Source of the DNA: Rheinheimera nanhaiensis E407-8
GTDB lineage: Bacteria > Pseudomonadota > Gammaproteobacteria > Enterobacterales > Alteromonadaceae
Assembly (NCBI RefSeq): GCF_000296695.1
Contig: NZ_BAFK01000004.1
Coordinates: 62,001-126,000, forward strand
DNA: 64,000 bases
Direction of reading: 5' to 3'
Position numbers and translations under genes: made by a program. Below, in pieces: positions 1-64,000 of the stretch; position 1 is the stretch's first letter; each line of letters opens with the position of its first letter. The notes below the pieces were generated by a model. The model was not told where the DNA came from. It searched no databases and saw only the letters and a list, made by a program, of their open reading frames with translations.

Positions 1-68
1 GGGGTAACAAGCTCAGCTTTGATGCGCTCTGGCGCGACTATGGCAATTTCAGGTCCGTTAAAACATGA
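1..68 (+). CDS. C-terminal end of an unidentified protein (partial)
   Basis: An open frame enters from the left edge and reads 21 codons, ending ...DYGNFRSVKT before a TGA at 66-68. It is probably the tail of an upstream gene. The fragment is too short to assign a family. Its stop codon overlaps the FNR-type box that precedes nrdG, so the two genes are tightly packed. It could also be a chance open frame. Confidence 0.3.
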   Translation, partial: GNKLSFDALWRDYGNFRSVKT

Positions 69-78
69 TCCAGATCAA
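65..78. promoter_or_regulatory. FNR/CRP-type anaerobic activator site upstream of nrdG
   Basis: The sequence ATGATCCAGATCAA matches the FNR consensus TTGAT-N4-ATCAA at 9 of 10 informative positions. It lies about 80 bp upstream of the nrdG start, a sensible distance for an activated promoter. Anaerobic ribonucleotide reductase is an FNR target in enterobacteria, so control by FNR or a DNR-like paralogue is the natural reading. The regulator gene itself is not in the window. Confidence 0.65.
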
Positions 79-158
79 ACTTTTGCCGACAGCTAACGCT
101 AAGCTAAAACACAATATCTAGTGCATCAAAATAAAATAAACACTATATAGAGGGTTAA

Positions 159-611
159 ATGCTTAGATTCACCGATGAACAAATCGCCTTTCAGGAGGTG
201 CCAAATGAGGTGTCACTGGCCTTTACCATTGCTGGCTGTACGCTGGGCTGCAAAGGCTGCCATAGCAGCTATAGCTGGCAGGCTAACCAGGGTACAGCAC
301 TGACACCGGTTTACCTGCAACATCGCTTAGACAGCTATAAAAACCTGATCAGCTGCGTGTTGTTTTTAGGCGGTGAGTGGCAGCCTGAAGCCTTGATATC
401 ACTGCTTAAGTTAAGCCGCTATGCCGGGCTTAACACCTGTTTATATACCGGCTTGGACGATGTCAGCAGTGAGCTGAAACAGCAGCTAACCTACCTTAAA
501 ACCGGCCGCTGGCTGTCTGAACGCGGCGGCCTGGATAGCCCGCACACTAACCAGATTTTTACCGATTTACGCAGTAATACACGCCTGAACCATTTATTTG
601 TAAAACCATAA
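159..611 (+). CDS. nrdG: Anaerobic ribonucleotide reductase activase (radical SAM)
   Basis: NrdG is the radical SAM activase that installs the glycyl radical on NrdD, using a 4Fe-4S cluster and S-adenosylmethionine. The cluster motif CxxxCxxC is visible as Cys27, Cys31 and Cys34 (CTLGCKGC). At 150 residues it is close to the usual 155. The start is supported by an AGAGGG ribosome site 6 bases upstream. nrdD follows 13 bp downstream, so the two form an operon, here with the activase first (E. coli has nrdD first). An FNR-type box lies upstream at 65-78. Identification rests on the motif plus the adjacent nrdD. Confidence 0.9.
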   Translation: MLRFTDEQIAFQEVPNEVSLAFTIAGCTLGCKGCHSSYSWQANQGTALTPVYLQHRLDSYKNLISCVLFLGGEWQPEALISLLKLSRYAGLNTCLYTGLDDVSSELKQQLTYLKTGRWLSERGGLDSPHTNQIFTDLRSNTRLNHLFVKP

Positions 612-624
612 AAAGGGATCTGCC

Positions 625-2427
625 ATGCAAGCGCTCAATTTTCACCAACTACAACAAAAACTCAGCTTTATCGACAACTATCTGCAGGCCACGAATGCCG
701 CCGATGGCTCAAAGTTAGATGCCAATGCTAACGTGACACAAAAAAACATTGCCACGCTGGAAGCCGAGCTAATGAAAGATCAGTTTATTCAGGTAAATAG
801 GGCGTTAGTTAGCAATAAAATCAGTGAGTTATTTGGTGCTGAACTGGCAGCGGAATACCTGCGGCAAATTAGCGATCACGAAATTTATGTACACGATGAA
901 ACCAGCTTAAAGCCATATTGTGTGTCGGTAACTATGTATCCGTTTTTACGCGATGGCTTAACCAAACTGGGCGGCGAGTCACAAGCGCCGAAGCATTTAG
1001 AATCCTTCTGTGGCTGTTTTGTTAACTTCGTGTTTGCCGTGTCCAGCCAGTTTGCCGGCGCCGTGGCCACAGTGGAGTTTTTAACCTACTTTGATTACTT
1101 TGCCCGCAAAGACTATGGCGATAACTACCTGCAAACGCATCGCAAACAAATCGAAAACCACCTGCAGCATGTAGTGTATGCGCTAAACCAGCCAGCGGCA
1201 GCACGGGGCTACCAAAGCGTATTCTGGAATATTTCAGTGTACGACCAACACTACTTCGACAGCATGTTTGGTAACTTCGTGTTTCCGGACTTTGTTAAGC
1301 CAGAGTGGCAATCGGTGTCAGCGCTGCAGCAGTTTTTCTTAAGCTGGTTTAATAAAGAGCGGGATAAAACCGTGCTGACCTTCCCGGTGGTTACCGTTGC
1401 CATGTTAACCGAAAACGGCAAATGCAAAGATGCCGCCTTTGCCAATGACATTGCGGCTGAGATGGCAGCAGGGAATTCATTCTTTATTTACCAGTCTGAA
1501 AATGCCGACTCGTTAGCCAGCTGCTGTCGGCTGCGCAGTGAAATCAGCGACAATACGTTTTCTTACTCCTTAGGTGCAGGCGGTGTCGCCACCGGCTCTA
1601 TTAATGTGATTACCATTAATATGAACCGTTTAGTGCAGGATGGCCGCGACCTGGCTGTGGAAGTGGCGAAAATCCATAAATATCAGGTGGCCTACCGCAA
1701 ATTGATGGAGCAGTACAAAGCGGCCGGCCTGCTCACGGTATACGACGCGGGCTTTATCAGCCTGGACAAGCAATTTTTAACCATTGGCATTAATGGCATG
1801 GTAGAAGCGGCAGAATCGCAGGGGTTAACCGCCGGCAATAACCCGGCCTATATCCGTTTTGTGCAACAGCAGCTCAAAGTGATCTTCGACGCCAATAAAG
1901 CGGCCAAAGCCGAATATGGCTATATGTTTAACACCGAGTTTGTACCGGCGGAAAACCTGGGGGTAAAAAACGCCAAGTGGGATCGCGAAGATGGCTATAT
2001 AGTAGCGCGCGACTGCTATAACTCGTATTTTTATGTGGTAGAAGATGAGCACAGTAATACGCTGGACAAATTCCAGCTGCATGGACGGCAACTGCTGGAT
2101 TATCTCGATGGCGGCTCGGCGCTGCATTTAAATCTGGAGGAAAAACTCGACCAGCCGGGCTACGTTAACCTGCTGCATATCGCCGCCCAAACCGGCTGTA
2201 ACTACTTTTGTGTAAACGTGAAAATTACTATCTGCAACCAGTGTGAAGCCATCGACAAACGCACGCTGTGCGCCTGTGCTAAATGCGGCAGTAAAGATAT
2301 TGATTACGGTACCCGGGTTATTGGTTATTTAAAACGGGTATCTGCTTTTAGCAGTGGCCGTCGCCGGGAGCATAGCCTGCGGCATTATCAGCGCGAGCAA
2401 ACCCCCCAGCAACAACGCCGCGCTTAA
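625..2427 (+). CDS. nrdD: Anaerobic (class III) ribonucleoside-triphosphate reductase
   Basis: This enzyme makes deoxyribonucleotides without oxygen by glycyl radical chemistry. The C-terminal RVIGYL motif places the radical glycine at Gly567. Just before it are four zinc-type cysteines in two pairs, Cys537/Cys540 and Cys551/Cys554. A CC pair in SLASCCRLRSEI is the likely active-site cysteine region. The protein has 600 residues against about 712 in E. coli, and the difference is at the N-terminus: I see no ATP-cone domain, so the usual dATP overall-activity control appears absent. An AAAAGGG ribosome site sits before the ATG. It is co-transcribed with nrdG. Confidence 0.95.
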   Translation: MQALNFHQLQQKLSFIDNYLQATNAADGSKLDANANVTQKNIATLEAELMKDQFIQVNRALVSNKISELFGAELAAEYLRQISDHEIYVHDETSLKPYCVSVTMYPFLRDGLTKLGGESQAPKHLESFCGCFVNFVFAVSSQFAGAVATVEFLTYFDYFARKDYGDNYLQTHRKQIENHLQHVVYALNQPAAARGYQSVFWNISVYDQHYFDSMFGNFVFPDFVKPEWQSVSALQQFFLSWFNKERDKTVLTFPVVTVAMLTENGKCKDAAFANDIAAEMAAGNSFFIYQSENADSLASCCRLRSEISDNTFSYSLGAGGVATGSINVITINMNRLVQDGRDLAVEVAKIHKYQVAYRKLMEQYKAAGLLTVYDAGFISLDKQFLTIGINGMVEAAESQGLTAGNNPAYIRFVQQQLKVIFDANKAAKAEYGYMFNTEFVPAENLGVKNAKWDREDGYIVARDCYNSYFYVVEDEHSNTLDKFQLHGRQLLDYLDGGSALHLNLEEKLDQPGYVNLLHIAAQTGCNYFCVNVKITICNQCEAIDKRTLCACAKCGSKDIDYGTRVIGYLKRVSAFSSGRRREHSLRHYQREQTPQQQRRA

Positions 2428-2455
2428 AGCGGATTAAATCCGCAGCGCAAAAACC

Positions 2456-2487
2456 GGGGCGCCTGTAACTATGAGAATGGGCGCCCC
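2456..2487. repeat. GGGGCGCC inverted repeat (REP-like or terminator)
   Basis: GGGGCGCC at 2456-2463 pairs with GGCGCCCC at 2480-2487 and is followed by TAC. The same GGGGCGC.../...GCGCCCCTAC design recurs at 11061-11154, and a related TAAGGGCGCA palindrome is at 61194. It sits between the convergent nrdD and sirB2-like genes, where it could stop transcription, although no T-run follows. Confidence 0.55.
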
Positions 2488-2506
2488 TACAAACCCGAGG
2501 CAGACA

Positions 2507-2887
2507 TCAAACAAACAACAACGGTTTAAACCGGGCCAGGTAAAAAATACCCGCCAAATGCGCCAGCGCGATAACAGCACACACCGCACGCACCGGCAGG
2601 CTTAGGCGCTGTTTTAAGGCGCCAATACCAAACACAATATAACCCAGCAACAATAGAATTTTAAACCCCAGCCATTGGTGCACAAAGGGCTGCCAAGGCC
2701 CGATAGCCAATAATGTGAATGCCAGCGTAAGCAACAAGGTGTCGTTAATATGCGGCAAATATCGCACCGGGCTTAAGCGCCAACCGGGTTTACCGGCCAT
2801 ATCCAACAATAACCGCAGCATAAACAAGCCGGCACTCAAATAAGCACAAAACATATGTAATTGTTTTAACGGTAAATAGTATTCCAT
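2507..2887 (-). CDS. SirB2-family inner-membrane protein
   Basis: A small hydrophobic protein of 126 residues with about four membrane helices. The N-terminal MEYYLPLKQLHMFCAYLS is typical of the SirB2 family (named from a Salmonella invasion-gene regulator locus). The family's biochemical role is not settled. The frame stays open 12 codons further upstream, but the internal ATG at 2887 fits the family's usual start and follows a GAGAG ribosome site. It is convergent with nrdD and divergent from norZ. Nothing in the sequence links it to NO metabolism beyond its position. Confidence 0.75.
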   Translation of the reverse strand: MEYYLPLKQLHMFCAYLSAGLFMLRLLLDMAGKPGWRLSPVRYLPHINDTLLLTLAFTLLAIGPWQPFVHQWLGFKILLLLGYIVFGIGALKQRLSLPVRAVCAVIALAHLAGIFYLARFKPLLFV

Positions 2888-2992
2888 TTGGCAGCTCTCA
2901 TCGTCATCTTTGCGCGCCACCATAAAACAACTTCCCCGCCATGCCTATATCGCTGAAGAGGTAGAAAAAACTGTTAGCATCAACTGATCCGG

Positions 2993-3046
2993 GTACTTTC
3001 TACCCTGACGGTAAATTACACCCAGTCCAGCGCAAGTTAAAACCAC
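2993..3046 (+). promoter_or_regulatory. Three GT-N7-AC NorR-type enhancer sites upstream of norZ
   Basis: Three matches to the NorR half-site pattern GT-N7-AC lie at 2993-3003 (palindromic GGGTACTTTCTACCC), 3011-3021 and 3036-3046. Centre spacings are 18 and 25 bp. E. coli norVW also carries three such sites that load a NorR hexamer. A very similar triplet (spacings 17 and 25) precedes ytfE at 27526-27578. A sigma-54-like promoter follows at 3100. norR itself is at 25995-27524. Confidence 0.75.
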
Positions 3047-3099
3047 CCAACCTTTAAGTAAATCACAATAAAATCAATTAAAAACAATTAATTAAAAAA

Positions 3100-3114
3100 T
3101 GGCGTAGTTCTTGT
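3100..3114 (+). promoter_or_regulatory. Sigma-54-type promoter of norZ
   Basis: TGGCGTAGTTCTTGT has the -24 GG and the -12 element ten bases on, as GG-N10-GT instead of the canonical GG-N10-GC. The mismatch at the -12 C lowers confidence, but its place 60 bp after the last NorR-type site supports it. Predicted transcription would begin near 3126, ahead of the leader ORF. Confidence 0.55.
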
Positions 3115-3162
3115 AATGCCCATACAGGCGACAACGCCGGTTATATAAAATAGGAGTGACCT

Positions 3163-3219
3163 ATGACACTTGGGTGCAACAACAATAATGTAAGGGGGCT
3201 GTATGGCCGGATATCGTAA
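3163..3219 (+). CDS. Possible 18-codon leader ORF overlapping norZ
   Basis: An ATG at 3163 follows a near-ideal TAGGAGTGACCT ribosome site and reads 18 codons (MTLGCNNNNVRGLYGRIS) to a TAA at 3217-3219. It overlaps the norZ start at 3203 in a different frame. Its Shine-Dalgarno looks stronger than that of many real genes here. It could couple or attenuate translation of norZ. No known family is recognised, and it may have arisen by chance. Confidence 0.4.
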   Translation: MTLGCNNNNVRGLYGRIS

Positions 3220-5470
3220 ACTCTGGTGGCTGTTAATTGCCATTTTGGCCATCACCTTTGGCGTGCTGGGCTATTTTGGCGCTGAGGTGTACCGCTCGGC
3301 GCCGCCTATTCCGGCTAAGGTGGTTAATCAGCAAGGGCAAGTGCTGATGACCAATGAAACTATCTTAAACGGCCAGACCGCCTGGCAATCGGTTGGTGGT
3401 ATGCAGCTGGGCTCTATCTGGGGCCATGGCGCCTATCAGGCACCGGACTGGACGGCCGACTGGCTGCACCGCGAGTTAATAGCCTGGCTGGAACTTGCCG
3501 CGCAAGATGAATTTGGCCAAAGCTACAACGAGCTTAATGCCACGCAACAAAATACGCTGCAGTTTGCGTTAAAGCAGGCCTACCGCAGCAACAGCTACGA
3601 CAAAGCCACTGACACCTTGCTGCTAAGCGACAGGCGGGTACAGGCCATAACGCAAACGGCTGAACACTATATTGCCTTGTTTGGTGATGATATTGCACTT
3701 AGCCAAACCCGCGCCAACTATGCAATGAAAAACAATACCCTGCCCTCACTTAAACGCCGGCAGGAAATGACGCAGTTTTTCTTTTGGACGGCCTGGGCAG
3801 CCAGCACTGAGCGTTATCCGGACAGTGCAACCTACACCAATAATTGGCCACATGAGCCGTTAATTGACAACCGGCCAACCGCCGAGAACCTGATTTGGTC
3901 ACTGGTGAGTATTATTTTACTGATCGCCGGTGTCGGTGGCCTGATCTGGGGCTGGGCCTTCCTACGCAAACACGATGACGAAGAGCCTGCAGCGCCAAAA
4001 CAAGACCCTATCGCCCGCTTAACACTGACCCCGTCACAAAAAGCACTGGGTAAATATATTCTGGTGGTGGTGGCACTGTTTACGCTACAGGTGTTTTTAG
4101 GTGGTTTTACCGCCCACTACACCGTAGAAGGCGATGGTTTTTATGGCTTAAACACCACTGAATGGCTGCCGTACAGCCTGGCGCGTACCTGGCATATTCA
4201 AGCCGCGATGTTCTGGATTGCCACCGGCTTTTTAGCGGCAGGCTTATTCTTAGCACCCATTATTAACGGCGGTAAAGATCCCAAGTACCAAAAACTGGGC
4301 GTCGATGTACTGTTTTGGGCCTTAGTGGTGCTGGTAGCGGGCTCTTTTGCCGGTAACTACTTTGCCATTATGCAAATTATGCCAGAGCAATACAGTTTCT
4401 GGTTTGGCCATCAGGGCTATGAGTACATTGATATTGGCCGCTTCTGGCAAATTATTAAATACGTTGGCGTACTGTTCTGGTTAGTGCTGATGCTGCGCGC
4501 TGTGGTACCGGCCTTTAAAGCCCCTGGCGATAAAAACCTGCTGGCGCTATTTGCCGCCTCGGTGATTTGCGTCGGCTTATTTTACGGTGCCGGCCTGTTT
4601 TATGGCGAGCGCACACATTTATCAGTAATGGAATACTGGCGCTGGTGGGTGGTTCACCTGTGGGTAGAGGGCTTCTTTGAAGTGTTCGCTACCGTATCGC
4701 TGGCGTTTATCTTCCACAGCATGGGGCTGGTATCGCGCAGTGTCGCCACCAGTGCCAGCTTAGCGTCAGCGTCACTGTTTATGTTAGGCGGTATACCGGG
4801 CACCTTCCACCACTTGTACTTCTCGGGCACCACTACGCCGGTGATGGCAGTTGGTGCCACTTTTAGTGCACTGGAAGTGGTACCACTGGTAGTACTGGGT
4901 TATGAAGCCTGGGAAAACTGGCGCCTGAAAAATAAAGCGCCGTGGATGGGCGATATTAAATGGCCACTGATGTTTTTCGTCGCCGTGGCGTTCTGGAACA
5001 TGCTCGGCGCCGGCGTGTTTGGTTTTATGATTAACCCGCCGATAGCACTGTATTATCTGCAGGGCTTAAACACTACGCCAACCCATGCCCATGCTGCGCT
5101 ATTTGGTGTCTATGGCTTCCTGGCGCTGGGTTTCTGTTTGCTGATACTGCGTTATATCCGGCCACAACTGGTGTTTGATGAAAAGCTGATGAAAACGGCG
5201 TTTTGGTGGATGAACGGCGGCCTGGTGCTAATGCTGTTTAGCAGCCTGTTGCCGATTGGCTTTATTCAGTTTTACGCCAGCGCCACCGAAGGCTTATGGT
5301 ATGCCCGCAGTGAAGCCTTTATGCAAAGCGACATTTTGCATACGCTACGCTGGGTGCGCACCTTTGGCGACGTGATCTTTATCATCGGTGCCTTAGCAGT
5401 GAGCTGGCAAGTGGTAAAAGGCGTGTTTGACAGCAAAGCTGCCGTGCAGCCATTGCAACAGCTAAACTAA
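3203..5470 (+). CDS. norZ: Quinol-dependent nitric oxide reductase (qNOR)
   Basis: Single-subunit NO reductase of the haem-copper oxidase superfamily. It reduces 2 NO to N2O with electrons from quinol, in the inner membrane. The 755-residue length is right for qNOR, with an N-terminal extension (residues 30-230, including the GHGAYQAPDWTADWLHRE stretch) fused to a 12-14 helix catalytic core. Likely non-haem iron ligands are His485 and the His536-His537 pair; a THAH motif with His628 and His630 falls in the haem b/b3 helix region. The start has a TAAGGGGG ribosome site. Three NorR-type sites and a sigma-54-type promoter lie upstream, so NO-induced expression through norR is expected. It may serve denitrification or detoxification. 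Confidence 0.93.
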   Translation: MAGYRKLWWLLIAILAITFGVLGYFGAEVYRSAPPIPAKVVNQQGQVLMTNETILNGQTAWQSVGGMQLGSIWGHGAYQAPDWTADWLHRELIAWLELAAQDEFGQSYNELNATQQNTLQFALKQAYRSNSYDKATDTLLLSDRRVQAITQTAEHYIALFGDDIALSQTRANYAMKNNTLPSLKRRQEMTQFFFWTAWAASTERYPDSATYTNNWPHEPLIDNRPTAENLIWSLVSIILLIAGVGGLIWGWAFLRKHDDEEPAAPKQDPIARLTLTPSQKALGKYILVVVALFTLQVFLGGFTAHYTVEGDGFYGLNTTEWLPYSLARTWHIQAAMFWIATGFLAAGLFLAPIINGGKDPKYQKLGVDVLFWALVVLVAGSFAGNYFAIMQIMPEQYSFWFGHQGYEYIDIGRFWQIIKYVGVLFWLVLMLRAVVPAFKAPGDKNLLALFAASVICVGLFYGAGLFYGERTHLSVMEYWRWWVVHLWVEGFFEVFATVSLAFIFHSMGLVSRSVATSASLASASLFMLGGIPGTFHHLYFSGTTTPVMAVGATFSALEVVPLVVLGYEAWENWRLKNKAPWMGDIKWPLMFFVAVAFWNMLGAGVFGFMINPPIALYYLQGLNTTPTHAHAALFGVYGFLALGFCLLILRYIRPQLVFDEKLMKTAFWWMNGGLVLMLFSSLLPIGFIQFYASATEGLWYARSEAFMQSDILHTLRWVRTFGDVIFIIGALAVSWQVVKGVFDSKAAVQPLQQLN

Positions 5471-5487
5471 TACCCAAACTATCATAC

Positions 5488-5520
5488 AAGGCTTCTGCTT
5501 AGTTAAAGCGAAGCCTTTTT
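5488..5520 (+). terminator. Rho-independent terminator after norZ
   Basis: AAGGCTTCTGCTT pairs with AAAGCGAAGCCTT around a short AGTT loop and ends in a TTTTT run. It lies 18 bp after the norZ stop, so norZ is probably monocistronic and the MOSC gene has its own promoter. Confidence 0.85.
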
Positions 5521-5572
5521 GGTACCTTAACCTGTCAAACAATACGCCTTTTGTTCAGGAGCAACACAACAA

Positions 5573-6259
5573 ATGATTGTCAGCGCAAGAATTGTCCACA
5601 TAAGAACCGGCGGCTTGCAACCACTCGGCACAGAGGGGGTTATCAGCGGCATCCATAAAACGCCGGTAAAGCAAGCCTGGCTGGGCATTAACGGCTTAGA
5701 AGGTGACTTACAGGCGGACCGGCTACATCATGGCGGTGCAGAAAAGGCCTTACATCATTACCCCGCCAGCCATTATGCCTACTGGCAGCAAATACTTGGT
5801 AAGCTGCCCGATTTTGGCGACAGCGCCGCCTTTGGCGAAAACCTGACGACAGATGCGTTAACCGAACAGGATGTTTGTGTTGGCGATATCTGGCAATTGG
5901 ATCAGGCTATTGTAGAGGTATCGCAGGCAAGGCAACCGTGCTGGAAATTAAACTTACGTTTTGCCAAACAAAACATGGCAAGGTTAGTTCAGGACAGCCG
6001 CCGTACCGGCTGGTATTACCGGGTATTGACGCCTGGAATGGTGGCAACCGGTTACATTATGACACTGCTTGAACGCCCTTATCCTAACTGGCCGCTATCA
6101 CGTTTGTTAGACACTCTTTATGGCTCCACCTGGTGCACAGAAGTGTTACAAGAAATCGCCATGCTTAGCCCGCTTAGCGAATCATGGCGAAGTTTAGCAA
6201 AACAGCGCTTAAAAACAGGTCAGGTAGAAGACTGGCGCAAACGACTAGGCGAGCCATAA
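5573..6259 (+). CDS. MOSC-domain protein (YiiM-like)
   Basis: MOSC domains bind a molybdenum cofactor through a conserved cysteine; YiiM-type members reduce N-hydroxylated bases such as 6-hydroxylaminopurine. The 228-residue protein shows the family layout: an N-terminal MOSC domain (residues 1-165) with HHGGAEKALHHY, a GEN motif and candidate Mo-ligand Cys123 in QARQPCWKLNLRF, then a C-terminal helical extension. The ATG is preceded by TTCAGGAGC. It sits between norZ and a DnrO-like gene, and molybdenum cofactor genes (mog, moeB) occur further along. The exact substrate cannot be told from the sequence. Confidence 0.85.
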   Translation: MIVSARIVHIRTGGLQPLGTEGVISGIHKTPVKQAWLGINGLEGDLQADRLHHGGAEKALHHYPASHYAYWQQILGKLPDFGDSAAFGENLTTDALTEQDVCVGDIWQLDQAIVEVSQARQPCWKLNLRFAKQNMARLVQDSRRTGWYYRVLTPGMVATGYIMTLLERPYPNWPLSRLLDTLYGSTWCTEVLQEIAMLSPLSESWRSLAKQRLKTGQVEDWRKRLGEP

Positions 6260-6293
6260 ATTAACTTACTCGTGCCTGGCAAAACCCGCTTAC

Positions 6294-6767
6294 TTAATGT
6301 GTAATAGGCAAAAACGCGTCATCATTAAAATACTCGGAATAGCGCTGCAACGCCCGTAACAACTTAACAGCGCCCTGGCGTTGGGTTGTCAATTCACTTG
6401 CAGCCATCGCTTGCTGGCTTTGCATCATTGCCGCAAGTACCAAATGAAACTGCGCATCTGCCTCGGGTGTTAACTTGCAATTGGCAACGATGTGGTTAAC
6501 TTCCTGCTGCAACATCTGAGAAAACTGTTGATATTGTGACGCGGTAAAACGTTTGTGATGAATATCATCCAGATGCGTTAGCAGCTGTGCCCTCAGCCGA
6601 AGCATCGCCTCACTTAACACTGTATCTACCGGCCATTTAGCGCCATCATTCAGCGCCAGCATCGTAAGCACCTCATCATCGCCATGGTGATGATGAGGTG
6701 CTTGATCAGCCTGTAAGGGCGCGGCATGCAGTAAGCCGGTTAACAGCCATATCGATAGTATTTTCAT
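6294..6767 (-). CDS. Secreted helical protein, DnrO-like
   Basis: A 157-residue exported protein. Residues 1-20 form a signal peptide ending near LQADQA, followed by a His-rich patch (HHHHGDD). The rest is alpha-helical with LALNDGAKWPVD, a single cysteine in VANCKLTPEADAQFH and a C-terminal LQRYSEYF. This pattern resembles small proteins labelled DnrO found near denitrification genes in other proteobacteria. I recall the resemblance but could not test it. The His cluster suggests metal binding. It is divergent from the next gene and convergent with the MOSC gene. Confidence 0.6.
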   Translation of the reverse strand: MKILSIWLLTGLLHAAPLQADQAPHHHHGDDEVLTMLALNDGAKWPVDTVLSEAMLRLRAQLLTHLDDIHHKRFTASQYQQFSQMLQQEVNHIVANCKLTPEADAQFHLVLAAMMQSQQAMAASELTTQRQGAVKLLRALQRYSEYFNDDAFLPITH

Positions 6768-6942
6768 GCATTATTCTCCCTTTGATATGGAATTATTCCG
6801 TTAACGCACCGTCCTGTCTACCTTGTTACTGCTGTGAGCAACAAAGCATATTAGGCACTACGATGTACCTACTTTGTATAATAGCCAGACAATGGGTCAT
6901 ACAGTACAGTTGGCGCTCTTGCCGTAACCAGAGGTTGGTATT

Positions 6943-7230
6943 ATGCCGACTAAACCTGATCTGACTACCGCAATGCAGCAACTGCTGGTTGAGGTTAAAG
7001 CCACCCTACCGTTATATGAGCCCGCCACCTTTGTCTGTGGCATAACTAACACCGACTGTCAGGGTTGCCCAAAAAAACTGCTGGAGATGGTTGACGCTGA
7101 AGTATCGTTTTGGGAGCACGCCATCAAAAATGGCCGTACACCCAAATTTGATGAGCTAAGACGTTTCGGTAAATTGTGTTTAAGTGTTAAACGCAGCCTT
7201 ATCCGCAATAAAATTTTAGCTGCCGACTAG
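6943..7230 (+). CDS. Small cysteine-motif protein, family not recognised
   Basis: A 95-residue soluble protein with a compact cysteine cluster CGITNTDCQGCPKK at about residues 27-40 and another cysteine near Cys73. The Cx6CxxC spacing could bind a metal or an iron-sulfur cluster. The rest is charged and helical. The start follows CCAGAGGTTGGT. A terminator closes the gene at 7252-7273, so it is a single-gene unit, divergent from the DnrO-like gene. No function can be named. Confidence 0.7.
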   Translation: MPTKPDLTTAMQQLLVEVKATLPLYEPATFVCGITNTDCQGCPKKLLEMVDAEVSFWEHAIKNGRTPKFDELRRFGKLCLSVKRSLIRNKILAAD

Positions 7231-7251
7231 GTATTAACGTCATTCAGCCGC

Positions 7252-7273
7252 AGACATCCGGGTGTCTTTTTTT
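7252..7273 (+). terminator. Terminator of the 95-residue protein gene
   Basis: AGACA-TCCGGG-TGTCT followed by a seven-base T run. It overlaps the most upstream possible start (GTG at 7262) of the HPP-family gene, which makes that start unlikely to be the real one. Confidence 0.75.
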
Positions 7274-8509
7274 CTGCTAACTGCTTATACTTGCCCTCCT
7301 TTGGTGCAAATTCCGGATTTAACCTTGCAACGCCGAGCAAAAAACCTGTTAAGTGCCGTACTGGCACAACTGGGCCTGATTAAACGCGACAGCCAGCGCT
7401 TATCGGCCATACCGCTTACCGAGCGGCTAAAGGTAGCGCTGGCGGCCTTTATCGCACTTTTTATTGTCACCTACACCAGTTTGCAACTGGCCGATACTGC
7501 CAGCACCATAGTGCTGCTGGCCTCGATGGGTGCATCGTCGGTATTGTTATTTGGTTTGCCTAACAGCCCGTTGGCCCGGCCCTGGTCTTTTGTTGGCGGC
7601 CATCTTATCTCGGCTACCGTCGGCCTTATTTGCTCGCACCTGTTTACCGACTTAGCGCTGATGGCCGCAGTAACCATTGGCTGCGTGCTGTTTGTCATGT
7701 ACATCTTTGAGTGTATGCACCCGCCGGGCGGCGCCACCGCGCTGGTGCCGGTGATTGCCTCTACCGACAGCGTATTGGGCTATGACTTTTTGCTCTACCC
7801 GGTAGCGCTGAATGTGCTGGTAATGCTTGCTGTTGCGCTGCTGCTGCAAAAATTCTGGCTAAAACGTGGTATGCAGCCAACGACACAAAAATTTGACCCG
7901 GTGCATTTGCATAAAGACGCCACACCGCTAAAACGGCTCGGCCTGCAGCCGGAAGATTTACTTAGTGCATTAAACAGCTTTGATACCGTAGTCGATATTA
8001 GCGAGCAGGATTTAGAACGTTTATATCATCAGGCGCAGCTTAATGCTTATCAGCGTAAAAGCGGTGAAATTCGTTGTAGCGATATTATGTCGACAGATCT
8101 CATCACCGTAACACCAGACACCGCCGTAGGCAGTGCCTGGCAGCTACTGCGTAAACATAAAATTAGTATGCTGCCGGTAACAGACAACCAGCAACAATTA
8201 ATGGGTGTGGTATCAACGGTCGACTTTCTAAAGAACCTGCAAGTGCCGCATTACTGGGGTTTACTGCGCCATGTCAATCAGCTGCTGCTGAAAAACCGCC
8301 ATAAAACCCAGCATAAACGTGAGGTCGCCGAAATTATGGTGACTAAGCTTACCGTTGCCCATGAGCGGGATCATATAGTGGCGCTTGTTCCTATGTTATC
8401 CGATCAGGGCCTGCACCATATACCTGTATTAAACGACCAGCAACAGCTGGTCGGAGTAATAACCCAGTCAGATCTTATCGCCGCGCTGTTTAATGCCAAA
8501 CTAGCCTGA
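7262..8509 (+). CDS. HPP-family membrane protein with two CBS domains
   Basis: An inner-membrane protein of up to 415 residues. Residues 55-200 hold four helices of the HPP family, with the signature CMHPPGGATAL near residue 155. The C-terminal half (residues 270-410) carries two CBS repeats (SDIMSTDLITVTPD and EIMVTKLTVAHERD), which normally bind adenosine nucleotides. HPP proteins have been linked to nitrite transport in plastids and cyanobacteria, which would fit the surroundings, but this is inference. The longest start (GTG 7262) lies inside a terminator; TTG codons at 7301 or 7325 are more plausible. It ends 3 bp from the convergent chemoreceptor gene. Confidence 0.85.
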   Translation: MSFFLLTAYTCPPLVQIPDLTLQRRAKNLLSAVLAQLGLIKRDSQRLSAIPLTERLKVALAAFIALFIVTYTSLQLADTASTIVLLASMGASSVLLFGLPNSPLARPWSFVGGHLISATVGLICSHLFTDLALMAAVTIGCVLFVMYIFECMHPPGGATALVPVIASTDSVLGYDFLLYPVALNVLVMLAVALLLQKFWLKRGMQPTTQKFDPVHLHKDATPLKRLGLQPEDLLSALNSFDTVVDISEQDLERLYHQAQLNAYQRKSGEIRCSDIMSTDLITVTPDTAVGSAWQLLRKHKISMLPVTDNQQQLMGVVSTVDFLKNLQVPHYWGLLRHVNQLLLKNRHKTQHKREVAEIMVTKLTVAHERDHIVALVPMLSDQGLHHIPVLNDQQQLVGVITQSDLIAALFNAKLA

Positions 8510-8511
8510 CA

Positions 8512-10473
8512 TTAGGCCAGCGTAAAACGCCCTACCAGCTGTTGCAGTTGCTCGGCAAGGCGCGCCAGTTCGCGGCTGGTGCTGGCGGTTTGCTCAGCAC
8601 CGGCACTGGTTTGTACTGCTACATCACTAATATTAAGTATTTTTTGGTTTATCTCATCAGCTACTGCAGCTTGCTGCTCGGCCGCTGAGGCGATCTGCGT
8701 ATTCTTATCATTAATGCCATTAATACCCTGTAGCACCTGCGCCAGAATATCACCAGTTTCAGCTACTTTGTCACGGCCTTCCTGCGCCTGGCTCAGGCTG
8801 ATACGCATCGCATCGGTGGCCTGGGTTGCGCCTTGTTGCAAGCCTTCTATCATGCGCTGGATATCACCGGTCGACTGCGCCGTGCGCTGCGCCAGAGTAC
8901 GCACCTCATCTGCGACTACGGCAAAACCGCGGCCTTGCTCACCTGCCCGGGCCGCTTCTATGGCCGCATTTAACGCCAGCAAATTCGTTTGCTCGGCAAT
9001 ACCACGAATTACATCCAGCACCGAGGTAATGGCATCACTGTCCTGTTTTACCTGGTCAATCACTTTGGCGGTGCTGTCAACCTGGCCCGATAAACGCTGA
9101 ATAAGTGCTATGGTCTGCTCTAACCGGCTTTGCCCTTGTGCTGCACCGGCTTGCACGGTTTCCGACAACTCTGCCGCCTCTGCCGTGCTGGCGGCAACAT
9201 CACGCACGGTAGCGCTCATTTCATGCATCGCAGTGGCCACCATTTCGGTGTCTTGCTGTTGCTGCTGTACGCCTTTACTGGTTTGCAACGTTACCGCCGA
9301 TGATTGCTCGGCAGCGGTAGCAACCTGCGCAGTAGCGCCGCCAATTTCATGAATAACCCGCAGCAGCTCCTGCGCCATATTATTGGTGCTGTCGGCAATG
9401 CGGCCAAACTCATCTTTACTTTTATAGTGGCTGCGCGCGGTAAGGTCGCGCTTTGCCAGTGCAGTAATGGTGCTTTCAATACTGCGTACTGCAGCTGAAA
9501 TACTGCGCATGGTAATAGCTGCAACAATTGTCAGCACGGCACTTATCAACACAATAGCCGCCGCTAATAACCATAATTGGCGCACAGACTGCTGCTGCAG
9601 TTGCTCAGCAGAGGCGACAATACCGGCTTTGAGTGCTGTTTCAAATTCAGCCATTTGCGCCAGACGGCTAGTAGCAAGGTCAAACCACTGGCCATCATCT
9701 ACGTTAAGCGGCTCACCCAGTGCGGTGTTAAACGCCAGTTGCTGCAGGCGGGCCACTTCAGCAAAGCTGTTATGCTGGCTAAGGGTACGCCAGGCGCTTT
9801 GCTGCTGTGGGCTGACCATACGTAAAAAGTTTTCAGCAAAGGCGTTATAAGCGCCTAAATTATTGCTAAAGCGAGCCAGTAATTCACTGTTAAAACTGCC
9901 ACGGCTAAACACTAAGCCTAAAATGGCGCGCTCACGCCCGGCGCGCTCTTTCATTTCTATAAACTGGTTGAGTATCGCCAGTTGCCGCGCCATATCCCGG
10001 TGCGTCAGCGCCGCTTCCAACTGATGGTTTTGCGCTATCATGGCAGTAATGAGTGCGGTATAACGCTCAGCCGAGCTGGCATTGTTGATGCTTTGCTGAT
10101 CAACCTGATGGCGCAACGCATTAAGCTCGCCCAGCTGTTGCTGTAGCGCATTAAGCTCAGGCAATTGCACAGCTAAAAACGCCTGTAAACGCTGATCGCT
10201 TTGCTGGCGCAGTTGCGGCAAACGCTGGGCAAAGCGGCTACCATTGCTGGCCAGGTAAACACCACTGGCACCACGCTCAGCTTGTAGGGTGGCTACTAAC
10301 GCATTGGTTGTGGCTGACGCTTCAATAGCCTGGCTAACATGCTCAGCCAGAGCAACCTGCTGCCAGCTGTCGCTAAAACGCCCCAGCGCCAGCCATAACG
10401 CCGCCAGCGCCGGCAACAACAGTAATAACATCAGTTTACGGCTAATCGACAAGTTGCGGATAAAGTGTGTCAT
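8512..10473 (-). CDS. Methyl-accepting chemotaxis protein with NIT sensor domain
   Basis: A 653-residue chemoreceptor. A first membrane helix (residues 12-30) is followed by a long helical periplasmic region (50-300) with the [16 protein letters not shown] motif typical of the nitrate/nitrite-sensing NIT domain. A second helix (about 300-325), a HAMP domain (325-380) and the cytoplasmic signalling hairpin follow; the hairpin tip [20 protein letters not shown] is intact. It would report nitrate or nitrite to CheA. No CheR-docking pentapeptide is seen at the C-terminus. Position among nitrate and NO genes agrees with the sensor type. Confidence 0.88.
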
Positions 10474-10640
10474 AAGACGGCCTCGGGGTGAAAATTACCA
10501 CCATTTTAGGTAAAAACCACCCAGCTGCTAAGCAGGCAAAGGTGACTACCTCTTCAGGGTTAGCCCCTACCCCACCAGAGCCGGTATTTTCACTACACAG
10601 GCTTTGTTACACTGGCGAAAACTGTTAGCAGGCGTGAATC

Positions 10641-11045
10641 ATGAATATAGAATCTTACTCTGACTTAATCAAAGCGGCGGCCATGCAGGACGAGCCGCAG
10701 CGTTTGCTGTTTGTGTTTGCCAAAGCCGAGCTACCAAACGGTTATACTGACACGCAAAAACACAACTTCGAGCAAGGCCAGGGCGGCGCCTTAGCACCGG
10801 TGCTGTGTGTGGATAAACTGCCAGACGAGGTAAACGAATTTGCCAGCTTAGTGCAAGAGTCCACCACCACTGGCGTTGACTGGGATATCGCCTTTGTTTC
10901 AGCACTGGGCGGCCGCGGTGGTTTCCCACCAAACAGCGATGAAGCGACACAGCCACTTAAGATGATGATGGAGAAAATTCAGGGTGGCATGATTGCCGAT
11001 TTTCTGACCTTTAATAAAGCCGGCGACTTAGTGGCGCTGTATTGA
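10641..11045 (+). CDS. Conserved protein of unknown function
   Basis: A 134-residue acidic soluble protein with AELPNGYTDTQKHNFEQGQGG near residue 31 and SALGGRGGFPP near residue 89. Homologues in pseudomonads are often labelled ribonucleotide reductase subunit alpha, but I see no reductase motif and the length is far too short, so that name should not be carried over. It stands alone, with a promoter region of 167 bp upstream and a REP-like element downstream. Confidence 0.75.
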   Translation: MNIESYSDLIKAAAMQDEPQRLLFVFAKAELPNGYTDTQKHNFEQGQGGALAPVLCVDKLPDEVNEFASLVQESTTTGVDWDIAFVSALGGRGGFPPNSDEATQPLKMMMEKIQGGMIADFLTFNKAGDLVALY

Positions 11046-11060
11046 CGACAGCCGGAAAAC

Positions 11061-11154
11061 GTAGGGGCGCATCGTTGCGCCCTTTGACAATTAATGTTCT
11101 GCCATTTTGCTAAAAATCGGGGCGCCTGCTTGGTGTAAATAGGCGCGCCCCTAC
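11061..11154. repeat. 94-bp REP-like element with GTAGGGGCGC ends
   Basis: The element begins GTAGGGGCGC and ends with the exact reverse complement GCGCCCCTAC. Inside are two hairpins: GGGCGC-ATCGTT-GCGCCC at 11065-11082 and GGGGCGCC...GGCGCGCCCC at 11119-11151. It lies between two convergent genes. Relatives occur at 2456 and 61194. Confidence 0.65.
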
Positions 11155-11158
11155 AGGC

Positions 11159-12520
11159 TTACACCACCTTTGAATACCGCTGCTGCCCCTGGCTTAAGTA
11201 GGCATCAAAACAGGCGCAGATGCTACGCACCCACAGCCGGCCGGCGTTGGTTACTTTAATGCGCTCGGCGTATACCTCAACCAAACCGTCTTCCATAAAC
11301 GGCTGCAAGCGCTCTAATGCTTCGGCGAAGTATTGCCAGAAGCCGTTAAGGCGCCACTTATGACTGAAAGCTTCAACGTCCAGCTCGAAATGACAGATAA
11401 GCTGGCTGATTAACGCAGCGCGCAGTTTATCATCGCTATTTAAACTAAAGCCGCGCTCTACCGGCAGCTGGCCACTGTTAATAGCGGCATAATATGCCGG
11501 CAGCTCTTTACTGTTTTGCCATAATACGCCGCTTACCTGGCTGATGCTGGATACCCCCAGGCCAATTAACGCATCCTGGCCGGCGGTGGTATAACCCTGA
11601 AAATTACGCTGCAGCTTACCGGCTTGCTGCGCTTTGGCCAGGGCATCGTCGGGTCTGGCAAAGTGGTCCATGCCGATAAACTGATAACCGGCGGCGACAA
11701 AACGGTTAATGGCCAGCTGCATGAGTTCAAGCTTTAACGGCGCATCCGGCAGGCTGTCGTTATCAATTTTGCGCTGGGCAGCAAAACGCTCCGGAATATG
11801 TGCATAGCTAAATAACGAGATGCGATCGGGATTAAGGCGGATAATTTCATCTACGGTTTCGGCAAAACTGGCGCTCTGTTGAAAGGGTAAGCCGTAAATC
11901 AGATCGAGATTTATCGAGCTAAAGCCCAGCTCACGGCTTAACTGCACCTGATGGCGGATAAGGTCAGTATCCTGCAGCCGGTTAATGGCAATTTGCACTT
12001 TTTCGTCTAAATCCTGCACACCGTAGCTAACCCGGTTAAAACCTAAGCTGCGTAAATGCCGCAGTTTGTCGTCACTGCAGCTGCGCGGGTCTATTTCAAT
12101 ACTGATTTCGGCATCAGCATTAATTGTAAAGTGTTGCTGCAACAGCGCCATTAAACGGCTTAGCTGTACCTCGGTTAAAAAGGTGGGGGTACCGCCACCT
12201 AAATGCAGCTGATTAATGCTTTTGCCCTGCAGCAGTGGCTGATACAGCGCCATCTCCTGCGCTAAGGCATCGAGGTAAGTATCGGCTTTGTGTTGATGGC
12301 GGGTGATCACCTTATTACAGCCGCAGTAGTAACACAGCTTATGGCAAAACGGGATATGCAGGTACAAGCTGAGTTCGTTCGGGCTCTGGCTGATCGCCGT
12401 TTGAATGTGCGCACGGTCAAAGTTACTGTTCAGCGCCAGTGCCGTGGGGTACGAGGTATAACGCGGGCCGTTAATATTGTATTTACTGATTAACTTCTGA
12501 TCCCACTGTATGGTGTGCAT
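11159..12520 (-). CDS. hemN: Oxygen-independent coproporphyrinogen III oxidase (radical SAM)
   Basis: HemN decarboxylates coproporphyrinogen III to protoporphyrinogen IX without oxygen, feeding haem to anaerobic cytochromes. From the chosen ATG at 12520 the protein has 453 residues, close to the E. coli enzyme. Cys59, Cys63 and Cys66 form the CxxxCxxC cluster motif, and Cys68 follows as in known HemN. HLGGGTPTFL is the SAM-binding glycine stretch. The frame is open for 40 more codons upstream, but the 12520 start has a CGAGG ribosome site and family-like MHTIQWDQKL. It is downstream of ubiT in the same orientation. Confidence 0.95.
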   Translation of the reverse strand: MHTIQWDQKLISKYNINGPRYTSYPTALALNSNFDRAHIQTAISQSPNELSLYLHIPFCHKLCYYCGCNKVITRHQHKADTYLDALAQEMALYQPLLQGKSINQLHLGGGTPTFLTEVQLSRLMALLQQHFTINADAEISIEIDPRSCSDDKLRHLRSLGFNRVSYGVQDLDEKVQIAINRLQDTDLIRHQVQLSRELGFSSINLDLIYGLPFQQSASFAETVDEIIRLNPDRISLFSYAHIPERFAAQRKIDNDSLPDAPLKLELMQLAINRFVAAGYQFIGMDHFARPDDALAKAQQAGKLQRNFQGYTTAGQDALIGLGVSSISQVSGVLWQNSKELPAYYAAINSGQLPVERGFSLNSDDKLRAALISQLICHFELDVEAFSHKWRLNGFWQYFAEALERLQPFMEDGLVEVYAERIKVTNAGRLWVRSICACFDAYLSQGQQRYSKVV

Positions 12521-12605
12521 TCTAACCTCGTTTACTGATTTGGGCCGGCAGCTTGGCATTATAACGCCGGCCAGGGCGCATACTTTGATCTGCCGCAGGC
12601 CAAAC

Positions 12606-13118
12606 TTAATTGACCAGCGCAGCAGCGTTGTCGCTGGCAATTAGCTGTTGCTGCGCCAGCCAGCTTAAACCAAGCTGACATAGCTTCGGCAGACGCTCTG
12701 GCCCTATGCTGTCGAGCAGGTTTTTGCAATATAAGCCAAGCTCGGTATCACCCAGCATTTGCAGGCGGCGGCGGAAAAACAACGTATCCGGATCGGCAGT
12801 ATTGCTGATCATGGCGACAAAGTCGGCCAGCTCTGCCTTTAGCAGTAAATCCTGCCCTGCGCTGGCTAACTGCACCCGTAGCTTGTCACCGTTTAGGCTA
12901 ATGGCAAACTGCAGAGCTATATCGCTTACCTGCACCACCAGTGTTTTGCCGCTTAAAAAATCCAGCTCACTGGCGTTTAGCTCCGGGCGGAAAAACTGGT
13001 TCAATGCCAACTGTAACACGCCGGCCTGAGCTGCCTTGGGCGCACAACGGGTAAGGCCGCGCAGCATTGTGGGTAGAGATGCTACCAACTTGGAGTTAAC
13101 GCTTTTAATATCAAACAT
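12606..13118 (-). CDS. ubiT: Ubiquinone synthesis accessory protein UbiT (SCP2 lipid carrier)
   Basis: UbiT works with UbiU and UbiV in oxygen-independent ubiquinone synthesis, probably holding the hydrophobic intermediates. The 170-residue protein is an SCP2-type sterol-carrier domain, ending in ...LARQQ-like helices; SLNGDKLRVQ and ISNTADPDTLFFRRRLQMLG are typical. The ATG at 13118 has an AAGG site; a TTG two codons upstream is less likely. It is divergent from ubiU, the same arrangement as E. coli yhbT-yhbUV. It makes sense beside anaerobic respiration genes because nitrate and NO reductases need ubiquinol. Confidence 0.88.
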   Translation of the reverse strand: MFDIKSVNSKLVASLPTMLRGLTRCAPKAAQAGVLQLALNQFFRPELNASELDFLSGKTLVVQVSDIALQFAISLNGDKLRVQLASAGQDLLLKAELADFVAMISNTADPDTLFFRRRLQMLGDTELGLYCKNLLDSIGPERLPKLCQLGLSWLAQQQLIASDNAAALVN

Positions 13119-13228
13119 ATACAAGCCTTGCGCTGAGTTATCACCCTATAATGAAACCACAGTACGCCGCCACACTCTATTCCCTGTCGGTGGTAGTAAT
13201 AACGCTAAACGAATACGGAACACACCCT

Positions 13229-14221
13229 ATGGAGCTGCTTTGTCCGGCTGGCAGTATGCCGGCACTGAAAGCCGCCATCGAGCATGGCGCCGATGCCGTT
13301 TACATCGGTTTAAAAGATGACACCAACGCCCGCCATTTTGCCGGCTTAAATTTTGACGAAGCTAAGCTCAAAGACGCGGCCCGTTATGTACACCAGCATG
13401 GCAAAAAGCTACACGTAGCCATCAATACCTTTGCCCACCCAAACAATTACCAACGCTGGCAGCAGGCGGTGGATATGGCCGCCGATGCCGGAGCTGATGT
13501 GCTGATCCTGGCTGATATTGCCGTGCTGGCTTATGCGGCTGAACGCTACCCCAAACTGGAGCGGCACTTATCAGTACAAGCCTCGGCCACCAATGCCGCA
13601 GCCATTGATTTTTACCGCCAGTTTAATATCAGCCGGGTGGTACTGCCGCGGGTATTATCGATGCAGCAGGTACGGGCGCTGGCCAGAAGCTGTGATATAG
13701 ACCTTGAAGTATTCGCCTTTGGCAGCCTGTGCATTATGGCCGAAGGCCGCTGCTATTTAAGCTCTTATATGACCGGGCAGTCGCCCAACACCGCCGGGGC
13801 CTGCTCGCCGGCCGCCTTTGTGAACTGGCAGGATAACAACGGCACGCTGGAGTCGCGTTTAAACGGCGTGTTAATCGACCGCTTCGCACCAAACGAAACC
13901 GCCGGCTACCCCACCCTATGCAAAGGCCGCTTTACTGTAGGCAATGATACTTATCATGCGCTGGAAGAGCCCACCAGTTTAAACACGCTGGATTTACTGC
14001 CCGAGCTATACGCCGAGGGCATTAAGTCATTAAAAATAGAAGGCCGCCAGCGCAGCCCGGCCTATGTGGCACAAATTACCAAAGTCTGGCGCGCCGCTAT
14101 TGATGCGGTAATGGCCACGCCAGAGCGTTTTAATGTGCAACCACAGTGGCAGCAAGTGCTGGCCGGCTTGTCTGAAGGCAGCCAAACCACACTTGGCGCC
14201 TATCATCGCAAATGGAAGTAA
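13229..14221 (+). CDS. ubiU: Oxygen-independent ubiquinone hydroxylase component UbiU (U32 family)
   Basis: UbiU forms a heterodimer with UbiV that hydroxylates ubiquinone precursors without O2, each subunit carrying a 4Fe-4S cluster. The protein starts MELLCPAGSMPALKAA, typical for peptidase-U32-like proteins. Cluster cysteines appear in FGSLCIMAEGRCYLSSY, NTAGACSP and TLCKGRF. The 330-residue length matches. The frame is open 26 codons upstream, but the chosen ATG matches the family N-terminus. ubiV follows 4 bp later. Confidence 0.92.
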   Translation: MELLCPAGSMPALKAAIEHGADAVYIGLKDDTNARHFAGLNFDEAKLKDAARYVHQHGKKLHVAINTFAHPNNYQRWQQAVDMAADAGADVLILADIAVLAYAAERYPKLERHLSVQASATNAAAIDFYRQFNISRVVLPRVLSMQQVRALARSCDIDLEVFAFGSLCIMAEGRCYLSSYMTGQSPNTAGACSPAAFVNWQDNNGTLESRLNGVLIDRFAPNETAGYPTLCKGRFTVGNDTYHALEEPTSLNTLDLLPELYAEGIKSLKIEGRQRSPAYVAQITKVWRAAIDAVMATPERFNVQPQWQQVLAGLSEGSQTTLGAYHRKWK

Positions 14222-14225
14222 TCAC

Positions 14226-15098
14226 ATGCAATTTTCACTAGGCCCGGTACTGTATTTTTGGCCCAAAGCACAGATGCTCGCGTTTTACCGCGAAGTCGCT
14301 GACAGCGACTTTGATATTGTTTACTTAGGCGAAACGGTTTGTAGCAAGAGGCGCGAGCTTAAATTTGATGACTATATGGCCATCGCCCACATGTTGCGCG
14401 AAGCCGGTAAACAGGTGTGTTTATCATCCATGACATTATATGAGTCACCCGGTGAGCTGCGTGAACTGCGTAAATATGTCGATAACGGCGAGTTTTTAGT
14501 TGAGGCCAATGACGTGGGCGCTATTAGCATGCTACAGCAGCAGGGCCTGCCTTTTGTCGCCGGTGCGGCAATTAACTGCTACAACCAGCATACGCTGCGC
14601 CGCTTAGTCAGCATGGGCTTAACGCGCTGGGTGATGCCGGTAGAATTATCCGGCCAATGGTTAACCGAAGTATTACATCAAAGCATTATTGCCGATATCC
14701 GCGACTGTTTTCGCACTGAAGTGTTCAGCTTTGGCCACCTGCCGCTGGCCTGGAGTGGCCGCTGCTTTACTGCCCGTTCGGAGAACCGCAGTAAAGATCA
14801 GTGTGAGCTGTGCTGCATTAACTACCCACAGGGGCGCGAGGTAACAAGCCAGGATGGCACTCAGGTATTTGTGTTAAACGGCATTCAAACCCAGTCTGGC
14901 CAGCGCTATAACCTGGTTAACCAGCTAAGCACTATGCAGGGCCAGGTGGATATAGTACGGTTAAGCCCACAGCTCAGCGGCACCTTTGACTGGCTGGCGA
15001 AATTTAAAGCCAATATTAACGGCACAGCGCCGCAGCCACTGCCGGCAACCGACAGTAACGGCTACTGGCTGAATCTGGCCGGAATGGCGACAGGTTAG
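14226..15098 (+). CDS. ubiV: Oxygen-independent ubiquinone hydroxylase component UbiV (U32 family)
   Basis: The partner of UbiU. The 290-residue protein has MQFSLGPVLYFWPKAQ at the N-terminus and iron-sulfur cysteines in GETVCSKRRELK and in the cluster CFTARSENRSKDQCELCC. It is translated from an ATG 4 bp after ubiU, so the two are made together. The downstream 237 bp contain the first copy of a 160-bp structured repeat rather than a gene. Confidence 0.92.
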   Translation: MQFSLGPVLYFWPKAQMLAFYREVADSDFDIVYLGETVCSKRRELKFDDYMAIAHMLREAGKQVCLSSMTLYESPGELRELRKYVDNGEFLVEANDVGAISMLQQQGLPFVAGAAINCYNQHTLRRLVSMGLTRWVMPVELSGQWLTEVLHQSIIADIRDCFRTEVFSFGHLPLAWSGRCFTARSENRSKDQCELCCINYPQGREVTSQDGTQVFVLNGIQTQSGQRYNLVNQLSTMQGQVDIVRLSPQLSGTFDWLAKFKANINGTAPQPLPATDSNGYWLNLAGMATG

Positions 15099-15152
15099 TC
15101 AGTGACGGAACAAATGAGGCTGACGCAAAATTTAACTGAGAATCGACTTACC

Positions 15153-15316
15153 CTAAGCTAACCGTTGCAGGCCAGGATGCTGACAAATTCGTCAGGAACG
15201 AATTTGAACAGCGAAGCTGGTCCGCAAGGATAAACTTCACTGATGAAGTTTATAATCGAGCCCCCAGGGATGGGGTCACGGCGTGTTGGCGTGGGTAGGT
15301 CGGTTCGATTGATGCA
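15153..15316. repeat. Copy A of a 160-bp multi-hairpin direct repeat upstream of mog
   Basis: Copy A shares its layout with copy B at 15913-16074, in the same orientation, on either side of mog. Shared blocks include AAATTCGTCAGGAACGAATT and CGAGCCCCCAGGGATGGG and CGGCGTGTTG. Internal hairpins: AAATTCGT/ACGAATTT, CAGC/GCTG, TCC/GGA and AACTTCA/TGAAGTT. Antisense open frames in this stretch are artefacts of the repeat. Confidence 0.75.
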
Positions 15317-15335
15317 ACAGGACGCAGGATTTCTA

Positions 15336-15872
15336 ATGACTACACAAAAGGCCATAATAGGCATCGTTACCATAAGCGACCGCGCCAGCGCCGGCGTATA
15401 TGAAGATTTATCCGGTAAGGCGATCATCGATACGTTAAAAGACTACTTAACCAGTGACTGGCAGGCCGAATACCGGCTTATTCCGGATGAGCAGCCATTA
15501 ATTGAGCAAACCTTACGCCAGCTGTGTGATGAACAAGGCTGCTGTTTAATTGTGACTACCGGCGGCACCGGCCCGGCCAAACGTGATGTGACACCCGAAG
15601 CTACCGAAGCGGTGTGCGACAGAATGATGCCCGGTTTTGGCGAGTTAATGCGGGCTGAATCGTTAAAATACGTGCCAACGGCGATACTGTCGCGCCAGAC
15701 TGCCGGCCTGCGTGGCAGCAGTTTAATTATTAACCTGCCGGGTAAGCCCAAAGCCATTCGCCAGTGTTTAGATGCGGTGTTTCCGGCGGTGCCCTACTGC
15801 ATTGATTTAATGCACGGGCCATATTTACAGTGCAATGAAACGGTGATTAAGGCGTTTCGGCCTAAAAGCTGA
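15336..15872 (+). CDS. mog: Molybdopterin adenylyltransferase (MogA)
   Basis: MogA adenylylates molybdopterin before molybdate insertion, so it supports nitrate reductase and other molybdoenzymes. The 178-residue protein carries TTGGTGPAKRDVTPEAT with Asp84 and the early acidic residue Asp51, both expected catalytic positions, and ends with VPYCIDLMHGPYLQ...AFRPKS much like E. coli MogA. The ATG at 15336 has an AGGA site 7 bases upstream; the frame further upstream is inside the repeat. The gene sits as a single unit between two copies of the 160-bp repeat. Confidence 0.9.
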   Translation: MTTQKAIIGIVTISDRASAGVYEDLSGKAIIDTLKDYLTSDWQAEYRLIPDEQPLIEQTLRQLCDEQGCCLIVTTGGTGPAKRDVTPEATEAVCDRMMPGFGELMRAESLKYVPTAILSRQTAGLRGSSLIINLPGKPKAIRQCLDAVFPAVPYCIDLMHGPYLQCNETVIKAFRPKS

Positions 15873-15912
15873 AGGATGTTTAACCCAGACGATGGAGCAG
15901 GAATCGGTTTGC

Positions 15913-16074
15913 TCTAAGTCAACCGTTGGAGGCCATGGATGGCCTGACAAATTCGTCAGGAACGAATTTGAACAGCTTCGCTGGCCCAAAGGGTGAACCT
16001 CATGGATGAGGTTCATAATCGAGCCCCCAGGGATGGGTTTACGGCGTGTTGACGTGAGCAAACCGGTTCATGCC
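15913..16074. repeat. Copy B of the 160-bp multi-hairpin direct repeat downstream of mog
   Basis: Copy B corresponds block by block to copy A. Hairpin arms differ in a compensatory way: GAACCTCA/TGAGGTTC here against AAACTTCA/TGAAGTTT in copy A, and CCC/GGG here against TCC/GGA. It adds a GGCCATGGATGGCC hairpin near its start. Conserved pairing with changed bases implies selection on structure. Confidence 0.75.
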
Positions 16075-16084
16075 AGCACTGCAC

Positions 16085-17821
16085 TCAACGTTTGAGCAAA
16101 AACAACCACACCACCAGCAATAAGGTAATAAACCAAAAACCGGATAACAGCTGCCAGAACAGCAGCGGGTTGGTTTTATGCTGCTGCTTAACTTCCTCGT
16201 GTAAAAACGCCGGATTAGGCTGCTGTAAGTCGGTTAACAGCTGGTTTATGCTTTGATAGCGCTGTGATAAATCGAGGCTGACGCCCTTTTGCAGGGCACG
16301 GTCAAACCAGGTTGGGATCACCGGGTTATACTGGCTGGCACTACGATAACGCAGTTTGTCATAATCGGCTGCGGTGCGGCATTCTTCTACTGCATTGCCG
16401 TAAGGTAAGTGGCCGCCACTGAACAGCTCATAGGCAATAGTGGCCAGCGCATAAATGTCGCCCTGCACGCCGGAGTTGTGCCCAAGCAGATAATGCGGAT
16501 CAGAATAGGCCGCTGTGCCCAGTGCCGCATCATGCTGCAATGGGCTGTAAATTTCGGCTAAGCCGGCGACATACACAGAGCCAAAATCGACAATTTTTAA
16601 CTGACCGTTGCTTAAATACATAATATTGCCGGGCTTTAAGTCCTGATGAATAGCGCCCATACGGTGAAAGGCTTTTAAGCCTTCGGCAATTTGCTTAACC
16701 AGTTTAATCGCCAACGCCGGTTTTAGCGGTTTGGGCTGGCGCTCAAACCATTGCTCTAAACTCTGGCCGTCTAAATACTCCATCAGATAATATAAAAAGG
16801 TGCGTGGCCGGCTTTGCCGCACCACTTTTACTACGTAGTCAGATTCAATACGCAGGCCTATCCATTCTTCACGGATAAAGCGGTCGATATAGAGCGCATC
16901 ATCATCATAATTCAGTGACGGGCACTTAAGCACCAGCTTAGCCCCGCTGTCTTCATCTCCCACTAAATACAGATGGCTGCGGCTGCTGGCAAACAGCTCT
17001 TGCAGTACTTTGTAACCATCCAGTTTCATGCCGGCGCTTAATGCCGGCGGAAACGGTAACCGGGTTAAATACTGGTTTAAATCATCCAGGCTTTGTTCAG
17101 GCAGTGCTGTTATCTCCAGCAAAATCAAGCTGATATTGTCGTCGCTGCCCTGCGCTAACGCCTGCTGCTTTAATTGCAAAGCGGTTTGCTCAAGATCATC
17201 AGCTGCCGATACAGCCTGTTGCAGCATATCCGGACTGACAAAATCTGACAAACCATCGGAGCAAAGCAAAAAGCGATCACCAGGCTTGACACTGATACTG
17301 CCCTGCTGCAGCTCAACCCGCGCATCCATGCCCAGCGCCCGGCCTAAAAACTGACGCTGCTCTGACAGTACTGTAGTGTGATCCTGACTCAGCTGCACCA
17401 GCACACCATCTCGCCAGTGGTAAAGCCGGCTATCGCCAATATGAAAAAAATGTGCGGTTTGTGATTTTAAAATCAGGCAGGTAAAGGTAGTGAGATAGCC
17501 TTTTTGTTCATGCACAAACTGATGGCTCAGCTCGTACAGCTCGTTGTTAATGGTCGCCAGTAGCTGCTCGGCGCTGTAGGCCACCGACCAGCTATCCGGC
17601 GTTTGGCAGTATTCGCGGCAAAAACGGCTGACCGCGCGCTGGCTGGCCTGCTGCCCGGCTTCGGCGGTACTGACACCATCGGCCAGGGCAAAACAGGCAC
17701 CTTTGTAGGTAAGTAAGTGAGCATCAGTTGGCATATAAAGCGCTACCGCATCTTCGTTGGCCGGCTTAATACCGGCCTCACACACTGTGGCGTAGCGTAG
17801 CTGCAACGCAGACTCACTCAC
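16085..17821 (-). CDS. Membrane-anchored PP2C phosphatase - Ser/Thr kinase fusion
   Basis: A 578-residue bifunctional protein. Residues 1-245 are a PP2C phosphatase (ADGVSTAEAG, HIGDSRLYHW, LCSDGLSDFV). Residues 268-535 are a Hanks-type kinase: catalytic loop HQDLKPGN, metal-binding DFG in KIVDFGSVYVAG and a usual APE-region substitute near GTAAYSDPHYL. A membrane helix lies at residues 555-576, so the enzyme parts face the cytoplasm. Its stop and start place it 30 bp downstream of a narK gene in the same direction; such fusions are often found next to nitrate transporters. It probably tunes nitrate uptake or use by phosphorylation. Confidence 0.88.
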   Translation of the reverse strand: MSESALQLRYATVCEAGIKPANEDAVALYMPTDAHLLTYKGACFALADGVSTAEAGQQASQRAVSRFCREYCQTPDSWSVAYSAEQLLATINNELYELSHQFVHEQKGYLTTFTCLILKSQTAHFFHIGDSRLYHWRDGVLVQLSQDHTTVLSEQRQFLGRALGMDARVELQQGSISVKPGDRFLLCSDGLSDFVSPDMLQQAVSAADDLEQTALQLKQQALAQGSDDNISLILLEITALPEQSLDDLNQYLTRLPFPPALSAGMKLDGYKVLQELFASSRSHLYLVGDEDSGAKLVLKCPSLNYDDDALYIDRFIREEWIGLRIESDYVVKVVRQSRPRTFLYYLMEYLDGQSLEQWFERQPKPLKPALAIKLVKQIAEGLKAFHRMGAIHQDLKPGNIMYLSNGQLKIVDFGSVYVAGLAEIYSPLQHDAALGTAAYSDPHYLLGHNSGVQGDIYALATIAYELFSGGHLPYGNAVEECRTAADYDKLRYRSASQYNPVIPTWFDRALQKGVSLDLSQRYQSINQLLTDLQQPNPAFLHEEVKQQHKTNPLLFWQLLSGFWFITLLLVVWLFLLKR

Positions 17822-17850
17822 ATCTTGCCTCCTTTGTATCGCCAGCCAGG

Positions 17851-19347
17851 CTAGCCGACATTAATGCGATGCACAGTACCGTCTTCACCCACTTCGGTAA
17901 TATGGCCTTTAGGGTCATCCAAAAACATCACCGCTACCAGACCCACCAGTGCCGAAGCGGCGATAACATAGAAAAACATACTGTAGCTGACATAACTTAG
18001 CACTGTTAAGTACACCACAGCACCGACATTACCATAGGCGCCGGCCATACCGGCAATTTGTCCGGTCATACTGCGTTTTATCAGCGGCACTATAGCAAAC
18101 ACGGCGCCCTCACCTGCCTGCACGAAGAAGCTACAGGCCATAGTTGCCAGCACCGCCAGCGGGATCCACCAATGGCTGTCCATCAGCCCCATTAAGAAAT
18201 AACCAGCCGCCAGTCCACCAATTAAAATCAGCATACTTTTGCGCCGGCCAAATTTATCCGAAAACCAGCCGCCCATCGGCCGCGATACCAGGTTCATAAA
18301 GGCAAAACCCGACGCTAACAAACCGGCTTTAACCGCACTTAAGCCTTCGAATGTTTCGAGGAAATACAGCGGCAGCATTGATACCACTGCCAGCTCTGAG
18401 CCAAAGGTAGCAAAATAGGCAATATTTAAGATCCCGACCTGCTTAAAGCTGTATTTATCAGCCTCCGGTACGCCGGCCCGCAAATGATCTGCGTTAATGT
18501 GCCAGGTTTGCTGGGTTTGCACGATAAACAGCAGCAATAACACGCCCCACAGCACATACATCATATCAGTACTGAACAGGTTTACGCCCGCCGGTGATAA
18601 ACGCCACGCCAGCATGGCCAGCGCCAGATGCATCGGAATATTCATCAGCATAAGGCCCCATAGCGCCCCCCAGCTGGACACCAGCATAGCGCCGGTTTTT
18701 TTCGGTTTAAAATACACCGAGCCTTTGGGCGTATTGCGGGCAAATTTATAAAATACCAGCGCATATACCGCACTGATTACCCCAACAGTGCCAATTGCAT
18801 AACGCCAGCCATCAGCACCACCAAAGGCCAGCGCCAGGGCAGGTAACGTCATGGCCGCGGCGGCTGAGCCAAAGTTACCCCAGCCACCGTAAATGCCTTC
18901 AGCCGTGCCCACCTGATGGTGCGGAAACCATTCACCCACCAGACGAATACCCACCACAAAGCCGGCACCGACAAAACCGAGCAAAAAGCGAAACAGTGCC
19001 AGCGCATCATAAGTTTGGGCAAAGGCAAAACCGATACACAGCAGTGCCGAGATAAACAGCAATAACGAATACATAATGCGTGGGCCATAGCGATCAACCA
19101 GCATACCCACCACAATACGCGCCGGTATTGTTATTGCCACGTTCAGAATAAGTAGCGCTTTAATTTGCGCATCCGTTAGCGCCAAAGCCTGTTTAATGTG
19201 GATAAGCAGCGGCGCATGGGCAAACCAGATCACAAAGGTTAGGAAAAAGGCAAACCAGGTCAGGTGCAGCATTTTTATTTTTTGTTCGGCAAAATTAAGC
19301 AGGTTTAACCCACTGCCGCTATGCGTTGCTAAAGCAGGACCAGCCAT
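17851..19347 (-). CDS. narK: NarK-family nitrate/nitrite transporter
   Basis: A 12-helix MFS transporter of the nitrate/nitrite porter family, 498 residues. The two nitrate-signature loops are visible as [13 protein letters not shown] and [11 protein letters not shown]. It probably exchanges nitrate for nitrite across the inner membrane. An upstream GTG at 19359 is in frame, but GGAGG lies between it and the ATG at 19347, so that ATG is the start. The kinase-phosphatase gene follows in the same unit. An FNR-like box is at 19412. The opposite strand starts a second NarK gene 305 bp away. Confidence 0.88.
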
Positions 19348-19411
19348 AACATCCTCCACAGGATTAACAGATTAACTGCGCCCAGTGTAGAGAGGCTTAG
19401 GGCGAAAATCA

Positions 19412-19425
19412 TTGATATAAAACAA
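19412..19425. promoter_or_regulatory. FNR-like site upstream of narK
   Basis: TTGATATAAAACAA matches TTGAT-N4-ATCAA except for one base. It is 71 bp upstream of the narK start on the minus strand and 230 bp from the divergent narK gene, so it more likely serves the former. The rest of the 300-bp divergent region shows no clear element. Confidence 0.5.
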
Positions 19426-19651
19426 AGCCGCCAGGCAAGATTTTCACGTAAAAACAAACAGATACCAACTTAGCGGTATATCACCTCAGGGCCGCAGATA
19501 GCGGTAACACAAGCACTGATACCCCTTTGTAGGTAAACGGCGGCGCGAAGCGCTACTGGCTGGCGCGTCAGAGGTACGCCTACGTTGCTGCCTGCAGCGA
19601 TAGCTTTAGCGTTACACTAATGCCAACCCCTAATTAGCGGATGTTTTTGCT

Positions 19652-20980
19652 ATGGTGCAGCCTGCTCCAACAACGCTGGCACAAGCGACTCTACCCGGTG
19701 CAACCCGGGCATTACTGATGGCAACATTAGCCTTTGCCGCCTGTTTTTCTGTCTGGACCCTATACGCCGTAATGGGCATAGCACTGCAACAACAGCTTAA
19801 TCTTAGCGCCACCGAATACGGTTTTCTGCTGGCCGCACCTATCATTAGCGGTGCCGTGCTGCGCATTCCGCTTGGTATTCTGGCTGACAGATCCAGTGCC
19901 CGCCGGTTATGGCTGTATCAGATGCTGGCCGTGATACCAGCCTTACTGCTACTGCCACAGGTAGACAGCTACGCGGGTTATTTATGGCTGGGGCTCTGGT
20001 TTGGTATTAGCGGCGTGTCTTTTACGTTGGGCGTGCGCTATGTCAGCCAGTGGTTTGCTTCCAGCCGTCAGGGCCGCGCTTTAGGGTTGTTTGGCGTCGG
20101 CAATGCCGGGGTGGCCATTACCTTCGTGTTGGTGCCGCTGACGGTGCACTACGCCGGCTGGACATGGGTTGGGCCTGTTTATGCCGCCGGCATGTTGTTC
20201 ATCAGCCTGCTATTCGCCTTACTGGCACCGAAAGAGCCGCTGCAATTAACGCCCCCCCCCTGCGCGCTTAGTCTGCGTCAGCTATGCAGTGATGCCCGCA
20301 TCTGGCGTTTTTCGCTGTACTATTACTTTGTGTTTGGCAGTTTTTTAGCGCTACTGCTGTGGCTGCCGCAATATTATATGCAAGCCTACGACATGGACGC
20401 ACAACAAGCCATGGCGTTTACGCTGTTTTTTGTCGCCACATCCAGCATGGTTCGGGCACTGGGCGGCTGGTTCGCCGATCGCTACGGCGGCCGCGCTGTG
20501 AACTGGAGCGTGTTCTGGGTCTGTATTGTTTGCCTGTTTTTTTTAAGTTACCCGCCAACTACCTTAATTATTCACGGCCTGGAAAAAGACGTACAGCTGG
20601 AAATTGGCATTAATGTCTGGTGGTTTACCTTACTGATTTTTATTATTGGCGTAGCACAAGGCTTTGGCCGTGCCAGCGTGTACAAAGTTATTCACGATTA
20701 CTACCCGCAACATATGGGCAGTGCCGGCGGTTTTGTCGCCGCCATAGGCGCGCTCGGCGGTTGCACCCTGCCAATACTGTTTGGTGTAGCACAGGACGTA
20801 CTGGGTATAGTCACCGGCTGTTTTATGATTTTATACGGCGTGTTGGCACTGTGTATGATCACCATGTTTTTTGCCAACCAGGCGGCACAATATCAACAAC
20901 GGCTGGCACAGGCGCAGCGTAACAATTTTCTACTTGATGACGAACCTGTTCTAAACACTAAGGATACGCCATGCAAATAA
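19652..20980 (+). CDS. NarK-family nitrate transporter (NarK1-like)
   Basis: A second MFS nitrate porter, 442 residues with 12 helices. Signature loops differ from the neighbour: LFGVGNAGVAITF and GAIGALGGCTLPILFG, which fit the type I (nitrate/proton symport) branch. Having one of each type is common in nitrate respirers: one for initial uptake, one for nitrate/nitrite exchange. Type assignment is inference from motif likeness. nnrS overlaps the 3' end by 10 bp, so the two are co-transcribed. Confidence 0.85.
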   Translation: MVQPAPTTLAQATLPGATRALLMATLAFAACFSVWTLYAVMGIALQQQLNLSATEYGFLLAAPIISGAVLRIPLGILADRSSARRLWLYQMLAVIPALLLLPQVDSYAGYLWLGLWFGISGVSFTLGVRYVSQWFASSRQGRALGLFGVGNAGVAITFVLVPLTVHYAGWTWVGPVYAAGMLFISLLFALLAPKEPLQLTPPPCALSLRQLCSDARIWRFSLYYYFVFGSFLALLLWLPQYYMQAYDMDAQQAMAFTLFFVATSSMVRALGGWFADRYGGRAVNWSVFWVCIVCLFFLSYPPTTLIIHGLEKDVQLEIGINVWWFTLLIFIIGVAQGFGRASVYKVIHDYYPQHMGSAGGFVAAIGALGGCTLPILFGVAQDVLGIVTGCFMILYGVLALCMITMFFANQAAQYQQRLAQAQRNNFLLDDEPVLNTKDTPCK

Positions 20981-22173
20981 CCGATCTGGCCACCGAGCAA
21001 AAGCTATTCCCCCTGCTACGCCAGGCGTTTCGGCCGATGTTTTTGTTCGGCGCGGCTTTTAGTGCTATCGCCATGCTGCTGTGGGGCCTGACCCTGGCAG
21101 GCCATATTCAGCTAAAGCCATTTGCTAATGTGCTATTTTGGCACAGCCATGAAATGCTGTTTGGTTTTGTTGCTGCCATCGTGATCGGTTTTTTACTGAC
21201 TGCAGTGCAAAACTGGACCGGCCTGAGGGCACCACATGGCAAAAGCCTGCTGTTTATCAGCCTGCTATGGCTGGCCGGTCGCTTGCTGTTATTGTTCGGT
21301 GAAGGCTTGCCGCTGTATCTGGTGGCTGCGGTCGATTTAAGCTTTCTGCCGGTATGCGCTTATCTGCTTGCCGTACCACTGATTAAAACCGGCCAACAGC
21401 GTAACCTGTTTTTTATTCCACTACTGCTGTTACTTACTGCCTGTAACCTGCTGATGTATATCGGCATAGCAACATCGCGCTATGAATGGGTGCAAATGGG
21501 TAGCCAAAATGCAGTGTGGCTTATTACCTTACTGATGGCGATAGTCGGCGGCCGGGTACTGCCGATGTTTACTGCTAACGGCACCCAAACGAAAAAAGTC
21601 GATGCTATTGTTTGGTTAGATCGCGCCGCGCTGGGCTCACTCTGGCTGATTTTTCTGCTGCATTTCTTTGCCCTCAAGCAATACCTGCCGCCGCTGGCGA
21701 TAAGCGGCTTATTTGGCCTGAGCGCCGTTCTAACCGGCCTGCGCTGCCTGCGCTGGAAAATCTGGCTCACAGTAAAAGTGCCGCTACTGTGGTCACTGCA
21801 TTTAGCCTACTGGTGCATTCCGCTGGGGTTAGCGTTATACAGTGCGCGTTATGCCGGGGTAAATATCAGCAACAGCATAGCGCTGCATGCGCTAACCGCC
21901 GGCGCTATGGGCAGTATGATTTTAAGCATGATGGCGCGGGTATCACTGGGCCACAGCGGACGCTTGCTAAAACCGCATGCGGTAATGTCGCTGGCGTTTT
22001 TGCTGGTACTGGCGGCGGCCATCAGCCGCACTGTGCTTATTTGGCTATGGCCGGCGCAAACCATGCAATGGCTGTGGCTGGGTGTCGGCGGCTGGGTGCT
22101 GGCCTATGTGCTTTACGTGCTGGTATATTTTCCGGTGCTTACCACCCCAAGGCCAGATGGCCGGCCGGGCTAA
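20971..22173 (+). CDS. nnrS: NnrS-family haem/copper membrane protein
   Basis: NnrS is a 12-helix inner-membrane protein that protects cells against NO-related stress and is widespread in denitrifiers. The 400-residue protein shows the family's WHSHEMLFGFV motif near residue 57, with histidines that are likely metal or haem ligands, and a second AHALTAGAMGSMIL-like histidine motif near residue 305. Its start overlaps the upstream narK gene, which suggests coupled translation. The exact reaction is not known for the family. Confidence 0.9.
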   Translation: MQITDLATEQKLFPLLRQAFRPMFLFGAAFSAIAMLLWGLTLAGHIQLKPFANVLFWHSHEMLFGFVAAIVIGFLLTAVQNWTGLRAPHGKSLLFISLLWLAGRLLLLFGEGLPLYLVAAVDLSFLPVCAYLLAVPLIKTGQQRNLFFIPLLLLLTACNLLMYIGIATSRYEWVQMGSQNAVWLITLLMAIVGGRVLPMFTANGTQTKKVDAIVWLDRAALGSLWLIFLLHFFALKQYLPPLAISGLFGLSAVLTGLRCLRWKIWLTVKVPLLWSLHLAYWCIPLGLALYSARYAGVNISNSIALHALTAGAMGSMILSMMARVSLGHSGRLLKPHAVMSLAFLLVLAAAISRTVLIWLWPAQTMQWLWLGVGGWVLAYVLYVLVYFPVLTTPRPDGRPG

Positions 22174-22210
22174 ATCCGCTTACCTCTGAAGGGGTAAGCC
22201 TGCGGCGGCT

Positions 22211-22224
22211 TTGATTTATATCAA
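22211..22224. promoter_or_regulatory. Perfect FNR/DNR palindrome upstream of the DGC-protein gene
   Basis: TTGATTTATATCAA is a perfect match to TTGAT-N4-ATCAA. It is embedded in a longer symmetry, GGCGGCT before and AGCCGCC-like after. It lies 62 bp upstream of the ATG at 22286 and just after nnrS. Together with the CTTACACTT/GCAAGTGTAAG stretch this is a convincing anaerobic promoter. Confidence 0.8.
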
Positions 22225-22285
22225 GCCGCCAGCTACTGCGGCTCTTACACTTAGCCAATACGCAAGTGTAAGCGGAGCCCATTTT

Positions 22286-22663
22286 ATGAATACCGACTAT
22301 CAAGACAAGCCATTGGTTTATGCCTGCTCCGGCTGCTCCAATGTTGCCCAGCTGGCCAATGATTTAGCCGTGGTGCTCGACCGCCAGGGCTCGGCGCAAA
22401 TGTCCTGTATTGCCGGCGTTGGTGGTAAAGTAAAGCAGCTGGTAAAGGTAGCGCAATCCGGCCGGCCCATACTGGCGGTAGATGGCTGCCCGCTTAACTG
22501 CGTAAAACAAACCCTGGCCACGGTAAACGTAGTGCCCACCTGGCATATAGAGCTAACCACACTCGGCTATAAAAAACGCGACCACGAAAACTGCGATCTG
22601 GCTGATGCTTATAAACTGCTGCAAATGGTACACAGCGATATACTGATTCCTATTGCAGGTTAG
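22286..22663 (+). CDS. DGC-domain putative zinc-binding protein
   Basis: A 125-residue protein of the DGC family, named for a conserved DGCxxxC motif, here DGCPLNC near residue 72. Additional cysteines in YACSGCSNVAQ and MSCIAGVGG complete a likely metal site. Function of the family is not established. The ATG at 22286 has a GCGGAG site; the longer open frame starts inside the FNR palindrome and is not credible. The strong FNR site directly upstream ties it to anaerobic or nitrogen-oxide respiration. Confidence 0.8.
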   Translation: MNTDYQDKPLVYACSGCSNVAQLANDLAVVLDRQGSAQMSCIAGVGGKVKQLVKVAQSGRPILAVDGCPLNCVKQTLATVNVVPTWHIELTTLGYKKRDHENCDLADAYKLLQMVHSDILIPIAG

Positions 22664-22853
22664 CGGCACATCGCACAGCTTTTGAACGGCGTAATAATAC
22701 GCCAACTGTGACCTTTGACATTATCGTCACAGACAGCTATTTAATTCACAACCTATTTACTTGCTAACTAAACGCATTTAGCATGGCGATGTTTAAACAG
22801 CTCTTCCATGCGATTTATCATACAGTTAGCACGCTTATTTGGTTGGAATAGTT

Positions 22854-23360
22854 ATGAAATCTAAGTCGTATATTGTCGATAGGGCGCTGCACTGGGTATC
22901 AGCGTTATTGTTGCTTTTTATGCTGCTGAATTTATCGTCTCAGCTACATAATGTGGACTGGGATATTAAAGGCCAGTTGGAGCACAGGCAGGATGCTGTT
23001 GAACTACATGCTTTTTTAGGCATTATGCTGTTAGTTTTTACCGTTTCGCGTATTATTTTTCCGTACCTTACCAAAACCAGGATTGAACGCGTCAGTCCTA
23101 CATCCAAAAAACATGCGATATTTATCAAAGTCACTCACTTAAGCCTTTACGCCTGTATTTTTCTTTTAGCGGCAACAGGATTGGCGTTAATTAACAACTA
23201 TCAAATTCCCCTTACCGTTTTGGGCATTGAGCTTGCTCCAGATAAAGACGCTTTTTATCAGGTTTTTCCGCGAATTCATGATATCCATATGGTTCTTAAA
23301 CAGTTAATTTGGTGGCTGATAGCCATTCATTTCTTTGGCATTATGTACGCCAAAAGATAA
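22854..23360 (+). CDS. Cytochrome b561-type membrane protein
   Basis: A 168-residue four-helix protein of the cytochrome b561 family. Likely haem ligands are the histidines in RALHWVSALLLL (helix 1), ELHAFLGIMLL (helix 2) and HDIHMVLKQLIWWLIAIHF (helix 4). It may pass electrons between quinol and a periplasmic partner, but no partner is encoded next to it. The start follows TTGGAATAGTT. The 190-bp upstream gap after the DGC gene shows no clear hairpin or operator. Confidence 0.75.
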   Translation: MKSKSYIVDRALHWVSALLLLFMLLNLSSQLHNVDWDIKGQLEHRQDAVELHAFLGIMLLVFTVSRIIFPYLTKTRIERVSPTSKKHAIFIKVTHLSLYACIFLLAATGLALINNYQIPLTVLGIELAPDKDAFYQVFPRIHDIHMVLKQLIWWLIAIHFFGIMYAKR

Positions 23361-23395
23361 CACGGCCTGCTCAAACCTGGATAATATCGCCCCAA

Positions 23396-23791
23396 TCAAC
23401 AGGTTGAGCACACTTTTGCTAGCAGGTGTCTGTTGTTCCATTCGTAAAACGACAAAAAAGCAACAAACAAAGCTTCCAGACTGATAAAGGTTAAACCTAC
23501 CACACTTGCTGTTTGTGCATATATCAACACAATGGCAATACAAACAGGAAACCAGGCTGCGTTTGCAACTGCCAGCAAAGCAACCGATGCGGATGTTCTT
23601 TGCTTTGAAAACGCAAGCCATAACGCATACACACCGTAGCAAACATTTGCCGTCGCCAGCAGCAGAATAATTGAGATGGGCAGCTTATACAGGTCGCCAA
23701 ACCAATTTGGAAACAGCAATAACAAAATGCCTACTGTGAAGCCAGCACTGCCATCCAAATGTAAAATGTTGAATTTTTCTATTCGTTTCAT
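23396..23791 (-). CDS. Four-helix membrane protein, family not recognised
   Basis: A 131-residue hydrophobic protein with about four membrane helices (roughly 14-30, 38-62, 72-92 and 97-115). The N-terminus MKRIEKFNILHLDG is cytoplasmic and charged. Its start overlaps the stop of the histidine phosphatase gene by 4 bp (ATGA type), so it is the last gene of a unit running leftward from norR. No motif suggests a function. Confidence 0.65.
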   Translation of the reverse strand: MKRIEKFNILHLDGSAGFTVGILLLLFPNWFGDLYKLPISIILLLATANVCYGVYALWLAFSKQRTSASVALLAVANAAWFPVCIAIVLIYAQTASVVGLTFISLEALFVAFLSFYEWNNRHLLAKVCSTC

Positions 23792-24270
23792 CTGCAGCGA
23801 AAATTCTGCCGGCTAATGCGAACACTGATCGGTGCAGTCAGTTTTACCTGATACAGCAAGTCGTAGTCTTGTTCTGTCAGTGGCGCCATGGCAATACCGC
23901 TTAACAACTCAACTAATTGCGGCACCGTATTACTGTGTCCTACCACTAAAGCTGGTTGGCTAAGCGCCTTTAACTGCTGAACTAACACCTCTGGCTGGCG
24001 TGGATCATACGGCGTTATATCAAGCTGCTGCTGTTTAGCTACAGCAGCCGCCGTTTGCTGTGTGCGCTGGTAAGGTGTTACGTATACAGCGGCTAATTTA
24101 ACCCCAGCCAGGCTGTCGGCCAGTGCGTCGGCTCGCTGCTTGCCACAAACAGACAGCGCCGGGTCCTGCCCTTGAGGCTGCTTTTCTGCATGACGTACTA
24201 AATACACCGTATCAGCCGCAGCCATACAAGATAGCAGTAAAACTAATAGCAGACTGATGTTAAGCCGCAT
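23788..24270 (-). CDS. Exported histidine phosphatase-family protein
   Basis: A 160-residue member of the phosphoglycerate mutase/SixA superfamily. Residues 1-19 are a signal peptide ending at CMAADT, so it acts in the periplasm. The catalytic RHG-type motif is VYLVRHAEK (Arg25, His26), and the second catalytic histidine is in ALVVGHSNTVPQL. The substrate is unknown. It overlaps the GNAT gene by 11 bp and the next gene by 4 bp. Confidence 0.85.
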   Translation of the reverse strand: MRLNISLLLVLLLSCMAAADTVYLVRHAEKQPQGQDPALSVCGKQRADALADSLAGVKLAAVYVTPYQRTQQTAAAVAKQQQLDITPYDPRQPEVLVQQLKALSQPALVVGHSNTVPQLVELLSGIAMAPLTEQDYDLLYQVKLTAPISVRISRQNFRCR

Positions 24271-24787
24271 AGTTGTTGTCCTTTTCCAGAGGCAGTTGCA
24301 TATAACAGGCTTGCTCGCCCTGGTAGCTCGCCAACGCCAATTTGGCTTCTGCCATTACATTATGTACTACCGTGAAACCCTGCCGCTGCCAGTATGGCAC
24401 TGAGCCCTGCACTGCCACCAGCGCCAGTTTGCTCAAGCCCAGGCTTAGCGCATACTGCTTCGCGTTTTGCAGCAATTGACCGGCTAAGCCAAGCCCCCGC
24501 GCTTTAGGGCTAACGGCCATATCATGCAGGTACAGCAGCTCAGGCTTAGCCGCAGGTGTAAACGCTGCTGCTAACGGTGTGATATAGCCATCCTGCGCGG
24601 GGTAGCTGAACAAGTAGGCCAGGAGCTCGCCATCGCTGTTCTGTGCCAGCCAACAGCTGTTAGCCGCGACTGCCAGGCGCTGCGATAAAAGCTCTGGGCT
24701 TTCATACAGTGCATCGCTGTAACAGCTGTCTTGCAAACGTACGATAGCGTCTAGATCCGCTGCTGTGATTAAACGTAGGGTAATCAT
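24260..24787 (-). CDS. GNAT-family N-acetyltransferase
   Basis: A 175-residue acetyltransferase. The acetyl-CoA pyrophosphate loop is seen as VSPKARGLGLAGQLL, and the C-terminal YWQRQGFTVV is a typical GNAT strand-helix. The frame is open upstream into moeB, but the ATG at 24787 gives a family-like MITLRLITAADLD start and leaves a 31-bp gap after moeB. The substrate is unknown. It belongs to the norR-ybaN-moeB-GNAT leftward gene string. Confidence 0.8.
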   Translation of the reverse strand: MITLRLITAADLDAIVRLQDSCYSDALYESPELLSQRLAVAANSCWLAQNSDGELLAYLFSYPAQDGYITPLAAAFTPAAKPELLYLHDMAVSPKARGLGLAGQLLQNAKQYALSLGLSKLALVAVQGSVPYWQRQGFTVVHNVMAEAKLALASYQGEQACYMQLPLEKDNNYAA

Positions 24788-24818
24788 TAATACTTTTTTA
24801 CCAGATAATTGCGCGCCG

Positions 24819-25610
24819 TTAGTTTGACTGGCCGCCACAGACACTGCAAGCGGGATCTTTGGCCAGCGTAAACTGACGCCACTGGCTGGTTAAACCATCA
24901 AACAGCTGCAGCTTGCCATACAGCGGCGTACCAACACCCGCGAGGATCTTTACTGCTTCCAGCGCCTGCATGACACCAACTACACCCACTACCGGGCTTA
25001 AAATGCCGGCTTCCATACAGGTTAATTGCTGCTCGCCAAACAATTGGCTTAAACAGTGATAACAAGCGCCGTCGCCCTGCATACTGAAACTGGCCAGCTG
25101 GCCTTCAAAGCGGATAGCGGCACCTGATACCAGCGGCACTTTGGCGTTAACGCAGGCGGCGTTTATCGCATTGCGGCTGCTTAGGTTGTCTGTACAATCC
25201 AGTACCAGTGAAAACTGCGGTACCAGCTGCGCTAAGTCATCGGCAGTTAAGCGCTGCTGCAAAGCATTAATGACAATGTCTGAGTTTAACGCCTGTAGAC
25301 TCTCTGTAGCTTGCTGTACTTTACTCTGGCCGATATCCTCTTCGCGGTACAGAATTTGTCGTTGTAAATTGCTGTGGTCGATAGTATCGCTATCTACCAG
25401 GGTGATACTACCAACACCGCTGGCCACCAAGTAAGGTGCAGCGGCGCAGCCGAGCCCTCCCATACCTACCAGTAACACTTTGCTGGCAAGCAACGCCTCC
25501 TGCCCCCTAAAGTCCAGTGCCGGCAGCATTAGCTGCCGGCTGTAACGCATAGCTTGCTGCTGATTCAACGGAAGCGGGCTCCGCGGCGTCGGGCTAAACG
25601 GCTTAGTCAT
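24819..25610 (-). CDS. moeB: Molybdopterin-synthase adenylyltransferase (MoeB/HesA/ThiF family)
   Basis: MoeB activates the small MoaD subunit by adenylylation for sulfur loading in molybdopterin synthesis. The 263-residue protein has the nucleotide loop GMGGLGCAAAPYL near residue 49, the adenylation motif DSDTIDHSNLQRQILY and two zinc cysteine pairs, CYHC near residue 184 and CSVC near residue 256. The close relative ThiF/HesA cannot be fully excluded. It overlaps the ybaN-like gene by 8 bp. Together with mog it serves molybdoenzymes such as nitrate reductase. Confidence 0.85.
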   Translation of the reverse strand: MTKPFSPTPRSPLPLNQQQAMRYSRQLMLPALDFRGQEALLASKVLLVGMGGLGCAAAPYLVASGVGSITLVDSDTIDHSNLQRQILYREEDIGQSKVQQATESLQALNSDIVINALQQRLTADDLAQLVPQFSLVLDCTDNLSSRNAINAACVNAKVPLVSGAAIRFEGQLASFSMQGDGACYHCLSQLFGEQQLTCMEAGILSPVVGVVGVMQALEAVKILAGVGTPLYGKLQLFDGLTSQWRQFTLAKDPACSVCGGQSN

Positions 25611-25995
25611 GCTTGTTATCCTGTGTTATTTGTTCAGGCCTGCGCCACAGCCAGCATGCAACCAGTAGCAACAACAGCGGTAACAACAGCTTGAGTAATA
25701 CCGGAGCAGCTGAAAATTGAATGAGTACGGCACTCAGGGTCATCATGCCGCTGGCGAGATATTTAGCGCGCCGCGGCACTACACCATGTGCGCGCCAGGC
25801 TAATACCGGCGGGCCCAACCGCGAATGTGCCAGCAACCACTGCTCTAATGCCGGCCAGCCTTTACCGGCCGACCAGGCGCTAAGCAGAATAAACGGAACC
25901 GTTGGCAAACCCGGTAAAGGAATACCGATGCCCCCCAGAATTAAACTGATTACTGCTAACAGCCGCCAAAGCATCTGCTTAGTAATATGCCACAT
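25603..25995 (-). CDS. YbaN-family (DUF454) membrane protein
   Basis: A 130-residue inner-membrane protein with the DUF454 signature IGIPLPGLPTVPFILLSAW near residue 22 and two or three helices. The family is widespread, and its function is not established. The ATG overlaps the norR stop by one base (TAATG), and its own 3' end overlaps moeB, so norR, this gene and moeB are translationally linked. Confidence 0.85.
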   Translation of the reverse strand: MWHITKQMLWRLLAVISLILGGIGIPLPGLPTVPFILLSAWSAGKGWPALEQWLLAHSRLGPPVLAWRAHGVVPRRAKYLASGMMTLSAVLIQFSAAPVLLKLLLPLLLLLVACWLWRRPEQITQDNKHD

Positions 25996-27524
25996 TATTT
26001 CAGCCCCAGCCGCTGTGCCAATTTGTGCAGGTTGCTTGGATCCAACTCCAACTGTCGCGCCGCCTGTGACCAGCTGCCCTCATGCTGCGTTAACGCTTGT
26101 TGGATCATCTGCCGTTGCAGTTGGTTAATGGCCTGCTTAAGTGTAATAGCCGCATTATGCTGCACTGGGTTATTCAACGCCGTGTGATGCTCTGCTACCG
26201 TCACGCTGTCAATATCCAGCAGCTCAGCGCCCAGTGTTACAATATCGCTGCGTGCTGCACCATGGCTTAATGCTTTAATTGCCGCCCGGCTTATTACATG
26301 CTCCAGTTCGCGCACATTACCGGGCCAGTCATAGGTTAACAGCGCCAGCTCAGCGGCCGGCGCTAAACGCAAAGCTCTGAGCCCAAGCCGGCTGCGGTTA
26401 AGCTCTAAAAAATGACCGGCCAACAACGGAATATCGTCACGCCGCTCGCGCAACGGCGGGATGGGTAAAGGATATACTGACAGACGGTGATATAAATCGG
26501 CACGAAACTCACCACTTTTTACCTGTTGCTTCAAATCACGGTTAGTGGCGGCCACTAAGCGAACATTCACCAGTCGCGTTTTATCAGATCCCAGCCGTTG
26601 AATTTCACCGTTTTGTAATACACGCAACAGTTTAGCCTGCACCAATAGCGGCAGTTCACCTACTTCATCCAGAAACAAGGTGCCACCATCAGCCGCTTCA
26701 AACCGCCCCGCCCGGTCACTGTGCGCCCCGGAAAAAGCGCCCTTGTTATGGCCAAACAATTCACTTTCCGCCAGGCTTTCCGGCAACGCTGCACAATTCA
26801 GGTAAATCATCGGTTTGCTGGCCCGGGCTGAGCTGCGGTGCAAATGCCGGGCAAACAGTTCTTTACCAACCCCGGTTTCTCCAAGCAGCAATACCGGCAA
26901 GTCAGAATTTGCCACTACGGTAAGCTCCTGCAGAATTTGCTGCAGTACTTTACTCTGGCCAATCAGTTCATAGCGCAGCTTAGCGGCCGGTTCAAATTGT
27001 TGCTCATCAGCCTGATGATTCAGCCGCAACGCCCGGTTAGCTTGCTCCAACTCAGTGGTTCGCACTGCCGCTTCCACCAGTAAGCTGTAACGCTGCAGTT
27101 CAAATACAGCTGCCTGAGAAAAACTACCGGCTTCTAACGCATCCAGAGTTAACACACCCCAACACCGGCCTTCAATGTAAAGGGCTATGCCCATACAATC
27201 ATGTACAGGTAGCGCCTGGCCCGGCTGCTCTGCCAATAAACCATCGTAGGGGTCCGGCAGGCCACAATCTGGTTCAAACCGCACCGGATTACGACTGGCT
27301 AAAATAGCGGCCAACCGTGGATGCTGGCTAATCACAAACCGGCGCCCAAGCGCTTCGCGCACTAAACCATGTAAAGCCACCGGCTTTAATATATCGTGCT
27401 CAATTTTAAGCAGCCCTACAGCACCACAGCCAAAATGATTACGTAAAGTGCTGACTAAACGCTGTAACCGCACAGCTGCCGGTAGATCTGTCACCAAATC
27501 TGCAATTAAACTTTCTTCCAACAT
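25995..27524 (-). CDS. norR: Nitric oxide-sensing sigma-54 activator NorR
   Basis: NorR senses NO through a mononuclear iron in its GAF domain and activates sigma-54 promoters of NO-reducing genes. The 509-residue protein has a GAF domain (about 15-165) retaining DPYDGLL (Asp91, Asp94), Cys110 and Asp128, which correspond to iron-site residues of E. coli NorR. An AAA+ domain (187-425) follows with Walker A GETGVGKE and Walker [13 protein letters not shown]. The sigma-54 contact loop reads GAFSGA (262-267) rather than GAFTGA, a Thr-to-Ser change. A Fis-type helix-turn-helix closes the protein. It is divergent from ytfE; one NorR-type site abuts its start codon, suggesting autorepression. Confidence 0.93.
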
Positions 27525-27525
27525 G

Positions 27526-27578
27526 GTAATTATGACCCTTGGGTTATTTTAACCCTGATTTAGCTGGGTTCAATTTAC
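27526..27578 (+). promoter_or_regulatory. Three GT-N7-AC NorR-type sites between norR and ytfE
   Basis: Sites lie at 27526-27536, 27543-27553 (palindromic GGGTTATTTTAACCC) and 27568-27578. Centre spacings of 17 and 25 bp nearly equal those upstream of norZ. The first site sits immediately next to the norR start codon and covers its ribosome site, so NorR bound there could limit its own synthesis while activating ytfE. Confidence 0.8.
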
Positions 27579-27620
27579 CATAGCTGCAAATAAAGCCATA
27601 TAAATCAAAGGTGGTAGTTT

Positions 27621-27635
27621 TGGCCTGACTCTTGC
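27621..27635 (+). promoter_or_regulatory. Sigma-54 promoter of ytfE
   Basis: TGGCCTGACTCTTGC has the canonical GG-N10-GC arrangement, with TGG and TTGC intact. It lies 49 bp after the centre of the last NorR-type site and 59 bp before the ytfE ATG. Transcription would start near 27647. Confidence 0.85.
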
Positions 27636-27693
27636 CTTTTATAACCAGACGGGAGCTTTACCCGGCATGTTAATTACTTAGTCAGGAGTACCT

Positions 27694-28392
27694 ATGTCAT
27701 TACTGGATCAATCTTTAGGCGAGATCGCCACCTCTGTAGCCGGTGCTACCGCCGTATTTCATCAATACAAACTGGATTTTTGTTGTGGCGGCCAACTTAG
27801 CCTGCGTGAAGCCCTTGCCAAACGGCAGTTGCCAACAGACGAAATTGTAAAAGCACTACAAACATTGCAGCAGCAACCCACTGAACATATTGATTGGCGT
27901 ACAGCGCCGGTGAAACAGCTTATCGAACATATTTTAACCCGATTTCATCAGCGGCATCGCCAGCAGTTGCCGGAACTGTGCCGCTTAGCGCGCAGAGTTG
28001 AACATGTTCATGCTATGGACCCGCAGTGCCCGACAGGTCTGGCCGATCATCTGGGTGATATGTATCAGGAGCTCGAAAGCCATATGATGAAAGAAGAGCA
28101 AATTCTGTTTCCGATGCTGTCAGGCGGTATTTATCCGGCCGGGCCCATAAGTGTGATGGAAGAAGAACACCTGCAACATGGCGATGCGCTGGACAAACTT
28201 GACCAACTGACTAATAACATTACCTTGCCGGCAGAGGCTTGCAACACTTGGACCGCGCTATATGTTGGCTTAAAAGAACTGAAAGAAGATCTGATGCAGC
28301 ATATTTTGCTGGAGAACCATATTTTGTTTGTGCAACCAAACACGCCAACCAAAAATGACGACCAACAAATATGCTGTGGCAGTTGCCAATAA
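27694..28392 (+). CDS. ytfE: Iron-sulfur cluster repair di-iron protein YtfE/RIC
   Basis: YtfE (also DnrN, ScdA, RIC) repairs iron-sulfur clusters damaged by NO. The 232-residue protein has the short ScdA-type N-terminal domain with the Cys30-Cys31 pair in KLDFCCGGQ, followed by a hemerythrin-like four-helix domain whose metal ligands are expected among HTRFHQRHRQ, VEHVHAMD, ESHMMKEEQILF, EEEHLQHGD and ENHILF. It ends CCGSCQ, an extra cysteine group that may bind metal. The start follows GTCAGGAGTACCT. A sigma-54 promoter and three NorR-type sites upstream indicate NO induction. Confidence 0.93.
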   Translation: MSLLDQSLGEIATSVAGATAVFHQYKLDFCCGGQLSLREALAKRQLPTDEIVKALQTLQQQPTEHIDWRTAPVKQLIEHILTRFHQRHRQQLPELCRLARRVEHVHAMDPQCPTGLADHLGDMYQELESHMMKEEQILFPMLSGGIYPAGPISVMEEEHLQHGDALDKLDQLTNNITLPAEACNTWTALYVGLKELKEDLMQHILLENHILFVQPNTPTKNDDQQICCGSCQ

Positions 28393-28730
28393 CAACAGGA
28401 GCAAATTAACTAAAGCGCCAGGCAAGGAGGCATTGGCGCAAATAGCTACGAAATAATCTGGATGACATTGTTGCGTTAAAAACACTGAAAATTCGGAAAC
28501 CTATGAACTGTAGCAACTGTCAGCAAATTGGAATCCCCTTCTCGCTAGCGACATGCTATTTATAAGCCAGCCCATCAGACATTTATAATAGCTTTTGTTA
28601 CAAAACAAATACTTAAAAAACAACTCTGCTGAAATCCTTATCGCTCAATCTAAAAATACCTGTATACCATTGTGGTGCGGTACGGTTTCCTTTTTAGAAG
28701 ATCGTACATAGCGTACCTTACAAAATCAGC

Positions 28731-28795
28731 AGTGCACACTGTTACACAAATAGTGCGCAATATACTGATATATAAGAAATAATAGTGCGCACTAT
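28731..28795. promoter_or_regulatory. Three phased palindromic operator-like sites in an AT-rich gap
   Basis: The 876 bp between ytfE and the LysR gene hold no convincing gene. Within them are AGTGCACACT (28731-28740), AGTGCGCAAT (28752-28761) and ATAGTGCGCACTAT (28782-28795, a perfect 14-bp palindrome). Centres are 21 and 32 bp apart, that is two and three helical turns. A further ATGGTCA...TGACCAT inverted repeat follows near 28813-28846. Phased operators suggest a control region whose regulator gene is gone or elsewhere. Confidence 0.5.
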
Positions 28796-28989
28796 AAAAA
28801 ATAAATTAAATGATGGTCAAAATAGAAACTTTTACATTGTGACCATTTGGTGGCCAAATAATTTAAAACACACTTCTAAAGCATTAAAAATCTGACTGGA
28901 AAAAATATTTTGTGGTGTTAGAATCCATATACAGTAAGGCTTTCAGACGACTTAGCTGTGCATAATGTGTTTTGCACGCTGTAGAAAAA

Positions 28990-29039
28990 CCACCTTGACA
29001 TGGTGGGGGTCGGTGGTTCGAGTCCACTAGGACGCACCA
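28990..29039 (+). tRNA. 3' fragment of tRNA-Val(GAC)
   Basis: The stretch contains an anticodon arm CCACC-TTGACAT-GGTGG with anticodon GAC, variable loop, T arm GGTTCGAGTCC, acceptor 3' half AGGACGC and an encoded ACCA end. It matches the 3' half of bacterial tRNA-Val(GAC). The 5' half (acceptor and D arm) is missing: the preceding bases GCACGCTGTAGAAAAA do not fit. It cannot give a functional tRNA and is the type of duplicated 3' end left as an attachment site when an element integrates into a tRNA gene. Confidence 0.85.
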
Positions 29040-29043
29040 ATAA

Positions 29044-29088
29044 ATTCAAACAAAAACGCCCCTCTTTCAGGGGCGTTTTTGTTTGAAT
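29044..29088. terminator. Strong bidirectional terminator after the tRNA fragment
   Basis: A perfect 20-bp stem, ATTCAAACAAAAACGCCCCT, with a CTTTC loop, and a TTTTT run within the descending arm. It lies 5 bp after the tRNA CCA end, as expected for the native terminator of a tRNA gene. Between it and the LysR gene end at 29269 I see nothing else. Confidence 0.9.
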
Positions 29089-29268
29089 GTGTTCAGTCAG
29101 TTCCCAACGATAAACGGATTGCTCAACCTTTTAACGCAGCTGGCTCTGCGATATATGCACTATTTAAATGGCGGCTTGGTTAAGTAATAACCCGGGAGTA
29201 GGCCTTCTGAATTTGGCATATAGCTGGCGCTTTTAACGTCAATTGCACGATAATATTGTTGGTATTCA

Positions 29269-30174
29269 TTATTCGCACAGCGTCATCTGCTCCAATTTAT
29301 AACTTGAGTCGAAACTTTTAAAGTGATGAACAATGCTCTCAACTCCGGGCTTTAAGCCAAAGTCTTGCCGTACATTCAGGTAAAAATCGACTTCACGGGT
29401 ATTTGGTTGATCGAAAAAGACAATTTTGCGCAATTTACCTTCTGCAATTAAGTGTTGCACGTCAGGATAGGGTAACCAGGCAAAGCCGATCCCTTCGCAG
29501 ACTAACTCAATTGCGGAGCTTAATTTATCAACTGTCCAGCAATGATTATTGACAGATACATCTGCTGAGTTGATTGCGGCTTCGCGATCAACCTTAATCT
29601 CAATATGCTGATGCAACGCATTTGTTGAGATGACATTAGTGTTATCAAAAGCTGAGTTTTTCGTGCCAACCACCGCCACATAACATACGCTTACAACGCT
29701 TTTAACAGAGTATCCGGACGCCGCCGAATTCAGTACTGATAAAACCACATCTGAATGATAGTCATCGTCGAAAGATGCTGTCGATACCTGGGTGATCTCA
29801 AGCTGCTTCAGCGAGAGCTCGCTGCTGCTTGATTGCAACACACTTCTTAGAATCCCTATCGGGAATAATTCATCAATCGCAATCTTTATGTTTAAGTCTT
29901 GCAGCCCCGTAAGTCCGGAAACGTAGCTTTCAAGGTTATTAGCATCTGATAATAGCTTCTCTACAAAAGAGAGTATTTTCTTACCATGCGACGTTAATAG
30001 CGTTTTTCGGCCTTCCACCTTCAGTAAACTTACATTTAGCATCTCCTCCAGCTTAGATACTGAGTGATGTACTGAAGATGTACTCTTAAAAAGCTTTTCA
30101 CCAGCCTGAGCAAAGCCGCCATATTTTACGACCGCCAGGAACATCTGCCATTGTTTGAGCGTTACTTTGTTCAT
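29269..30174 (-). CDS. LysR-family transcriptional regulator
   Basis: A 301-residue LysR-type regulator. The N-terminal winged helix-turn-helix covers residues 4-62 (QMFLAVVKYGGFAQAGEKLF), with the effector-binding domain from about 90. It is divergent from the exporter operon that starts at 30341/30384, the usual layout for a LysR regulator and its target. A motif ACCTATACATAAGCATAG with CTAT/ATAG half-sites lies between them and is a candidate binding site. The effector is unknown. Confidence 0.88.
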   Translation of the reverse strand: MNKVTLKQWQMFLAVVKYGGFAQAGEKLFKSTSSVHHSVSKLEEMLNVSLLKVEGRKTLLTSHGKKILSFVEKLLSDANNLESYVSGLTGLQDLNIKIAIDELFPIGILRSVLQSSSSELSLKQLEITQVSTASFDDDYHSDVVLSVLNSAASGYSVKSVVSVCYVAVVGTKNSAFDNTNVISTNALHQHIEIKVDREAAINSADVSVNNHCWTVDKLSSAIELVCEGIGFAWLPYPDVQHLIAEGKLRKIVFFDQPNTREVDFYLNVRQDFGLKPGVESIVHHFKSFDSSYKLEQMTLCE

Positions 30175-30270
30175 AGCTTTACTCCTTAACCAGCTGATAA
30201 GACCTCAAGCGCCGATGATCTGGTACTTACCTCTGTGATTATCATTTTAACCAGTACGACCAAAAATGAG

Positions 30271-30290
30271 ACCTATACATAAGCATAGTT
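30271..30290. promoter_or_regulatory. Shared island motif, copy 1 (exporter promoter)
   Basis: ACCTATACATAAGCATAG lies at 30271-30288 between the LysR gene and the exporter operon. Close relatives occur at 45593 and 56470. CTAT and ATAG half-sites form an inverted repeat around an 8-bp centre, a LysR-like geometry. Confidence 0.55.
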
Positions 30291-30340
30291 TCGGCGCTGG
30301 GTCCGATGTTTTAGTATTTCTTTAAATGAGGAGCAAACCA

Positions 30341-30394
30341 ATGAGTAAACTGACGACTGCAGTGGCGCGACTTAGAGGCTGGTATGAAAACTAA
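30341..30394 (+). CDS. Possible 17-residue leader peptide overlapping the HlyD gene
   Basis: An ATG after GAGGAGCAAACCA reads MSKLTTAVARLRGWYEN to a TAA at 30392. The HlyD-family gene begins inside it at 30384 in another frame (TATGAAAACTAA). The leader has a stronger ribosome site than the HlyD gene, so translational coupling is plausible. It could also be a small peptide cargo of the exporter, but it has no leader-core processing motif that I recognise. Confidence 0.4.
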   Translation: MSKLTTAVARLRGWYEN

Positions 30395-31613
30395 TCTCAG
30401 TACGCTGGTATACAGTGCCATTGGGCTACTCTCGGCTCTGCTGCTAATCAGCGGCTGGGCAATCGGTTATGCAGCTGGTTTGCATTACATCAATGCCGCT
30501 AGTGTTAGCGTGGCTACCGTGCAAAGTGGTGACTTTACCCAACGTATCACCGGCTATGGCAGCCTGCAGTCGCAAAATCAGCGTTTGCTTACCGCCAGCA
30601 GTATGGCCACCGTCGATGAAATTAAGCTACGCCCCGGTGCCGTGGTCGAACCTGATAGCATAATTCTTACCTTAAAAAATCCGGCTCTTGAAGTGGCGGC
30701 ACAACAAGCGCTGGCTAATTTACATAATAAACGCAGCAATAGCCGCCGTTTGGCACTGGAGCAACAACGCGAGATTCTGGAACAAAACTCACGACTGGCT
30801 GAGCTAAGATCCGATTCTGAGCTGGCGACATTGCAAGTGGAAGCCGAGGCGCCGCTTGCTGCTGCAGGCATTATTTCAGGAATGGACGCCAGGCGCAGCC
30901 TTGCCAGAGCTAACCAGCTAGCCGAGCGTTATCAATTAGAGCAACAGAAACTAGCAACCTTGCAACAGGTGCATCAGCAATATTTATTAATCCAGCAAGA
31001 AGATGTGCAACAAGCTGAAGCCGAACTTAATAATGCCACCTACCAGCTACAGCAGTTAGTTGTTAAAGCTGGTCTGCAAGGTGTTCTGCAGCGATTACCG
31101 GTAAGTCTTGGACAAAGCGTTAACATTGGTGATGAATTAGCGCTGGTGGGCAGTTTATCCCCCTTGGTGGCGGAAGTGAAAGTGCCCCAAATGCAGGTGC
31201 GTATGCTGCAAGTGGGGGCTATCGCTGAAGTGGATACCCGCCACGGCATTGTTACGGGGCAGGTGGTGCGTATTGATCCTGTGGTGGCCGATGGTGCGGT
31301 ACAGGTAGATATTTTATTGCCAGAGCAATTAAGCAGCGATATCCGCCCCATGCAGATGGTAGATGCGCGCATTCATGGGCAAAACCGCGGCCAAATAAAC
31401 TTTGTCGACCGCCCGGCAGGAGTCGCCGAAGACTCGCGGGTCGAGCTGTTTAAATTAGATGCAAACCAAATAGCGAACCGGGTCCCGGTTCAATTTGGCA
31501 AAGCCTCTGGCCAACAAATTGAAATAGTGTCGGGTCTGGCGCCGGGTGATCGCATTATCATCAACGATTTGCAGCTTGATAGCAGCGTGAAGCTACTTAA
31601 ACTGACTCAGTAA
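30384..31613 (+). CDS. HlyD/MacA-family periplasmic adaptor of an ABC exporter
   Basis: A 409-residue membrane fusion protein. One N-terminal membrane anchor (residues 10-30) precedes a lipoyl/barrel-sandwich part split around a long coiled coil (about 105-225), then a beta-barrel and membrane-proximal domain to the end. It would link the ABC transporter to an outer-membrane channel, which is not encoded here. An AGAGG site precedes the start. The ABC ATPase gene follows 10 bp later and the permease overlaps that. Confidence 0.88.
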   Translation: MKTNLSTLVYSAIGLLSALLLISGWAIGYAAGLHYINAASVSVATVQSGDFTQRITGYGSLQSQNQRLLTASSMATVDEIKLRPGAVVEPDSIILTLKNPALEVAAQQALANLHNKRSNSRRLALEQQREILEQNSRLAELRSDSELATLQVEAEAPLAAAGIISGMDARRSLARANQLAERYQLEQQKLATLQQVHQQYLLIQQEDVQQAEAELNNATYQLQQLVVKAGLQGVLQRLPVSLGQSVNIGDELALVGSLSPLVAEVKVPQMQVRMLQVGAIAEVDTRHGIVTGQVVRIDPVVADGAVQVDILLPEQLSSDIRPMQMVDARIHGQNRGQINFVDRPAGVAEDSRVELFKLDANQIANRVPVQFGKASGQQIEIVSGLAPGDRIIINDLQLDSSVKLLKLTQ

Positions 31614-31623
31614 GGAAGTGACG

Positions 31624-32334
31624 ATGAGCACTGATGTATTAAAAGTCAAACAACTCAAAAAAGCGTTTCAGTCGGGTCAGCAGCAGCAAGCAGTTCTTAA
31701 TGGTGTAAGTTTTAGCGTGCATGAAGGCGAATATGTCGCCATTTGCGGCCCTTCCGGTTGTGGTAAATCCACCTTGTTAAATATTTTAGGGCTGCTGGAC
31801 ACCCCTGACAGCGGCGAATATTACATCGATAATTTGTTGGTGTCCGATATGAATGCTGAGCAGCGGGCGCAAATGCGTAGCCGCCGGATTGGTTTTGTAT
31901 TTCAGGCCTTTAATTTGATTGATGAATATACCGTATTGGATAACGTGGCGTTACCATTAAAATACCGCGGGGACAGCATCAGGCAACGCCAGGCCAGAGC
32001 GCTGGAATGTTTGGAGAAAGTCGGCTTAGCCGATAAGGCCGCATTATTTCCCAATCAGTTATCCGGTGGTCAACAGCAGCGGGTGTCGATAGCACGTGCT
32101 CTTGCAGCTGATTCCGGCATTATGCTGGTGGATGAGCCCACCGGCAACCTCGACTCGAAAAATGGTGATGCAGTGATGGCGCTGCTGGCCGATTTACATC
32201 AACAGGGCACCACCATCATTCTGGTTACCCACGACCCGCGCTATGCCAATATGGCACACCGGCAAATTAATTTGTTGGATGGTCAGGTTGTTAGCAGTAC
32301 ATCTGCCGTGCAACCACTGGAGCAAGAGACATGA
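31624..32334 (+). CDS. ABC exporter ATPase (MacB/LolD type)
   Basis: A 236-residue ATP-binding subunit. Walker A is GPSGCGKST near residue 42, the signature is [15 protein letters not shown], and Walker B is [13 protein letters not shown], followed by the switch histidine in LVTHDPR. The ATG at 31624 has AAGGA 8 bases upstream; an in-frame GTG two codons earlier overlaps that site. The 3' end overlaps the permease gene by 4 bp. The LolD/MacB-type ATPases drive mechanotransmission rather than substrate channels. Confidence 0.92.
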
Positions 32335-34739
32335 GCTGGCACATGATCTGGCGTGGTTTTCAGCAAGCCCGGCAATATTATTTAACTGTAATAATAAGCC
32401 TGATATTTACCCTGACCTTGCTATTTAGTGTGCTGAGTCTGGTCAACATTACCTTTTTTGCCCCGCTACCCTATAAAAATGATCAAGCGCTTTATCACAT
32501 AGGTGCGGAGCTGAATTACCAAGGTGCAGTGCACCAATCCAGCAATGTACAAACCCTGTTTGATTTGCAGCAAAAAAGCCAGCTTATTGAGCAGATGGCG
32601 GTGTATTTTAGCTTTCAAACCGAATATAAACTGTTGGATCAACCGACACGTCCCAAAGTACCCGTGCTGTTTGGCGCGCATGATATTTTTGATGTGATGG
32701 GGGTGGAACCCTTGTTAGGTCGGCTGTTTAACGAACAGGAACTGTTGGGCAATAAGCAACCCTCGGTGGTGTTAAGTCAGTCTGTCTGGCAGGAACATTA
32801 TCAAGGCCGCTCTGATATTGTGGGTCAAACGATTCAGCTTAATCAACGTCAGTTTACTGTGATAGGCGTATTAAAGCAGGTATTGGAAATACCGAATTTT
32901 AATGATGCATATAAAGCAATTTGGCTGCCGCTGGATATGGATGAACTTGTAGATATCCGCACCTTTAACGGTTATTCCTCCGGTTTTGCTGCTTTGGGTC
33001 GGCTAAAGCCGGGAGTAAGCCAACAAGAGGCCGATGCCGAGGCTTATCAGCTTATCAAGCAGGCATCAGCAGAGCGCTCCCCTGAGTTGAAAAGCCTATT
33101 TGAGTACTATGGCAAGTTTGTACCGTTACGCCAGCAAATTCAGGGAGACTCCGGCCGTTTGGTGCTCATGCTGCTAACCGGTGTTTCCTTGCTTACTCTG
33201 ATTGCGCTGGTCAATTTGTCCAGTATGCAACTGGCTCGGGCCGTAAAACGTTTGCAACCCTTAGCGGTGTGTTACGCTTTTGGTGCCAGCAAAAAACAAA
33301 TGTTTTATCAGGTGTTTCGCCATAATATTGCTTTACTTGCGGGTTCCGGCCTGCTGGCGCTGCTGCTGACATGGCTTGGTTTTGGCGTGATAGCAGAAGT
33401 GGCGGCCGAACAACTACCTCGCATCAGTGCATTGCGGATAGATGGCCTGATGTTACTTCTTACCGCACTGGTGCTACTGGTTATTGCGTTGTTATTTAGT
33501 TGGATCGAACTTAGTGGTGTACGCGAGCAGCAGTTGATGGCCAGCCTGCAGAGCAGCGGTAAAGGTGCTGGCAAACAACTACGCCAGGGTGTGGCACATA
33601 GCTTAATCGGCGTACAGTTATTATTGTCCTTGTTGGTATTGCTGGCCACCGCCCATGTGTTTGTGGCGGCCTGGACCGAAGCAAACCGGCCAACTGGCAT
33701 AGATAGCACCGACCTGTGGTCAATCACCATTAACTACAGCGATTTAGATAATCGCGAGCAGCAGCAAAACAATCATCGGATCTTGCTGCAAAACCTTGCC
33801 GCTTTGCCCGGAGTACAACAAGTAACTGCTGTATCTGAACCTCGCGCAATCAAAACCCGCAACCAGAGTGCGGTAAGTAATGCCCAAGGTGATCTTATTA
33901 CTTCAGCCCGGCTCATTGCAGTATTGCCGGGTTATTTTCAGTTTTATGGGCTGGAGCTGACAGGCCAGGACTTTAACGCTGAACACGTTGATTTAGAACA
34001 TTATCCGGTGATTATCAATCAGCGCCTTGCTGATCGGATAGCCCGCTTAAGTGGCCAACCCGCGCTGGGTCAAACTATCGCAGTAAACGATGGCAGCACC
34101 CAGCGCCAGATTATCGGCATAGTGGCCAATACCAACTTTCCCGGTAACCCGGGCTTTGAAGTAGATGAAGTGTTTTACCCCCGGGACAATATCGAACGGC
34201 GCGACTATAGTTATCTGTTAAAACTCAGTTCCGGCAGCTCGCTAAATGATACCGCACTGTTAGACATGCTGCGTAAACAGGAGCCACGGTTGGATCTGTC
34301 AGAGCTGACGACAGTACAGGCGGCTTTTGATCACTTTACGCTGTCAAACCGGCTGGCTGCGGCTTTAGCTGCAACGCTTGCTTTGATGAGCTTACTAACG
34401 GTGCTGGCAGGTATTGCCGGCATAGTCAGTTATTTAGTGCAGGCACGGCGCTATCAGCTCGGCGTAGAAATGGCGATGGGTGCCAGTTTAAAGCAATTGC
34501 TTAAAGATAATCTGAGCAAGCTGGCGCAGCCTATTGCCGCAGCGTTATTGCTGGGTTTTTGCTGCTTTTTCTTTATCGCTGGTGTAAGCCGTACCCAGCC
34601 GGAGCTAATGTTTCAGGCTAATTGGGCTCTGGTGGCCAGCATACTGGGCATACTGACTTTTGCCGCCCTGCTCTGCAGCTTTATACCACTGCGTCGGGTG
34701 CTGCTGACTGATCCGGTAAAAGCCTTACGAAACGAGTAA
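32331..34739 (+). CDS. FtsX-like ABC permease (MacB type, long form)
   Basis: An 802-residue permease with two FtsX/MacB halves. It shows a first helix near residues 20-42, a large periplasmic domain (43-275), helices near 280-300, 335-355 and 370-395, a central helix around 425-445, a second periplasmic domain (450-670) and three C-terminal helices (about 685-790). The duplicated design resembles permeases that export peptides, lipids or antibiotics. It starts within the ATPase stop (ATGA overlap). The substrate is unknown. Confidence 0.88.
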   Translation: MSWHMIWRGFQQARQYYLTVIISLIFTLTLLFSVLSLVNITFFAPLPYKNDQALYHIGAELNYQGAVHQSSNVQTLFDLQQKSQLIEQMAVYFSFQTEYKLLDQPTRPKVPVLFGAHDIFDVMGVEPLLGRLFNEQELLGNKQPSVVLSQSVWQEHYQGRSDIVGQTIQLNQRQFTVIGVLKQVLEIPNFNDAYKAIWLPLDMDELVDIRTFNGYSSGFAALGRLKPGVSQQEADAEAYQLIKQASAERSPELKSLFEYYGKFVPLRQQIQGDSGRLVLMLLTGVSLLTLIALVNLSSMQLARAVKRLQPLAVCYAFGASKKQMFYQVFRHNIALLAGSGLLALLLTWLGFGVIAEVAAEQLPRISALRIDGLMLLLTALVLLVIALLFSWIELSGVREQQLMASLQSSGKGAGKQLRQGVAHSLIGVQLLLSLLVLLATAHVFVAAWTEANRPTGIDSTDLWSITINYSDLDNREQQQNNHRILLQNLAALPGVQQVTAVSEPRAIKTRNQSAVSNAQGDLITSARLIAVLPGYFQFYGLELTGQDFNAEHVDLEHYPVIINQRLADRIARLSGQPALGQTIAVNDGSTQRQIIGIVANTNFPGNPGFEVDEVFYPRDNIERRDYSYLLKLSSGSSLNDTALLDMLRKQEPRLDLSELTTVQAAFDHFTLSNRLAAALAATLALMSLLTVLAGIAGIVSYLVQARRYQLGVEMAMGASLKQLLKDNLSKLAQPIAAALLLGFCCFFFIAGVSRTQPELMFQANWALVASILGILTFAALLCSFIPLRRVLLTDPVKALRNE

Positions 34740-34753
34740 TATGCAGGCCTGTA

Positions 34754-35431
34754 ATGATTAAAAATGTGCTAATACCGACTCTTCTATTGATTGCTTGTAA
34801 GGCCCAGGCAGAAAACACAGTCTATGCGGTTATAGACCTTCCTCCTTTTGGTTGTCAGCCCACAGAGGAGATGGGTTGCATTAACACAGAGTATACCCAA
34901 GTCGTCGCTGACGTCATTGATGATGGCAGCGGCACTATTCAAGCCTTTCCCTATCCAAGAGCGTTAAGCATGTTTGAGAGCGGTCAATCCCCGATTCTCG
35001 TTGCGTTAGCGAATAAGCGACTGATAGAACGGGCATATATCACCATTGAGTTGTATTGTGGTGAGTTTTACTTAGTCAGTATGAAAAGAGCAGCGCCACA
35101 GGGACGTAAAACCATCTCTTACCTCAGAGGGGCTGATGCCCAAAAAGAGATTGCAGCTTTTGTCAATGCTACACCCTATGAAGTAAATGATTATCGCCAG
35201 ATTGATGTGATGCTAACAGCAAACAGATTAGATTACGTGATCATCCCGCGTTATATGTATGAGCACGAGGCCGGGAGTGTGTTCAGGAATGCGGAAGTTC
35301 TGTCAAAGCATAGGCTGCCGATTGTGCTTTATGTAAGCAAGCAGGCATCGCCGCATCTCGAGAGGATTAAGGCAGCGCTATCACAAGCCTCGTTATCTGG
35401 CGCTGAGCAATATCGCTACCTTTTTCCTTAA
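34754..35431 (+). CDS. Exported solute-binding-like protein
   Basis: A 225-residue protein with a signal peptide (residues 1-19, cut near AQA-E). The mature part resembles short periplasmic binding proteins of the transporter substrate-binding type 3 fold (YAVIDLPPFGC near residue 24, RLDYVIIPRYMYEHEA near 155). It lies 14 bp after the permease gene and is probably the last gene of the exporter operon. It may bind the exported compound or sense it. Homology is judged by pattern only. Confidence 0.65.
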   Translation: MIKNVLIPTLLLIACKAQAENTVYAVIDLPPFGCQPTEEMGCINTEYTQVVADVIDDGSGTIQAFPYPRALSMFESGQSPILVALANKRLIERAYITIELYCGEFYLVSMKRAAPQGRKTISYLRGADAQKEIAAFVNATPYEVNDYRQIDVMLTANRLDYVIIPRYMYEHEAGSVFRNAEVLSKHRLPIVLYVSKQASPHLERIKAALSQASLSGAEQYRYLFP

Positions 35432-35435
35432 TGCA

Positions 35436-36137
35436 TCAAACTTGCGCCGCCTCAAGCTCGCAATAATGTTCTTTGCGTAACAGCCACACCAGGATGCCAA
35501 TAGGCAGCAGTAACGCCCAGAAACTCAAGGCCACGTAGCAAAAACCAGCCACTATAGCACCGGTAGCAAAGGCTGCTATAGTCCATAAAGATTTAGACAT
35601 TCTGACTTTAGTGGCTGTATCACCTTTTCCTAACATCAGCTCCATCGCATCCAGCACGATTTGCGTAACATTACCTGTCATCATCGATGTCGGTGCCAGA
35701 TGCGGTAACAACAAACGGGTGTAAGCACTGTGCGCGCCCATCGCGGCTGCGCCAAACATGCCGCAAATGATGGCTGCAGTGGTTGGCTCATTACCTATAG
35801 GAGAGGCAAGTAAACCCGTTACCATAAAAGCGACCAGTAGCACCAGCTGCAATAAAACGGTCAGTTGGATTTGTAAATTTTGCCGGTGTTTACTGTCAAG
35901 CCAAATAGTTAACACGCGAATAGCTGCTATGCCCAGAATAAAGGCCGGAAAAGCTAAAAACTTAATCAGCACAGCTGAACTGGAGTCACTGACTAAATTG
36001 GCGCCGATCAGTATAAAATTACCTGTGACCAGGGCCGTCATCAAACCAAATAACGCAACAAACCCTACAGTGTTAACATAGCCCGCCAGAAACCCCAGGC
36101 TGATGGCCTGGAAGCGATGTTTAGATTCTATACTCAT
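35436..36137 (-). CDS. YoaK-family (DUF1275) membrane protein
   Basis: A 233-residue inner-membrane protein with six or so helices. The N-terminal GFLAGYVNTVGFVALFGLMTALVTGNFI and the central AYTRLLLPHLAPTSMMTGNVTQ are DUF1275 signatures. The family's function is unknown. It converges with the exporter operon (4 bp apart) and is 67 bp downstream of the amidohydrolase gene in the same direction, so it may be expressed with it. Confidence 0.88.
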   Translation of the reverse strand: MSIESKHRFQAISLGFLAGYVNTVGFVALFGLMTALVTGNFILIGANLVSDSSSAVLIKFLAFPAFILGIAAIRVLTIWLDSKHRQNLQIQLTVLLQLVLLVAFMVTGLLASPIGNEPTTAAIICGMFGAAAMGAHSAYTRLLLPHLAPTSMMTGNVTQIVLDAMELMLGKGDTATKVRMSKSLWTIAAFATGAIVAGFCYVALSFWALLLPIGILVWLLRKEHYCELEAAQV

Positions 36138-36204
36138 AATGTGCTTCCTTTTTAACTGCTGTTAAAAGCCGGGGTAGTTAGTGTTATTTGTTCAGCTGCT
36201 GTCC

Positions 36205-38061
36205 TTAGAACGCAAAACAGCTGCAACCTAACACACCCCAAAACGAGTTATGATCCGACACCGGCATATTTGAACGACGCGCCACATCATGTGAATGGCC
36301 GTGTACACCACAAGAGCCGGCACACTGGTGTGGCAAACAGTTCAACTGCGGATGCACTCTGGCGTGCCCGGGATACATTGTCACAGGCGACCATTCAGGG
36401 ATCACCGGAATAGGCGTTGGGCCATGAGTGGAGAAATCGTCAGCGGCGTAAACGACTTTGCCATCAACTACCGTCAGCACCGACTCAATGCCTTTAATTT
36501 CTTCTTCCGGCACGGTAAAAAAGTCAGCCGATAACACCACTAAATCAGCCAGTTGCCCTGCTTTAATTCTGCCTTTTTTATCTGTTTCACCAGAAAACCA
36601 CGCACTGCCTGCGGTCCAGAGTTCCAGGGCGGTATCGCGCGGCAAACAGTCTTTGTCCAGATACAACGGCATGCCGCCGACTGTTTTACCCGACACTAAC
36701 CAATACAATGCTGTCCACGGATTATGGCTGGCAACCCGCGTTGCGTCTGTGCCACCGCCAACAGGCACCCCCATTTCTAGCATTTTTGCTACCGGTGGCG
36801 TGTTTTGCGCAGCTTGCTGGCCATAACGCCTGACAAAGTATTCGCCCTGAAAAGCCATACGGTGCTGAATGGCGATACCGCCACCTAACGCACGCACCCG
36901 CTCGATATTTTTCTCTGTGATGGTTTCGGCATGATCGAACAACCAACGCAAGCCGTTAAATGGGGTGTCTTTATTTACTTTTTCAAATACATCCAGCATA
37001 CGGCTGATCGATTCGTTGTAGGTAGCATGTAAACGGAAGGGCCAGCGGTTTTCCACCAGATGCCGCACCACTTCCTCCAGTTGCTGCTCCATGTCATCAG
37101 CTAAGTCCGGTCTGGGTTCAACAAAGTCCTCAAAGTCAGCGGCTGAAAACACTAACATTTCACCGGCACCATTGTGGCGGTAAAAATCATCGCCCTGACC
37201 AGGCGTTACCAGCTGAGTCCATCTTTGGAAATCTTCCAGCTCCGCGCCTTTATTTTGGGTAAACAGGTTATAGGCGATACGTACTGTCAGCTGCCTATCT
37301 TTTGCCAGCCGTTCCACCACCTGATAATCATCCGGATAGTTCTGAAAGCCGCCGCCGGCGTCAATTACGCTGGTAACACCCAGACGATTAAGTTCACGCA
37401 TAAACTGCCTGGTCGAGTTAATTTGATGCGACAGTGGCAATGTCGGGCCCTTAGCCAAAGTGGCATACAGGATCAGGGCATTCGGGCGCGCAATTAACAT
37501 ACCGGTTGGGTTGCCTTTTGCATCGCGCTGAATTTCACCACCAGGTGGGTTGGGCGTGTCTTTGGTATAGCCCACGGCTTTTAACGCAGCACGGTTTAAT
37601 AACGCCCGGTCATAGAGGTGCAGCAAAAATACCGGTGTCTCCGGCGCAGCCTTATTAATTTCATCCAGCGTTGGCATGCGCTTTTCTGCAAACTGAAACT
37701 CCGTCCAGCCCCCGACTACCCGTACCCACTGCGGCTGAGGTGTACGATCAGCTTGATTACGTAGCATGGTAAGTGCGTCTGCAACTGACGGCACGCCTTC
37801 CCAACGTAACTCCAGATTATAATTTAAGCCACCGCGTATCAGGTGTATATGCGAATCATTTAAACCCGGAATTACAGTATGATTTTTCAGGTCAATTACC
37901 CGGCTTTGTTCATTCTGATGACGCAGTACATCAGCCGTTGCCCCCACTTCCACAAATTTGCCGTTGCGGATAAGCACGGCGCTGGCTTTTGGCTGTGCTT
38001 TATCCATGGTGTGGAAGTGACCATTGATCAGAATAAGGTCCTGATTTGTAGACGTGTCCAT
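36205..38061 (-). CDS. YtcJ-like amidohydrolase with a Cys/His-rich tail
   Basis: A 618-residue metal-dependent hydrolase of the amidohydrolase superfamily, YtcJ group. The metal motif HxH is SHIHLIRGG (His71, His73); further ligand candidates are in RLHATYNESIS and WLFDHAE, and GGTDATRVASHNPW closes the barrel. The start at 38061 has CCGGAG 9 bases upstream; the longer frame adds 44 unlikely residues. The last 50 residues are unusual: a Cys/His-rich tail CLPHQCAGSCGVHGHSHD followed by GCSC. The substrate is unknown. An isochorismatase gene is divergent from it. Confidence 0.85.
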   Translation of the reverse strand: MDTSTNQDLILINGHFHTMDKAQPKASAVLIRNGKFVEVGATADVLRHQNEQSRVIDLKNHTVIPGLNDSHIHLIRGGLNYNLELRWEGVPSVADALTMLRNQADRTPQPQWVRVVGGWTEFQFAEKRMPTLDEINKAAPETPVFLLHLYDRALLNRAALKAVGYTKDTPNPPGGEIQRDAKGNPTGMLIARPNALILYATLAKGPTLPLSHQINSTRQFMRELNRLGVTSVIDAGGGFQNYPDDYQVVERLAKDRQLTVRIAYNLFTQNKGAELEDFQRWTQLVTPGQGDDFYRHNGAGEMLVFSAADFEDFVEPRPDLADDMEQQLEEVVRHLVENRWPFRLHATYNESISRMLDVFEKVNKDTPFNGLRWLFDHAETITEKNIERVRALGGGIAIQHRMAFQGEYFVRRYGQQAAQNTPPVAKMLEMGVPVGGGTDATRVASHNPWTALYWLVSGKTVGGMPLYLDKDCLPRDTALELWTAGSAWFSGETDKKGRIKAGQLADLVVLSADFFTVPEEEIKGIESVLTVVDGKVVYAADDFSTHGPTPIPVIPEWSPVTMYPGHARVHPQLNCLPHQCAGSCGVHGHSHDVARRSNMPVSDHNSFWGVLGCSCFAF

Positions 38062-38421
38062 TAGTAAGACTCCGGTATTGTTAGTGTCGTGCACATTGCT
38101 ACACAAGTGGCGATTAAGATTTTCTGATGTTAGAAGTTTGGTAAAGAATCCTCCATTTGCATAGCTATACAAACGGATAATGGTGAAAAGCATAAAGCGC
38201 TTCTAGTATATGAACAGTTCTGACAATTTATGCAGACTAACAAGGTGGCGTCTTGACAGCGGTTGCCAAAATAACGCTTGGTGCTTTTACAACAATCCAT
38301 TGCACAATCACGTCTTCGTGTCTTAGTAATTTGCGAACTTGTGTTTGGCACAGTGGCTTTATCAATCAGGTCCATTAACGGTATTAAGCCGGACCGGAAC
38401 TGGCCTATAAGGAGTTTAATC
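38062..38421. other. Divergent intergenic region, amidohydrolase / isochorismatase
   Basis: This 360-bp stretch has no credible gene. A TTGACA hexamer occurs near 38254 on the plus strand, but no well-spaced -10 is evident. It probably holds two divergent promoters and a regulator site; I recognise no specific operator. Confidence 0.4.
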
Positions 38422-39111
38422 GTGGCAAATCCAAAACTTGAAGTTTTAACCCCACAAAACAGTCAATTTATTATTATCGACCACCAGCCACAAATGGCTT
38501 TTGGTGTGCAGTCGATTGACCGACAAGTTCTGAAAAACAACACTGTAGGCCTGGCTAAAGCAGCCAAAATTTTTAACATTCCTACCACCATTACTACGGT
38601 AGAAACGCAGGGGTTCTCTGGCTATACCTATCCGGAATTATTAGACGTATTTCCCGGTAAGCCAATATTAGAGCGGACTTCGATGAACTCCTGGGACGAT
38701 CAAAAAGTGCGTGACGCTTTAGCCAAGAATGGTAAAAAGAAAGTCGTTGTCGCGGGCTTATGGACCGAGGTCTGTAATACCACTTTTGCGTTGTGCGCCA
38801 TGCTTGAAGGCGGCTATGAAATTTATATGGTTGCAGACGCCTCAGGTGGTACCAGCAAAGATGCTCACGATTATGCAATGCAGCGCATGATTCAGGCCGG
38901 AGTAGTGCCGATGACCTGGCAGCAGGTGCTATTAGAATGGCAACGTGATTGGGCTCATAAAGATAGTTACGATGCTGTTATGGCTTTGGTGAAAGAGCAT
39001 TCCGGCGCTTACGGTATGGGGGTGGATTACGCCTATACCATGGTGCATAAAGCGCCACAACGCGCTACCGGGACTCATGAAACGCTGCCTCCTGTAGCTG
39101 CCACTAAATAA
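38422..39111 (+). CDS. Isochorismatase-family hydrolase (YcaC-like), copy 1
   Basis: A 229-residue cysteine hydrolase. The catalytic Asp is Asp20 in FIIIDHQPQ and the nucleophile is Cys118 in GLWTEVCNTTFAL. The GTG start at 38422 follows AAGGAGTTTAATC; the longer frame upstream is not family-like. YcaC-type enzymes lack a proven substrate. A second member lies at 49979-50623. Downstream come an XapX gene and a receiver-only protein in the same direction. Confidence 0.88.
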   Translation: MANPKLEVLTPQNSQFIIIDHQPQMAFGVQSIDRQVLKNNTVGLAKAAKIFNIPTTITTVETQGFSGYTYPELLDVFPGKPILERTSMNSWDDQKVRDALAKNGKKKVVVAGLWTEVCNTTFALCAMLEGGYEIYMVADASGGTSKDAHDYAMQRMIQAGVVPMTWQQVLLEWQRDWAHKDSYDAVMALVKEHSGAYGMGVDYAYTMVHKAPQRATGTHETLPPVAATK

Positions 39112-39253
39112 TTTGCCGCTTGCCTGATAATCCCGTCTTTGCTGCACAGTAAAGGCGGGATCATCTGCCGACAAAACATTGTGCCTGTGGTTACAAATTG
39201 GATAGAACCGCATAGCCTTAGGTATTTAAGCATTTATTTCAATGGAGCCTTAT

Positions 39254-39538
39254 ATGAAATTATATCTGCTGTCGCTCGGTGTCGGTTTACTGGTTGGTAT
39301 TATTTATGCCTTATTGCACGTGCGTTCGCCTGCCCCGCCGGCTATCGCGTTACTGGGTTTGCTCGGCATGTTAATTGGTGAGCAAATTGTACCCGCGGTT
39401 AAAAAATTGATAATAGGGCAGCCGTTAACTATGCTATGGTTCAAAACCGAGTGTGTTCCTAAAATTACCGGCACGCCGGCAACTTTAGTTTCTAAAGCAG
39501 AAACAGAAAAAGATGCTAATCCCAAAGACGATGTCTAA
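39254..39538 (+). CDS. XapX-domain (DUF1427) membrane protein
   Basis: A 94-residue protein with two membrane helices (residues 2-20 and 33-50) and the XapX pattern GVGLLVGIIYALLHVRSPAPP...LLGLLGMLIGEQ. The C-terminal 40 residues are polar. The start at 39254 follows ATGGAGCC. XapX proteins commonly accompany YcaC-like and YtcJ-like hydrolases; the function is unknown. A loose hairpin (39126-39163) separates it from the upstream gene. Confidence 0.85.
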   Translation: MKLYLLSLGVGLLVGIIYALLHVRSPAPPAIALLGLLGMLIGEQIVPAVKKLIIGQPLTMLWFKTECVPKITGTPATLVSKAETEKDANPKDDV

Positions 39539-39639
39539 CACCTGATGTGTTGATTAAGTGAGCGCTGAACAACTGCAATAATCGATTCAAGGCTACGGAC
39601 TCCAGAGGATCTTTACTTGCTTAGCAGTATAGGAGTCAT

Positions 39640-40020
39640 ATGCAGCAACTTGATAACAAAAGAGATTTGATTGCAATTGTTGATGATGATCTGTCTGTCC
39701 GTGCCGGGTTAAACAACTTGTTGAGCTCAGTCGGCTATGAAACTATCTTATTTGAATCAGCCGAAGAGGTATTGCAAAGCAACACTTTATCTCACTTAAG
39801 TTTTATGGTGCTTGATGTGAAACTAAAGGGTATTAGTGGTATTGAGTTGTTTGAGCAGTTACGTGCTATCGAAGTGAATATTCCTACTGCGTTTATCTCA
39901 GGCAATGCGAATCTGAATACCCAACTGCGGATCGCCCGTGCCGGAGCTGCTTTATTTCTATCAAAACCGGTGGACGTGGAGCTTTTGCTCAGAACGATAG
40001 ACAATACTCTGAAAGCCTGA
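39640..40020 (+). CDS. Stand-alone response regulator receiver protein
   Basis: A 126-residue receiver domain with no output domain. The acidic pocket is IVDDD (Asp15-17), the phosphorylated residue is Asp59 in MVLDVKLKG, and Lys108 is in FLSKPVD. A kinase and a FixJ-type regulator lie 2.5 kb downstream; this protein may be a phosphate sink or a relay in that system. It has an AGTATAGGAGTCAT ribosome site and converges with an AraC gene, 3 bp apart. Confidence 0.85.
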   Translation: MQQLDNKRDLIAIVDDDLSVRAGLNNLLSSVGYETILFESAEEVLQSNTLSHLSFMVLDVKLKGISGIELFEQLRAIEVNIPTAFISGNANLNTQLRIARAGAALFLSKPVDVELLLRTIDNTLKA

Positions 40021-40023
40021 ATT

Positions 40024-40941
40024 TTACTTTAGTGCACCGGGTACAAAGCCAGACTGCCCCCGAACCGCCCGGCGATAATCGGACGGGCTCAGCTGCTGAT
40101 GTTTAAAGAACACCCGAGCCAGTACCTGACTGGACGAATAGCCTACGTTAAAGGCGATCTCCGTGAGTGTCAGGTTCGTTAAAGCAAGAAGCTCGCAGGC
40201 TTTCTCCATCCGTAATTGCGTGAAGTAGATGCGTGGTGGTACACCAAAGCTTTGCTTGAACATCCGGGCGAAATGATAAGGTGACAGCTGTGCTTCAGCC
40301 GCCAGCTCGTCCAGGCTAATGTCTTGCGACAGCCGCGCACGCATAAACTCCTGACAGTGCCGTTTTGCCCAAGGCGCAAGGCCGCCCTTTGCCGGAGTAA
40401 ACTGTGCCCCGCCGATCCGACACAGTTCGGCAAGTATCTCGCAACCGGCAGCTTGAGCCAACAAACGCGAAGGGGCCCCTTCTTCTTCAGACAACGCCCA
40501 CAATTTCCGTAAAGCTGCCCGAATAGCGGGTGAATCAAACACCCGACCATAAAGAAAGGAATTGTCGAAGGAGAACCTCCCCTCTGTCGCTTCGTCCAGC
40601 ACCCCTTTCCATTTATCCATCGAGAACGCCAGGCTACGAAGCTGATGGCTTTGCTCCATAACCGCTGCAGTGGCAAAATTCGGAGCAGCCAGAGTAAGTC
40701 CGCCTTTTTCGCTTCTCAGATCGAAGCGCCCCCCGCCCAAATTGCCAACAACCCGGCTCCCCCCGAGTAAGTCCTCATACAAGACAATCTCCGGCAAAGC
40801 CGGCCGGGACATATCCCCGGCAGGTCGCACAACTTCAAGCAAATCCAGGATCCCGCCGGGCGATTTGCTCGTCCGCACGTAGGCTGCCTGTTCCCCCATG
40901 CAGTACCACTGGTTAAATGACAAGGCGGTAGGTTCGTTCAT
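40024..40941 (-). CDS. AraC-family regulator, paralogue 1
   Basis: A 305-residue AraC/XylS regulator. Residues 1-185 form a sensor domain with SKSPGGILDLLEVVRPAGDMS and a VVGNLGGGRFD glycine stretch. Residues 190-295 hold the two helix-turn-helix motifs (SLDELAAEAQLSPYHFARMF and EIAFNVGYSSSQVLARVFF). It is closely similar to the proteins at 41089 and 51043, so a local duplication is likely. Targets are unknown. Confidence 0.88.
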   Translation of the reverse strand: MNEPTALSFNQWYCMGEQAAYVRTSKSPGGILDLLEVVRPAGDMSRPALPEIVLYEDLLGGSRVVGNLGGGRFDLRSEKGGLTLAAPNFATAAVMEQSHQLRSLAFSMDKWKGVLDEATEGRFSFDNSFLYGRVFDSPAIRAALRKLWALSEEEGAPSRLLAQAAGCEILAELCRIGGAQFTPAKGGLAPWAKRHCQEFMRARLSQDISLDELAAEAQLSPYHFARMFKQSFGVPPRIYFTQLRMEKACELLALTNLTLTEIAFNVGYSSSQVLARVFFKHQQLSPSDYRRAVRGQSGFVPGALK

Positions 40942-41088
40942 TGCGGTGTATCCTGTAAAATGGCCGTGACATTTTCGTCGTCATGCGTATCTACCAACTC
41001 AGTGTCAATCCATTGCTCATCAAACTCCTTGACCAGATACACTGTAGGCGGAAAACAAAAAACAGTATTAGCTACCAAAGCACCGCAT

Positions 41089-41967
41089 TCAGCGAACAGC
41101 ACGACGATACGCAGTCGGGCTCATGTGCTGATATTTAAAGAACACCCTGGCAAGTACCTGGCTGGACGAGTAGCCAATTTGAATGGCTATATCCGTAATT
41201 GGAAGATCCGTCAGCGCAAGAAGTTCGCAGGCTTTCTCCATACGCAATTGCGTCAGATAAACGCGGGGCGGTACACCAACACTTTGCTTAAACATACGGG
41301 CAAAGTGATAGGGTGACAACTGTGCCTCTGCGGCCAACTCGTCCAGGCTGATGTCTTCCGATAGCCGTGCGTGCATTAACTCCTGACAACACTGTATTGT
41401 CGAAGGAGCAAGGCCGCCCCTCGGCGAAATTAATGGTGCTCCACTTAACCGGCACAGTTCGGCCAGTATCTCACAACCTGCGGCTCGCGCCAGCAAACGT
41501 GACGGCCTGCCCTCTTCTTCTGCCAAAGCCCAAAGATTCCGCAGCGTTGATTGGATGGCCGGCGAGTGAAATGATCCCCGGTACAGTTGTAAGTCATCTA
41601 CCGAGCCACCGCCAGCTTCGTCAAGTACATCCTGCCAGTGAGCCACGGGGAAAGATAAGCTATGCAGCTTATGATAGGTGCTGGCGATGACAGTATTGGC
41701 AAAATTCGGTGCAGCAAGATAGAGCGCGCCCTTGTCACTTAACTGTTTGAAAGGACCACCTCCGGCGTTGCCCCGAACACAGCCGCCACCTATCTGATCC
41801 TGATATAAAACAAGTTCTGGTACCGCCGGGCGAGACATGTCACCGGCTGGCCGGGCGATCTCGATCAAATCGAGGATACCTCCCGGTGCTTTTCGCGCGC
41901 GTACATATGATGCGTTTGGGCCCTCACAGTACCATTGTGTGAATGACAAATCGGTAGCTTTGCTCAT
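41089..41967 (-). CDS. AraC-family regulator, paralogue 2
   Basis: A 292-residue paralogue of the neighbour at 40024, in tandem and 147 bp upstream. The same ARKAPGGILDLIEIARPAGD, VRGNAGGGPF and SLDELAAEAQLSPYHFARMF motifs recur. The sensor half differs more than the DNA-binding half, suggesting different signals but similar DNA sites. The 147-bp spacer holds no separate gene. Confidence 0.88.
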   Translation of the reverse strand: MSKATDLSFTQWYCEGPNASYVRARKAPGGILDLIEIARPAGDMSRPAVPELVLYQDQIGGGCVRGNAGGGPFKQLSDKGALYLAAPNFANTVIASTYHKLHSLSFPVAHWQDVLDEAGGGSVDDLQLYRGSFHSPAIQSTLRNLWALAEEEGRPSRLLARAAGCEILAELCRLSGAPLISPRGGLAPSTIQCCQELMHARLSEDISLDELAAEAQLSPYHFARMFKQSVGVPPRVYLTQLRMEKACELLALTDLPITDIAIQIGYSSSQVLARVFFKYQHMSPTAYRRAVR

Positions 41968-42385
41968 TGCAGTGAACTCAGTGAAACAATCAGCCCATTA
42001 TTTGCGTAAAACATTCCTGTTATCAATCAGCAATTTAAACGCTAGTTAGAAAAAAATAATTATTAAAGTATAGCCGACATGGATGCAAAAACGAATTTGC
42101 CTTCCATCTGAATTAATGATTATTCCGCAATATCGGCAACGTGACCGCAATTACTGCAACGCACTATTTTCCGCCTCCGGCTATAGTAATGGAGTGGAAA
42201 AACAACCGCATCTCCAGCTCTGAATAGAGCCTGTGTACAGCGTGAACCAGGTTTAAAAGTGCCGCCAAACATACTCGTCGTGCCGTAAACGCACTTTTCA
42301 GTCGGACTTAAGGGTAATTTATCCCGGACTTATCTGTGCGAGCCTATCAACCCCGGGTAAGTAACCAAGGCAGAGGGAAGAAAAC
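41968..42385. other. Non-coding stretch between AraC gene and SDR remnant
   Basis: About 420 bp without a credible gene on either strand. It must contain the AraC promoter (minus strand) and probably a promoter for the kinase operon. I see no recognisable terminator or operator. Confidence 0.4.
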
Positions 42386-42565
42386 ATGAATAACCCCAAA
42401 GGCAAGAATACAATCGTAACGGGCTGTTCTCCCGGCATCGGTGCCGCAATACCCTGTTTACAGCAGGCCATACTGTGCTATCACGACTGGCCGACAGAAT
42501 ACACAGCCCTGCAACCTGGAGGGTGCCTTGCCGCAGGCATTGCATTAGGGTCCTATGAACTGTAA
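42386..42565 (+). pseudogene. Remnant of a short-chain dehydrogenase (SDR) gene
   Basis: After an AGAGGGAAG ribosome site the frame reads MNNPKGKNTIVTGCSPGIGA, the NAD-binding TGxxxGIG start of an SDR. A frameshift follows near 42460: the +1 frame continues GHTVLSRLADRI, as expected for the next SDR strand. The rest of the enzyme is missing. The surviving 59-codon frame runs into the kinase start (42555), so it may still drive the kinase's translation. Confidence 0.7.
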
Positions 42566-44249
42566 AAAACTACGCATTTCTGACGATACCACCAGCCAGC
42601 ACTTAACTATTCTGCTTCACGCATCCAAAGCTATCTGCGAAGCAACAGATTATGCCGCGTTATTACAAACACTGTTAACCATTATTATTGAACAGGCCGG
42701 CGCACAGCGGGTATTCCTGCTTAAATCACAAGACGATAGCGTGATACTGGAAGCAAGAGCACAAACCACCTCTGAAGGTCTGATGATTGAGTCTGTGCAG
42801 TGTGAAGCTAATTGGGATGATTTACCCAGGCCCCTGATTAATACTGTTATCCAAACACACAAACTGCTGTATGCCAACGTTGGCCAGCAAAGCAGACCTG
42901 ATGATCCCGCCCCTTATTTTCAGCGCGTCTCCGGTGTCATTGCCCTTTGTCTACCGGCAATTACACAGGATCGGTTAGTGGCAATTTTTTATATTGAGCT
43001 AAGAGAAAATGACAAGCTGTTTAGTAATGAATACCTGAATGTACTGGCTATTCTGGCAGCTCACGCTGCAGCGGCGATAGAAGCTACCCGCTTACAGATT
43101 GGTATCGATGAAGTGAACCAGCAGCGGCTGAAGTTGGAGCGGGCATTAAGGCTTGCCGATACATCCTTGGCTTTAGGTGAGCAAATCAGCAGAACCGGTA
43201 GCTGGCGCTGGGAGCTGCAGACCAACACCTTAGTTTGCTCAGAAGAGTTTTGCCACATCTTTGATTTAGCCCCTGAACACCGCACTATTTCATTTGCTGA
43301 TTTTGCGGCATGTATTCACCCGGATGACAAAAAATCGGTGTTAGACCGCATTCATTACGCCGTGCAAATGGAAACAGCCATCAATGTGGAATACCGTATT
43401 CTAAAAGCCGACGGTAGCGTTTTGTATTTGACCGGACAAGGTTGCCCGGTCTTTGGCGCTGGCAAACTCGTTGATTATGTTGGCACAGTGAATGATGTGA
43501 CGGCAAAGCATGCTTCGGAGAATGCCTTACGTGCCGCCCAGGACGATTTAGCCCGGATGTGCCGTATTACCACCATGGGGCAATTAACCTCGTCTATTGC
43601 CCACGAAATTAATCAACCTCTAATGTCTATTGCCGCCAATGCCGGCGCAGGTTTGCGCTGGCTGCACCGTCCGGTTCCGGACTTACAACAAGTCAGCAAC
43701 AGTTTACAGGCGATTGCAGCCGATGGACAAAGAGCAGGACAAATTGTGCAAAGCCTGCGGACTTTGACTAAAAATACCAAAGCATCGCTGAGTGTGCTGG
43801 ATATACATGATGCACTGAAATGTATTCTGGCCATAGCGCGCTGCGAAATTGAAAGGCGCCAGGTATTATTAGAACTGCATCTGGATGCGCAATTGTCACA
43901 TATTCGTGGTGATATAGTGCAATTACAGCAGGTGATGTTGAATCTGCTAATGAATGCCATAGAGGCAATGAGTGAAGTCAGCAACAGACAAAGAGTATTA
44001 ACCATCTCCACTTTTACAAAAGATGAGCAGGATATTTTTATCAAAGTCGAAGATACCGGGCCAGGTATTAGTGATGAGATAAAAGACCGTTTATTTGAAG
44101 CCTTCTATACTACTAAGAAAGATGGCATGGGCATGGGGCTGGCAATTTGCCATTCTATTGTCGAGATGCATGGCGGCACATTATCTGCAGCGCTACGTCA
44201 GCCTGTAGGTAGCGTGTTTACATTTTCTATCCCCTTAGCCAAAAACTAA
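42555..44249 (+). CDS. GAF-PAS sensor histidine kinase
   Basis: A 564-residue soluble sensor kinase with no membrane helix. Residues 15-180 form a GAF domain, 205-325 a PAS domain (SWRWELQTNTLVCSEEFCHI), then a HisKA domain with phosphorylated His350 in SIAHEINQPL, and an ATPase domain with N box NLLMNAIEAM, DTGPGIS and GMGMGLAIC. The HEINQPL form is typical of FixL/StyS-type kinases paired with FixJ-like regulators, and one follows 26 bp downstream. The signal could be an aromatic or redox compound, by inference. Confidence 0.88.
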   Translation: MNCKKLRISDDTTSQHLTILLHASKAICEATDYAALLQTLLTIIIEQAGAQRVFLLKSQDDSVILEARAQTTSEGLMIESVQCEANWDDLPRPLINTVIQTHKLLYANVGQQSRPDDPAPYFQRVSGVIALCLPAITQDRLVAIFYIELRENDKLFSNEYLNVLAILAAHAAAAIEATRLQIGIDEVNQQRLKLERALRLADTSLALGEQISRTGSWRWELQTNTLVCSEEFCHIFDLAPEHRTISFADFAACIHPDDKKSVLDRIHYAVQMETAINVEYRILKADGSVLYLTGQGCPVFGAGKLVDYVGTVNDVTAKHASENALRAAQDDLARMCRITTMGQLTSSIAHEINQPLMSIAANAGAGLRWLHRPVPDLQQVSNSLQAIAADGQRAGQIVQSLRTLTKNTKASLSVLDIHDALKCILAIARCEIERRQVLLELHLDAQLSHIRGDIVQLQQVMLNLLMNAIEAMSEVSNRQRVLTISTFTKDEQDIFIKVEDTGPGISDEIKDRLFEAFYTTKKDGMGMGLAICHSIVEMHGGTLSAALRQPVGSVFTFSIPLAKN

Positions 44250-44275
44250 AGCTAAGCACCAAGCGGAGGAAACAA

Positions 44276-44896
44276 ATGAGTGGCTTGGTTATGGTAGTGG
44301 AAGATGAAGCTCCGGTGCGAGCAGCGCTGGTAAGGCTGCTGCAGTCAGCTGATTATAAAGTGCGGGATTTTGCATCTGGTAGAGACTTTCTTTGTAGCGA
44401 CATGCCACAAGCTCCGGCTTGTTTGCTACTGGATATGCAGATGCCCGATATTACGGGTATGGACATTCTCGAGCAATTAACTGATAAGGACGCCCGGATG
44501 CCGGTGATTTTTATCACGGGTCATGGCTCTATTCCGTTGAGTGTGCAGGCGATGAAGTTGGGGGCCAGAGAGTTTTTGACCAAACCGGTTAACCCGGACG
44601 AGTTATTAGCCGCCGTGAATGAAGCTTTAGCATCTGATCAAGCAAATCTGCAGCTGCGGCTTGAACAAAACGAGCTGACAACCCGCTATAACTCGCTGAC
44701 ACCACGTGAGCAACAGGTACTGGAGTTCATTATTGGCGGTTTGTTGATCAAACAAATTGCGGCTGAACTGGAAGTGAGTGAAATTACCATAAAAGTGCAT
44801 AAAAGGCAGATAATGGACAAAATGCGAACCAAATCAATTACCGATCTGGTGCGTATTACTGAACGCTTGCATATTGCTCAGGCCAGAGGTCGCTGA
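44276..44896 (+). CDS. FixJ-family response regulator
   Basis: A 206-residue two-domain regulator: receiver (residues 1-120) with Asp53 in LLLDMQMPD and Lys104 region LTKPVNPDE, then a LuxR-type helix-turn-helix (140-200, SLTPREQQVLEFIIGGLLIKQIA). It lies directly after its likely kinase, with an AGCGGAGGAA ribosome site. It converges with the TMEM175 gene, so the kinase-regulator pair forms a complete unit. Confidence 0.9.
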   Translation: MSGLVMVVEDEAPVRAALVRLLQSADYKVRDFASGRDFLCSDMPQAPACLLLDMQMPDITGMDILEQLTDKDARMPVIFITGHGSIPLSVQAMKLGAREFLTKPVNPDELLAAVNEALASDQANLQLRLEQNELTTRYNSLTPREQQVLEFIIGGLLIKQIAAELEVSEITIKVHKRQIMDKMRTKSITDLVRITERLHIAQARGR

Positions 44897-44909
44897 AATA
44901 TCTGGCTAT

Positions 44910-45497
44910 TTAGCCGTTAGTATCGTGTTTCAAACTGCGCTCTATGCGCTGATCGGGGATTAACCAAAGCATGGCAACAGCAATATAAATAGCTAAAGCC
45001 AGCCACTGAGAAACAAAAGATAACAGTATACCCAGCAGATAACACAGCATAGATAAACGGCCTTTCCAATCTTTTCCTACCGCGTATTTCAGCTTAGATT
45101 GCTCGCCCTGCGACACTATAATTCGGTATTCCAGTATCCAGTAAGCTACAGAGGCCATCAGCAAGACAAAACCATACAAAGCAACCGGTTGAGCTGAGAA
45201 ACGGCTTTCCCCCATCCATGCGGTGGTGAAGGGAATTAAAGACAACCAGAATAGCAAATGCAGATTGGCCCACAGCATAGACCCCGTCACTTTGTCACAG
45301 ACATACAACATATAATGATGGTTGTTCCAGTAAATGCCCAGGTAGATAAAACTCATCACATAACTGAATATCACCGGCGCCAAAGGCCACAATGCCTCTA
45401 AGCTGTGGCCGGCCGGACTGCGCATTTCCAGCACCATAATAGTGATAACAATGGCAAGCACACCATCAAACAGGGCTTCCAGTCTGTTTTTACCCAT
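44910..45497 (-). CDS. TMEM175-family (DUF1211) potassium channel-like protein
   Basis: A 195-residue protein with six helices and the TMEM175 signature RLEALFDGVLAIVITIMVLE (usual form RxxxFSDGVxAIxxT; here Ser is replaced by Phe-Asp spacing LFDG). Bacterial members form potassium-permeable channels as tetramers. The ATG at 45497 follows AGGTGG. It is divergent from the peptidase gene, with the shared island motif between them. Confidence 0.85.
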   Translation of the reverse strand: MGKNRLEALFDGVLAIVITIMVLEMRSPAGHSLEALWPLAPVIFSYVMSFIYLGIYWNNHHYMLYVCDKVTGSMLWANLHLLFWLSLIPFTTAWMGESRFSAQPVALYGFVLLMASVAYWILEYRIIVSQGEQSKLKYAVGKDWKGRLSMLCYLLGILLSFVSQWLALAIYIAVAMLWLIPDQRIERSLKHDTNG

Positions 45498-45592
45498 AAC
45501 CCCCACCTATATCTGCCATGATAAATCTCAAATTCATGCTGAAAAACCTAATTGCTACGGCTATCACTTTACTTCAACAGAGCATCAAATGA

Positions 45593-45610
45593 ACCTATAC
45601 CTAGGCATAG
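45593..45610. promoter_or_regulatory. Shared island motif, copy 2 (TMEM175 / peptidase)
   Basis: ACCTATACCTAGGCATAG is the second copy of the motif also seen at 30271 and 56470. It is 96 bp upstream of the TMEM175 start and 181 bp upstream of the peptidase start. A central CCTAGG makes this copy more symmetric. Confidence 0.55.
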
Positions 45611-45790
45611 TATTTTCAGATTTGATTGATGTTATTCTGCTTATACTCAGCGTGGTTGCCGATGATTTCTTTTTGGCAATTGCTCTGAGCGCAGAAATTA
45701 CACTGCGTTACCAGCTATGGGGAACTATTGTTAGGAGCAGCTATTTAGTACAGACGACTTTATCAAAATTAGTTCATAAGGCTTATCAAG

Positions 45791-47284
45791 ATGAAAACAA
45801 TTTATTTAATATTGGTTCTTCTGTCCACTTTTGTTGTCCATGCTTATGCGCAACAAAAGCCCTATATGGATTATGTGCTCAGCTGGGACGGAGACACCTC
45901 AATACTGGAGGTCGAACTGACGTATTCTGCATCGCAAAAAGACAGTACTGTATTTGTATTCGGAGACCCTAGTTTTGGCGGGCAGAATGATATATTTAAC
46001 GTCATCAAAAATATCCGTGTTAGCGAGCCTGAAGTGGTCAGGATTGACTCTGCGACCAGACAGATCACCGTCTATCACAACGGGGCTAAAGTACCCCAGC
46101 TCCGTTATGAAATAGACGGTTCGTTTAACGAGTCTCAACCAACGGTAGCATCTCAAACGGAACTGTTCAGGCCAGTTATCAGCAAAGGATTCTTAACCCT
46201 GGTAAATAAGCAATTTACCCTGGAAATAACCGATGAAAGTAATCCGTTGGTATCCTTCATATGGCGTGATCATCCGGAAAACTTCAACTATTTCAATTCC
46301 GTTGTTCCGTCTCAAACTGATCCATCGCAAAAACTTTCAGCCTATTACAACCAGGTTTCTGAAATGGTGTATTTTGTTATGGGGAGCAATATTGATGTTA
46401 GGGAATACAATGTTATGGGAATTCCCTATTATAGTGTGACTACGAAAGAAGATAAGTATGGCAATGACTTGCAGGGCAGTCTCAGCCCTTTTTTCGAACG
46501 CTATTTCCCGAGCATCCACAGATTTTGGAACGATACTGATTTTCCGTTCTATTTTTTAGCCGCATCGGCACTGCAAAATAATCAAAAAGAAATAGGAGCA
46601 GGTGGCTTTGGGATCAGAAACGGCTTTGTAATGAAGCTGGGAAGAGCATTTGGTACCTGGGAAAAGTATGTAACAGCACACGAAACCGCCCACACCTGGG
46701 TAGGGATAAAAATGATGTTGGGTAAGGCGAGTTTTGATCATCAATGGTTTGGTGAAGGGTTTAACGACTACACCACGCTCATTAATTTGGCAAACAGCAA
46801 AATTTACGGGCAAGAGGAGTTTCTGCATTACCTGAACGAAGAGACGCTAAAAAAGCATTACGAGAGCGAGGTTAAAGGGGCACCTAATGATGCCATTGCC
46901 GCAAATTATTGGACCGACTATGCCAATTATGGAAAACTTCCCTACAGACGGGGTCTTATCTACGCTTTTTATCTGGATAACCAAATCAGGTTGGCGTCAA
47001 ATGGAAAATTCACCCTGAGGAATATGCTGCTTGACCTCTACCGGTATAGAAAGGCCAAAAGTAAGGATGAGGCTTTAACTGTTGATGATTTTATAAGCGC
47101 AGGCGCTACTTATATCGACAAAGCGGCGCTATCACAACAAGTAAAACAGTTTATGATAGAAGGGATCCCTATTGATTTTAACAGTGTAAAGCTGATAGAC
47201 GCATTCAATGTTGAAATCAACGATAGCATACCAAAGCTAAACTTGAGTGAAGGAGCCGACCTGGCAACAATATATCAATGGTAA
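45791..47284 (+). CDS. Exported zinc metallopeptidase (gluzincin, M1/M61-like)
   Basis: A 497-residue secreted protein with a signal peptide (residues 1-20, cut after AYA). The zinc motif is HETAH at 297-301, with the third ligand Glu322 in WFGEGFNDY, the HExxH...E layout of M1/M61 peptidases. The spacing is 20 residues, slightly longer than the M1 norm of 18. AT-rich codons (AGA, AGG, ATA, GGA) differ from the neighbours, and the style resembles Bacteroidota proteins, suggesting transfer. The substrate is unknown. Confidence 0.8.
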   Translation: MKTIYLILVLLSTFVVHAYAQQKPYMDYVLSWDGDTSILEVELTYSASQKDSTVFVFGDPSFGGQNDIFNVIKNIRVSEPEVVRIDSATRQITVYHNGAKVPQLRYEIDGSFNESQPTVASQTELFRPVISKGFLTLVNKQFTLEITDESNPLVSFIWRDHPENFNYFNSVVPSQTDPSQKLSAYYNQVSEMVYFVMGSNIDVREYNVMGIPYYSVTTKEDKYGNDLQGSLSPFFERYFPSIHRFWNDTDFPFYFLAASALQNNQKEIGAGGFGIRNGFVMKLGRAFGTWEKYVTAHETAHTWVGIKMMLGKASFDHQWFGEGFNDYTTLINLANSKIYGQEEFLHYLNEETLKKHYESEVKGAPNDAIAANYWTDYANYGKLPYRRGLIYAFYLDNQIRLASNGKFTLRNMLLDLYRYRKAKSKDEALTVDDFISAGATYIDKAALSQQVKQFMIEGIPIDFNSVKLIDAFNVEINDSIPKLNLSEGADLATIYQW

Positions 47285-47359
47285 TAAGACTTAGCGCTGC
47301 CAGCTTTGACACTTCAGACAGCCGTCTTTGAGACTTTAAATTTTTCTGATTTAACGGCG

Positions 47360-47390
47360 TCAGGCCGGTACTAATTGGTACCAGGCCTGA
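47360..47390. terminator. Bidirectional hairpin between peptidase and kefC-like genes
   Basis: TCAGGCCGGTAC pairs with GGTACCAGGCCTGA (one bulged T) around a TAATT loop. It lies between two convergent genes. No T-run follows on either side, so strength is uncertain. Confidence 0.55.
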
Positions 47391-47403
47391 AACTCTGACG
47401 CAG

Positions 47404-49194
47404 TTACTCCTTGCTCTTGGGTCGCGGTTTAAACAAAGGCAGAGGTTCCGGCGCCGCTAAATTGCCGCGGACAAATAAGCGCCCCCGCTCTAGGCCGCCG
47501 ATCAGCTCTAACTCCAGCCGCTCTGCATCACGCTGACGCACTTCGTTAATGGCATCCCTTGCCTGTTCTTCTTCGAAACCCAACCCTGTCAGCACAGCCT
47601 TACTAAATACTAATGCCGATTCGAATGTCTCGCGGAGCTGAAACGCTACCCCCGCTTTGATTAACCGCAATGAATGGCCGCGATCATATGAACGGACATA
47701 CAGTTTGGTCATCGGAAAAGCTGATTGGCATAGCTCGACAATTCGGTTTGCTGTCTCAGGGTTATCAACACACACCACTATTACTTCGGCAGTTTCTGCA
47801 CCCGATGCCCGTAATACATCCAGACGCGTACCATCGCCATAATGCACCTTAAAACCGAAGTTGGCCGCAGATCGGATCATATCTACGTTGCTTTCAATCA
47901 CAGAGAGTTCGACACGTTGCGCGAGTAACGCCTGACTGGCCACTTGGGCGAACCGGCCAAAGCCAATACAAAGCACCTGACCGCGCAGACCATCAGCCTT
48001 ATCGATACCGCTAAGATCGGTGATAAGCGCTCCCCTGCGCATTTTCGCCTGAACAAGCAACACAATGGGCGTAAGCGCCATAGAAATAATGACAATCGCG
48101 CTCATGATGGCTGATGCACGCCCGTCAAATATACCCGCTGCCGTCGCGGCAGCATAGAGGACAAAAGCAAACTCGCCGCCTTGTGCAAACAACGCCGTCC
48201 TTTGCATAGCAGTAGCATGTGTTGTGCGTGTCAAACGGGCGACAGCATAAATGCCAAGCCCCTTTACCAGCATAAAGACGATGACACCGCCCAACACCAT
48301 GCGCCACTCACCGGCAACAATCTGCAGGTTTAGCGACATGCCAACACTCAGAAAGAATAAGCCTAGCAGGATGCCGCGAAACGGCTCGATATCCGCCTCT
48401 AACTGATGGCGGAAGTTAGACTCAGCAAGTAACACGCCTGCGACAAAAGCGCCCATTGCCATCGACAGTCCCACGCTTTGCATAAACACGGCCGAGCCTA
48501 AGACGACCAGCAATGCAGCAGCGGTGAGTACTTCCCGTGCACCGGTGCGGGCGATGATCCTGAAAAACGGATCAAGCAACCAGTGTCCGGCTATCAGTAA
48601 CGCCGCCAACCCTATAACGGCGATAGCGGCAGATTGCCAAAAGGGCGCGGTGTTGGCGTCTGCCGGGTTGGCTAATGCGCCCCATAGCGCAACCAAGGCC
48701 AATAAAGGTACTATTGCCAGGTCTTCCAACAGCAGGATGGAAATAGAACGCTGCCCTTCAGCAGAGGTTGTTTCGCCTTGCTCTTGCAGCAGTTGCATAA
48801 TGACTGCGGTAGATGACAGCACAAAACCCATAGCCCCAACCACTGCAACGGGAAATGATACCCCCGCCGCCGTCGCGACCAGCGTCAGCAAGATACCGCA
48901 GGTGGCGACCTGCGCTACGCCAAGCCCGAATATCTGCCGGCGCAAGGTCCACAATTTGGCCGGGCGCATCTCCAGACCAATGATAAACAAAAACATGACA
49001 ACGCCTAACTCAGCAGTGTGCAATAGTGTTTCGGGGCTGCTAATCAACCCCAAACCGAAAGGACCTACCGCAAGACCTGCAGCCAGATAGCCCAGCACAG
49101 AGCCCAGCCCCAAACGTCGGAACAGGGGTACAGCAACAGTGGCTGCCGCTAATAAAACAACCGCCTGAACCAGGCTAAAACCAGAAGTATCCAC
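47404..49194 (-). CDS. KefC-type monovalent cation:proton antiporter (CPA2)
   Basis: A 596-residue potassium efflux protein. Residues 5-385 form the 12-13 helix antiporter domain (LGYLAAGLAVGPFGLG near 35); residues 410-530 form a TrkA-N/RCK domain with QVLCIGFGRFAQVASQALL. Kef systems export K+ and acidify the cytoplasm when electrophiles such as methylglyoxal or quinones adduct glutathione. The upstream azoR-like flavoprotein is in the same direction, 23 bp apart, recalling KefC-KefF pairs. This supports an electrophile-protection role. Confidence 0.88.
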   Translation of the reverse strand: MDTSGFSLVQAVVLLAAATVAVPLFRRLGLGSVLGYLAAGLAVGPFGLGLISSPETLLHTAELGVVMFLFIIGLEMRPAKLWTLRRQIFGLGVAQVATCGILLTLVATAAGVSFPVAVVGAMGFVLSSTAVIMQLLQEQGETTSAEGQRSISILLLEDLAIVPLLALVALWGALANPADANTAPFWQSAAIAVIGLAALLIAGHWLLDPFFRIIARTGAREVLTAAALLVVLGSAVFMQSVGLSMAMGAFVAGVLLAESNFRHQLEADIEPFRGILLGLFFLSVGMSLNLQIVAGEWRMVLGGVIVFMLVKGLGIYAVARLTRTTHATAMQRTALFAQGGEFAFVLYAAATAAGIFDGRASAIMSAIVIISMALTPIVLLVQAKMRRGALITDLSGIDKADGLRGQVLCIGFGRFAQVASQALLAQRVELSVIESNVDMIRSAANFGFKVHYGDGTRLDVLRASGAETAEVIVVCVDNPETANRIVELCQSAFPMTKLYVRSYDRGHSLRLIKAGVAFQLRETFESALVFSKAVLTGLGFEEEQARDAINEVRQRDAERLELELIGGLERGRLFVRGNLAAPEPLPLFKPRPKSKE

Positions 49195-49217
49195 CCGCAG
49201 CCTCCTTAGGCAACCAT

Positions 49218-49850
49218 TTAGGCGTTAAGTACATTCATAAAGCCGGGGGTGATGGCTTGCGCAATGCGGGACTTTGCTGTTGTTATTGCGATCTCGCGTG
49301 CTTCAGGCCCGTGACCTATCTTTTCGGCATGCACAAAGCTGATATCGGTTAGACCGATAAACCCCAATAGCGTCCTCAGATAGGGCTCCTGGAAATCCAT
49401 CGCTTTAGCAGGACCTTCAGAATAGAGCCCGCCCCGCGATTCGATAACGATTACGCGCTTGTTTTGCAGCAGCCCCTGCACAGAACCGTCTTTATAGGCA
49501 AAAGTAACCCGCGGCCGCAGTACATGATCAAACCAGGCTCGCAGCGACGTTGGTATACTGAAGTTGTACATCGGCGCGCCGATCACGATAACATCTGCAG
49601 TCTTTAATTCAGCGATCAGCTCGTCCGAAAGCGCTTGTGCGGCTAATTCAGCTGGTGTTTCAGCAACGGCCCTGATGCCGGCAACTGTAGCCGATGTCAG
49701 GTGTGGAATAGCGGCATCACCCAGATCACGATAGGTAATCTCTGCGTTAGGCTCTGTTGCCTGCAAACGCTGAACGGTTTCTGCGACCAGTAACCGTGAC
49801 ACTGATGCATCGCCTGAAAGGCTGCTGTTTATAACCAGGATTTTACTCAT
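49218..49850 (-). CDS. azoR: FMN-dependent NADH-azoreductase
   Basis: A 210-residue flavodoxin-fold quinone/azo reductase. The phosphate loop is INSSLSGDASVSR near residue 6, and the FMN region contains GAPMYNFSIPTSLRAWFDH. AzoR reduces quinones by two electrons and protects against thiol stress. It lies 23 bp upstream of the kefC-like gene, so the two are probably one operon, with azoR perhaps acting like the KefF partner. It has a GGAGCAACACTC site. Confidence 0.92.
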   Translation of the reverse strand: MSKILVINSSLSGDASVSRLLVAETVQRLQATEPNAEITYRDLGDAAIPHLTSATVAGIRAVAETPAELAAQALSDELIAELKTADVIVIGAPMYNFSIPTSLRAWFDHVLRPRVTFAYKDGSVQGLLQNKRVIVIESRGGLYSEGPAKAMDFQEPYLRTLLGFIGLTDISFVHAEKIGHGPEAREIAITTAKSRIAQAITPGFMNVLNA

Positions 49851-49937
49851 GAGTGTTGCTCCTTTGGGTTAAACATTGAAATTACGATGAGGTTTATGAG
49901 CCGCTACGAAGTAGCCGGTTGGATAATTGAAAAGGTT

Positions 49938-49965
49938 AAAGCCCGGGAGTAAACGTCCGGGCTTT
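49938..49965 (-). terminator. Terminator after the second isochorismatase gene
   Basis: AAAGCCCGG (49938-49946) pairs with CCGGGCTTT (49957-49965), 14 bp after the stop on the minus strand. The plus strand also reads TTTATTATTT after the stem, so it may work in both directions. Confidence 0.7.
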
Positions 49966-49978
49966 ATTATTTCAGCGC

Positions 49979-50623
49979 TTATTTAGGTACTGGCGTATTG
50001 AGCAACTGCTGCTCCCATAGGAACGCAATACCGCTGCCACCGGCATGGTACTTTATTACTTCGATAAGCTCAGCAATATGCTCGGTGCGGGCCCAGTCAC
50101 GCTGCCATTCTGACGCCAGTGCCAACCAGGTCATCATATTGGCACCAGCAGCAATCATGCGCTGAATAGCCACTTCATGCGCTTCAACAGTAACACCGCC
50201 CGATGCATCAGTAATCACTGTCACATCCCAGCCCTCACCAAGCGCCTGAATAACCGGCATCGCAACGCATATCTCGGTCCAAAGACCGGCAATAATCAGC
50301 TGTTTGCGCCCCGTTGCTTTAACGGCGTCAACCACCTTCTTATCTTCCCAGGTGTTGATAAACGTGCGGTCGATAACCTCCTGCCCCGGAAACACATCAG
50401 TGATATGAGGAAAGATATGGCCACCTTGAGCCTGAACGACACTCGTTAAAATAGTTGGGACACCAAAAGCTTTGGCGGTCTTTGCCAGTGCTGTCGAGTT
50501 ACTAACCACGGCCTGTGGATCGTGGCTGTTCAGATTGGCAAGCTGATAGGGTTGATGGTCGATAAGAACAAGAACAGAGTCTTCAGGACGAAGCAGTGAA
50601 TTAAGGCCGTTACGTAATTTCAT
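49979..50623 (-). CDS. Isochorismatase-family hydrolase (YcaC-like), copy 2
   Basis: A 214-residue cysteine hydrolase related to the one at 38422. The catalytic Asp is Asp22 in VLIDHQPYQL and the nucleophile is Cys119 in GLWTEICVAMP. It forms its own unit, with a terminator downstream and a 15-bp tandem repeat in its promoter. A degraded LysR gene is divergent from it, so it may have lost its former regulator. The substrate is unknown. Confidence 0.88.
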   Translation of the reverse strand: MKLRNGLNSLLRPEDSVLVLIDHQPYQLANLNSHDPQAVVSNSTALAKTAKAFGVPTILTSVVQAQGGHIFPHITDVFPGQEVIDRTFINTWEDKKVVDAVKATGRKQLIIAGLWTEICVAMPVIQALGEGWDVTVITDASGGVTVEAHEVAIQRMIAAGANMMTWLALASEWQRDWARTEHIAELIEVIKYHAGGSGIAFLWEQQLLNTPVPK

Positions 50624-50728
50624 GATGATACCCCTGATAGGTTAGAAAAGTTTGAATTGCCTGGACGCGAGCGTCGATAACGCCCTTTCGCTCGACAAGG
50701 GGAGTTTGTCATTCCAAACTTTGATGCG

Positions 50729-50766
50729 ATAGTATCCAAACATATAGTATCCAAACATATAGTATC
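50729..50766. repeat. 15-bp tandem repeat (2.5 copies) in a divergent promoter
   Basis: ATAGTATCCAAACAT is repeated exactly at 50729-50743 and 50744-50758, and a third partial copy ATAGTATC follows. It lies between the second isochorismatase gene and the LysR remnant. The tandem may be a duplicated operator or a slippage product. Confidence 0.7.
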
Positions 50767-50804
50767 GACTTAGCACACTCAGTGTCGCGCCAGGAGGCGG
50801 TAAG

Positions 50805-51035
50805 TTGGACATCGAAGAGCTGCGAACTTTTATAGCAATTGCTGATGCCGGAGGGGTTTCGCCTGCTGCACGCCGGCTGGGCGTTGCCAAATTTATTGTT
50901 AGCCGGCGACACTACACCTGAGCAGTTTCTTACGCATCAGGCGCTGATGCAGGGCACAGAAAACTGACAATTTATCGATGGCGACAAGGTCATCTCAGTT
51001 CGTCTACAAGGGCGCTCTAAAGCCAACATTCATCA
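50805..51035 (+). pseudogene. Remnant of a LysR-family regulator gene
   Basis: A CAGGAGGCGG ribosome site precedes a TTG that opens LDIEELRTFIAIADAGGVSP and VAKFIVSRR, a clear LysR helix-turn-helix, then a stop at 50919-50921. Another frame continues with TPEQFLTHQALMQGTEN, a TGA where Trp is expected, and QFIDGDKVISVRLQGR, which resembles a LysR C-terminal domain. The middle 200 or so residues are lost. The 3' end meets the AraC gene on the opposite strand. Confidence 0.8.
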
Positions 51036-51042
51036 GCTTCTT

Positions 51043-51942
51043 TCAACCGTTGTGAACGCGAACTGCCTGACGATAATCAGTGGGGCTTATCTGCTTATAT
51101 TTTTTGAATACTCTGGCGAGTACCTGGCTGGATGAGTAACCAACTTCACCCGCAATGTCAATTATCGAAAGGTCTGTTTGCTCAAGAAGCTCGCAGGCCC
51201 TCTCCATCCTTAGTTGGGTCAGATAGGCTCGTGGTGATACACCAACACTCTGTTTGAACATACGCAGAAAGTGAAAAGGTGACAACTGTGCCTCGGCAGC
51301 TAACTCGTCCAGGCTGATATCTTCCGACAGCCGAGCGCGCATACACTCCTGAACACGCCGTTTTGCCAACGGAGCAAGGCCCCCTTTTGTCTGCGTGAAT
51401 GGTGTCTCGCTCAACCGGCACAACCCGGCAAGGATCTCGTAACCTGCTGCCCGGGCCAACAAACGCGACACCACTCCATCCTCTTGGTCGCATAAAGCCC
51501 AAAGTTTCATGAGTGATGATTGAATGATTGGCGAATGAAAAGCCCCCCGGTAAATCTGCAGGTTATCAAACGAAACTTTGCCTCCGGTGGCTTCGTCCAG
51601 CTGCTTCTGCCACTGCGCAATGGGCAGCGAGAGACAGCGAAGTTGATGGTTTCTGTCAACTGAGAGCGTATTAGCAAAGTTCGGTGCTGAAAGATAAAGG
51701 CTGTTCTTCCTGCTAACAATATCGAAATGTCCCCCACCCGAGTTGCCGCGAACACGGCTGCCACCAAGCAAGTCCTGCGTCAGAACAAGGTCTGGTAGGG
51801 CCGGGCGAGACATATCGCAGCCCGGCCGGGTAACCTCAAGCAAATCCAACACACCTCCGGGAGATTTCTTTGCCCTCAGATAGGGAGCCTCTTTGCTCTC
51901 AGAGTACCAGCGGGCGAAAGACGGATGCTCAGGTACAATCAT
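51043..51942 (-). CDS. AraC-family regulator, paralogue 3
   Basis: A 299-residue paralogue of the pair at 40-42 kb. It keeps AKKSPGGVLDLLEVTRPGCD, VRGNSGGGHFD and SLDELAAEAQLSPFHFLRMF. It lies 9 kb from the others, so the family spread by more than simple tandem duplication. It is upstream of and in the same direction as nothing else nearby; its 3' end abuts the LysR remnant. Targets are unknown. Confidence 0.88.
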   Translation of the reverse strand: MIVPEHPSFARWYSESKEAPYLRAKKSPGGVLDLLEVTRPGCDMSRPALPDLVLTQDLLGGSRVRGNSGGGHFDIVSRKNSLYLSAPNFANTLSVDRNHQLRCLSLPIAQWQKQLDEATGGKVSFDNLQIYRGAFHSPIIQSSLMKLWALCDQEDGVVSRLLARAAGYEILAGLCRLSETPFTQTKGGLAPLAKRRVQECMRARLSEDISLDELAAEAQLSPFHFLRMFKQSVGVSPRAYLTQLRMERACELLEQTDLSIIDIAGEVGYSSSQVLARVFKKYKQISPTDYRQAVRVHNG

Positions 51943-52056
51943 TGTTGTGGTTCCCGTTCAATAGCTGTCACATTCACCTTATTATTCTTTCCCGCCAGCC
52001 AAGCTTAGTAAGAAATAAAGCAGCCGGTCAGGCCATGTTATAAATGAACTTGGGTA

Positions 52057-52080
52057 CCCGGTGCCAGGCTAAGCACCGGG
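52057..52080. repeat. CCCGGTGC/GCACCGGG inverted repeat
   Basis: An 8-bp perfect stem with a CAGGCTAA loop lies 8 bp after the dihaem-protein stop (minus strand). It may be a terminator, though a good T-run is absent on the minus strand; the plus side reads CTTTATG. Confidence 0.5.
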
Positions 52081-52087
52081 CTTTATG

Positions 52088-55066
52088 TTACAGCGATCTC
52101 AGAAAAGCCAGCAGGGCCTCGCGCTCTTCGGTGGCTAAATTAACAAAACGGTTTTTAATCACTTCAGCCTCACCGCCGTGCCATAAAATGGCTTCGGTTA
52201 ACGTACGGGCGCGGCTGTCGTGCAAATAACCTACCGGCGTGCCGGCGGCGACGTATTTGGTATAACCAATACCCCACAGTGCCGGTGTACGCCACATGCT
52301 GCCTGTTGCCAGACCTTCGGCAAAGTTATCGGCCAGCTCTTCACCCATATCATGCAGCAGCAGGTCAGTGTAAGGCCGGATAGTTTGGTTACGTACTTCG
52401 TCAAAAGCTGAGCGGGCGCTGGTTTGTACTTCGCTGACATGGCAGGCATTACAGCGGATGGCTTTAAATACCTGCTCACCCTGCGCTATTTTAGCCGGTT
52501 CAACATCCAGATAGGCCATAGGTGACACGCCCTGTGGAAAACCACTAACCAAGCTGCGCTGTGCCGGTACGGCTAACAGCTGCAGATAGTTTGTCATTAA
52601 CTCAAGCGCTGCATCCGGCAAGCCGGGTTCCGCGCCGCTGGCCGCATCACAGTGTGCGGCACCGGCCAGGCAATCGCGGTTCGGGTAAACAGATGAGGTC
52701 ACCGACATATCCAGCAAGGCGGCATTGGCGACCTGGTGGCGCAGGCTGACTTTACTGGCCTTCCAACCATAGCGGCCTAACCGTACGTCGCCGGTTTCCG
52801 GATCATAGGCATAGTTAGCCGTGCCCAGAACCCCATCGGCATCAGGTGTGCTGCGCACCCGCGCTAAAATGGTGTCATCGGCAATCGCCTCAAGCAGCCC
52901 CATGCCGATTAATGGCTGAGCTGAGCGCACGGAGTAAACATCAGGTACCGGCCCTTCAAAAGCGATTTCAGGTTTACGCAGTTCAACCACAGTGCCATCA
53001 GCCAGTTGCACGTTCTTCGTGGTAAAACCGGCAACCACTGCCGCATTACCCCAGTTTTGCACTTCTCCTGTACTCGTTGAACGTGCATTCATTTGGATTG
53101 CCTGGCCGTAAATAGGGTGCGGCAGGTAGTTACCATTATTGTCAGTACCATGAGCGCCGACGCGTATTGCCATGGTATCCAGCCGTTGGTTTACTACTGT
53201 GGGGGCGACACTGCGGCCATTGCTGATGTGGCAGCCAAGGCAGGAAGACTGGCTAAAATGCTGCCCTTGCAGGTAGCGGCCCTCGTCATTGCGGTCGTTA
53301 CCGGCTTCGTTATGCTGGCCGGTCCATAAATTGGTATGTAACCAGCGGCGGCCTTCCATAAAGCGCTGGATATTTTGCATGCCGATATTGTTGTGTGGCT
53401 GCTGGAAAATAAAAGTGGCATTGTCGGCGTAATCGTAAGACACCGAGCCGAGGCCGCCCTGCAAAGTGCTGTCTGGCAGTGGCTCATTCATTAACCGCGG
53501 CTGCACACCGTACCAGGGACGCAGGCCCTGCCCCATGACATAGGTGAGCTCGTTGGTGTAATAACGAAAGCCGCCGTTGTCGCCAATGGCATCCATCACT
53601 TCACGGGTCGAGAAAAACGAACCGGTAAACTCAATCACATCGCCTTTTTTCAGTGCTCTTGCCGCCACGTTATTACCGTTTGGCACCAGCACGCCATCGG
53701 CATTGGCAGACAGCGCTCTGTGGCCGGGATAAGTATCAAACACCACGCTGCAGCCGTCATTCGCGCCGATAATGCCGTTATAACCGCTGTTGGGGTTTAG
53801 CAATACACCATTGGCTGGTTTTGGTACTACCGGACAGGGGGCGCCGTCAGTCAGATAAGTGGAGTCATCCAGTAAATCGCCGGGGCTCATCCAGCCAAAA
53901 CCGGTCACATTGGGCTCATCAAAACGCCGGACAAAAGAGTGGCCGCCGCCTTTTTGTGCCTGCTGATAATACTGATTAACGATAATTTTCGGTGCGCTAA
54001 CGCCTGCAACATTACTGTTATCAATAAATTCCACGCCCCAGGTGCGGTTTTTAAAGTAATTGGCAACAAAGTTTAAATGTGCGCCTGGCCCTTTATCGAC
54101 AGGGTTACCCTGAGCATCTACAGTTTCGTTTGGCCCGAAACCAATTTCGTTCCAATCTTCGCCGCGCTCGCGGGCATGACGCGATCGGCCCACCATACCA
54201 AACCGGGTAACCAGAGTACCGTCTGGCAGAGCAAAGCGCAGTGTTTCAACTGGCTCGGCCGGAGCTGGCAATGGCTGGCGGCCATTGCCACTTAGCGGAT
54301 AAGGCACATAGGAGGTATCCAGCACTGGCATAGAAGTGTCGCTACCCGGTGTTTTAAACTCAACCTCAAACAAAGAGTAACCATACTGAGTATGACGCTT
54401 GATACCTTGCAGGCGAATATAGCGGGCATAGATATCCAGATTAAAGAATTCTTCCGTGCCGCCCTGAGCGCCGGTGATATAACGCAGCTGATACCAGTTT
54501 TCCGCATCGTCAGAAATATAAATGGCATATTCTTCAGCGTAGGCGTTTTCCCAGTACAGCTTGATATAACCAATCGCGGTTTTACTACCAAAGTCAAACT
54601 GTATCCAGGCATTGTCGGCGTCGGCATCATTACCCCAGTCGCTTGCCCAGCGGCTGGTTAAATCACCGTCAATAGCCTTATCTGCCGTGTGGTTGGCATT
54701 TTCATCACCGGATGAGCTTGCGATCATACTGCCAATCGATTGAGCCTGATTGCTTTTATTGTACGTTGCAGCCAGCCTTAACTCAGCTGGTGGTGGCGGT
54801 AACGATGGACCATCCGGTCTGGGCAGTGGTTTAACGTTCGCATCAGGTGCTGGTTCAAATGCCGGTTCCGGTAGTGCTTCTGCCGGAGGTGGTATCCCCA
54901 CTGGCGGTGGTGTTACAACGGGTGGCGTTGCAACCGGCGGCGTACCATCTGCACTCTCGCTGCTACCACCACAGGCCGACACAGCGAGTGCCAGTATGGA
55001 GACCAGCAACCAAGCCAACACGTTGCTGCTATTGGCAGCAACTTTTACATAGAAGCGAATGCTCAT
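52088..55066 (-). CDS. Discoidin-domain dihaem c-type lipoprotein
   Basis: A 992-residue exported protein. A signal region ends in a lipobox-like LAVSACGGSS, so it is probably a lipoprotein. A Pro-rich spacer (about 35-75) leads to a discoidin/F5-8C-type domain (about 85-235). The C-terminal half resembles dihaem oxidoreductases of the DUF1111/cytochrome c peroxidase group, with haem motifs CLGCH (609-613) and CNACH (872-876). The start at 55066 has AGGG 8 bases upstream. It may oxidise or bind a surface substrate outside the inner membrane. The fusion of a carbohydrate-type binding domain with dihaem cytochrome is unusual. Confidence 0.8.
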   Translation of the reverse strand: MSIRFYVKVAANSSNVLAWLLVSILALAVSACGGSSESADGTPPVATPPVVTPPPVGIPPPAEALPEPAFEPAPDANVKPLPRPDGPSLPPPPAELRLAATYNKSNQAQSIGSMIASSSGDENANHTADKAIDGDLTSRWASDWGNDADADNAWIQFDFGSKTAIGYIKLYWENAYAEEYAIYISDDAENWYQLRYITGAQGGTEEFFNLDIYARYIRLQGIKRHTQYGYSLFEVEFKTPGSDTSMPVLDTSYVPYPLSGNGRQPLPAPAEPVETLRFALPDGTLVTRFGMVGRSRHARERGEDWNEIGFGPNETVDAQGNPVDKGPGAHLNFVANYFKNRTWGVEFIDNSNVAGVSAPKIIVNQYYQQAQKGGGHSFVRRFDEPNVTGFGWMSPGDLLDDSTYLTDGAPCPVVPKPANGVLLNPNSGYNGIIGANDGCSVVFDTYPGHRALSANADGVLVPNGNNVAARALKKGDVIEFTGSFFSTREVMDAIGDNGGFRYYTNELTYVMGQGLRPWYGVQPRLMNEPLPDSTLQGGLGSVSYDYADNATFIFQQPHNNIGMQNIQRFMEGRRWLHTNLWTGQHNEAGNDRNDEGRYLQGQHFSQSSCLGCHISNGRSVAPTVVNQRLDTMAIRVGAHGTDNNGNYLPHPIYGQAIQMNARSTSTGEVQNWGNAAVVAGFTTKNVQLADGTVVELRKPEIAFEGPVPDVYSVRSAQPLIGMGLLEAIADDTILARVRSTPDADGVLGTANYAYDPETGDVRLGRYGWKASKVSLRHQVANAALLDMSVTSSVYPNRDCLAGAAHCDAASGAEPGLPDAALELMTNYLQLLAVPAQRSLVSGFPQGVSPMAYLDVEPAKIAQGEQVFKAIRCNACHVSEVQTSARSAFDEVRNQTIRPYTDLLLHDMGEELADNFAEGLATGSMWRTPALWGIGYTKYVAAGTPVGYLHDSRARTLTEAILWHGGEAEVIKNRFVNLATEEREALLAFLRSL

Positions 55067-55186
55067 AACAATTACCCTAAAGTAGACACATATTATGTTA
55101 AGTAACAACGTGCAGCCCAACTATGAAGCAACAGCATAAAGTTTTATGTAATTAATTGTTTAGCCGGTGTTTTATCCACAGCGATT

Positions 55187-55238
55187 AAGCCCGGGCCGGA
55201 TCACATTTATTAGTTAAGTGAGCTACCCGGGCAGGCTT
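55187..55238. repeat. AAGCCCGGG...CCCGGGCAGGCTT inverted repeat
   Basis: Arms at 55187-55195 and 55226-55238 flank a 30-base loop in the 260-bp gap between pirin and the dihaem gene. The pairing has one bulge. It may end pirin transcription; no other element is recognised in this gap. Confidence 0.4.
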
Positions 55239-55326
55239 ATTTCTCGGGATTCAAATCAATGCTGTCAGGATCTGAATGACATAAAGCCTTTTTGCTTGTT
55301 GAGCTACGCTATTACTGTGCCTAAGC

Positions 55327-56256
55327 TTAATATTCTTTATTTGCTCCCGGTAAGGGGATAAATTCGTCTTCGTCACCGGGTACAATTGGGAATTTACCTT
55401 CGACCCAATCACGCTTTGCCTGCTCGATGCGCTCTTTGCGACTGGATATGAAGTTCCACTCCATATAGCGTTTTGATATTTTCTCGCCACCGATCAGTAC
55501 TATGGTTGTTGGTTGTAGCGCAGTAACTGTAACGCCATCTGCATCAGATAAAATAATCATCTGCTTTTCAGAATATTGACGTTCTCTAATTTTCAGCTCG
55601 CCATTTGCAATATATAAACCCCGCTCAGACTCATTTGGTAGTTCAAGTGTCTGGCCCGGCAGCAGTTGTGCTTCCAAATACAGCGTTCTGTAGAACTCTT
55701 TTACCGGGGAGACCACCCCATAAGCGCGACCGATAAGAACCCTGACAGGCACGCCATTTACCGCGACAGAAGGTATCTTGTCAGCTGGGTAATGATGAAA
55801 CTCCGGCTCCATTTCTTCTGAAGCTTCGGGCAAGGCCATCCACAGTTGAAAACCATACAGTCCGCGCGATTGCTGTATTCTGTCCGGTGCCTCCCGCTCC
55901 GAGTGCACAATACCTTTGCCTGCAACCATCAGGTTTATAGCCCCGGGGGTTATTTTTTTAAAAGTCCCCAAAGAGTCTTTATGTAACACTTCCCCGTCAA
56001 ACAAATAAGTAACAGTAGCTAAATTTACATGTGGGTGAGGACGAACATTAATACCTGAACCCGGCGGGAGCATTGCCGGCCCCATTTCGTCGAAGAATAC
56101 CCAAGGCCCGACGCTACGCCTTTCCATAACAGGTAAACACCGATTGACAGTAAAACCACCTAAATCTTTAAGCTTGGGTTGTACAACAAGCTCAATGGCA
56201 GCACACTCCTCCACCGCCTGACATCGTGTTTCAAGTTCTAGTTGTTCAATACTCAC
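55327..56256 (-). CDS. Pirin-family protein
   Basis: A 309-residue bicupin. The N-terminal cupin has metal ligands in RPHPHVNLATVTYLFDG and GIVHSERE (two His, a His and a Glu). Bacterial pirins include quercetinases and redox-sensitive regulators. The start has AAGAGGTAAAC. A RidA-like remnant and the shared island motif lie upstream on the same strand. The neighbours are redox enzymes, so a role in oxidative or phenolic stress is likely by context only. Confidence 0.88.
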   Translation of the reverse strand: MSIEQLELETRCQAVEECAAIELVVQPKLKDLGGFTVNRCLPVMERRSVGPWVFFDEMGPAMLPPGSGINVRPHPHVNLATVTYLFDGEVLHKDSLGTFKKITPGAINLMVAGKGIVHSEREAPDRIQQSRGLYGFQLWMALPEASEEMEPEFHHYPADKIPSVAVNGVPVRVLIGRAYGVVSPVKEFYRTLYLEAQLLPGQTLELPNESERGLYIANGELKIRERQYSEKQMIILSDADGVTVTALQPTTIVLIGGEKISKRYMEWNFISSRKERIEQAKRDWVEGKFPIVPGDEDEFIPLPGANKEY

Positions 56257-56324
56257 AGCGTTTACCTCTTATGTATGGTGGCAATTCAATGGCAACCTGC
56301 TCACAGGTTAGTTTCCTTAAGCGG

Positions 56325-56371
56325 CTATTTTGGTGCAATGGCTTTAACGCTGATTTCAATCAGTTGCTCTG
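56325..56371 (-). pseudogene. C-terminal scrap of a RidA-like gene
   Basis: The minus strand reads PEQLIEISVKAIAPK then a stop, which looks like the last strand of a Rid-family (YjgF) protein. A stop codon directly precedes it, so no intact gene exists. It sits between the shared motif and the pirin start, as if a former RidA-pirin operon had lost its first gene. The fragment is short, so this is tentative. Confidence 0.35.
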
Positions 56372-56469
56372 GTTAGCTTGTCAAAAAAGTTGACACGGTC
56401 TGGAATAATGCTGCCAGCAAGCCATGGGAAGCACAGGTAGTAAATCTACTAAACCTGGAAGCGAAATAA

Positions 56470-56490
56470 ACCTATACATAGGCATAGGTT
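56470..56490. promoter_or_regulatory. Shared island motif, copy 3 (pirin promoter region)
   Basis: ACCTATACATAGGCATAGGTT is the most complete copy; AAACCTAT and ATAGGTTT form an 8-bp inverted repeat around ACATAGGC. It is 214 bp upstream of pirin. The remaining bases between LLM and pirin genes hold no gene. Confidence 0.6.
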
Positions 56491-56614
56491 TATTGCATCG
56501 AATGGAAAATGCCCGGCTGGAAACTTGCGTACTGTGATTACTCAATAACGGGAAAACCGGACAACTATCCTGAGCAATCCGGTGGTTAAAGAGGTCGTCT
56601 TGTTCTAACCTTCT

Positions 56615-57559
56615 TCAGTTGAAATCTGGCAAAAGTTCTTCGGCCAACCGTTTCAATGTGGCTTCGACGTCCGTGGTGTTAAAACGAAGATTCAATCCTA
56701 CATGGTTTATGCCAATCTGCTGCAGCTGTCTCAAATAGGAACGCAGGGCATTAACACCCGAGCTAAAGCCCAGATGTATCGGCCGCGGTGCGGCATTAGG
56801 GTTTTCCTGCAAATCAATATACAGCGATTGCATGGCCGGCTTATCCACAATACCGGCTTCGTCCATGCGCTTGCGCCAGTCAGTGATAATGGCCGCCTGG
56901 GCGTCGATGCGTCGCGGATATGTTATCCAACCATCGCCATTGCGTGCGAGCCAGTCGGGGCTCTGCCGGCTGGAGCCCGTGATCAAAAGTGGCAAAGTTC
57001 CCGCTGCCGGCTTGGGGAGAAGGTCGATACCACGGCCCGGGCTCCCGAACGCATTAGTAAAGCCCTGAGTGTTGCTCCAGGATTCACGGATATACTCAAT
57101 GCTGGCACGAAAGCTTTCCCCGCGGCTTTCAAACGGACGGTTAAATGCAGGGTATTCTTCCGGGCGATCACCGGAAGCAACCCCTAACAATATGCGCCCG
57201 CCAGACAGCACATCAGCACTGGCGGCCGCCTTGGCCACATGGGCCGGGTGTCGTAGCGGCAAAACAATGCTTGATACGCCAAGCGCTATCCGGCTGGTGT
57301 TGCCCGCTAAATATCCCAGGTAGACAAAAGGATCGAATAACTGCCCTGCGTCGCCGAATGTCGGAACATTGAACGGCACATCACGCAGCCATACCGCGCT
57401 AAACCCCAACTCTTCTACCAATTGCACCCGCTGTAAATGCTGCTGCATGGTCGGAACTGCAGTATACGCATGATTTTCAATCGGAACGAAAATACCCAGG
57501 CTAAGGCGCCCTGGCTTAAATGTTTCGTTATAGGCTTTGTTAATTGCCTGAAAACTCAT
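56615..57559 (-). CDS. LLM-class flavin-dependent oxidoreductase
   Basis: A 314-residue luciferase-like monooxygenase fold protein (bacterial luciferase family TIM barrel) using reduced FMN or F420. LGFSAVWLRDVPFNVPTFGD near residue 50 and LGVASGDRPEEYPAFN near 130 are typical. The start at 57559 follows TTGGAGGAAAGT; a TTG four codons upstream overlaps that site. The MDR reductase gene is 32 bp upstream in the same direction, then a monooxygenase, so the three form an operon. The substrate is unknown. Confidence 0.85.
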   Translation of the reverse strand: MSFQAINKAYNETFKPGRLSLGIFVPIENHAYTAVPTMQQHLQRVQLVEELGFSAVWLRDVPFNVPTFGDAGQLFDPFVYLGYLAGNTSRIALGVSSIVLPLRHPAHVAKAAASADVLSGGRILLGVASGDRPEEYPAFNRPFESRGESFRASIEYIRESWSNTQGFTNAFGSPGRGIDLLPKPAAGTLPLLITGSSRQSPDWLARNGDGWITYPRRIDAQAAIITDWRKRMDEAGIVDKPAMQSLYIDLQENPNAAPRPIHLGFSSGVNALRSYLRQLQQIGINHVGLNLRFNTTDVEATLKRLAEELLPDFN

Positions 57560-57591
57560 ACTTTCCTCCAATTATCATCAGGTCTTCAGTA

Positions 57592-58596
57592 TTAAAAGCC
57601 CGATAAAACGACCTTACCTATAGTTTTACCCGCTTCCAGCAGCTGATGCCCTTTTCTGATACTCTCGGCACTCATCGGCCCAAGTATTTCGCTCAGAGTC
57701 GGCTTTATCTCGCCCGCATCGACAAGTTCGCTGACTCTTTTTAATAAAGCGTGTTGCTTAGCCATGTCTTCAGTCTGGAACATCGACCTTGTAAACATGA
57801 ACTCCCAATGAAAACTCAGTGACTTCAGTTTCATTTTGGATATGTCCAACGCACCCGGGTCATCAATCATGGCGATTTGTCCCCTGGCTGGCATCAGCTC
57901 GACTAAAGGCGCAAAATGTAAATCGGAGCGTGTCAGGGCAGCCACATACTTGGGGGTTTTACCCAGCAGTGAAAGTTGCTCTTTCATTGATTGGCTGTGA
58001 TCGATAACATCATCGGCACCCAGGTCTAAACTCCATTGTTGTGTTTCAGGTCTTGAAGCGGTGGCAATAACATGCAGCCTGGTCAGTTTCTTTGCCAGCT
58101 GAATAAGCGCAGAGCCAACACCGCCTGCCCCGCCAACCACCAGCAACGTCTCACCTTCGCCGCCCCCCTCGGGTATTCTGAAGCTGTCAAACAATAACTC
58201 CCAAGCCGTTATACTGGTTAAAGGCAGAGAAGCTGCTTCTTCAAACGAAAGGCTCCTTGGTTTAGGCCCCACTATCCTTTCATCTACCAGATGAAACTCA
58301 GCATTTGTGCCCGGCCGGCTAATATCGCCGGCATAGAACACCTCATCGCCGGGTTGAAATAACGTAACTTCAGCACCGACTGCTTCGACCACGCCGGCGG
58401 CATCATAACCAAGAATACGATGACCAGACTCAGGCACACCGTTACGACGCACCTTGGTATCTACCGGATTGATTGATACGGCTTTGACTGCAACCAACAG
58501 ATCACGTGGACCTTGTGTGGGTTTTGGCACATCAAAAGCAACCAGCGCATCCGGATTGTCAGCCGGAAGATATTCTGAGAAACCTACAGCTTTCAT
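57592..58596 (-). CDS. Zinc-type MDR alcohol dehydrogenase-like reductase (quinone reductase group)
   Basis: A 334-residue medium-chain dehydrogenase/reductase. The NADPH loop is VVGGAGGVGSALIQ near residue 155, and SINPVDTKVRRNG near 41 is typical of zinc-independent quinone or enone reductases. The structural-zinc cysteines are absent. It likely reduces quinones or unsaturated carbonyls. Its start overlaps the monooxygenase stop by 4 bp and the LLM gene follows. Confidence 0.85.
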   Translation of the reverse strand: MKAVGFSEYLPADNPDALVAFDVPKPTQGPRDLLVAVKAVSINPVDTKVRRNGVPESGHRILGYDAAGVVEAVGAEVTLFQPGDEVFYAGDISRPGTNAEFHLVDERIVGPKPRSLSFEEAASLPLTSITAWELLFDSFRIPEGGGEGETLLVVGGAGGVGSALIQLAKKLTRLHVIATASRPETQQWSLDLGADDVIDHSQSMKEQLSLLGKTPKYVAALTRSDLHFAPLVELMPARGQIAMIDDPGALDISKMKLKSLSFHWEFMFTRSMFQTEDMAKQHALLKRVSELVDAGEIKPTLSEILGPMSAESIRKGHQLLEAGKTIGKVVLSGF

Positions 58597-58904
58597 TTTT
58601 CACCTCCGGTTGATGTTAGTGCTGCGTTAAAGTGAAACACCTCCACCTCGCCTGTTATAAAAGGCATCAGTGCATTAATAAACATCTGATGTGCTTTACT
58701 GGGCTCGAAAAGCTCCACATGGTCTGCATAGCTGCGCCATTTCACCAGCAAACTGATGCGGGACGGATCTTCAATCTCCCGGCTAATGATGTGCGATTGA
58801 TAACCTTCAGCTTGTTCAACATAGGTTTTCACGTCGGCAAAAGTATTAAAGAAAGCTTTGTGTTGCTCAGGCGCAACGTGAAAACGGGCAATTTCGATAA
58901 CCAT
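58593..58904 (-). CDS. Antibiotic biosynthesis monooxygenase (ABM)-family protein
   Basis: A 103-residue dimeric ferredoxin-like fold protein. VIEIARFHVAPEQHKAFF and YQSHIISREIEDPSRISLLVKWRS are typical of ABM proteins such as quinol monooxygenases. It heads the ABM-MDR-LLM operon. An AT-rich palindromic region like the ArsR operators lies upstream (59017), so the divergently placed ArsR may control this operon as well as itself. Confidence 0.82.
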   Translation of the reverse strand: MVIEIARFHVAPEQHKAFFNTFADVKTYVEQAEGYQSHIISREIEDPSRISLLVKWRSYADHVELFEPSKAHQMFINALMPFITGEVEVFHFNAALTSTGGEK

Positions 58905-59016
58905 TTATTTTTCCTCCGGGCGTAAGACGCCGTTAAACGGTGACACCGATGGTATACAGCACAACTTCACGGAAACTCTCTGGTCCGGGATCTGAAGTCA
59001 TTGCCTGCCAACCAAT

Positions 59017-59048
59017 CTATATATTTGCATATAGATATTTATCGATGC
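59017..59048. promoter_or_regulatory. AT-rich palindromic operator upstream of the ABM operon
   Basis: CTATATATTTGCATATAG (59017-59034) is a near palindrome and is followed by ATATTTATCGAT. Similar ATATCGATATAT-type sequences lie upstream of arsR (59385) and of the NADPH reductase (60694), pointing to a common repressor. Confidence 0.55.
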
Positions 59049-59057
59049 ATTTAGTCC

Positions 59058-59081
59058 AAAAAAAGAGCTGTATCACAACTC
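59058..59081 (-). terminator. Terminator overlapping the arsR stop codon
   Basis: On the minus strand GAGTTGT-GAT-ACAGCTC (with one G-U pair) is followed by TTTTTTT. The stem includes the TGA of arsR. A near-identical hairpin with the same T-run is at 60727-60750. Confidence 0.7.
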
Positions 59082-59381
59082 TTTACCAAGGAGCTCAATC
59101 AGTTTTTTGATATTCGCTTCATTTCGCTTGTAGTAGGTCCATCCCCCCATCCGTTTGGAGGTAACCAGGCCTGCGCGTTGCAGCGAAGCCAAATACGTCG
59201 ATGTCGTCGACTGGCTTAATCCAACGCCCTCCTGGATGCTTCCAACACAGACACCATCAAGAGTGACATCACCTTCATCCTGCGGCGGAAAATGCTTCTC
59301 CGGCTCCCGCAGGTTCTGCAGTATTGCTAATCGTGTGGGATTACCTAACGCTTTAAATACTTCTACTATGTTCATGCTCAT
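59073..59381 (-). CDS. ArsR-family transcriptional repressor
   Basis: A 102-residue winged-helix repressor. The recognition helix region is VGLSQSTTSTYLASLQRAGLV (about 54-74), followed by the wing ...GGWTYYKRNE. The sequence contains a single cysteine in VCVGSIQEG near residue 46, a possible thiol sensor. Metal-binding CxC motifs of true arsenic sensors are missing, so it more likely senses electrophiles. It is in the same direction as, and upstream of, the ABM operon. Its own promoter holds ATATCG operators. Confidence 0.88.
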   Translation of the reverse strand: MSMNIVEVFKALGNPTRLAILQNLREPEKHFPPQDEGDVTLDGVCVGSIQEGVGLSQSTTSTYLASLQRAGLVTSKRMGGWTYYKRNEANIKKLIELLGKEL

Positions 59382-59384
59382 GAT

Positions 59385-59419
59385 TATATCGCTATATCTA
59401 TAAATGTCAATATGGATTT
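59385..59419. promoter_or_regulatory. arsR promoter with ATATCG operator repeats
   Basis: TATATCGCTATATCTATA is followed by AAATGTCAATATGGAT. The latter string recurs almost exactly at 60860-60876 (AAATGTCAATATAGAT), where no gene remains. Confidence 0.6.
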
Positions 59420-59481
59420 ATCGTCTGCCAAACTATTTGCATTACCCATATAAACACATGTTTATAGGTTATGCATCATCT

Positions 59482-59695
59482 TCAGCCTGCAGCAAACTCA
59501 CGAATTATGCTGTTAATGGTGTTTTTGCCCCCCGGTACCATCCGTGTATTGTCCTTAAAGAACAGCGGGTTGTCCACACCAGCAAAGCCAGCATCTGCAG
59601 AACGCTTAAATACAAAGACAGTTTTTGCCCGATACGCTTCAATCACCGGCATAGCGTAAACTGGGCTACCTGCCTAGACACCGAGCCGGATTAAC
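59482..59695 (-). pseudogene. pntB: C-terminal remnant of NAD(P) transhydrogenase subunit beta
   Basis: The minus strand reads VNPA, then after a frameshift GSPVYAMPVIEAYRAK, VFVFKRSADAGFAGVDNPLF and FKDNTRMVPGGKNTI, ending at a stop. This matches the conserved C-terminus of PntB (AGVxNPLFFKxNTxM). The rest of the gene is absent and there is an in-frame stop next to the frameshift, so it is a dead fragment, between arsR and the reductase gene. Confidence 0.8.
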
Positions 59696-59708
59696 TCCAC
59701 AGGAGCCA

Positions 59709-60671
59709 TTAAGCGGTTACATCGATGGCAATCTTGCCGCGTAAACCATTGGATTTCTGCTCCAGCCTGGCATGCGCCTGGCCAATTTCCGCCAGCGGAT
59801 AGGTAGCGCCAACCACCGGCTTGAGCAGCCCTCTGTCGACCAAACGCGCTAAGTCATCCAGCTTGCCCCGGTTCTGACGGGTGAAGACAAAGTGATAACT
59901 GGCATTGCGACCCCAGGCTTCAATCAGGTTCTGCGGCGTGGCAATGTCAACGATGCTGACAACCCGACCCAGTTGCGCCAGCACTAACGGGCTTTTTTGC
60001 AGCGTATCGCCACCGATGGTATCCAGTACCACATCCACACCTTTACCATCTGTTGCTTCAAGCACCGCTGCAACGTAATCGGTTTGCTTGTAGTCGATGG
60101 CGACATCTGCGCCCAAGCCTTTTACAAACCCGGCGTTTTGTGAAGACACTGTCGTGATCACCCGCGCCCCCGCCGCTTTCGCTATCTGAATGGCAATATG
60201 CCCCACACCGCCGGCACCGCCATGCACTAAAATGGTTTCTCCCACCTGCAAATTAACCCGCGTAATCAGGGCTTCCCACACCGTGCCACCCACCAGGCTC
60301 AGCGCCGCAGCTTCCAGGTGTGTCAGTGAACGCGGTTTAAGCCCTACGATGGCTTCATTGGCGACATGATATTCGGCGTAACTGCCATCGCCGTTGAAGA
60401 TTTCCGGGGTGTACCACACTTCATCACCGGGCTTAAATGCCGTTACACCAGGGCCGACTGCTTCTACTACGCCTGACACGTCGTGTCCGGTAATCGCCGG
60501 CAGTGGCACGTACTCTTTGTAGTCACCACGCCGCACCTGATAGTCCAACGGGTTAACAGAGGTCGCATGCACCTTGACTAAAACCTGGCCCTCACCTGCT
60601 ACTGGTTTGGCCAGCGCAACTTCACGGAAACTCTCAGGTCCACCGAAGGAATCTAAAATCATTGCTCGCAT
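59709..60671 (-). CDS. NADP-dependent MDR oxidoreductase (quinone reductase-like)
   Basis: A 320-residue zinc-less medium-chain reductase. The NADPH loop is [17 protein letters not shown] near residue 145, with [20 protein letters not shown] near 40 and [14 protein letters not shown]. It probably reduces quinones or enals. Among close starts, the ATG at 60671 gives [13 protein letters not shown], typical of the family; a GTG three codons upstream is possible. The ATATCGATATAT operator region begins about 25 bp before the start, so ArsR may repress it. Confidence 0.88.
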
Positions 60672-60693
60672 ATTTTTCACCCACTTACAAATT

Positions 60694-60719
60694 TATATAT
60701 CGACATATATCGATATATG
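60694..60719. promoter_or_regulatory. ArsR-type operator upstream of the NADP oxidoreductase
   Basis: TATATATCGACATATATCGATATATG contains two TATATCGA-type units and lies 23 bp before the start codon. The pattern is shared with the arsR promoter. The sequence is written here only as its key repeat, TATATCGA and CGATATATG. Confidence 0.6.
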
Positions 60720-60726
60720 TAGTTTT

Positions 60727-60750
60727 AAAAAAAGAGTTGCCTCACAACTC
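60727..60750 (-). terminator. Orphan terminator, twin of the arsR terminator
   Basis: On the minus strand GAGTTG-TGAGG-CAACTC is followed by TTTTTTT. No gene ends here. It closely resembles the arsR terminator at 59058 and lies 60 bp from a copy of the arsR promoter, as if an arsR gene between them had been deleted. Confidence 0.6.
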
Positions 60751-60811
60751 CCAACGTTTTCCTGCATGCCAGTGACATAAAGCTGCCAATATCTGCGCAC
60801 ACCGTCAAAAT

Positions 60812-60876
60812 CTATATATCGATAAATTTCGATATGCGCATATATTATCGTCATATCGAGAAATGTCAATATAGAT
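60812..60876. promoter_or_regulatory. Orphan copy of the arsR promoter/operator region
   Basis: TATATATCGATAAATTTCGA, then ATATTATCGTCATATCGA and AAATGTCAATATAGAT. This parallels the arsR promoter at 59385. No open frame follows on the minus strand. The 360 bp to the right (to 61236) hold only a CACCGAGC/GCTCGGTG hairpin near 61111 and the palindrome at 61194. Confidence 0.55.
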
Positions 60877-61193
60877 CTGCAATTTTTTTATACGTCCTTC
60901 CTCAGGCTAACCGGTGCTAGGTTTTAACATGCCTTTGCCTGGATCGCTCCAGCATCAATCAAACCAGCTATTTAACCTTAAGGAGCAGATTTAATTGTTA
61001 TAGCCAGAGTAAACATTAGTAAAAACCCAAAAAGCCTTTCATTGTGTTGTCCTTAACGCAAACGCACGCGGTCTAATTGTCACGATTTCCCCAAAAAACA
61101 TAGCCAACACCGAGCACAGCTCGGTGAATTTCAACCTGACGTTTCATTTACCGAAAAACTGAACTTGGCTAAGGCTTTATTTGCTGCAAAAAC

Positions 61194-61217
61194 TAAGGGC
61201 GCAATAATGCGCCCTTA
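61194..61217. repeat. TAAGGGCGCA palindrome
   Basis: TAAGGGCGCA-ATAA-TGCGCCCTTA is a perfect 10-bp stem, 20 bp after the antitoxin stop on the minus strand. It is related to the GGGCGC hairpins at 2456 and 11061, and could end the toxin-antitoxin transcript. Confidence 0.65.
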
Positions 61218-61236
61218 CGATGAGTTGGTGCGGCGG

Positions 61237-61530
61237 TTATGCCGCTGGCTTGACGCTGAATTGCAAGCCAAGTGCTTTGGCGACTTTTAGTACTGTGCTT
61301 AATTGCGGGTTGCCGTCTGCAGACAAGGCTTTGTATAAGCTCTCACGACCAAGGCCGGTATCACGCGCTAAGGTTGCCATGCCTTTGGCGCGAGCAATAT
61401 CCCCCAATGCTTTGGCGACAAAGCTGGCATCACCATCGCATTCTGCTATTGAGGCTTCAAGATAGGCCGCCATCTCCTCTGGTGTACGCAGGTGCTCTGC
61501 TACATCGTAATCTTGCAGTTTAATGCTCAT
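61237..61530 (-). CDS. Antitoxin of a HigBA/RelBE-like module (HTH)
   Basis: A 97-residue antitoxin of the probable addiction module antidote type. The N-terminus LQDYDVAEHLRTPEEMAAYL and the HTH GMATLARDTGLGRESLYKAL are typical. It would bind the toxin and the operon's own promoter. The ATG at 61530 follows GAGGTGTAAT; four more codons upstream are possible but overlap the toxin stop. It is the second gene; the toxin stop is one base before its ATG. Confidence 0.88.
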   Translation of the reverse strand: MSIKLQDYDVAEHLRTPEEMAAYLEASIAECDGDASFVAKALGDIARAKGMATLARDTGLGRESLYKALSADGNPQLSTVLKVAKALGLQFSVKPAA

Positions 61531-61531
61531 A

Positions 61532-61774
61532 TTACACCTCAAGCTTGTTTACTAATTGGTACGCTAATTCGATATCGGCACGCTGGCTTGCTTTATCACC
61601 GCCGCATAGCAGAATAATCAACACGTTCTGCCGCTGCGTGTAGTACACCCTGTACCCTGGCCCGACATCAATTTTCAGCTCAGACACACCCAACTTTAAA
61701 TTGCGACAGACACCAGGATTACCAGACGCCAGACGCTGGGTTTGCCACTGCGCCGGGGTAATAATGTCAATCAT
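61532..61774 (-). CDS. RelE/HigB-like toxin, apparently shortened
   Basis: An 80-residue toxin of the phage-derived Gp49/addiction module killer family. The C-terminal half is well kept (GVSELKIDVGPGYRVYYTQR and LLCGGDKASQRADIELA). Family members usually have about 95-100 residues; here MIDIITPAQWQTQ runs almost directly into RLASGNPG, so about 20 residues with the usual DRRARARI helix are missing. Toxicity may be lost. It is the first gene of the pair. Confidence 0.8.
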   Translation of the reverse strand: MIDIITPAQWQTQRLASGNPGVCRNLKLGVSELKIDVGPGYRVYYTQRQNVLIILLCGGDKASQRADIELAYQLVNKLEV

Positions 61775-61809
61775 ACAGGCTTACTTCACCGCATAGAACA
61801 GCTGTAACA

Positions 61810-62124
61810 CTAACTGCCAAACTGAAAAAAGATCCCCACGGCCAGCTCGGCCCAGCAGTACAAAAAGGCCAGTGCCACAGCTAATGCCAGCCACAGCCGC
61901 TGCGCCGGTGCTACTTTACGGGCAATGACCACAAAGGCGCTGCTGCTTAAAAACAACAGCAGCCCCATCATGATAAAGTCGCTACTGCTCCAGTTAATCT
62001 CGCCGGTTAGCTGCATGGCGATAAAGGGAATAAGTAATAAAGCGGCAGCAGCTACTGCCAGATAAATAAAAATATGCCGCCGATAAAGCAGTGATGTTGT
62101 TTTGGGAGATAAGGTTTGCGCCAT
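61810..62124 (-). CDS. Small membrane protein, family not recognised
   Basis: A 104-residue protein with three predicted helices (about 16-37, 47-65 and 75-97). The start at 62124 (MAQTLSPKTTSLLYRRHIF) is preferred over an open frame 38 codons longer. The residues YRRHIFIYLAVAAAALLLIPF begin the first helix. No motif gives a function. It is divergent from the BASS transporter gene. Confidence 0.65.
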   Translation of the reverse strand: MAQTLSPKTTSLLYRRHIFIYLAVAAAALLLIPFIAMQLTGEINWSSSDFIMMGLLLFLSSSAFVVIARKVAPAQRLWLALAVALAFLYCWAELAVGIFFQFGS

Positions 62125-62261
62125 AAAGCACCATGCCTTTGTGGTAAAGATGTGCACTAAGTTTAACCTGCAGCTACATGAATACAAGCTGAGTAGCAGT
62201 TGCGCGCCAGGCCGGTTACAGGGTAGCTTAACAACCAATGATCAATACTTGTTAGGCCGCT

Positions 62262-63122
62262 ATGTTTGAAGCATTAACCCAAATTGGCTTACCGCTGGCA
62301 CTTATTCTGATTATGACCGGTGTTGGCATGAGCCTGCGCCCGGCGAATTTTCAGCAAGTGCTGCGCCAGCCCAAGGCATTTTTTGTCGGTGCTACGGCAC
62401 AGCTGCTGTTACTGCCCCTGCTGGCTGTTGGCGTAATTTGGTTATTCGGGCTTAGCGGCGAGCTGGCGGTGGGGTTGTTTATTCTGGCGCTGTGCCCGGG
62501 TGGCACCACATCTAATTTGTACAGTTATCTGGCCAAAGCCGATGTGGGCTTGTCGGTGTCATTAACGGCTTTGGTCGGCTTTGTCTCGCCCTTTACCCTG
62601 CCCCTGCTGGCCGCCTGGGCTATGCAGTATTACCTGGGTGCTGACAGTGCTTTACAGCTGCCACTGATAAAAACCTGGCTTACCTTGCTGATTGTCGGGG
62701 TAGTGCCGGTGTTTGTCGGTATGCTGATTAAAGCCCGCTTTACCGCTTTTGCTGAACGGGCGCAGCCGCTGATTAGCCGTTTTTCCGTGTTGGTGTTGCT
62801 GCTGTTAATTGTCAGCATAGCGCTGGATTTAGGTGATGCACTATGGCACTACCTGCTACTGAGCGGCCCGGCTGCGCTGGCACTGAATATCCTGTCTATG
62901 GCGGCGGGCTATCTGCTTGGCCGCGCACTTTTGCACAATGAGCAGCAATCCCGCACCATTTGCCTGGAGGTCGGCCTGCAAAACGGGACCCTGGCGCTGC
63001 TTATCACCACCGGCATTTTACAAAGTGCAGAAATGTCGATCGCCCCCAGCGTCTATAGCCTGTTAATGTTTGCCAGCGCCAGCCTGTTTACCTGGTGGGT
63101 GTTAAAGCGCAAGCAGACTTAA
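62262..63122 (+). CDS. Bile acid:sodium symporter (BASS)-family transporter
   Basis: A 286-residue inner-membrane transporter with 9-10 helices. The motif ALCPGGTTSNLYSYLAKADVG (about residues 78-98) and EVGLQNGTLALLIT (about 237-250) are BASS sodium- and substrate-binding signatures. Bacterial members carry organic anions such as pantoate, pyruvate or bile-acid-like molecules; the substrate here is not evident. The ATG follows TGTTAGGCCGCT. It stands as a single unit. Confidence 0.9.
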   Translation: MFEALTQIGLPLALILIMTGVGMSLRPANFQQVLRQPKAFFVGATAQLLLLPLLAVGVIWLFGLSGELAVGLFILALCPGGTTSNLYSYLAKADVGLSVSLTALVGFVSPFTLPLLAAWAMQYYLGADSALQLPLIKTWLTLLIVGVVPVFVGMLIKARFTAFAERAQPLISRFSVLVLLLLIVSIALDLGDALWHYLLLSGPAALALNILSMAAGYLLGRALLHNEQQSRTICLEVGLQNGTLALLITTGILQSAEMSIAPSVYSLLMFASASLFTWWVLKRKQT

Positions 63123-63271
63123 CTGTGCAATTGCCAACAAATACCCAGCGTATTCAGGTTGTTGTAACAAAATAGCAGATAATGCCGGTTATCTTGCCGG
63201 TAACCATGTAGAATGCGCGCTTTATAACACACTCAGTGTTGGCGCGTTGGCGCCTATTGGCAGGACTACAG

Positions 63272-63577
63272 ATGAAAAAAACCTTTTTGTCAACCCACCC
63301 CAAACATAAAGCCGAGCGCTGGGTTGAACTGATAAAGCATGAAATTAAAAAGTATTTAAACCGCGAGCGGCGCAAAGCCCTGCCAGAGGGCGCGGACTAC
63401 TGGAGCTTTGATTGCCGCGTGGGCGAAGACGAAACGCAGGCGGTAACGGTGTTTACCTCTGAAATTAATAAGCATATTGATGCCGCAGCCGCAAAGCAGC
63501 TGGACGCGGTGTATGTTGAAATTCTGGCCCGCGCCTTTCAGCACCAGCCAAGGCCGGATGCTGACAGCGCCGAGTAA
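63272..63577 (+). CDS. DUF6172-family protein
   Basis: A 101-residue soluble protein. MKKTFLSTHPKHKAERWVELIKHEIKKYLNRERRK and the following LPEGADYWSFDCRVG are typical of DUF6172. The start at 63272 has CAGGAC upstream and is preferred to an open frame 12 codons longer. Function is unknown; homologues are widespread in gammaproteobacteria. The 90-bp gap to the next gene has no clear terminator. Confidence 0.8.
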   Translation: MKKTFLSTHPKHKAERWVELIKHEIKKYLNRERRKALPEGADYWSFDCRVGEDETQAVTVFTSEINKHIDAAAAKQLDAVYVEILARAFQHQPRPDADSAE

Positions 63578-63668
63578 TTTCGCCTGCGCTGTTTTGCCGG
63601 CACCGTTACCGTTTTATGGCGCAGCTCCGCAGCAGATTTTTGCGTAGCTCTGCTACTAAGGACACTTT

Positions 63669-64000
63669 ATGCAATTTTCATCATTAGATTTAGCCGCTGA
63701 TCTAAAGCGCGCGTTGGATGCCTGCGGCTACAGCGAGATGACAGCGGTACAACAGCAGGCCATACCACCGGCGCGGCGCGGTAAAGATTTACAGGTTACC
63801 GCGCAAACCGGCACTGGCAAAACCGCCGCCTTTGCTATTCCGCTGCTGCAGCGCATGCTGGACAAACCTAAAGCCACCGTAGCCAGCCGGCCACGCGCTT
63901 TAGTACTTACGCCAACCCGCGAGCTGGCCGAGCAAATTGCCGCTGCCTTTACCCGCTATGCACAGTTTTTACCGCTTAGCAGCACCGCCTTATATGGCGG
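63669..64000 (+). CDS. DEAD-box RNA helicase (partial, N-terminus only)
   Basis: The frame from ATG 63669 runs to the window edge (110 residues). Key motifs: Q motif MTAVQQQAIPPA (about residues 24-35), Walker A AQTGTGKT (45-52) and motif Ia LTPTRELAEQI. This is a RhlE/DeaD-type ATP-dependent RNA helicase involved in ribosome assembly or mRNA turnover. The exact subgroup cannot be assigned without the C-terminus. Confidence 0.9.
   Translation, partial: MQFSSLDLAADLKRALDACGYSEMTAVQQQAIPPARRGKDLQVTAQTGTGKTAAFAIPLLQRMLDKPKATVASRPRALVLTPTRELAEQIAAAFTRYAQFLPLSSTALYG

Follow-up and report, generated by a model that had tools for sequence, protein, structure and literature searches.

The norR-ytfE intergenic region

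The window, by which we mean the whole stretch of 64,000 nucleotides analysed here, carries the divergent genes norR (25995..27524, minus strand) and ytfE (27694..28392, plus strand). The norR product, an NO-sensing sigma-54 activator of 509 amino acids, scores 719 bits against its equivalog model (NCBIfam NF003451, cut-off 476), and its Pfam GAF, sigma-54 AAA+ and Fis-type HTH domains were all found. The iron-ligand segments of the GAF domain, checked against the list of ligands in excerpts of PMC4601167, are kept in this NorR: the DPYDG segment is present in 59/60 aligned rows (one reads DPYDA), and the H-x-C segment reads VHDC or VHAC in 60/60. YtfE (RIC, a di-iron iron-sulfur repair protein; norA of Ralstonia) reaches 314 bits with the equivalog model NF008221 (cut-off 254) and contains the ScdA_N and hemerythrin domains.

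Between the two genes lie three tandem operator sites followed by a sigma-54 promoter. Site 1 spans 27525..27537 (GT-N7-AC core 27526-27536, centre 27531; GGTAATTATGACC) and abuts the norR ATG, the first G of its extended motif adjoining the start codon (CATGGT); site 2 spans 27542..27554 (core 27543-27553, centre 27548; GGTTATTTTAACC) and site 3 spans 27567..27579 (core 27568-27578, centre 27573; GGTTCAATTTACC). The promoter, at 27621..27636 on the plus strand (TGGCCTGACTCTTGCC), was tested for the sigma-54 -24/-12 signature and has GG-N10-GC 3' of the triple (GG 27622-27623, GC 27634-27635). Centre spacings are 17 and 25 bp, and the distance from the third centre to the GG is 49 bp.

The bare GT-N7-AC core is no commoner than chance, with 192 occurrences in the window versus 187.5 expected. 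Even with loose spacing allowed (15-23 and 22-27 bp), the window has two triples in all, one at ytfE and one upstream of norZ. None of 60 first-order Markov resamples of the window contained the exact spacing together with the promoter; loosely spaced triples averaged 0.23 per resample, and those accompanied by a promoter 0.05.

We searched 60 genomes for NorR, 29 of which gave a match at threshold. Among 30 norR loci, ytfE adjoins norR in 23, comprising the window's own, 21 other loci of the genus and a single locus from a different family within the order. The triple is present in 23/23 (window counted), with 17, 18 or 20 bp between the first two sites, then 25 bp, and the GG exactly 49 bp from site 3. 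Because these 23 loci were found via norR, adjacency to norR is no independent test.

Site 1 and the norR start

Site 1 begins beside the norR ATG in all 23 loci although the gap between sites 1 and 2 varies. A site in this position would cover the norR ribosome-binding region, and NorR would therefore probably limit its own expression. The preliminary description had claimed that the first site touches the norR start codon and that autorepression is built in. The contact recurs at every locus, while autorepression is plausible and is deduced from this placement, a norR sigma-70 promoter being recognizable at 9/12 letters in only 6/23 loci (window counted), five of them with the same hexamers. 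In the window, the tentative candidate for this promoter lies at 27546..27573 on the minus strand (TTGAAC-16-TAAAAT, the hexamers falling in sites 3 and 2), with one such element found versus 0.3 expected in shuffles; as a conserved feature it was rejected.

Site 1 might instead abut the norR start merely because the intergenic region is short and the site is part of the ytfE enhancer, with no autorepression. We consider this a serious though somewhat doubtful possibility: the poor conservation of the sigma-70 promoter would fit it, as would E. coli, in which site 1 begins roughly 12 bp past the norR start with the enhancer layout unchanged, but it leaves unaccounted for that site 1 stays fixed at the norR start in 23/23 loci while the site 1-2 distance changes. 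The same abutment is seen in six distant loci of the same operator class (L164-L168 and L171, with starts placed by homology), and E. coli NorR is a dual regulator according to RefSeq, both of which favor autorepression.

The norZ enhancer and its promoter

The NO reductase gene norZ (3203..5470, plus strand) encodes Pfam NorB_cytochrome_c-like and COX1 domains, which suggest a single-subunit, qNOR-type enzyme. Its operator triple (2992..3047, GT sites at 2993, 3011 and 3036) has spacings of 18 and 25 bp and lies 60 bp, measured from site 3, from the GG of a sigma-54 promoter at 3100..3115 on the plus strand (GG at 3101; TGGCGTAGTTCTTGTA). Site 3 lacks the first G of the extended motif in the window. 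All distances given in the preliminary description, 17/25 bp at ytfE, 18/25 bp at norZ and 49 versus 60 bp from the last site to the GG, were recovered on re-measurement. Its GG-N10-GC signature holds for ytfE but not for norZ, which has GT at -12 and is therefore off consensus; -12 reads TTGT in 16/17 same-genus norZ loci, and a scan for GG-N10-GC, as had been proposed, would miss norZ.

A fourth GT-N7-AC box (2960..2972) lies 30-32 bp upstream of the norZ triple and recurs in 16/17 norZ loci; a SirB-family gene, divergently oriented, starts close to it.

Conservation of the two layouts

The norZ triple was seen in 17/17 same-genus loci (window counted), with spacings of 18-19 and 24-25 bp and a distance of 59-60 bp to the promoter. 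The promoter offset between ytfE and norZ, 49 versus 59-60 bp or approximately one helical turn, is thus kept across loci. When 27 of the 40 enhancers are aligned, 16/18 core GGT/ACC columns are invariant versus 1/46 other columns, and since the core columns hold as the others drift, the motif is better described as GGT-N7-ACC than as bare GT-N7-AC, although individual sites, norZ site 3 in the window being one example, are without the initial G.

The four norZ-type matches outside the genus all differ from the same-genus layout: three (L048, L049 and L050) have no triple, and the fourth, L051, has 20/24/39 bp. L049 is the same gene as the norZ in L023 and L098, where norZ lies directly 3' of ytfE. 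In both, norR belongs to the same cluster. In L098, from another family of the order, norR, ytfE and norZ are adjacent (2230-6887), and ytfE and norZ apparently form one operon.

The fixed geometry of real sites could reflect recent common descent and not constraint, given that 22/23 norR-ytfE and 17/17 norZ loci belong to a single genus, many of them being close relatives. We regard this explanation as very improbable, because the spacers vary whereas the core columns do not, the site 1-2 gap shifts (17, 18 or 20 bp) while the 25 and 49 bp distances stay, and near-same geometry (18-20/24-26/47-49 bp) is also seen beyond the genus, in eight loci whose NorR is 59-69% identical.

As for IHF-like sites in the stretch from site 3 to -24, the signal is suggestive only. 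The best matches in the norZ spacers lie above mononucleotide shuffles (mean 7.82 versus 6.91, n = 17), whereas those in the ytfE spacers lie below (mean 6.17 of 9 versus 6.61, n = 23).

Genome-wide scan and co-occurrence with norR

An enhancer profile was built from sequence only, using aligned enhancer sites that included those of ytfE and norZ in the window. The genome-wide search proposed in the preliminary description, run in the form of a profile scan, returned strong triples at ytfE (54.4 bits) and norZ (45.4 bits) only, among the best 150 of 1922 first-look candidates, which were those scored, so that weak triples could be missed. As the profile was made from these very sites, the top two matches are expected, and only the scarcity of other strong triples is informative. 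The ytfE enhancer read on the reverse strand scores 23.3 bits. Of the remaining locations, the highest-scoring, at 18.5 bits (E 0.007), is a two-box match in front of a chemoreceptor gene; two further places follow at 12.5 and 12.2 bits. Weak profile matches also occur on contigs C33 and C42 of this genome and in G022, G004, G014 and G023.

The sigma-54 gene was found in the genome. For NsrR, the best model match is 44.6 bits against a cut-off of 182, and no equivalog was found in the genome. Hcp was considered as a further target, and this genome has no Prismane-family match at E 0.001. The nnrS gene (20971-22173) lies downstream of a gene that, by eye, resembles NarK-type transporters; no NorR-type enhancer at nnrS appears among the best 150 of the 1922 scan candidates.

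Across 31 same-genus genomes, enhancer matches were found in 22/22 with norR and in 1/9 without it (G002), giving a Fisher p of about 1e-6 with kinship ignored. In G002 (L093), the match adjoins what looks by eye like a norR remnant reduced to its first codons, with ytfE not next to the match and with a gene like the one following norR in the window beside it. G004 (L094) keeps a norZ-type enhancer; norZ is absent from the adjacent ORFs, and the genome gives no norZ match at threshold. Both are apparent natural losses.

These scans bear on a further alternative, in which a regulator other than NorR, such as an NO regulator of the Rrf2 or FNR type, uses the boxes as operators and some other activator works at the sigma-54 promoter. 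The looseness of the bare core, the 15 first-look NorR candidates in this genome (one over threshold), which leave room for other sigma-54 activators, and the enhancer match in the norR-less G002 would be compatible with this, but we judge it highly unlikely: the genome scans, which did not start from norR, give enhancer matches in every norR-containing genome of the genus and none in 8/9 same-genus genomes without norR, no NsrR equivalog was found in the genome, and the triple with -24/-12 agrees with the arrangement published for NorR. In the sections available of PMC2941729 and PMC1274295, NorR targets are marked by three GT-N7-AC sites in tandem and a sigma-54 promoter.

Site-to-promoter distance in the wider NorR family

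We extended the measurements to 66 further NorR loci, consisting of seven from the 60-genome search, 30 and 28 more, and E. coli K-12 (L028 and L146 being the same gene). A strict tally, limited to loci in which all three sites are intact and a good sigma-54 promoter follows within 70 bp, comprises 35 loci, or 36 with L171. Of the 30/66 loci outside it, 19 have no candidate and 11 fall out only through a damaged site 1 or a distance above 70 bp. In 36/36 loci of the strict tally, 24-26 bp separate sites 2 and 3, and the distance from site 3 to the GG falls into two classes, 47-50 bp (27 loci) and 60-62 bp (9 loci), no locus having an intermediate value. A looser tally takes in 47 loci, of which 26 have 47-50 bp, 18 have 60-64 bp and three have 81, 84 and 104 bp, with none at 51-59 bp; the 104 bp case is L171, which has a second promoter at 49 bp and is counted there in the strict tally. 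This split was recognized post hoc, among loci that share ancestry.

Both distance classes occur within a single family, f18, in which L122 and L123 have 50 bp and L124 and L125 have 62 bp, the pairs L122/L123 and L124/L125 being joined in the NorR tree with support 91/75; both also occur within this one genome. The class means differ by approximately 13 bp measured from site 3 and 12 bp measured from site 2. As this difference is a little over one turn, helical phasing may plausibly underlie the two classes. The presence of both in the wider family and in this genome makes the one-turn difference between ytfE and norZ the family pattern in miniature. The open-licence literature matches listed contain no earlier report of the distance classes, which is not proof of absence.

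Operator class and recognition helix

On the NorR tree, the loci with GGT-N7-ACC operators all fall on one side of a single branch (32/32 rows, support 100/100), opposite 26 rows with GTCA-N3-TGAC operators; 17 rows without an assigned operator class were left uncounted, and the program warns of several long branches. Classes were assigned by rule, the first 23 from their own operators and L171 and L183 by eye. The recognition helix carries Ser and Lys in 32/32 members of the GGT class (S497 and K501 here) versus Ala or Gly with Arg in 26/26 members of the GTCA class; 16 of the 17 class-less rows have Ala or Gly with Arg, and L186, which has GTT-type sites, has Ser with Arg. The loop of the AAA+ domain differs as well: it reads GAFSGA here, in place of GAFTGA, and GAFSGA is found in 31/32 NorR proteins of the GGT class (the remaining one is GAYSGA), whereas GAFTGA is found in 21/26 of the other class. 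Because the tree shows only one such split, the pairing of helix and operator could have arisen in a single event and is therefore a correlation; as such it may offer a simple, testable specificity rule.

Two genomes contain two NorR paralogues, one with Ser/Lys and one with Ala/Arg, namely G007 (L018 and L030) and G110 (L183 and L140). The different helices suggest that these paralogues may use insulated operator sets, a testable idea. Within the DNA examined around norR, ytfE lies nearby in 7/66 wide loci, all of the GGT class.

A chemoreceptor as a possible third target

The two-box match of the profile scan lies just upstream of the start of a gene for a NIT-HAMP-MCP chemoreceptor (8512..10473, minus strand), a possible third NorR target. 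The pair of GGT-N7-ACC boxes at 10487..10521 (10487-10499 and 10509-10521) is 22 bp apart. The window has four close GGT-N7-ACC pairs (15-30 bp), of which one is at norZ, two are at ytfE and one is at the chemoreceptor, versus a mean of 0.01 in resamples; the resamples are poorer in single motifs (10.2 versus 23 in the window), so the chance of pairs is somewhat above 0.01.

In 13 orthologous loci (window counted), the first box is GGT-N7-ACC in 13/13, and the second is GT-N7-AC in 12/13, eight of them the full GGT-N7-ACC, and is lost in L114. The chemoreceptor gene itself is found at threshold in 13/22 same-genus genomes with norR versus 0/9 without (Fisher p 0.004, kinship ignored). Between the boxes and the gene there is no sigma-54 promoter, a loose GG-N10-G[C/T] occurring only upstream of the boxes; the boxes flank a TAAAAT, TATACT or TATAAT element. 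A position on either side of a -10-like element would suit repression. The conserved box pair over the chemoreceptor promoter hints at a third NorR target, and one could envisage that NorR acts as a two-way switch in the clade, activating iron-sulfur repair and NO reductase from sigma-54 triples and repressing or re-setting the NIT (nitrate/nitrite-type) chemoreceptor from a box pair flanking a sigma-70-like -10. We consider this extended scheme tentative and, at present, unlikely. No NorR-controlled chemoreceptor appears by title among the open-licence literature matches listed, which is not proof of absence.

Discussion

We consider it very likely that NorR uses the region between norR and ytfE as an enhancer and that the same NorR switches on ytfE and norZ, and probably limits itself. 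The preliminary description had argued for a NorR regulon from the matched geometry of the two promoters. The regulon is strongly supported by the protein families, the conservation in both sets of loci, the profile scan and the co-occurrence with norR; the geometry, in turn, is the general NorR arrangement and not this genome's own.

With the sites, promoters, gene identities and conservation described above, ring assembly, NO gating and activation can be pictured by analogy with established NorR biology. NorR dimers would sit on the three GGT-N7-ACC palindromes and form a higher-order ring, and NO at the GAF-domain iron would release the AAA+ domain. The freed AAA+ domain would open sigma-54 RNA polymerase at the -24/-12 promoter 49 bp downstream, turning on ytfE and with it iron-sulfur repair. 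The same NorR, at a matched enhancer approximately one helical turn further from the promoter, would turn on the NO reductase gene norZ.

Among the closest known systems is NorR-norAB of Ralstonia (Cupriavidus) eutropha, where, according to the parts available of PMC1274295, PMC9268430 and PMC9045102, NorR drives norA, the ytfE homologue (PMC9268430, PMC9045102), together with NO reductase, from three tandem GT-N7-AC sites. It differs in that the NO reductase gene here has its own enhancer and promoter approximately 24 kb away, ytfE and norZ being side by side in L023 and L098. Escherichia coli NorR-norVW is alike in its divergent norR, three sites and sigma-54 promoter (measured 21/24/62 bp), but has GTCA-N3-TGAC operators and flavorubredoxin as the target; E. 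coli ytfE is under NsrR (excerpts of PMC9268430). For Pseudomonas stutzeri, excerpts of PMC1274295 give three candidate NorR sites at hmp (-192, -173 and -148, spaced 19 and 25 bp) and further candidates at the ytfE homologue dnrN, all predicted; unlike here, norR was not found in the then unfinished genome. Judged from sequence, the regulon in the window is of the Ralstonia type, with NorR controlling norA (ytfE) and NO reductase, an arrangement already known, of which the ytfE promoter described here is a new and well supported instance.

These comparisons give firm comparative grounding to a NorR regulon that joins iron-sulfur repair with NO reductase, in a genome in which no NsrR equivalog was found. 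The occurrence of both distance classes in one genome is a natural experiment on helical phasing at very short distances, and the specificity rule would be relevant where two NorR paralogues share a genome. If the chemoreceptor is indeed a NorR target, chemotaxis would be coupled to NO sensing.
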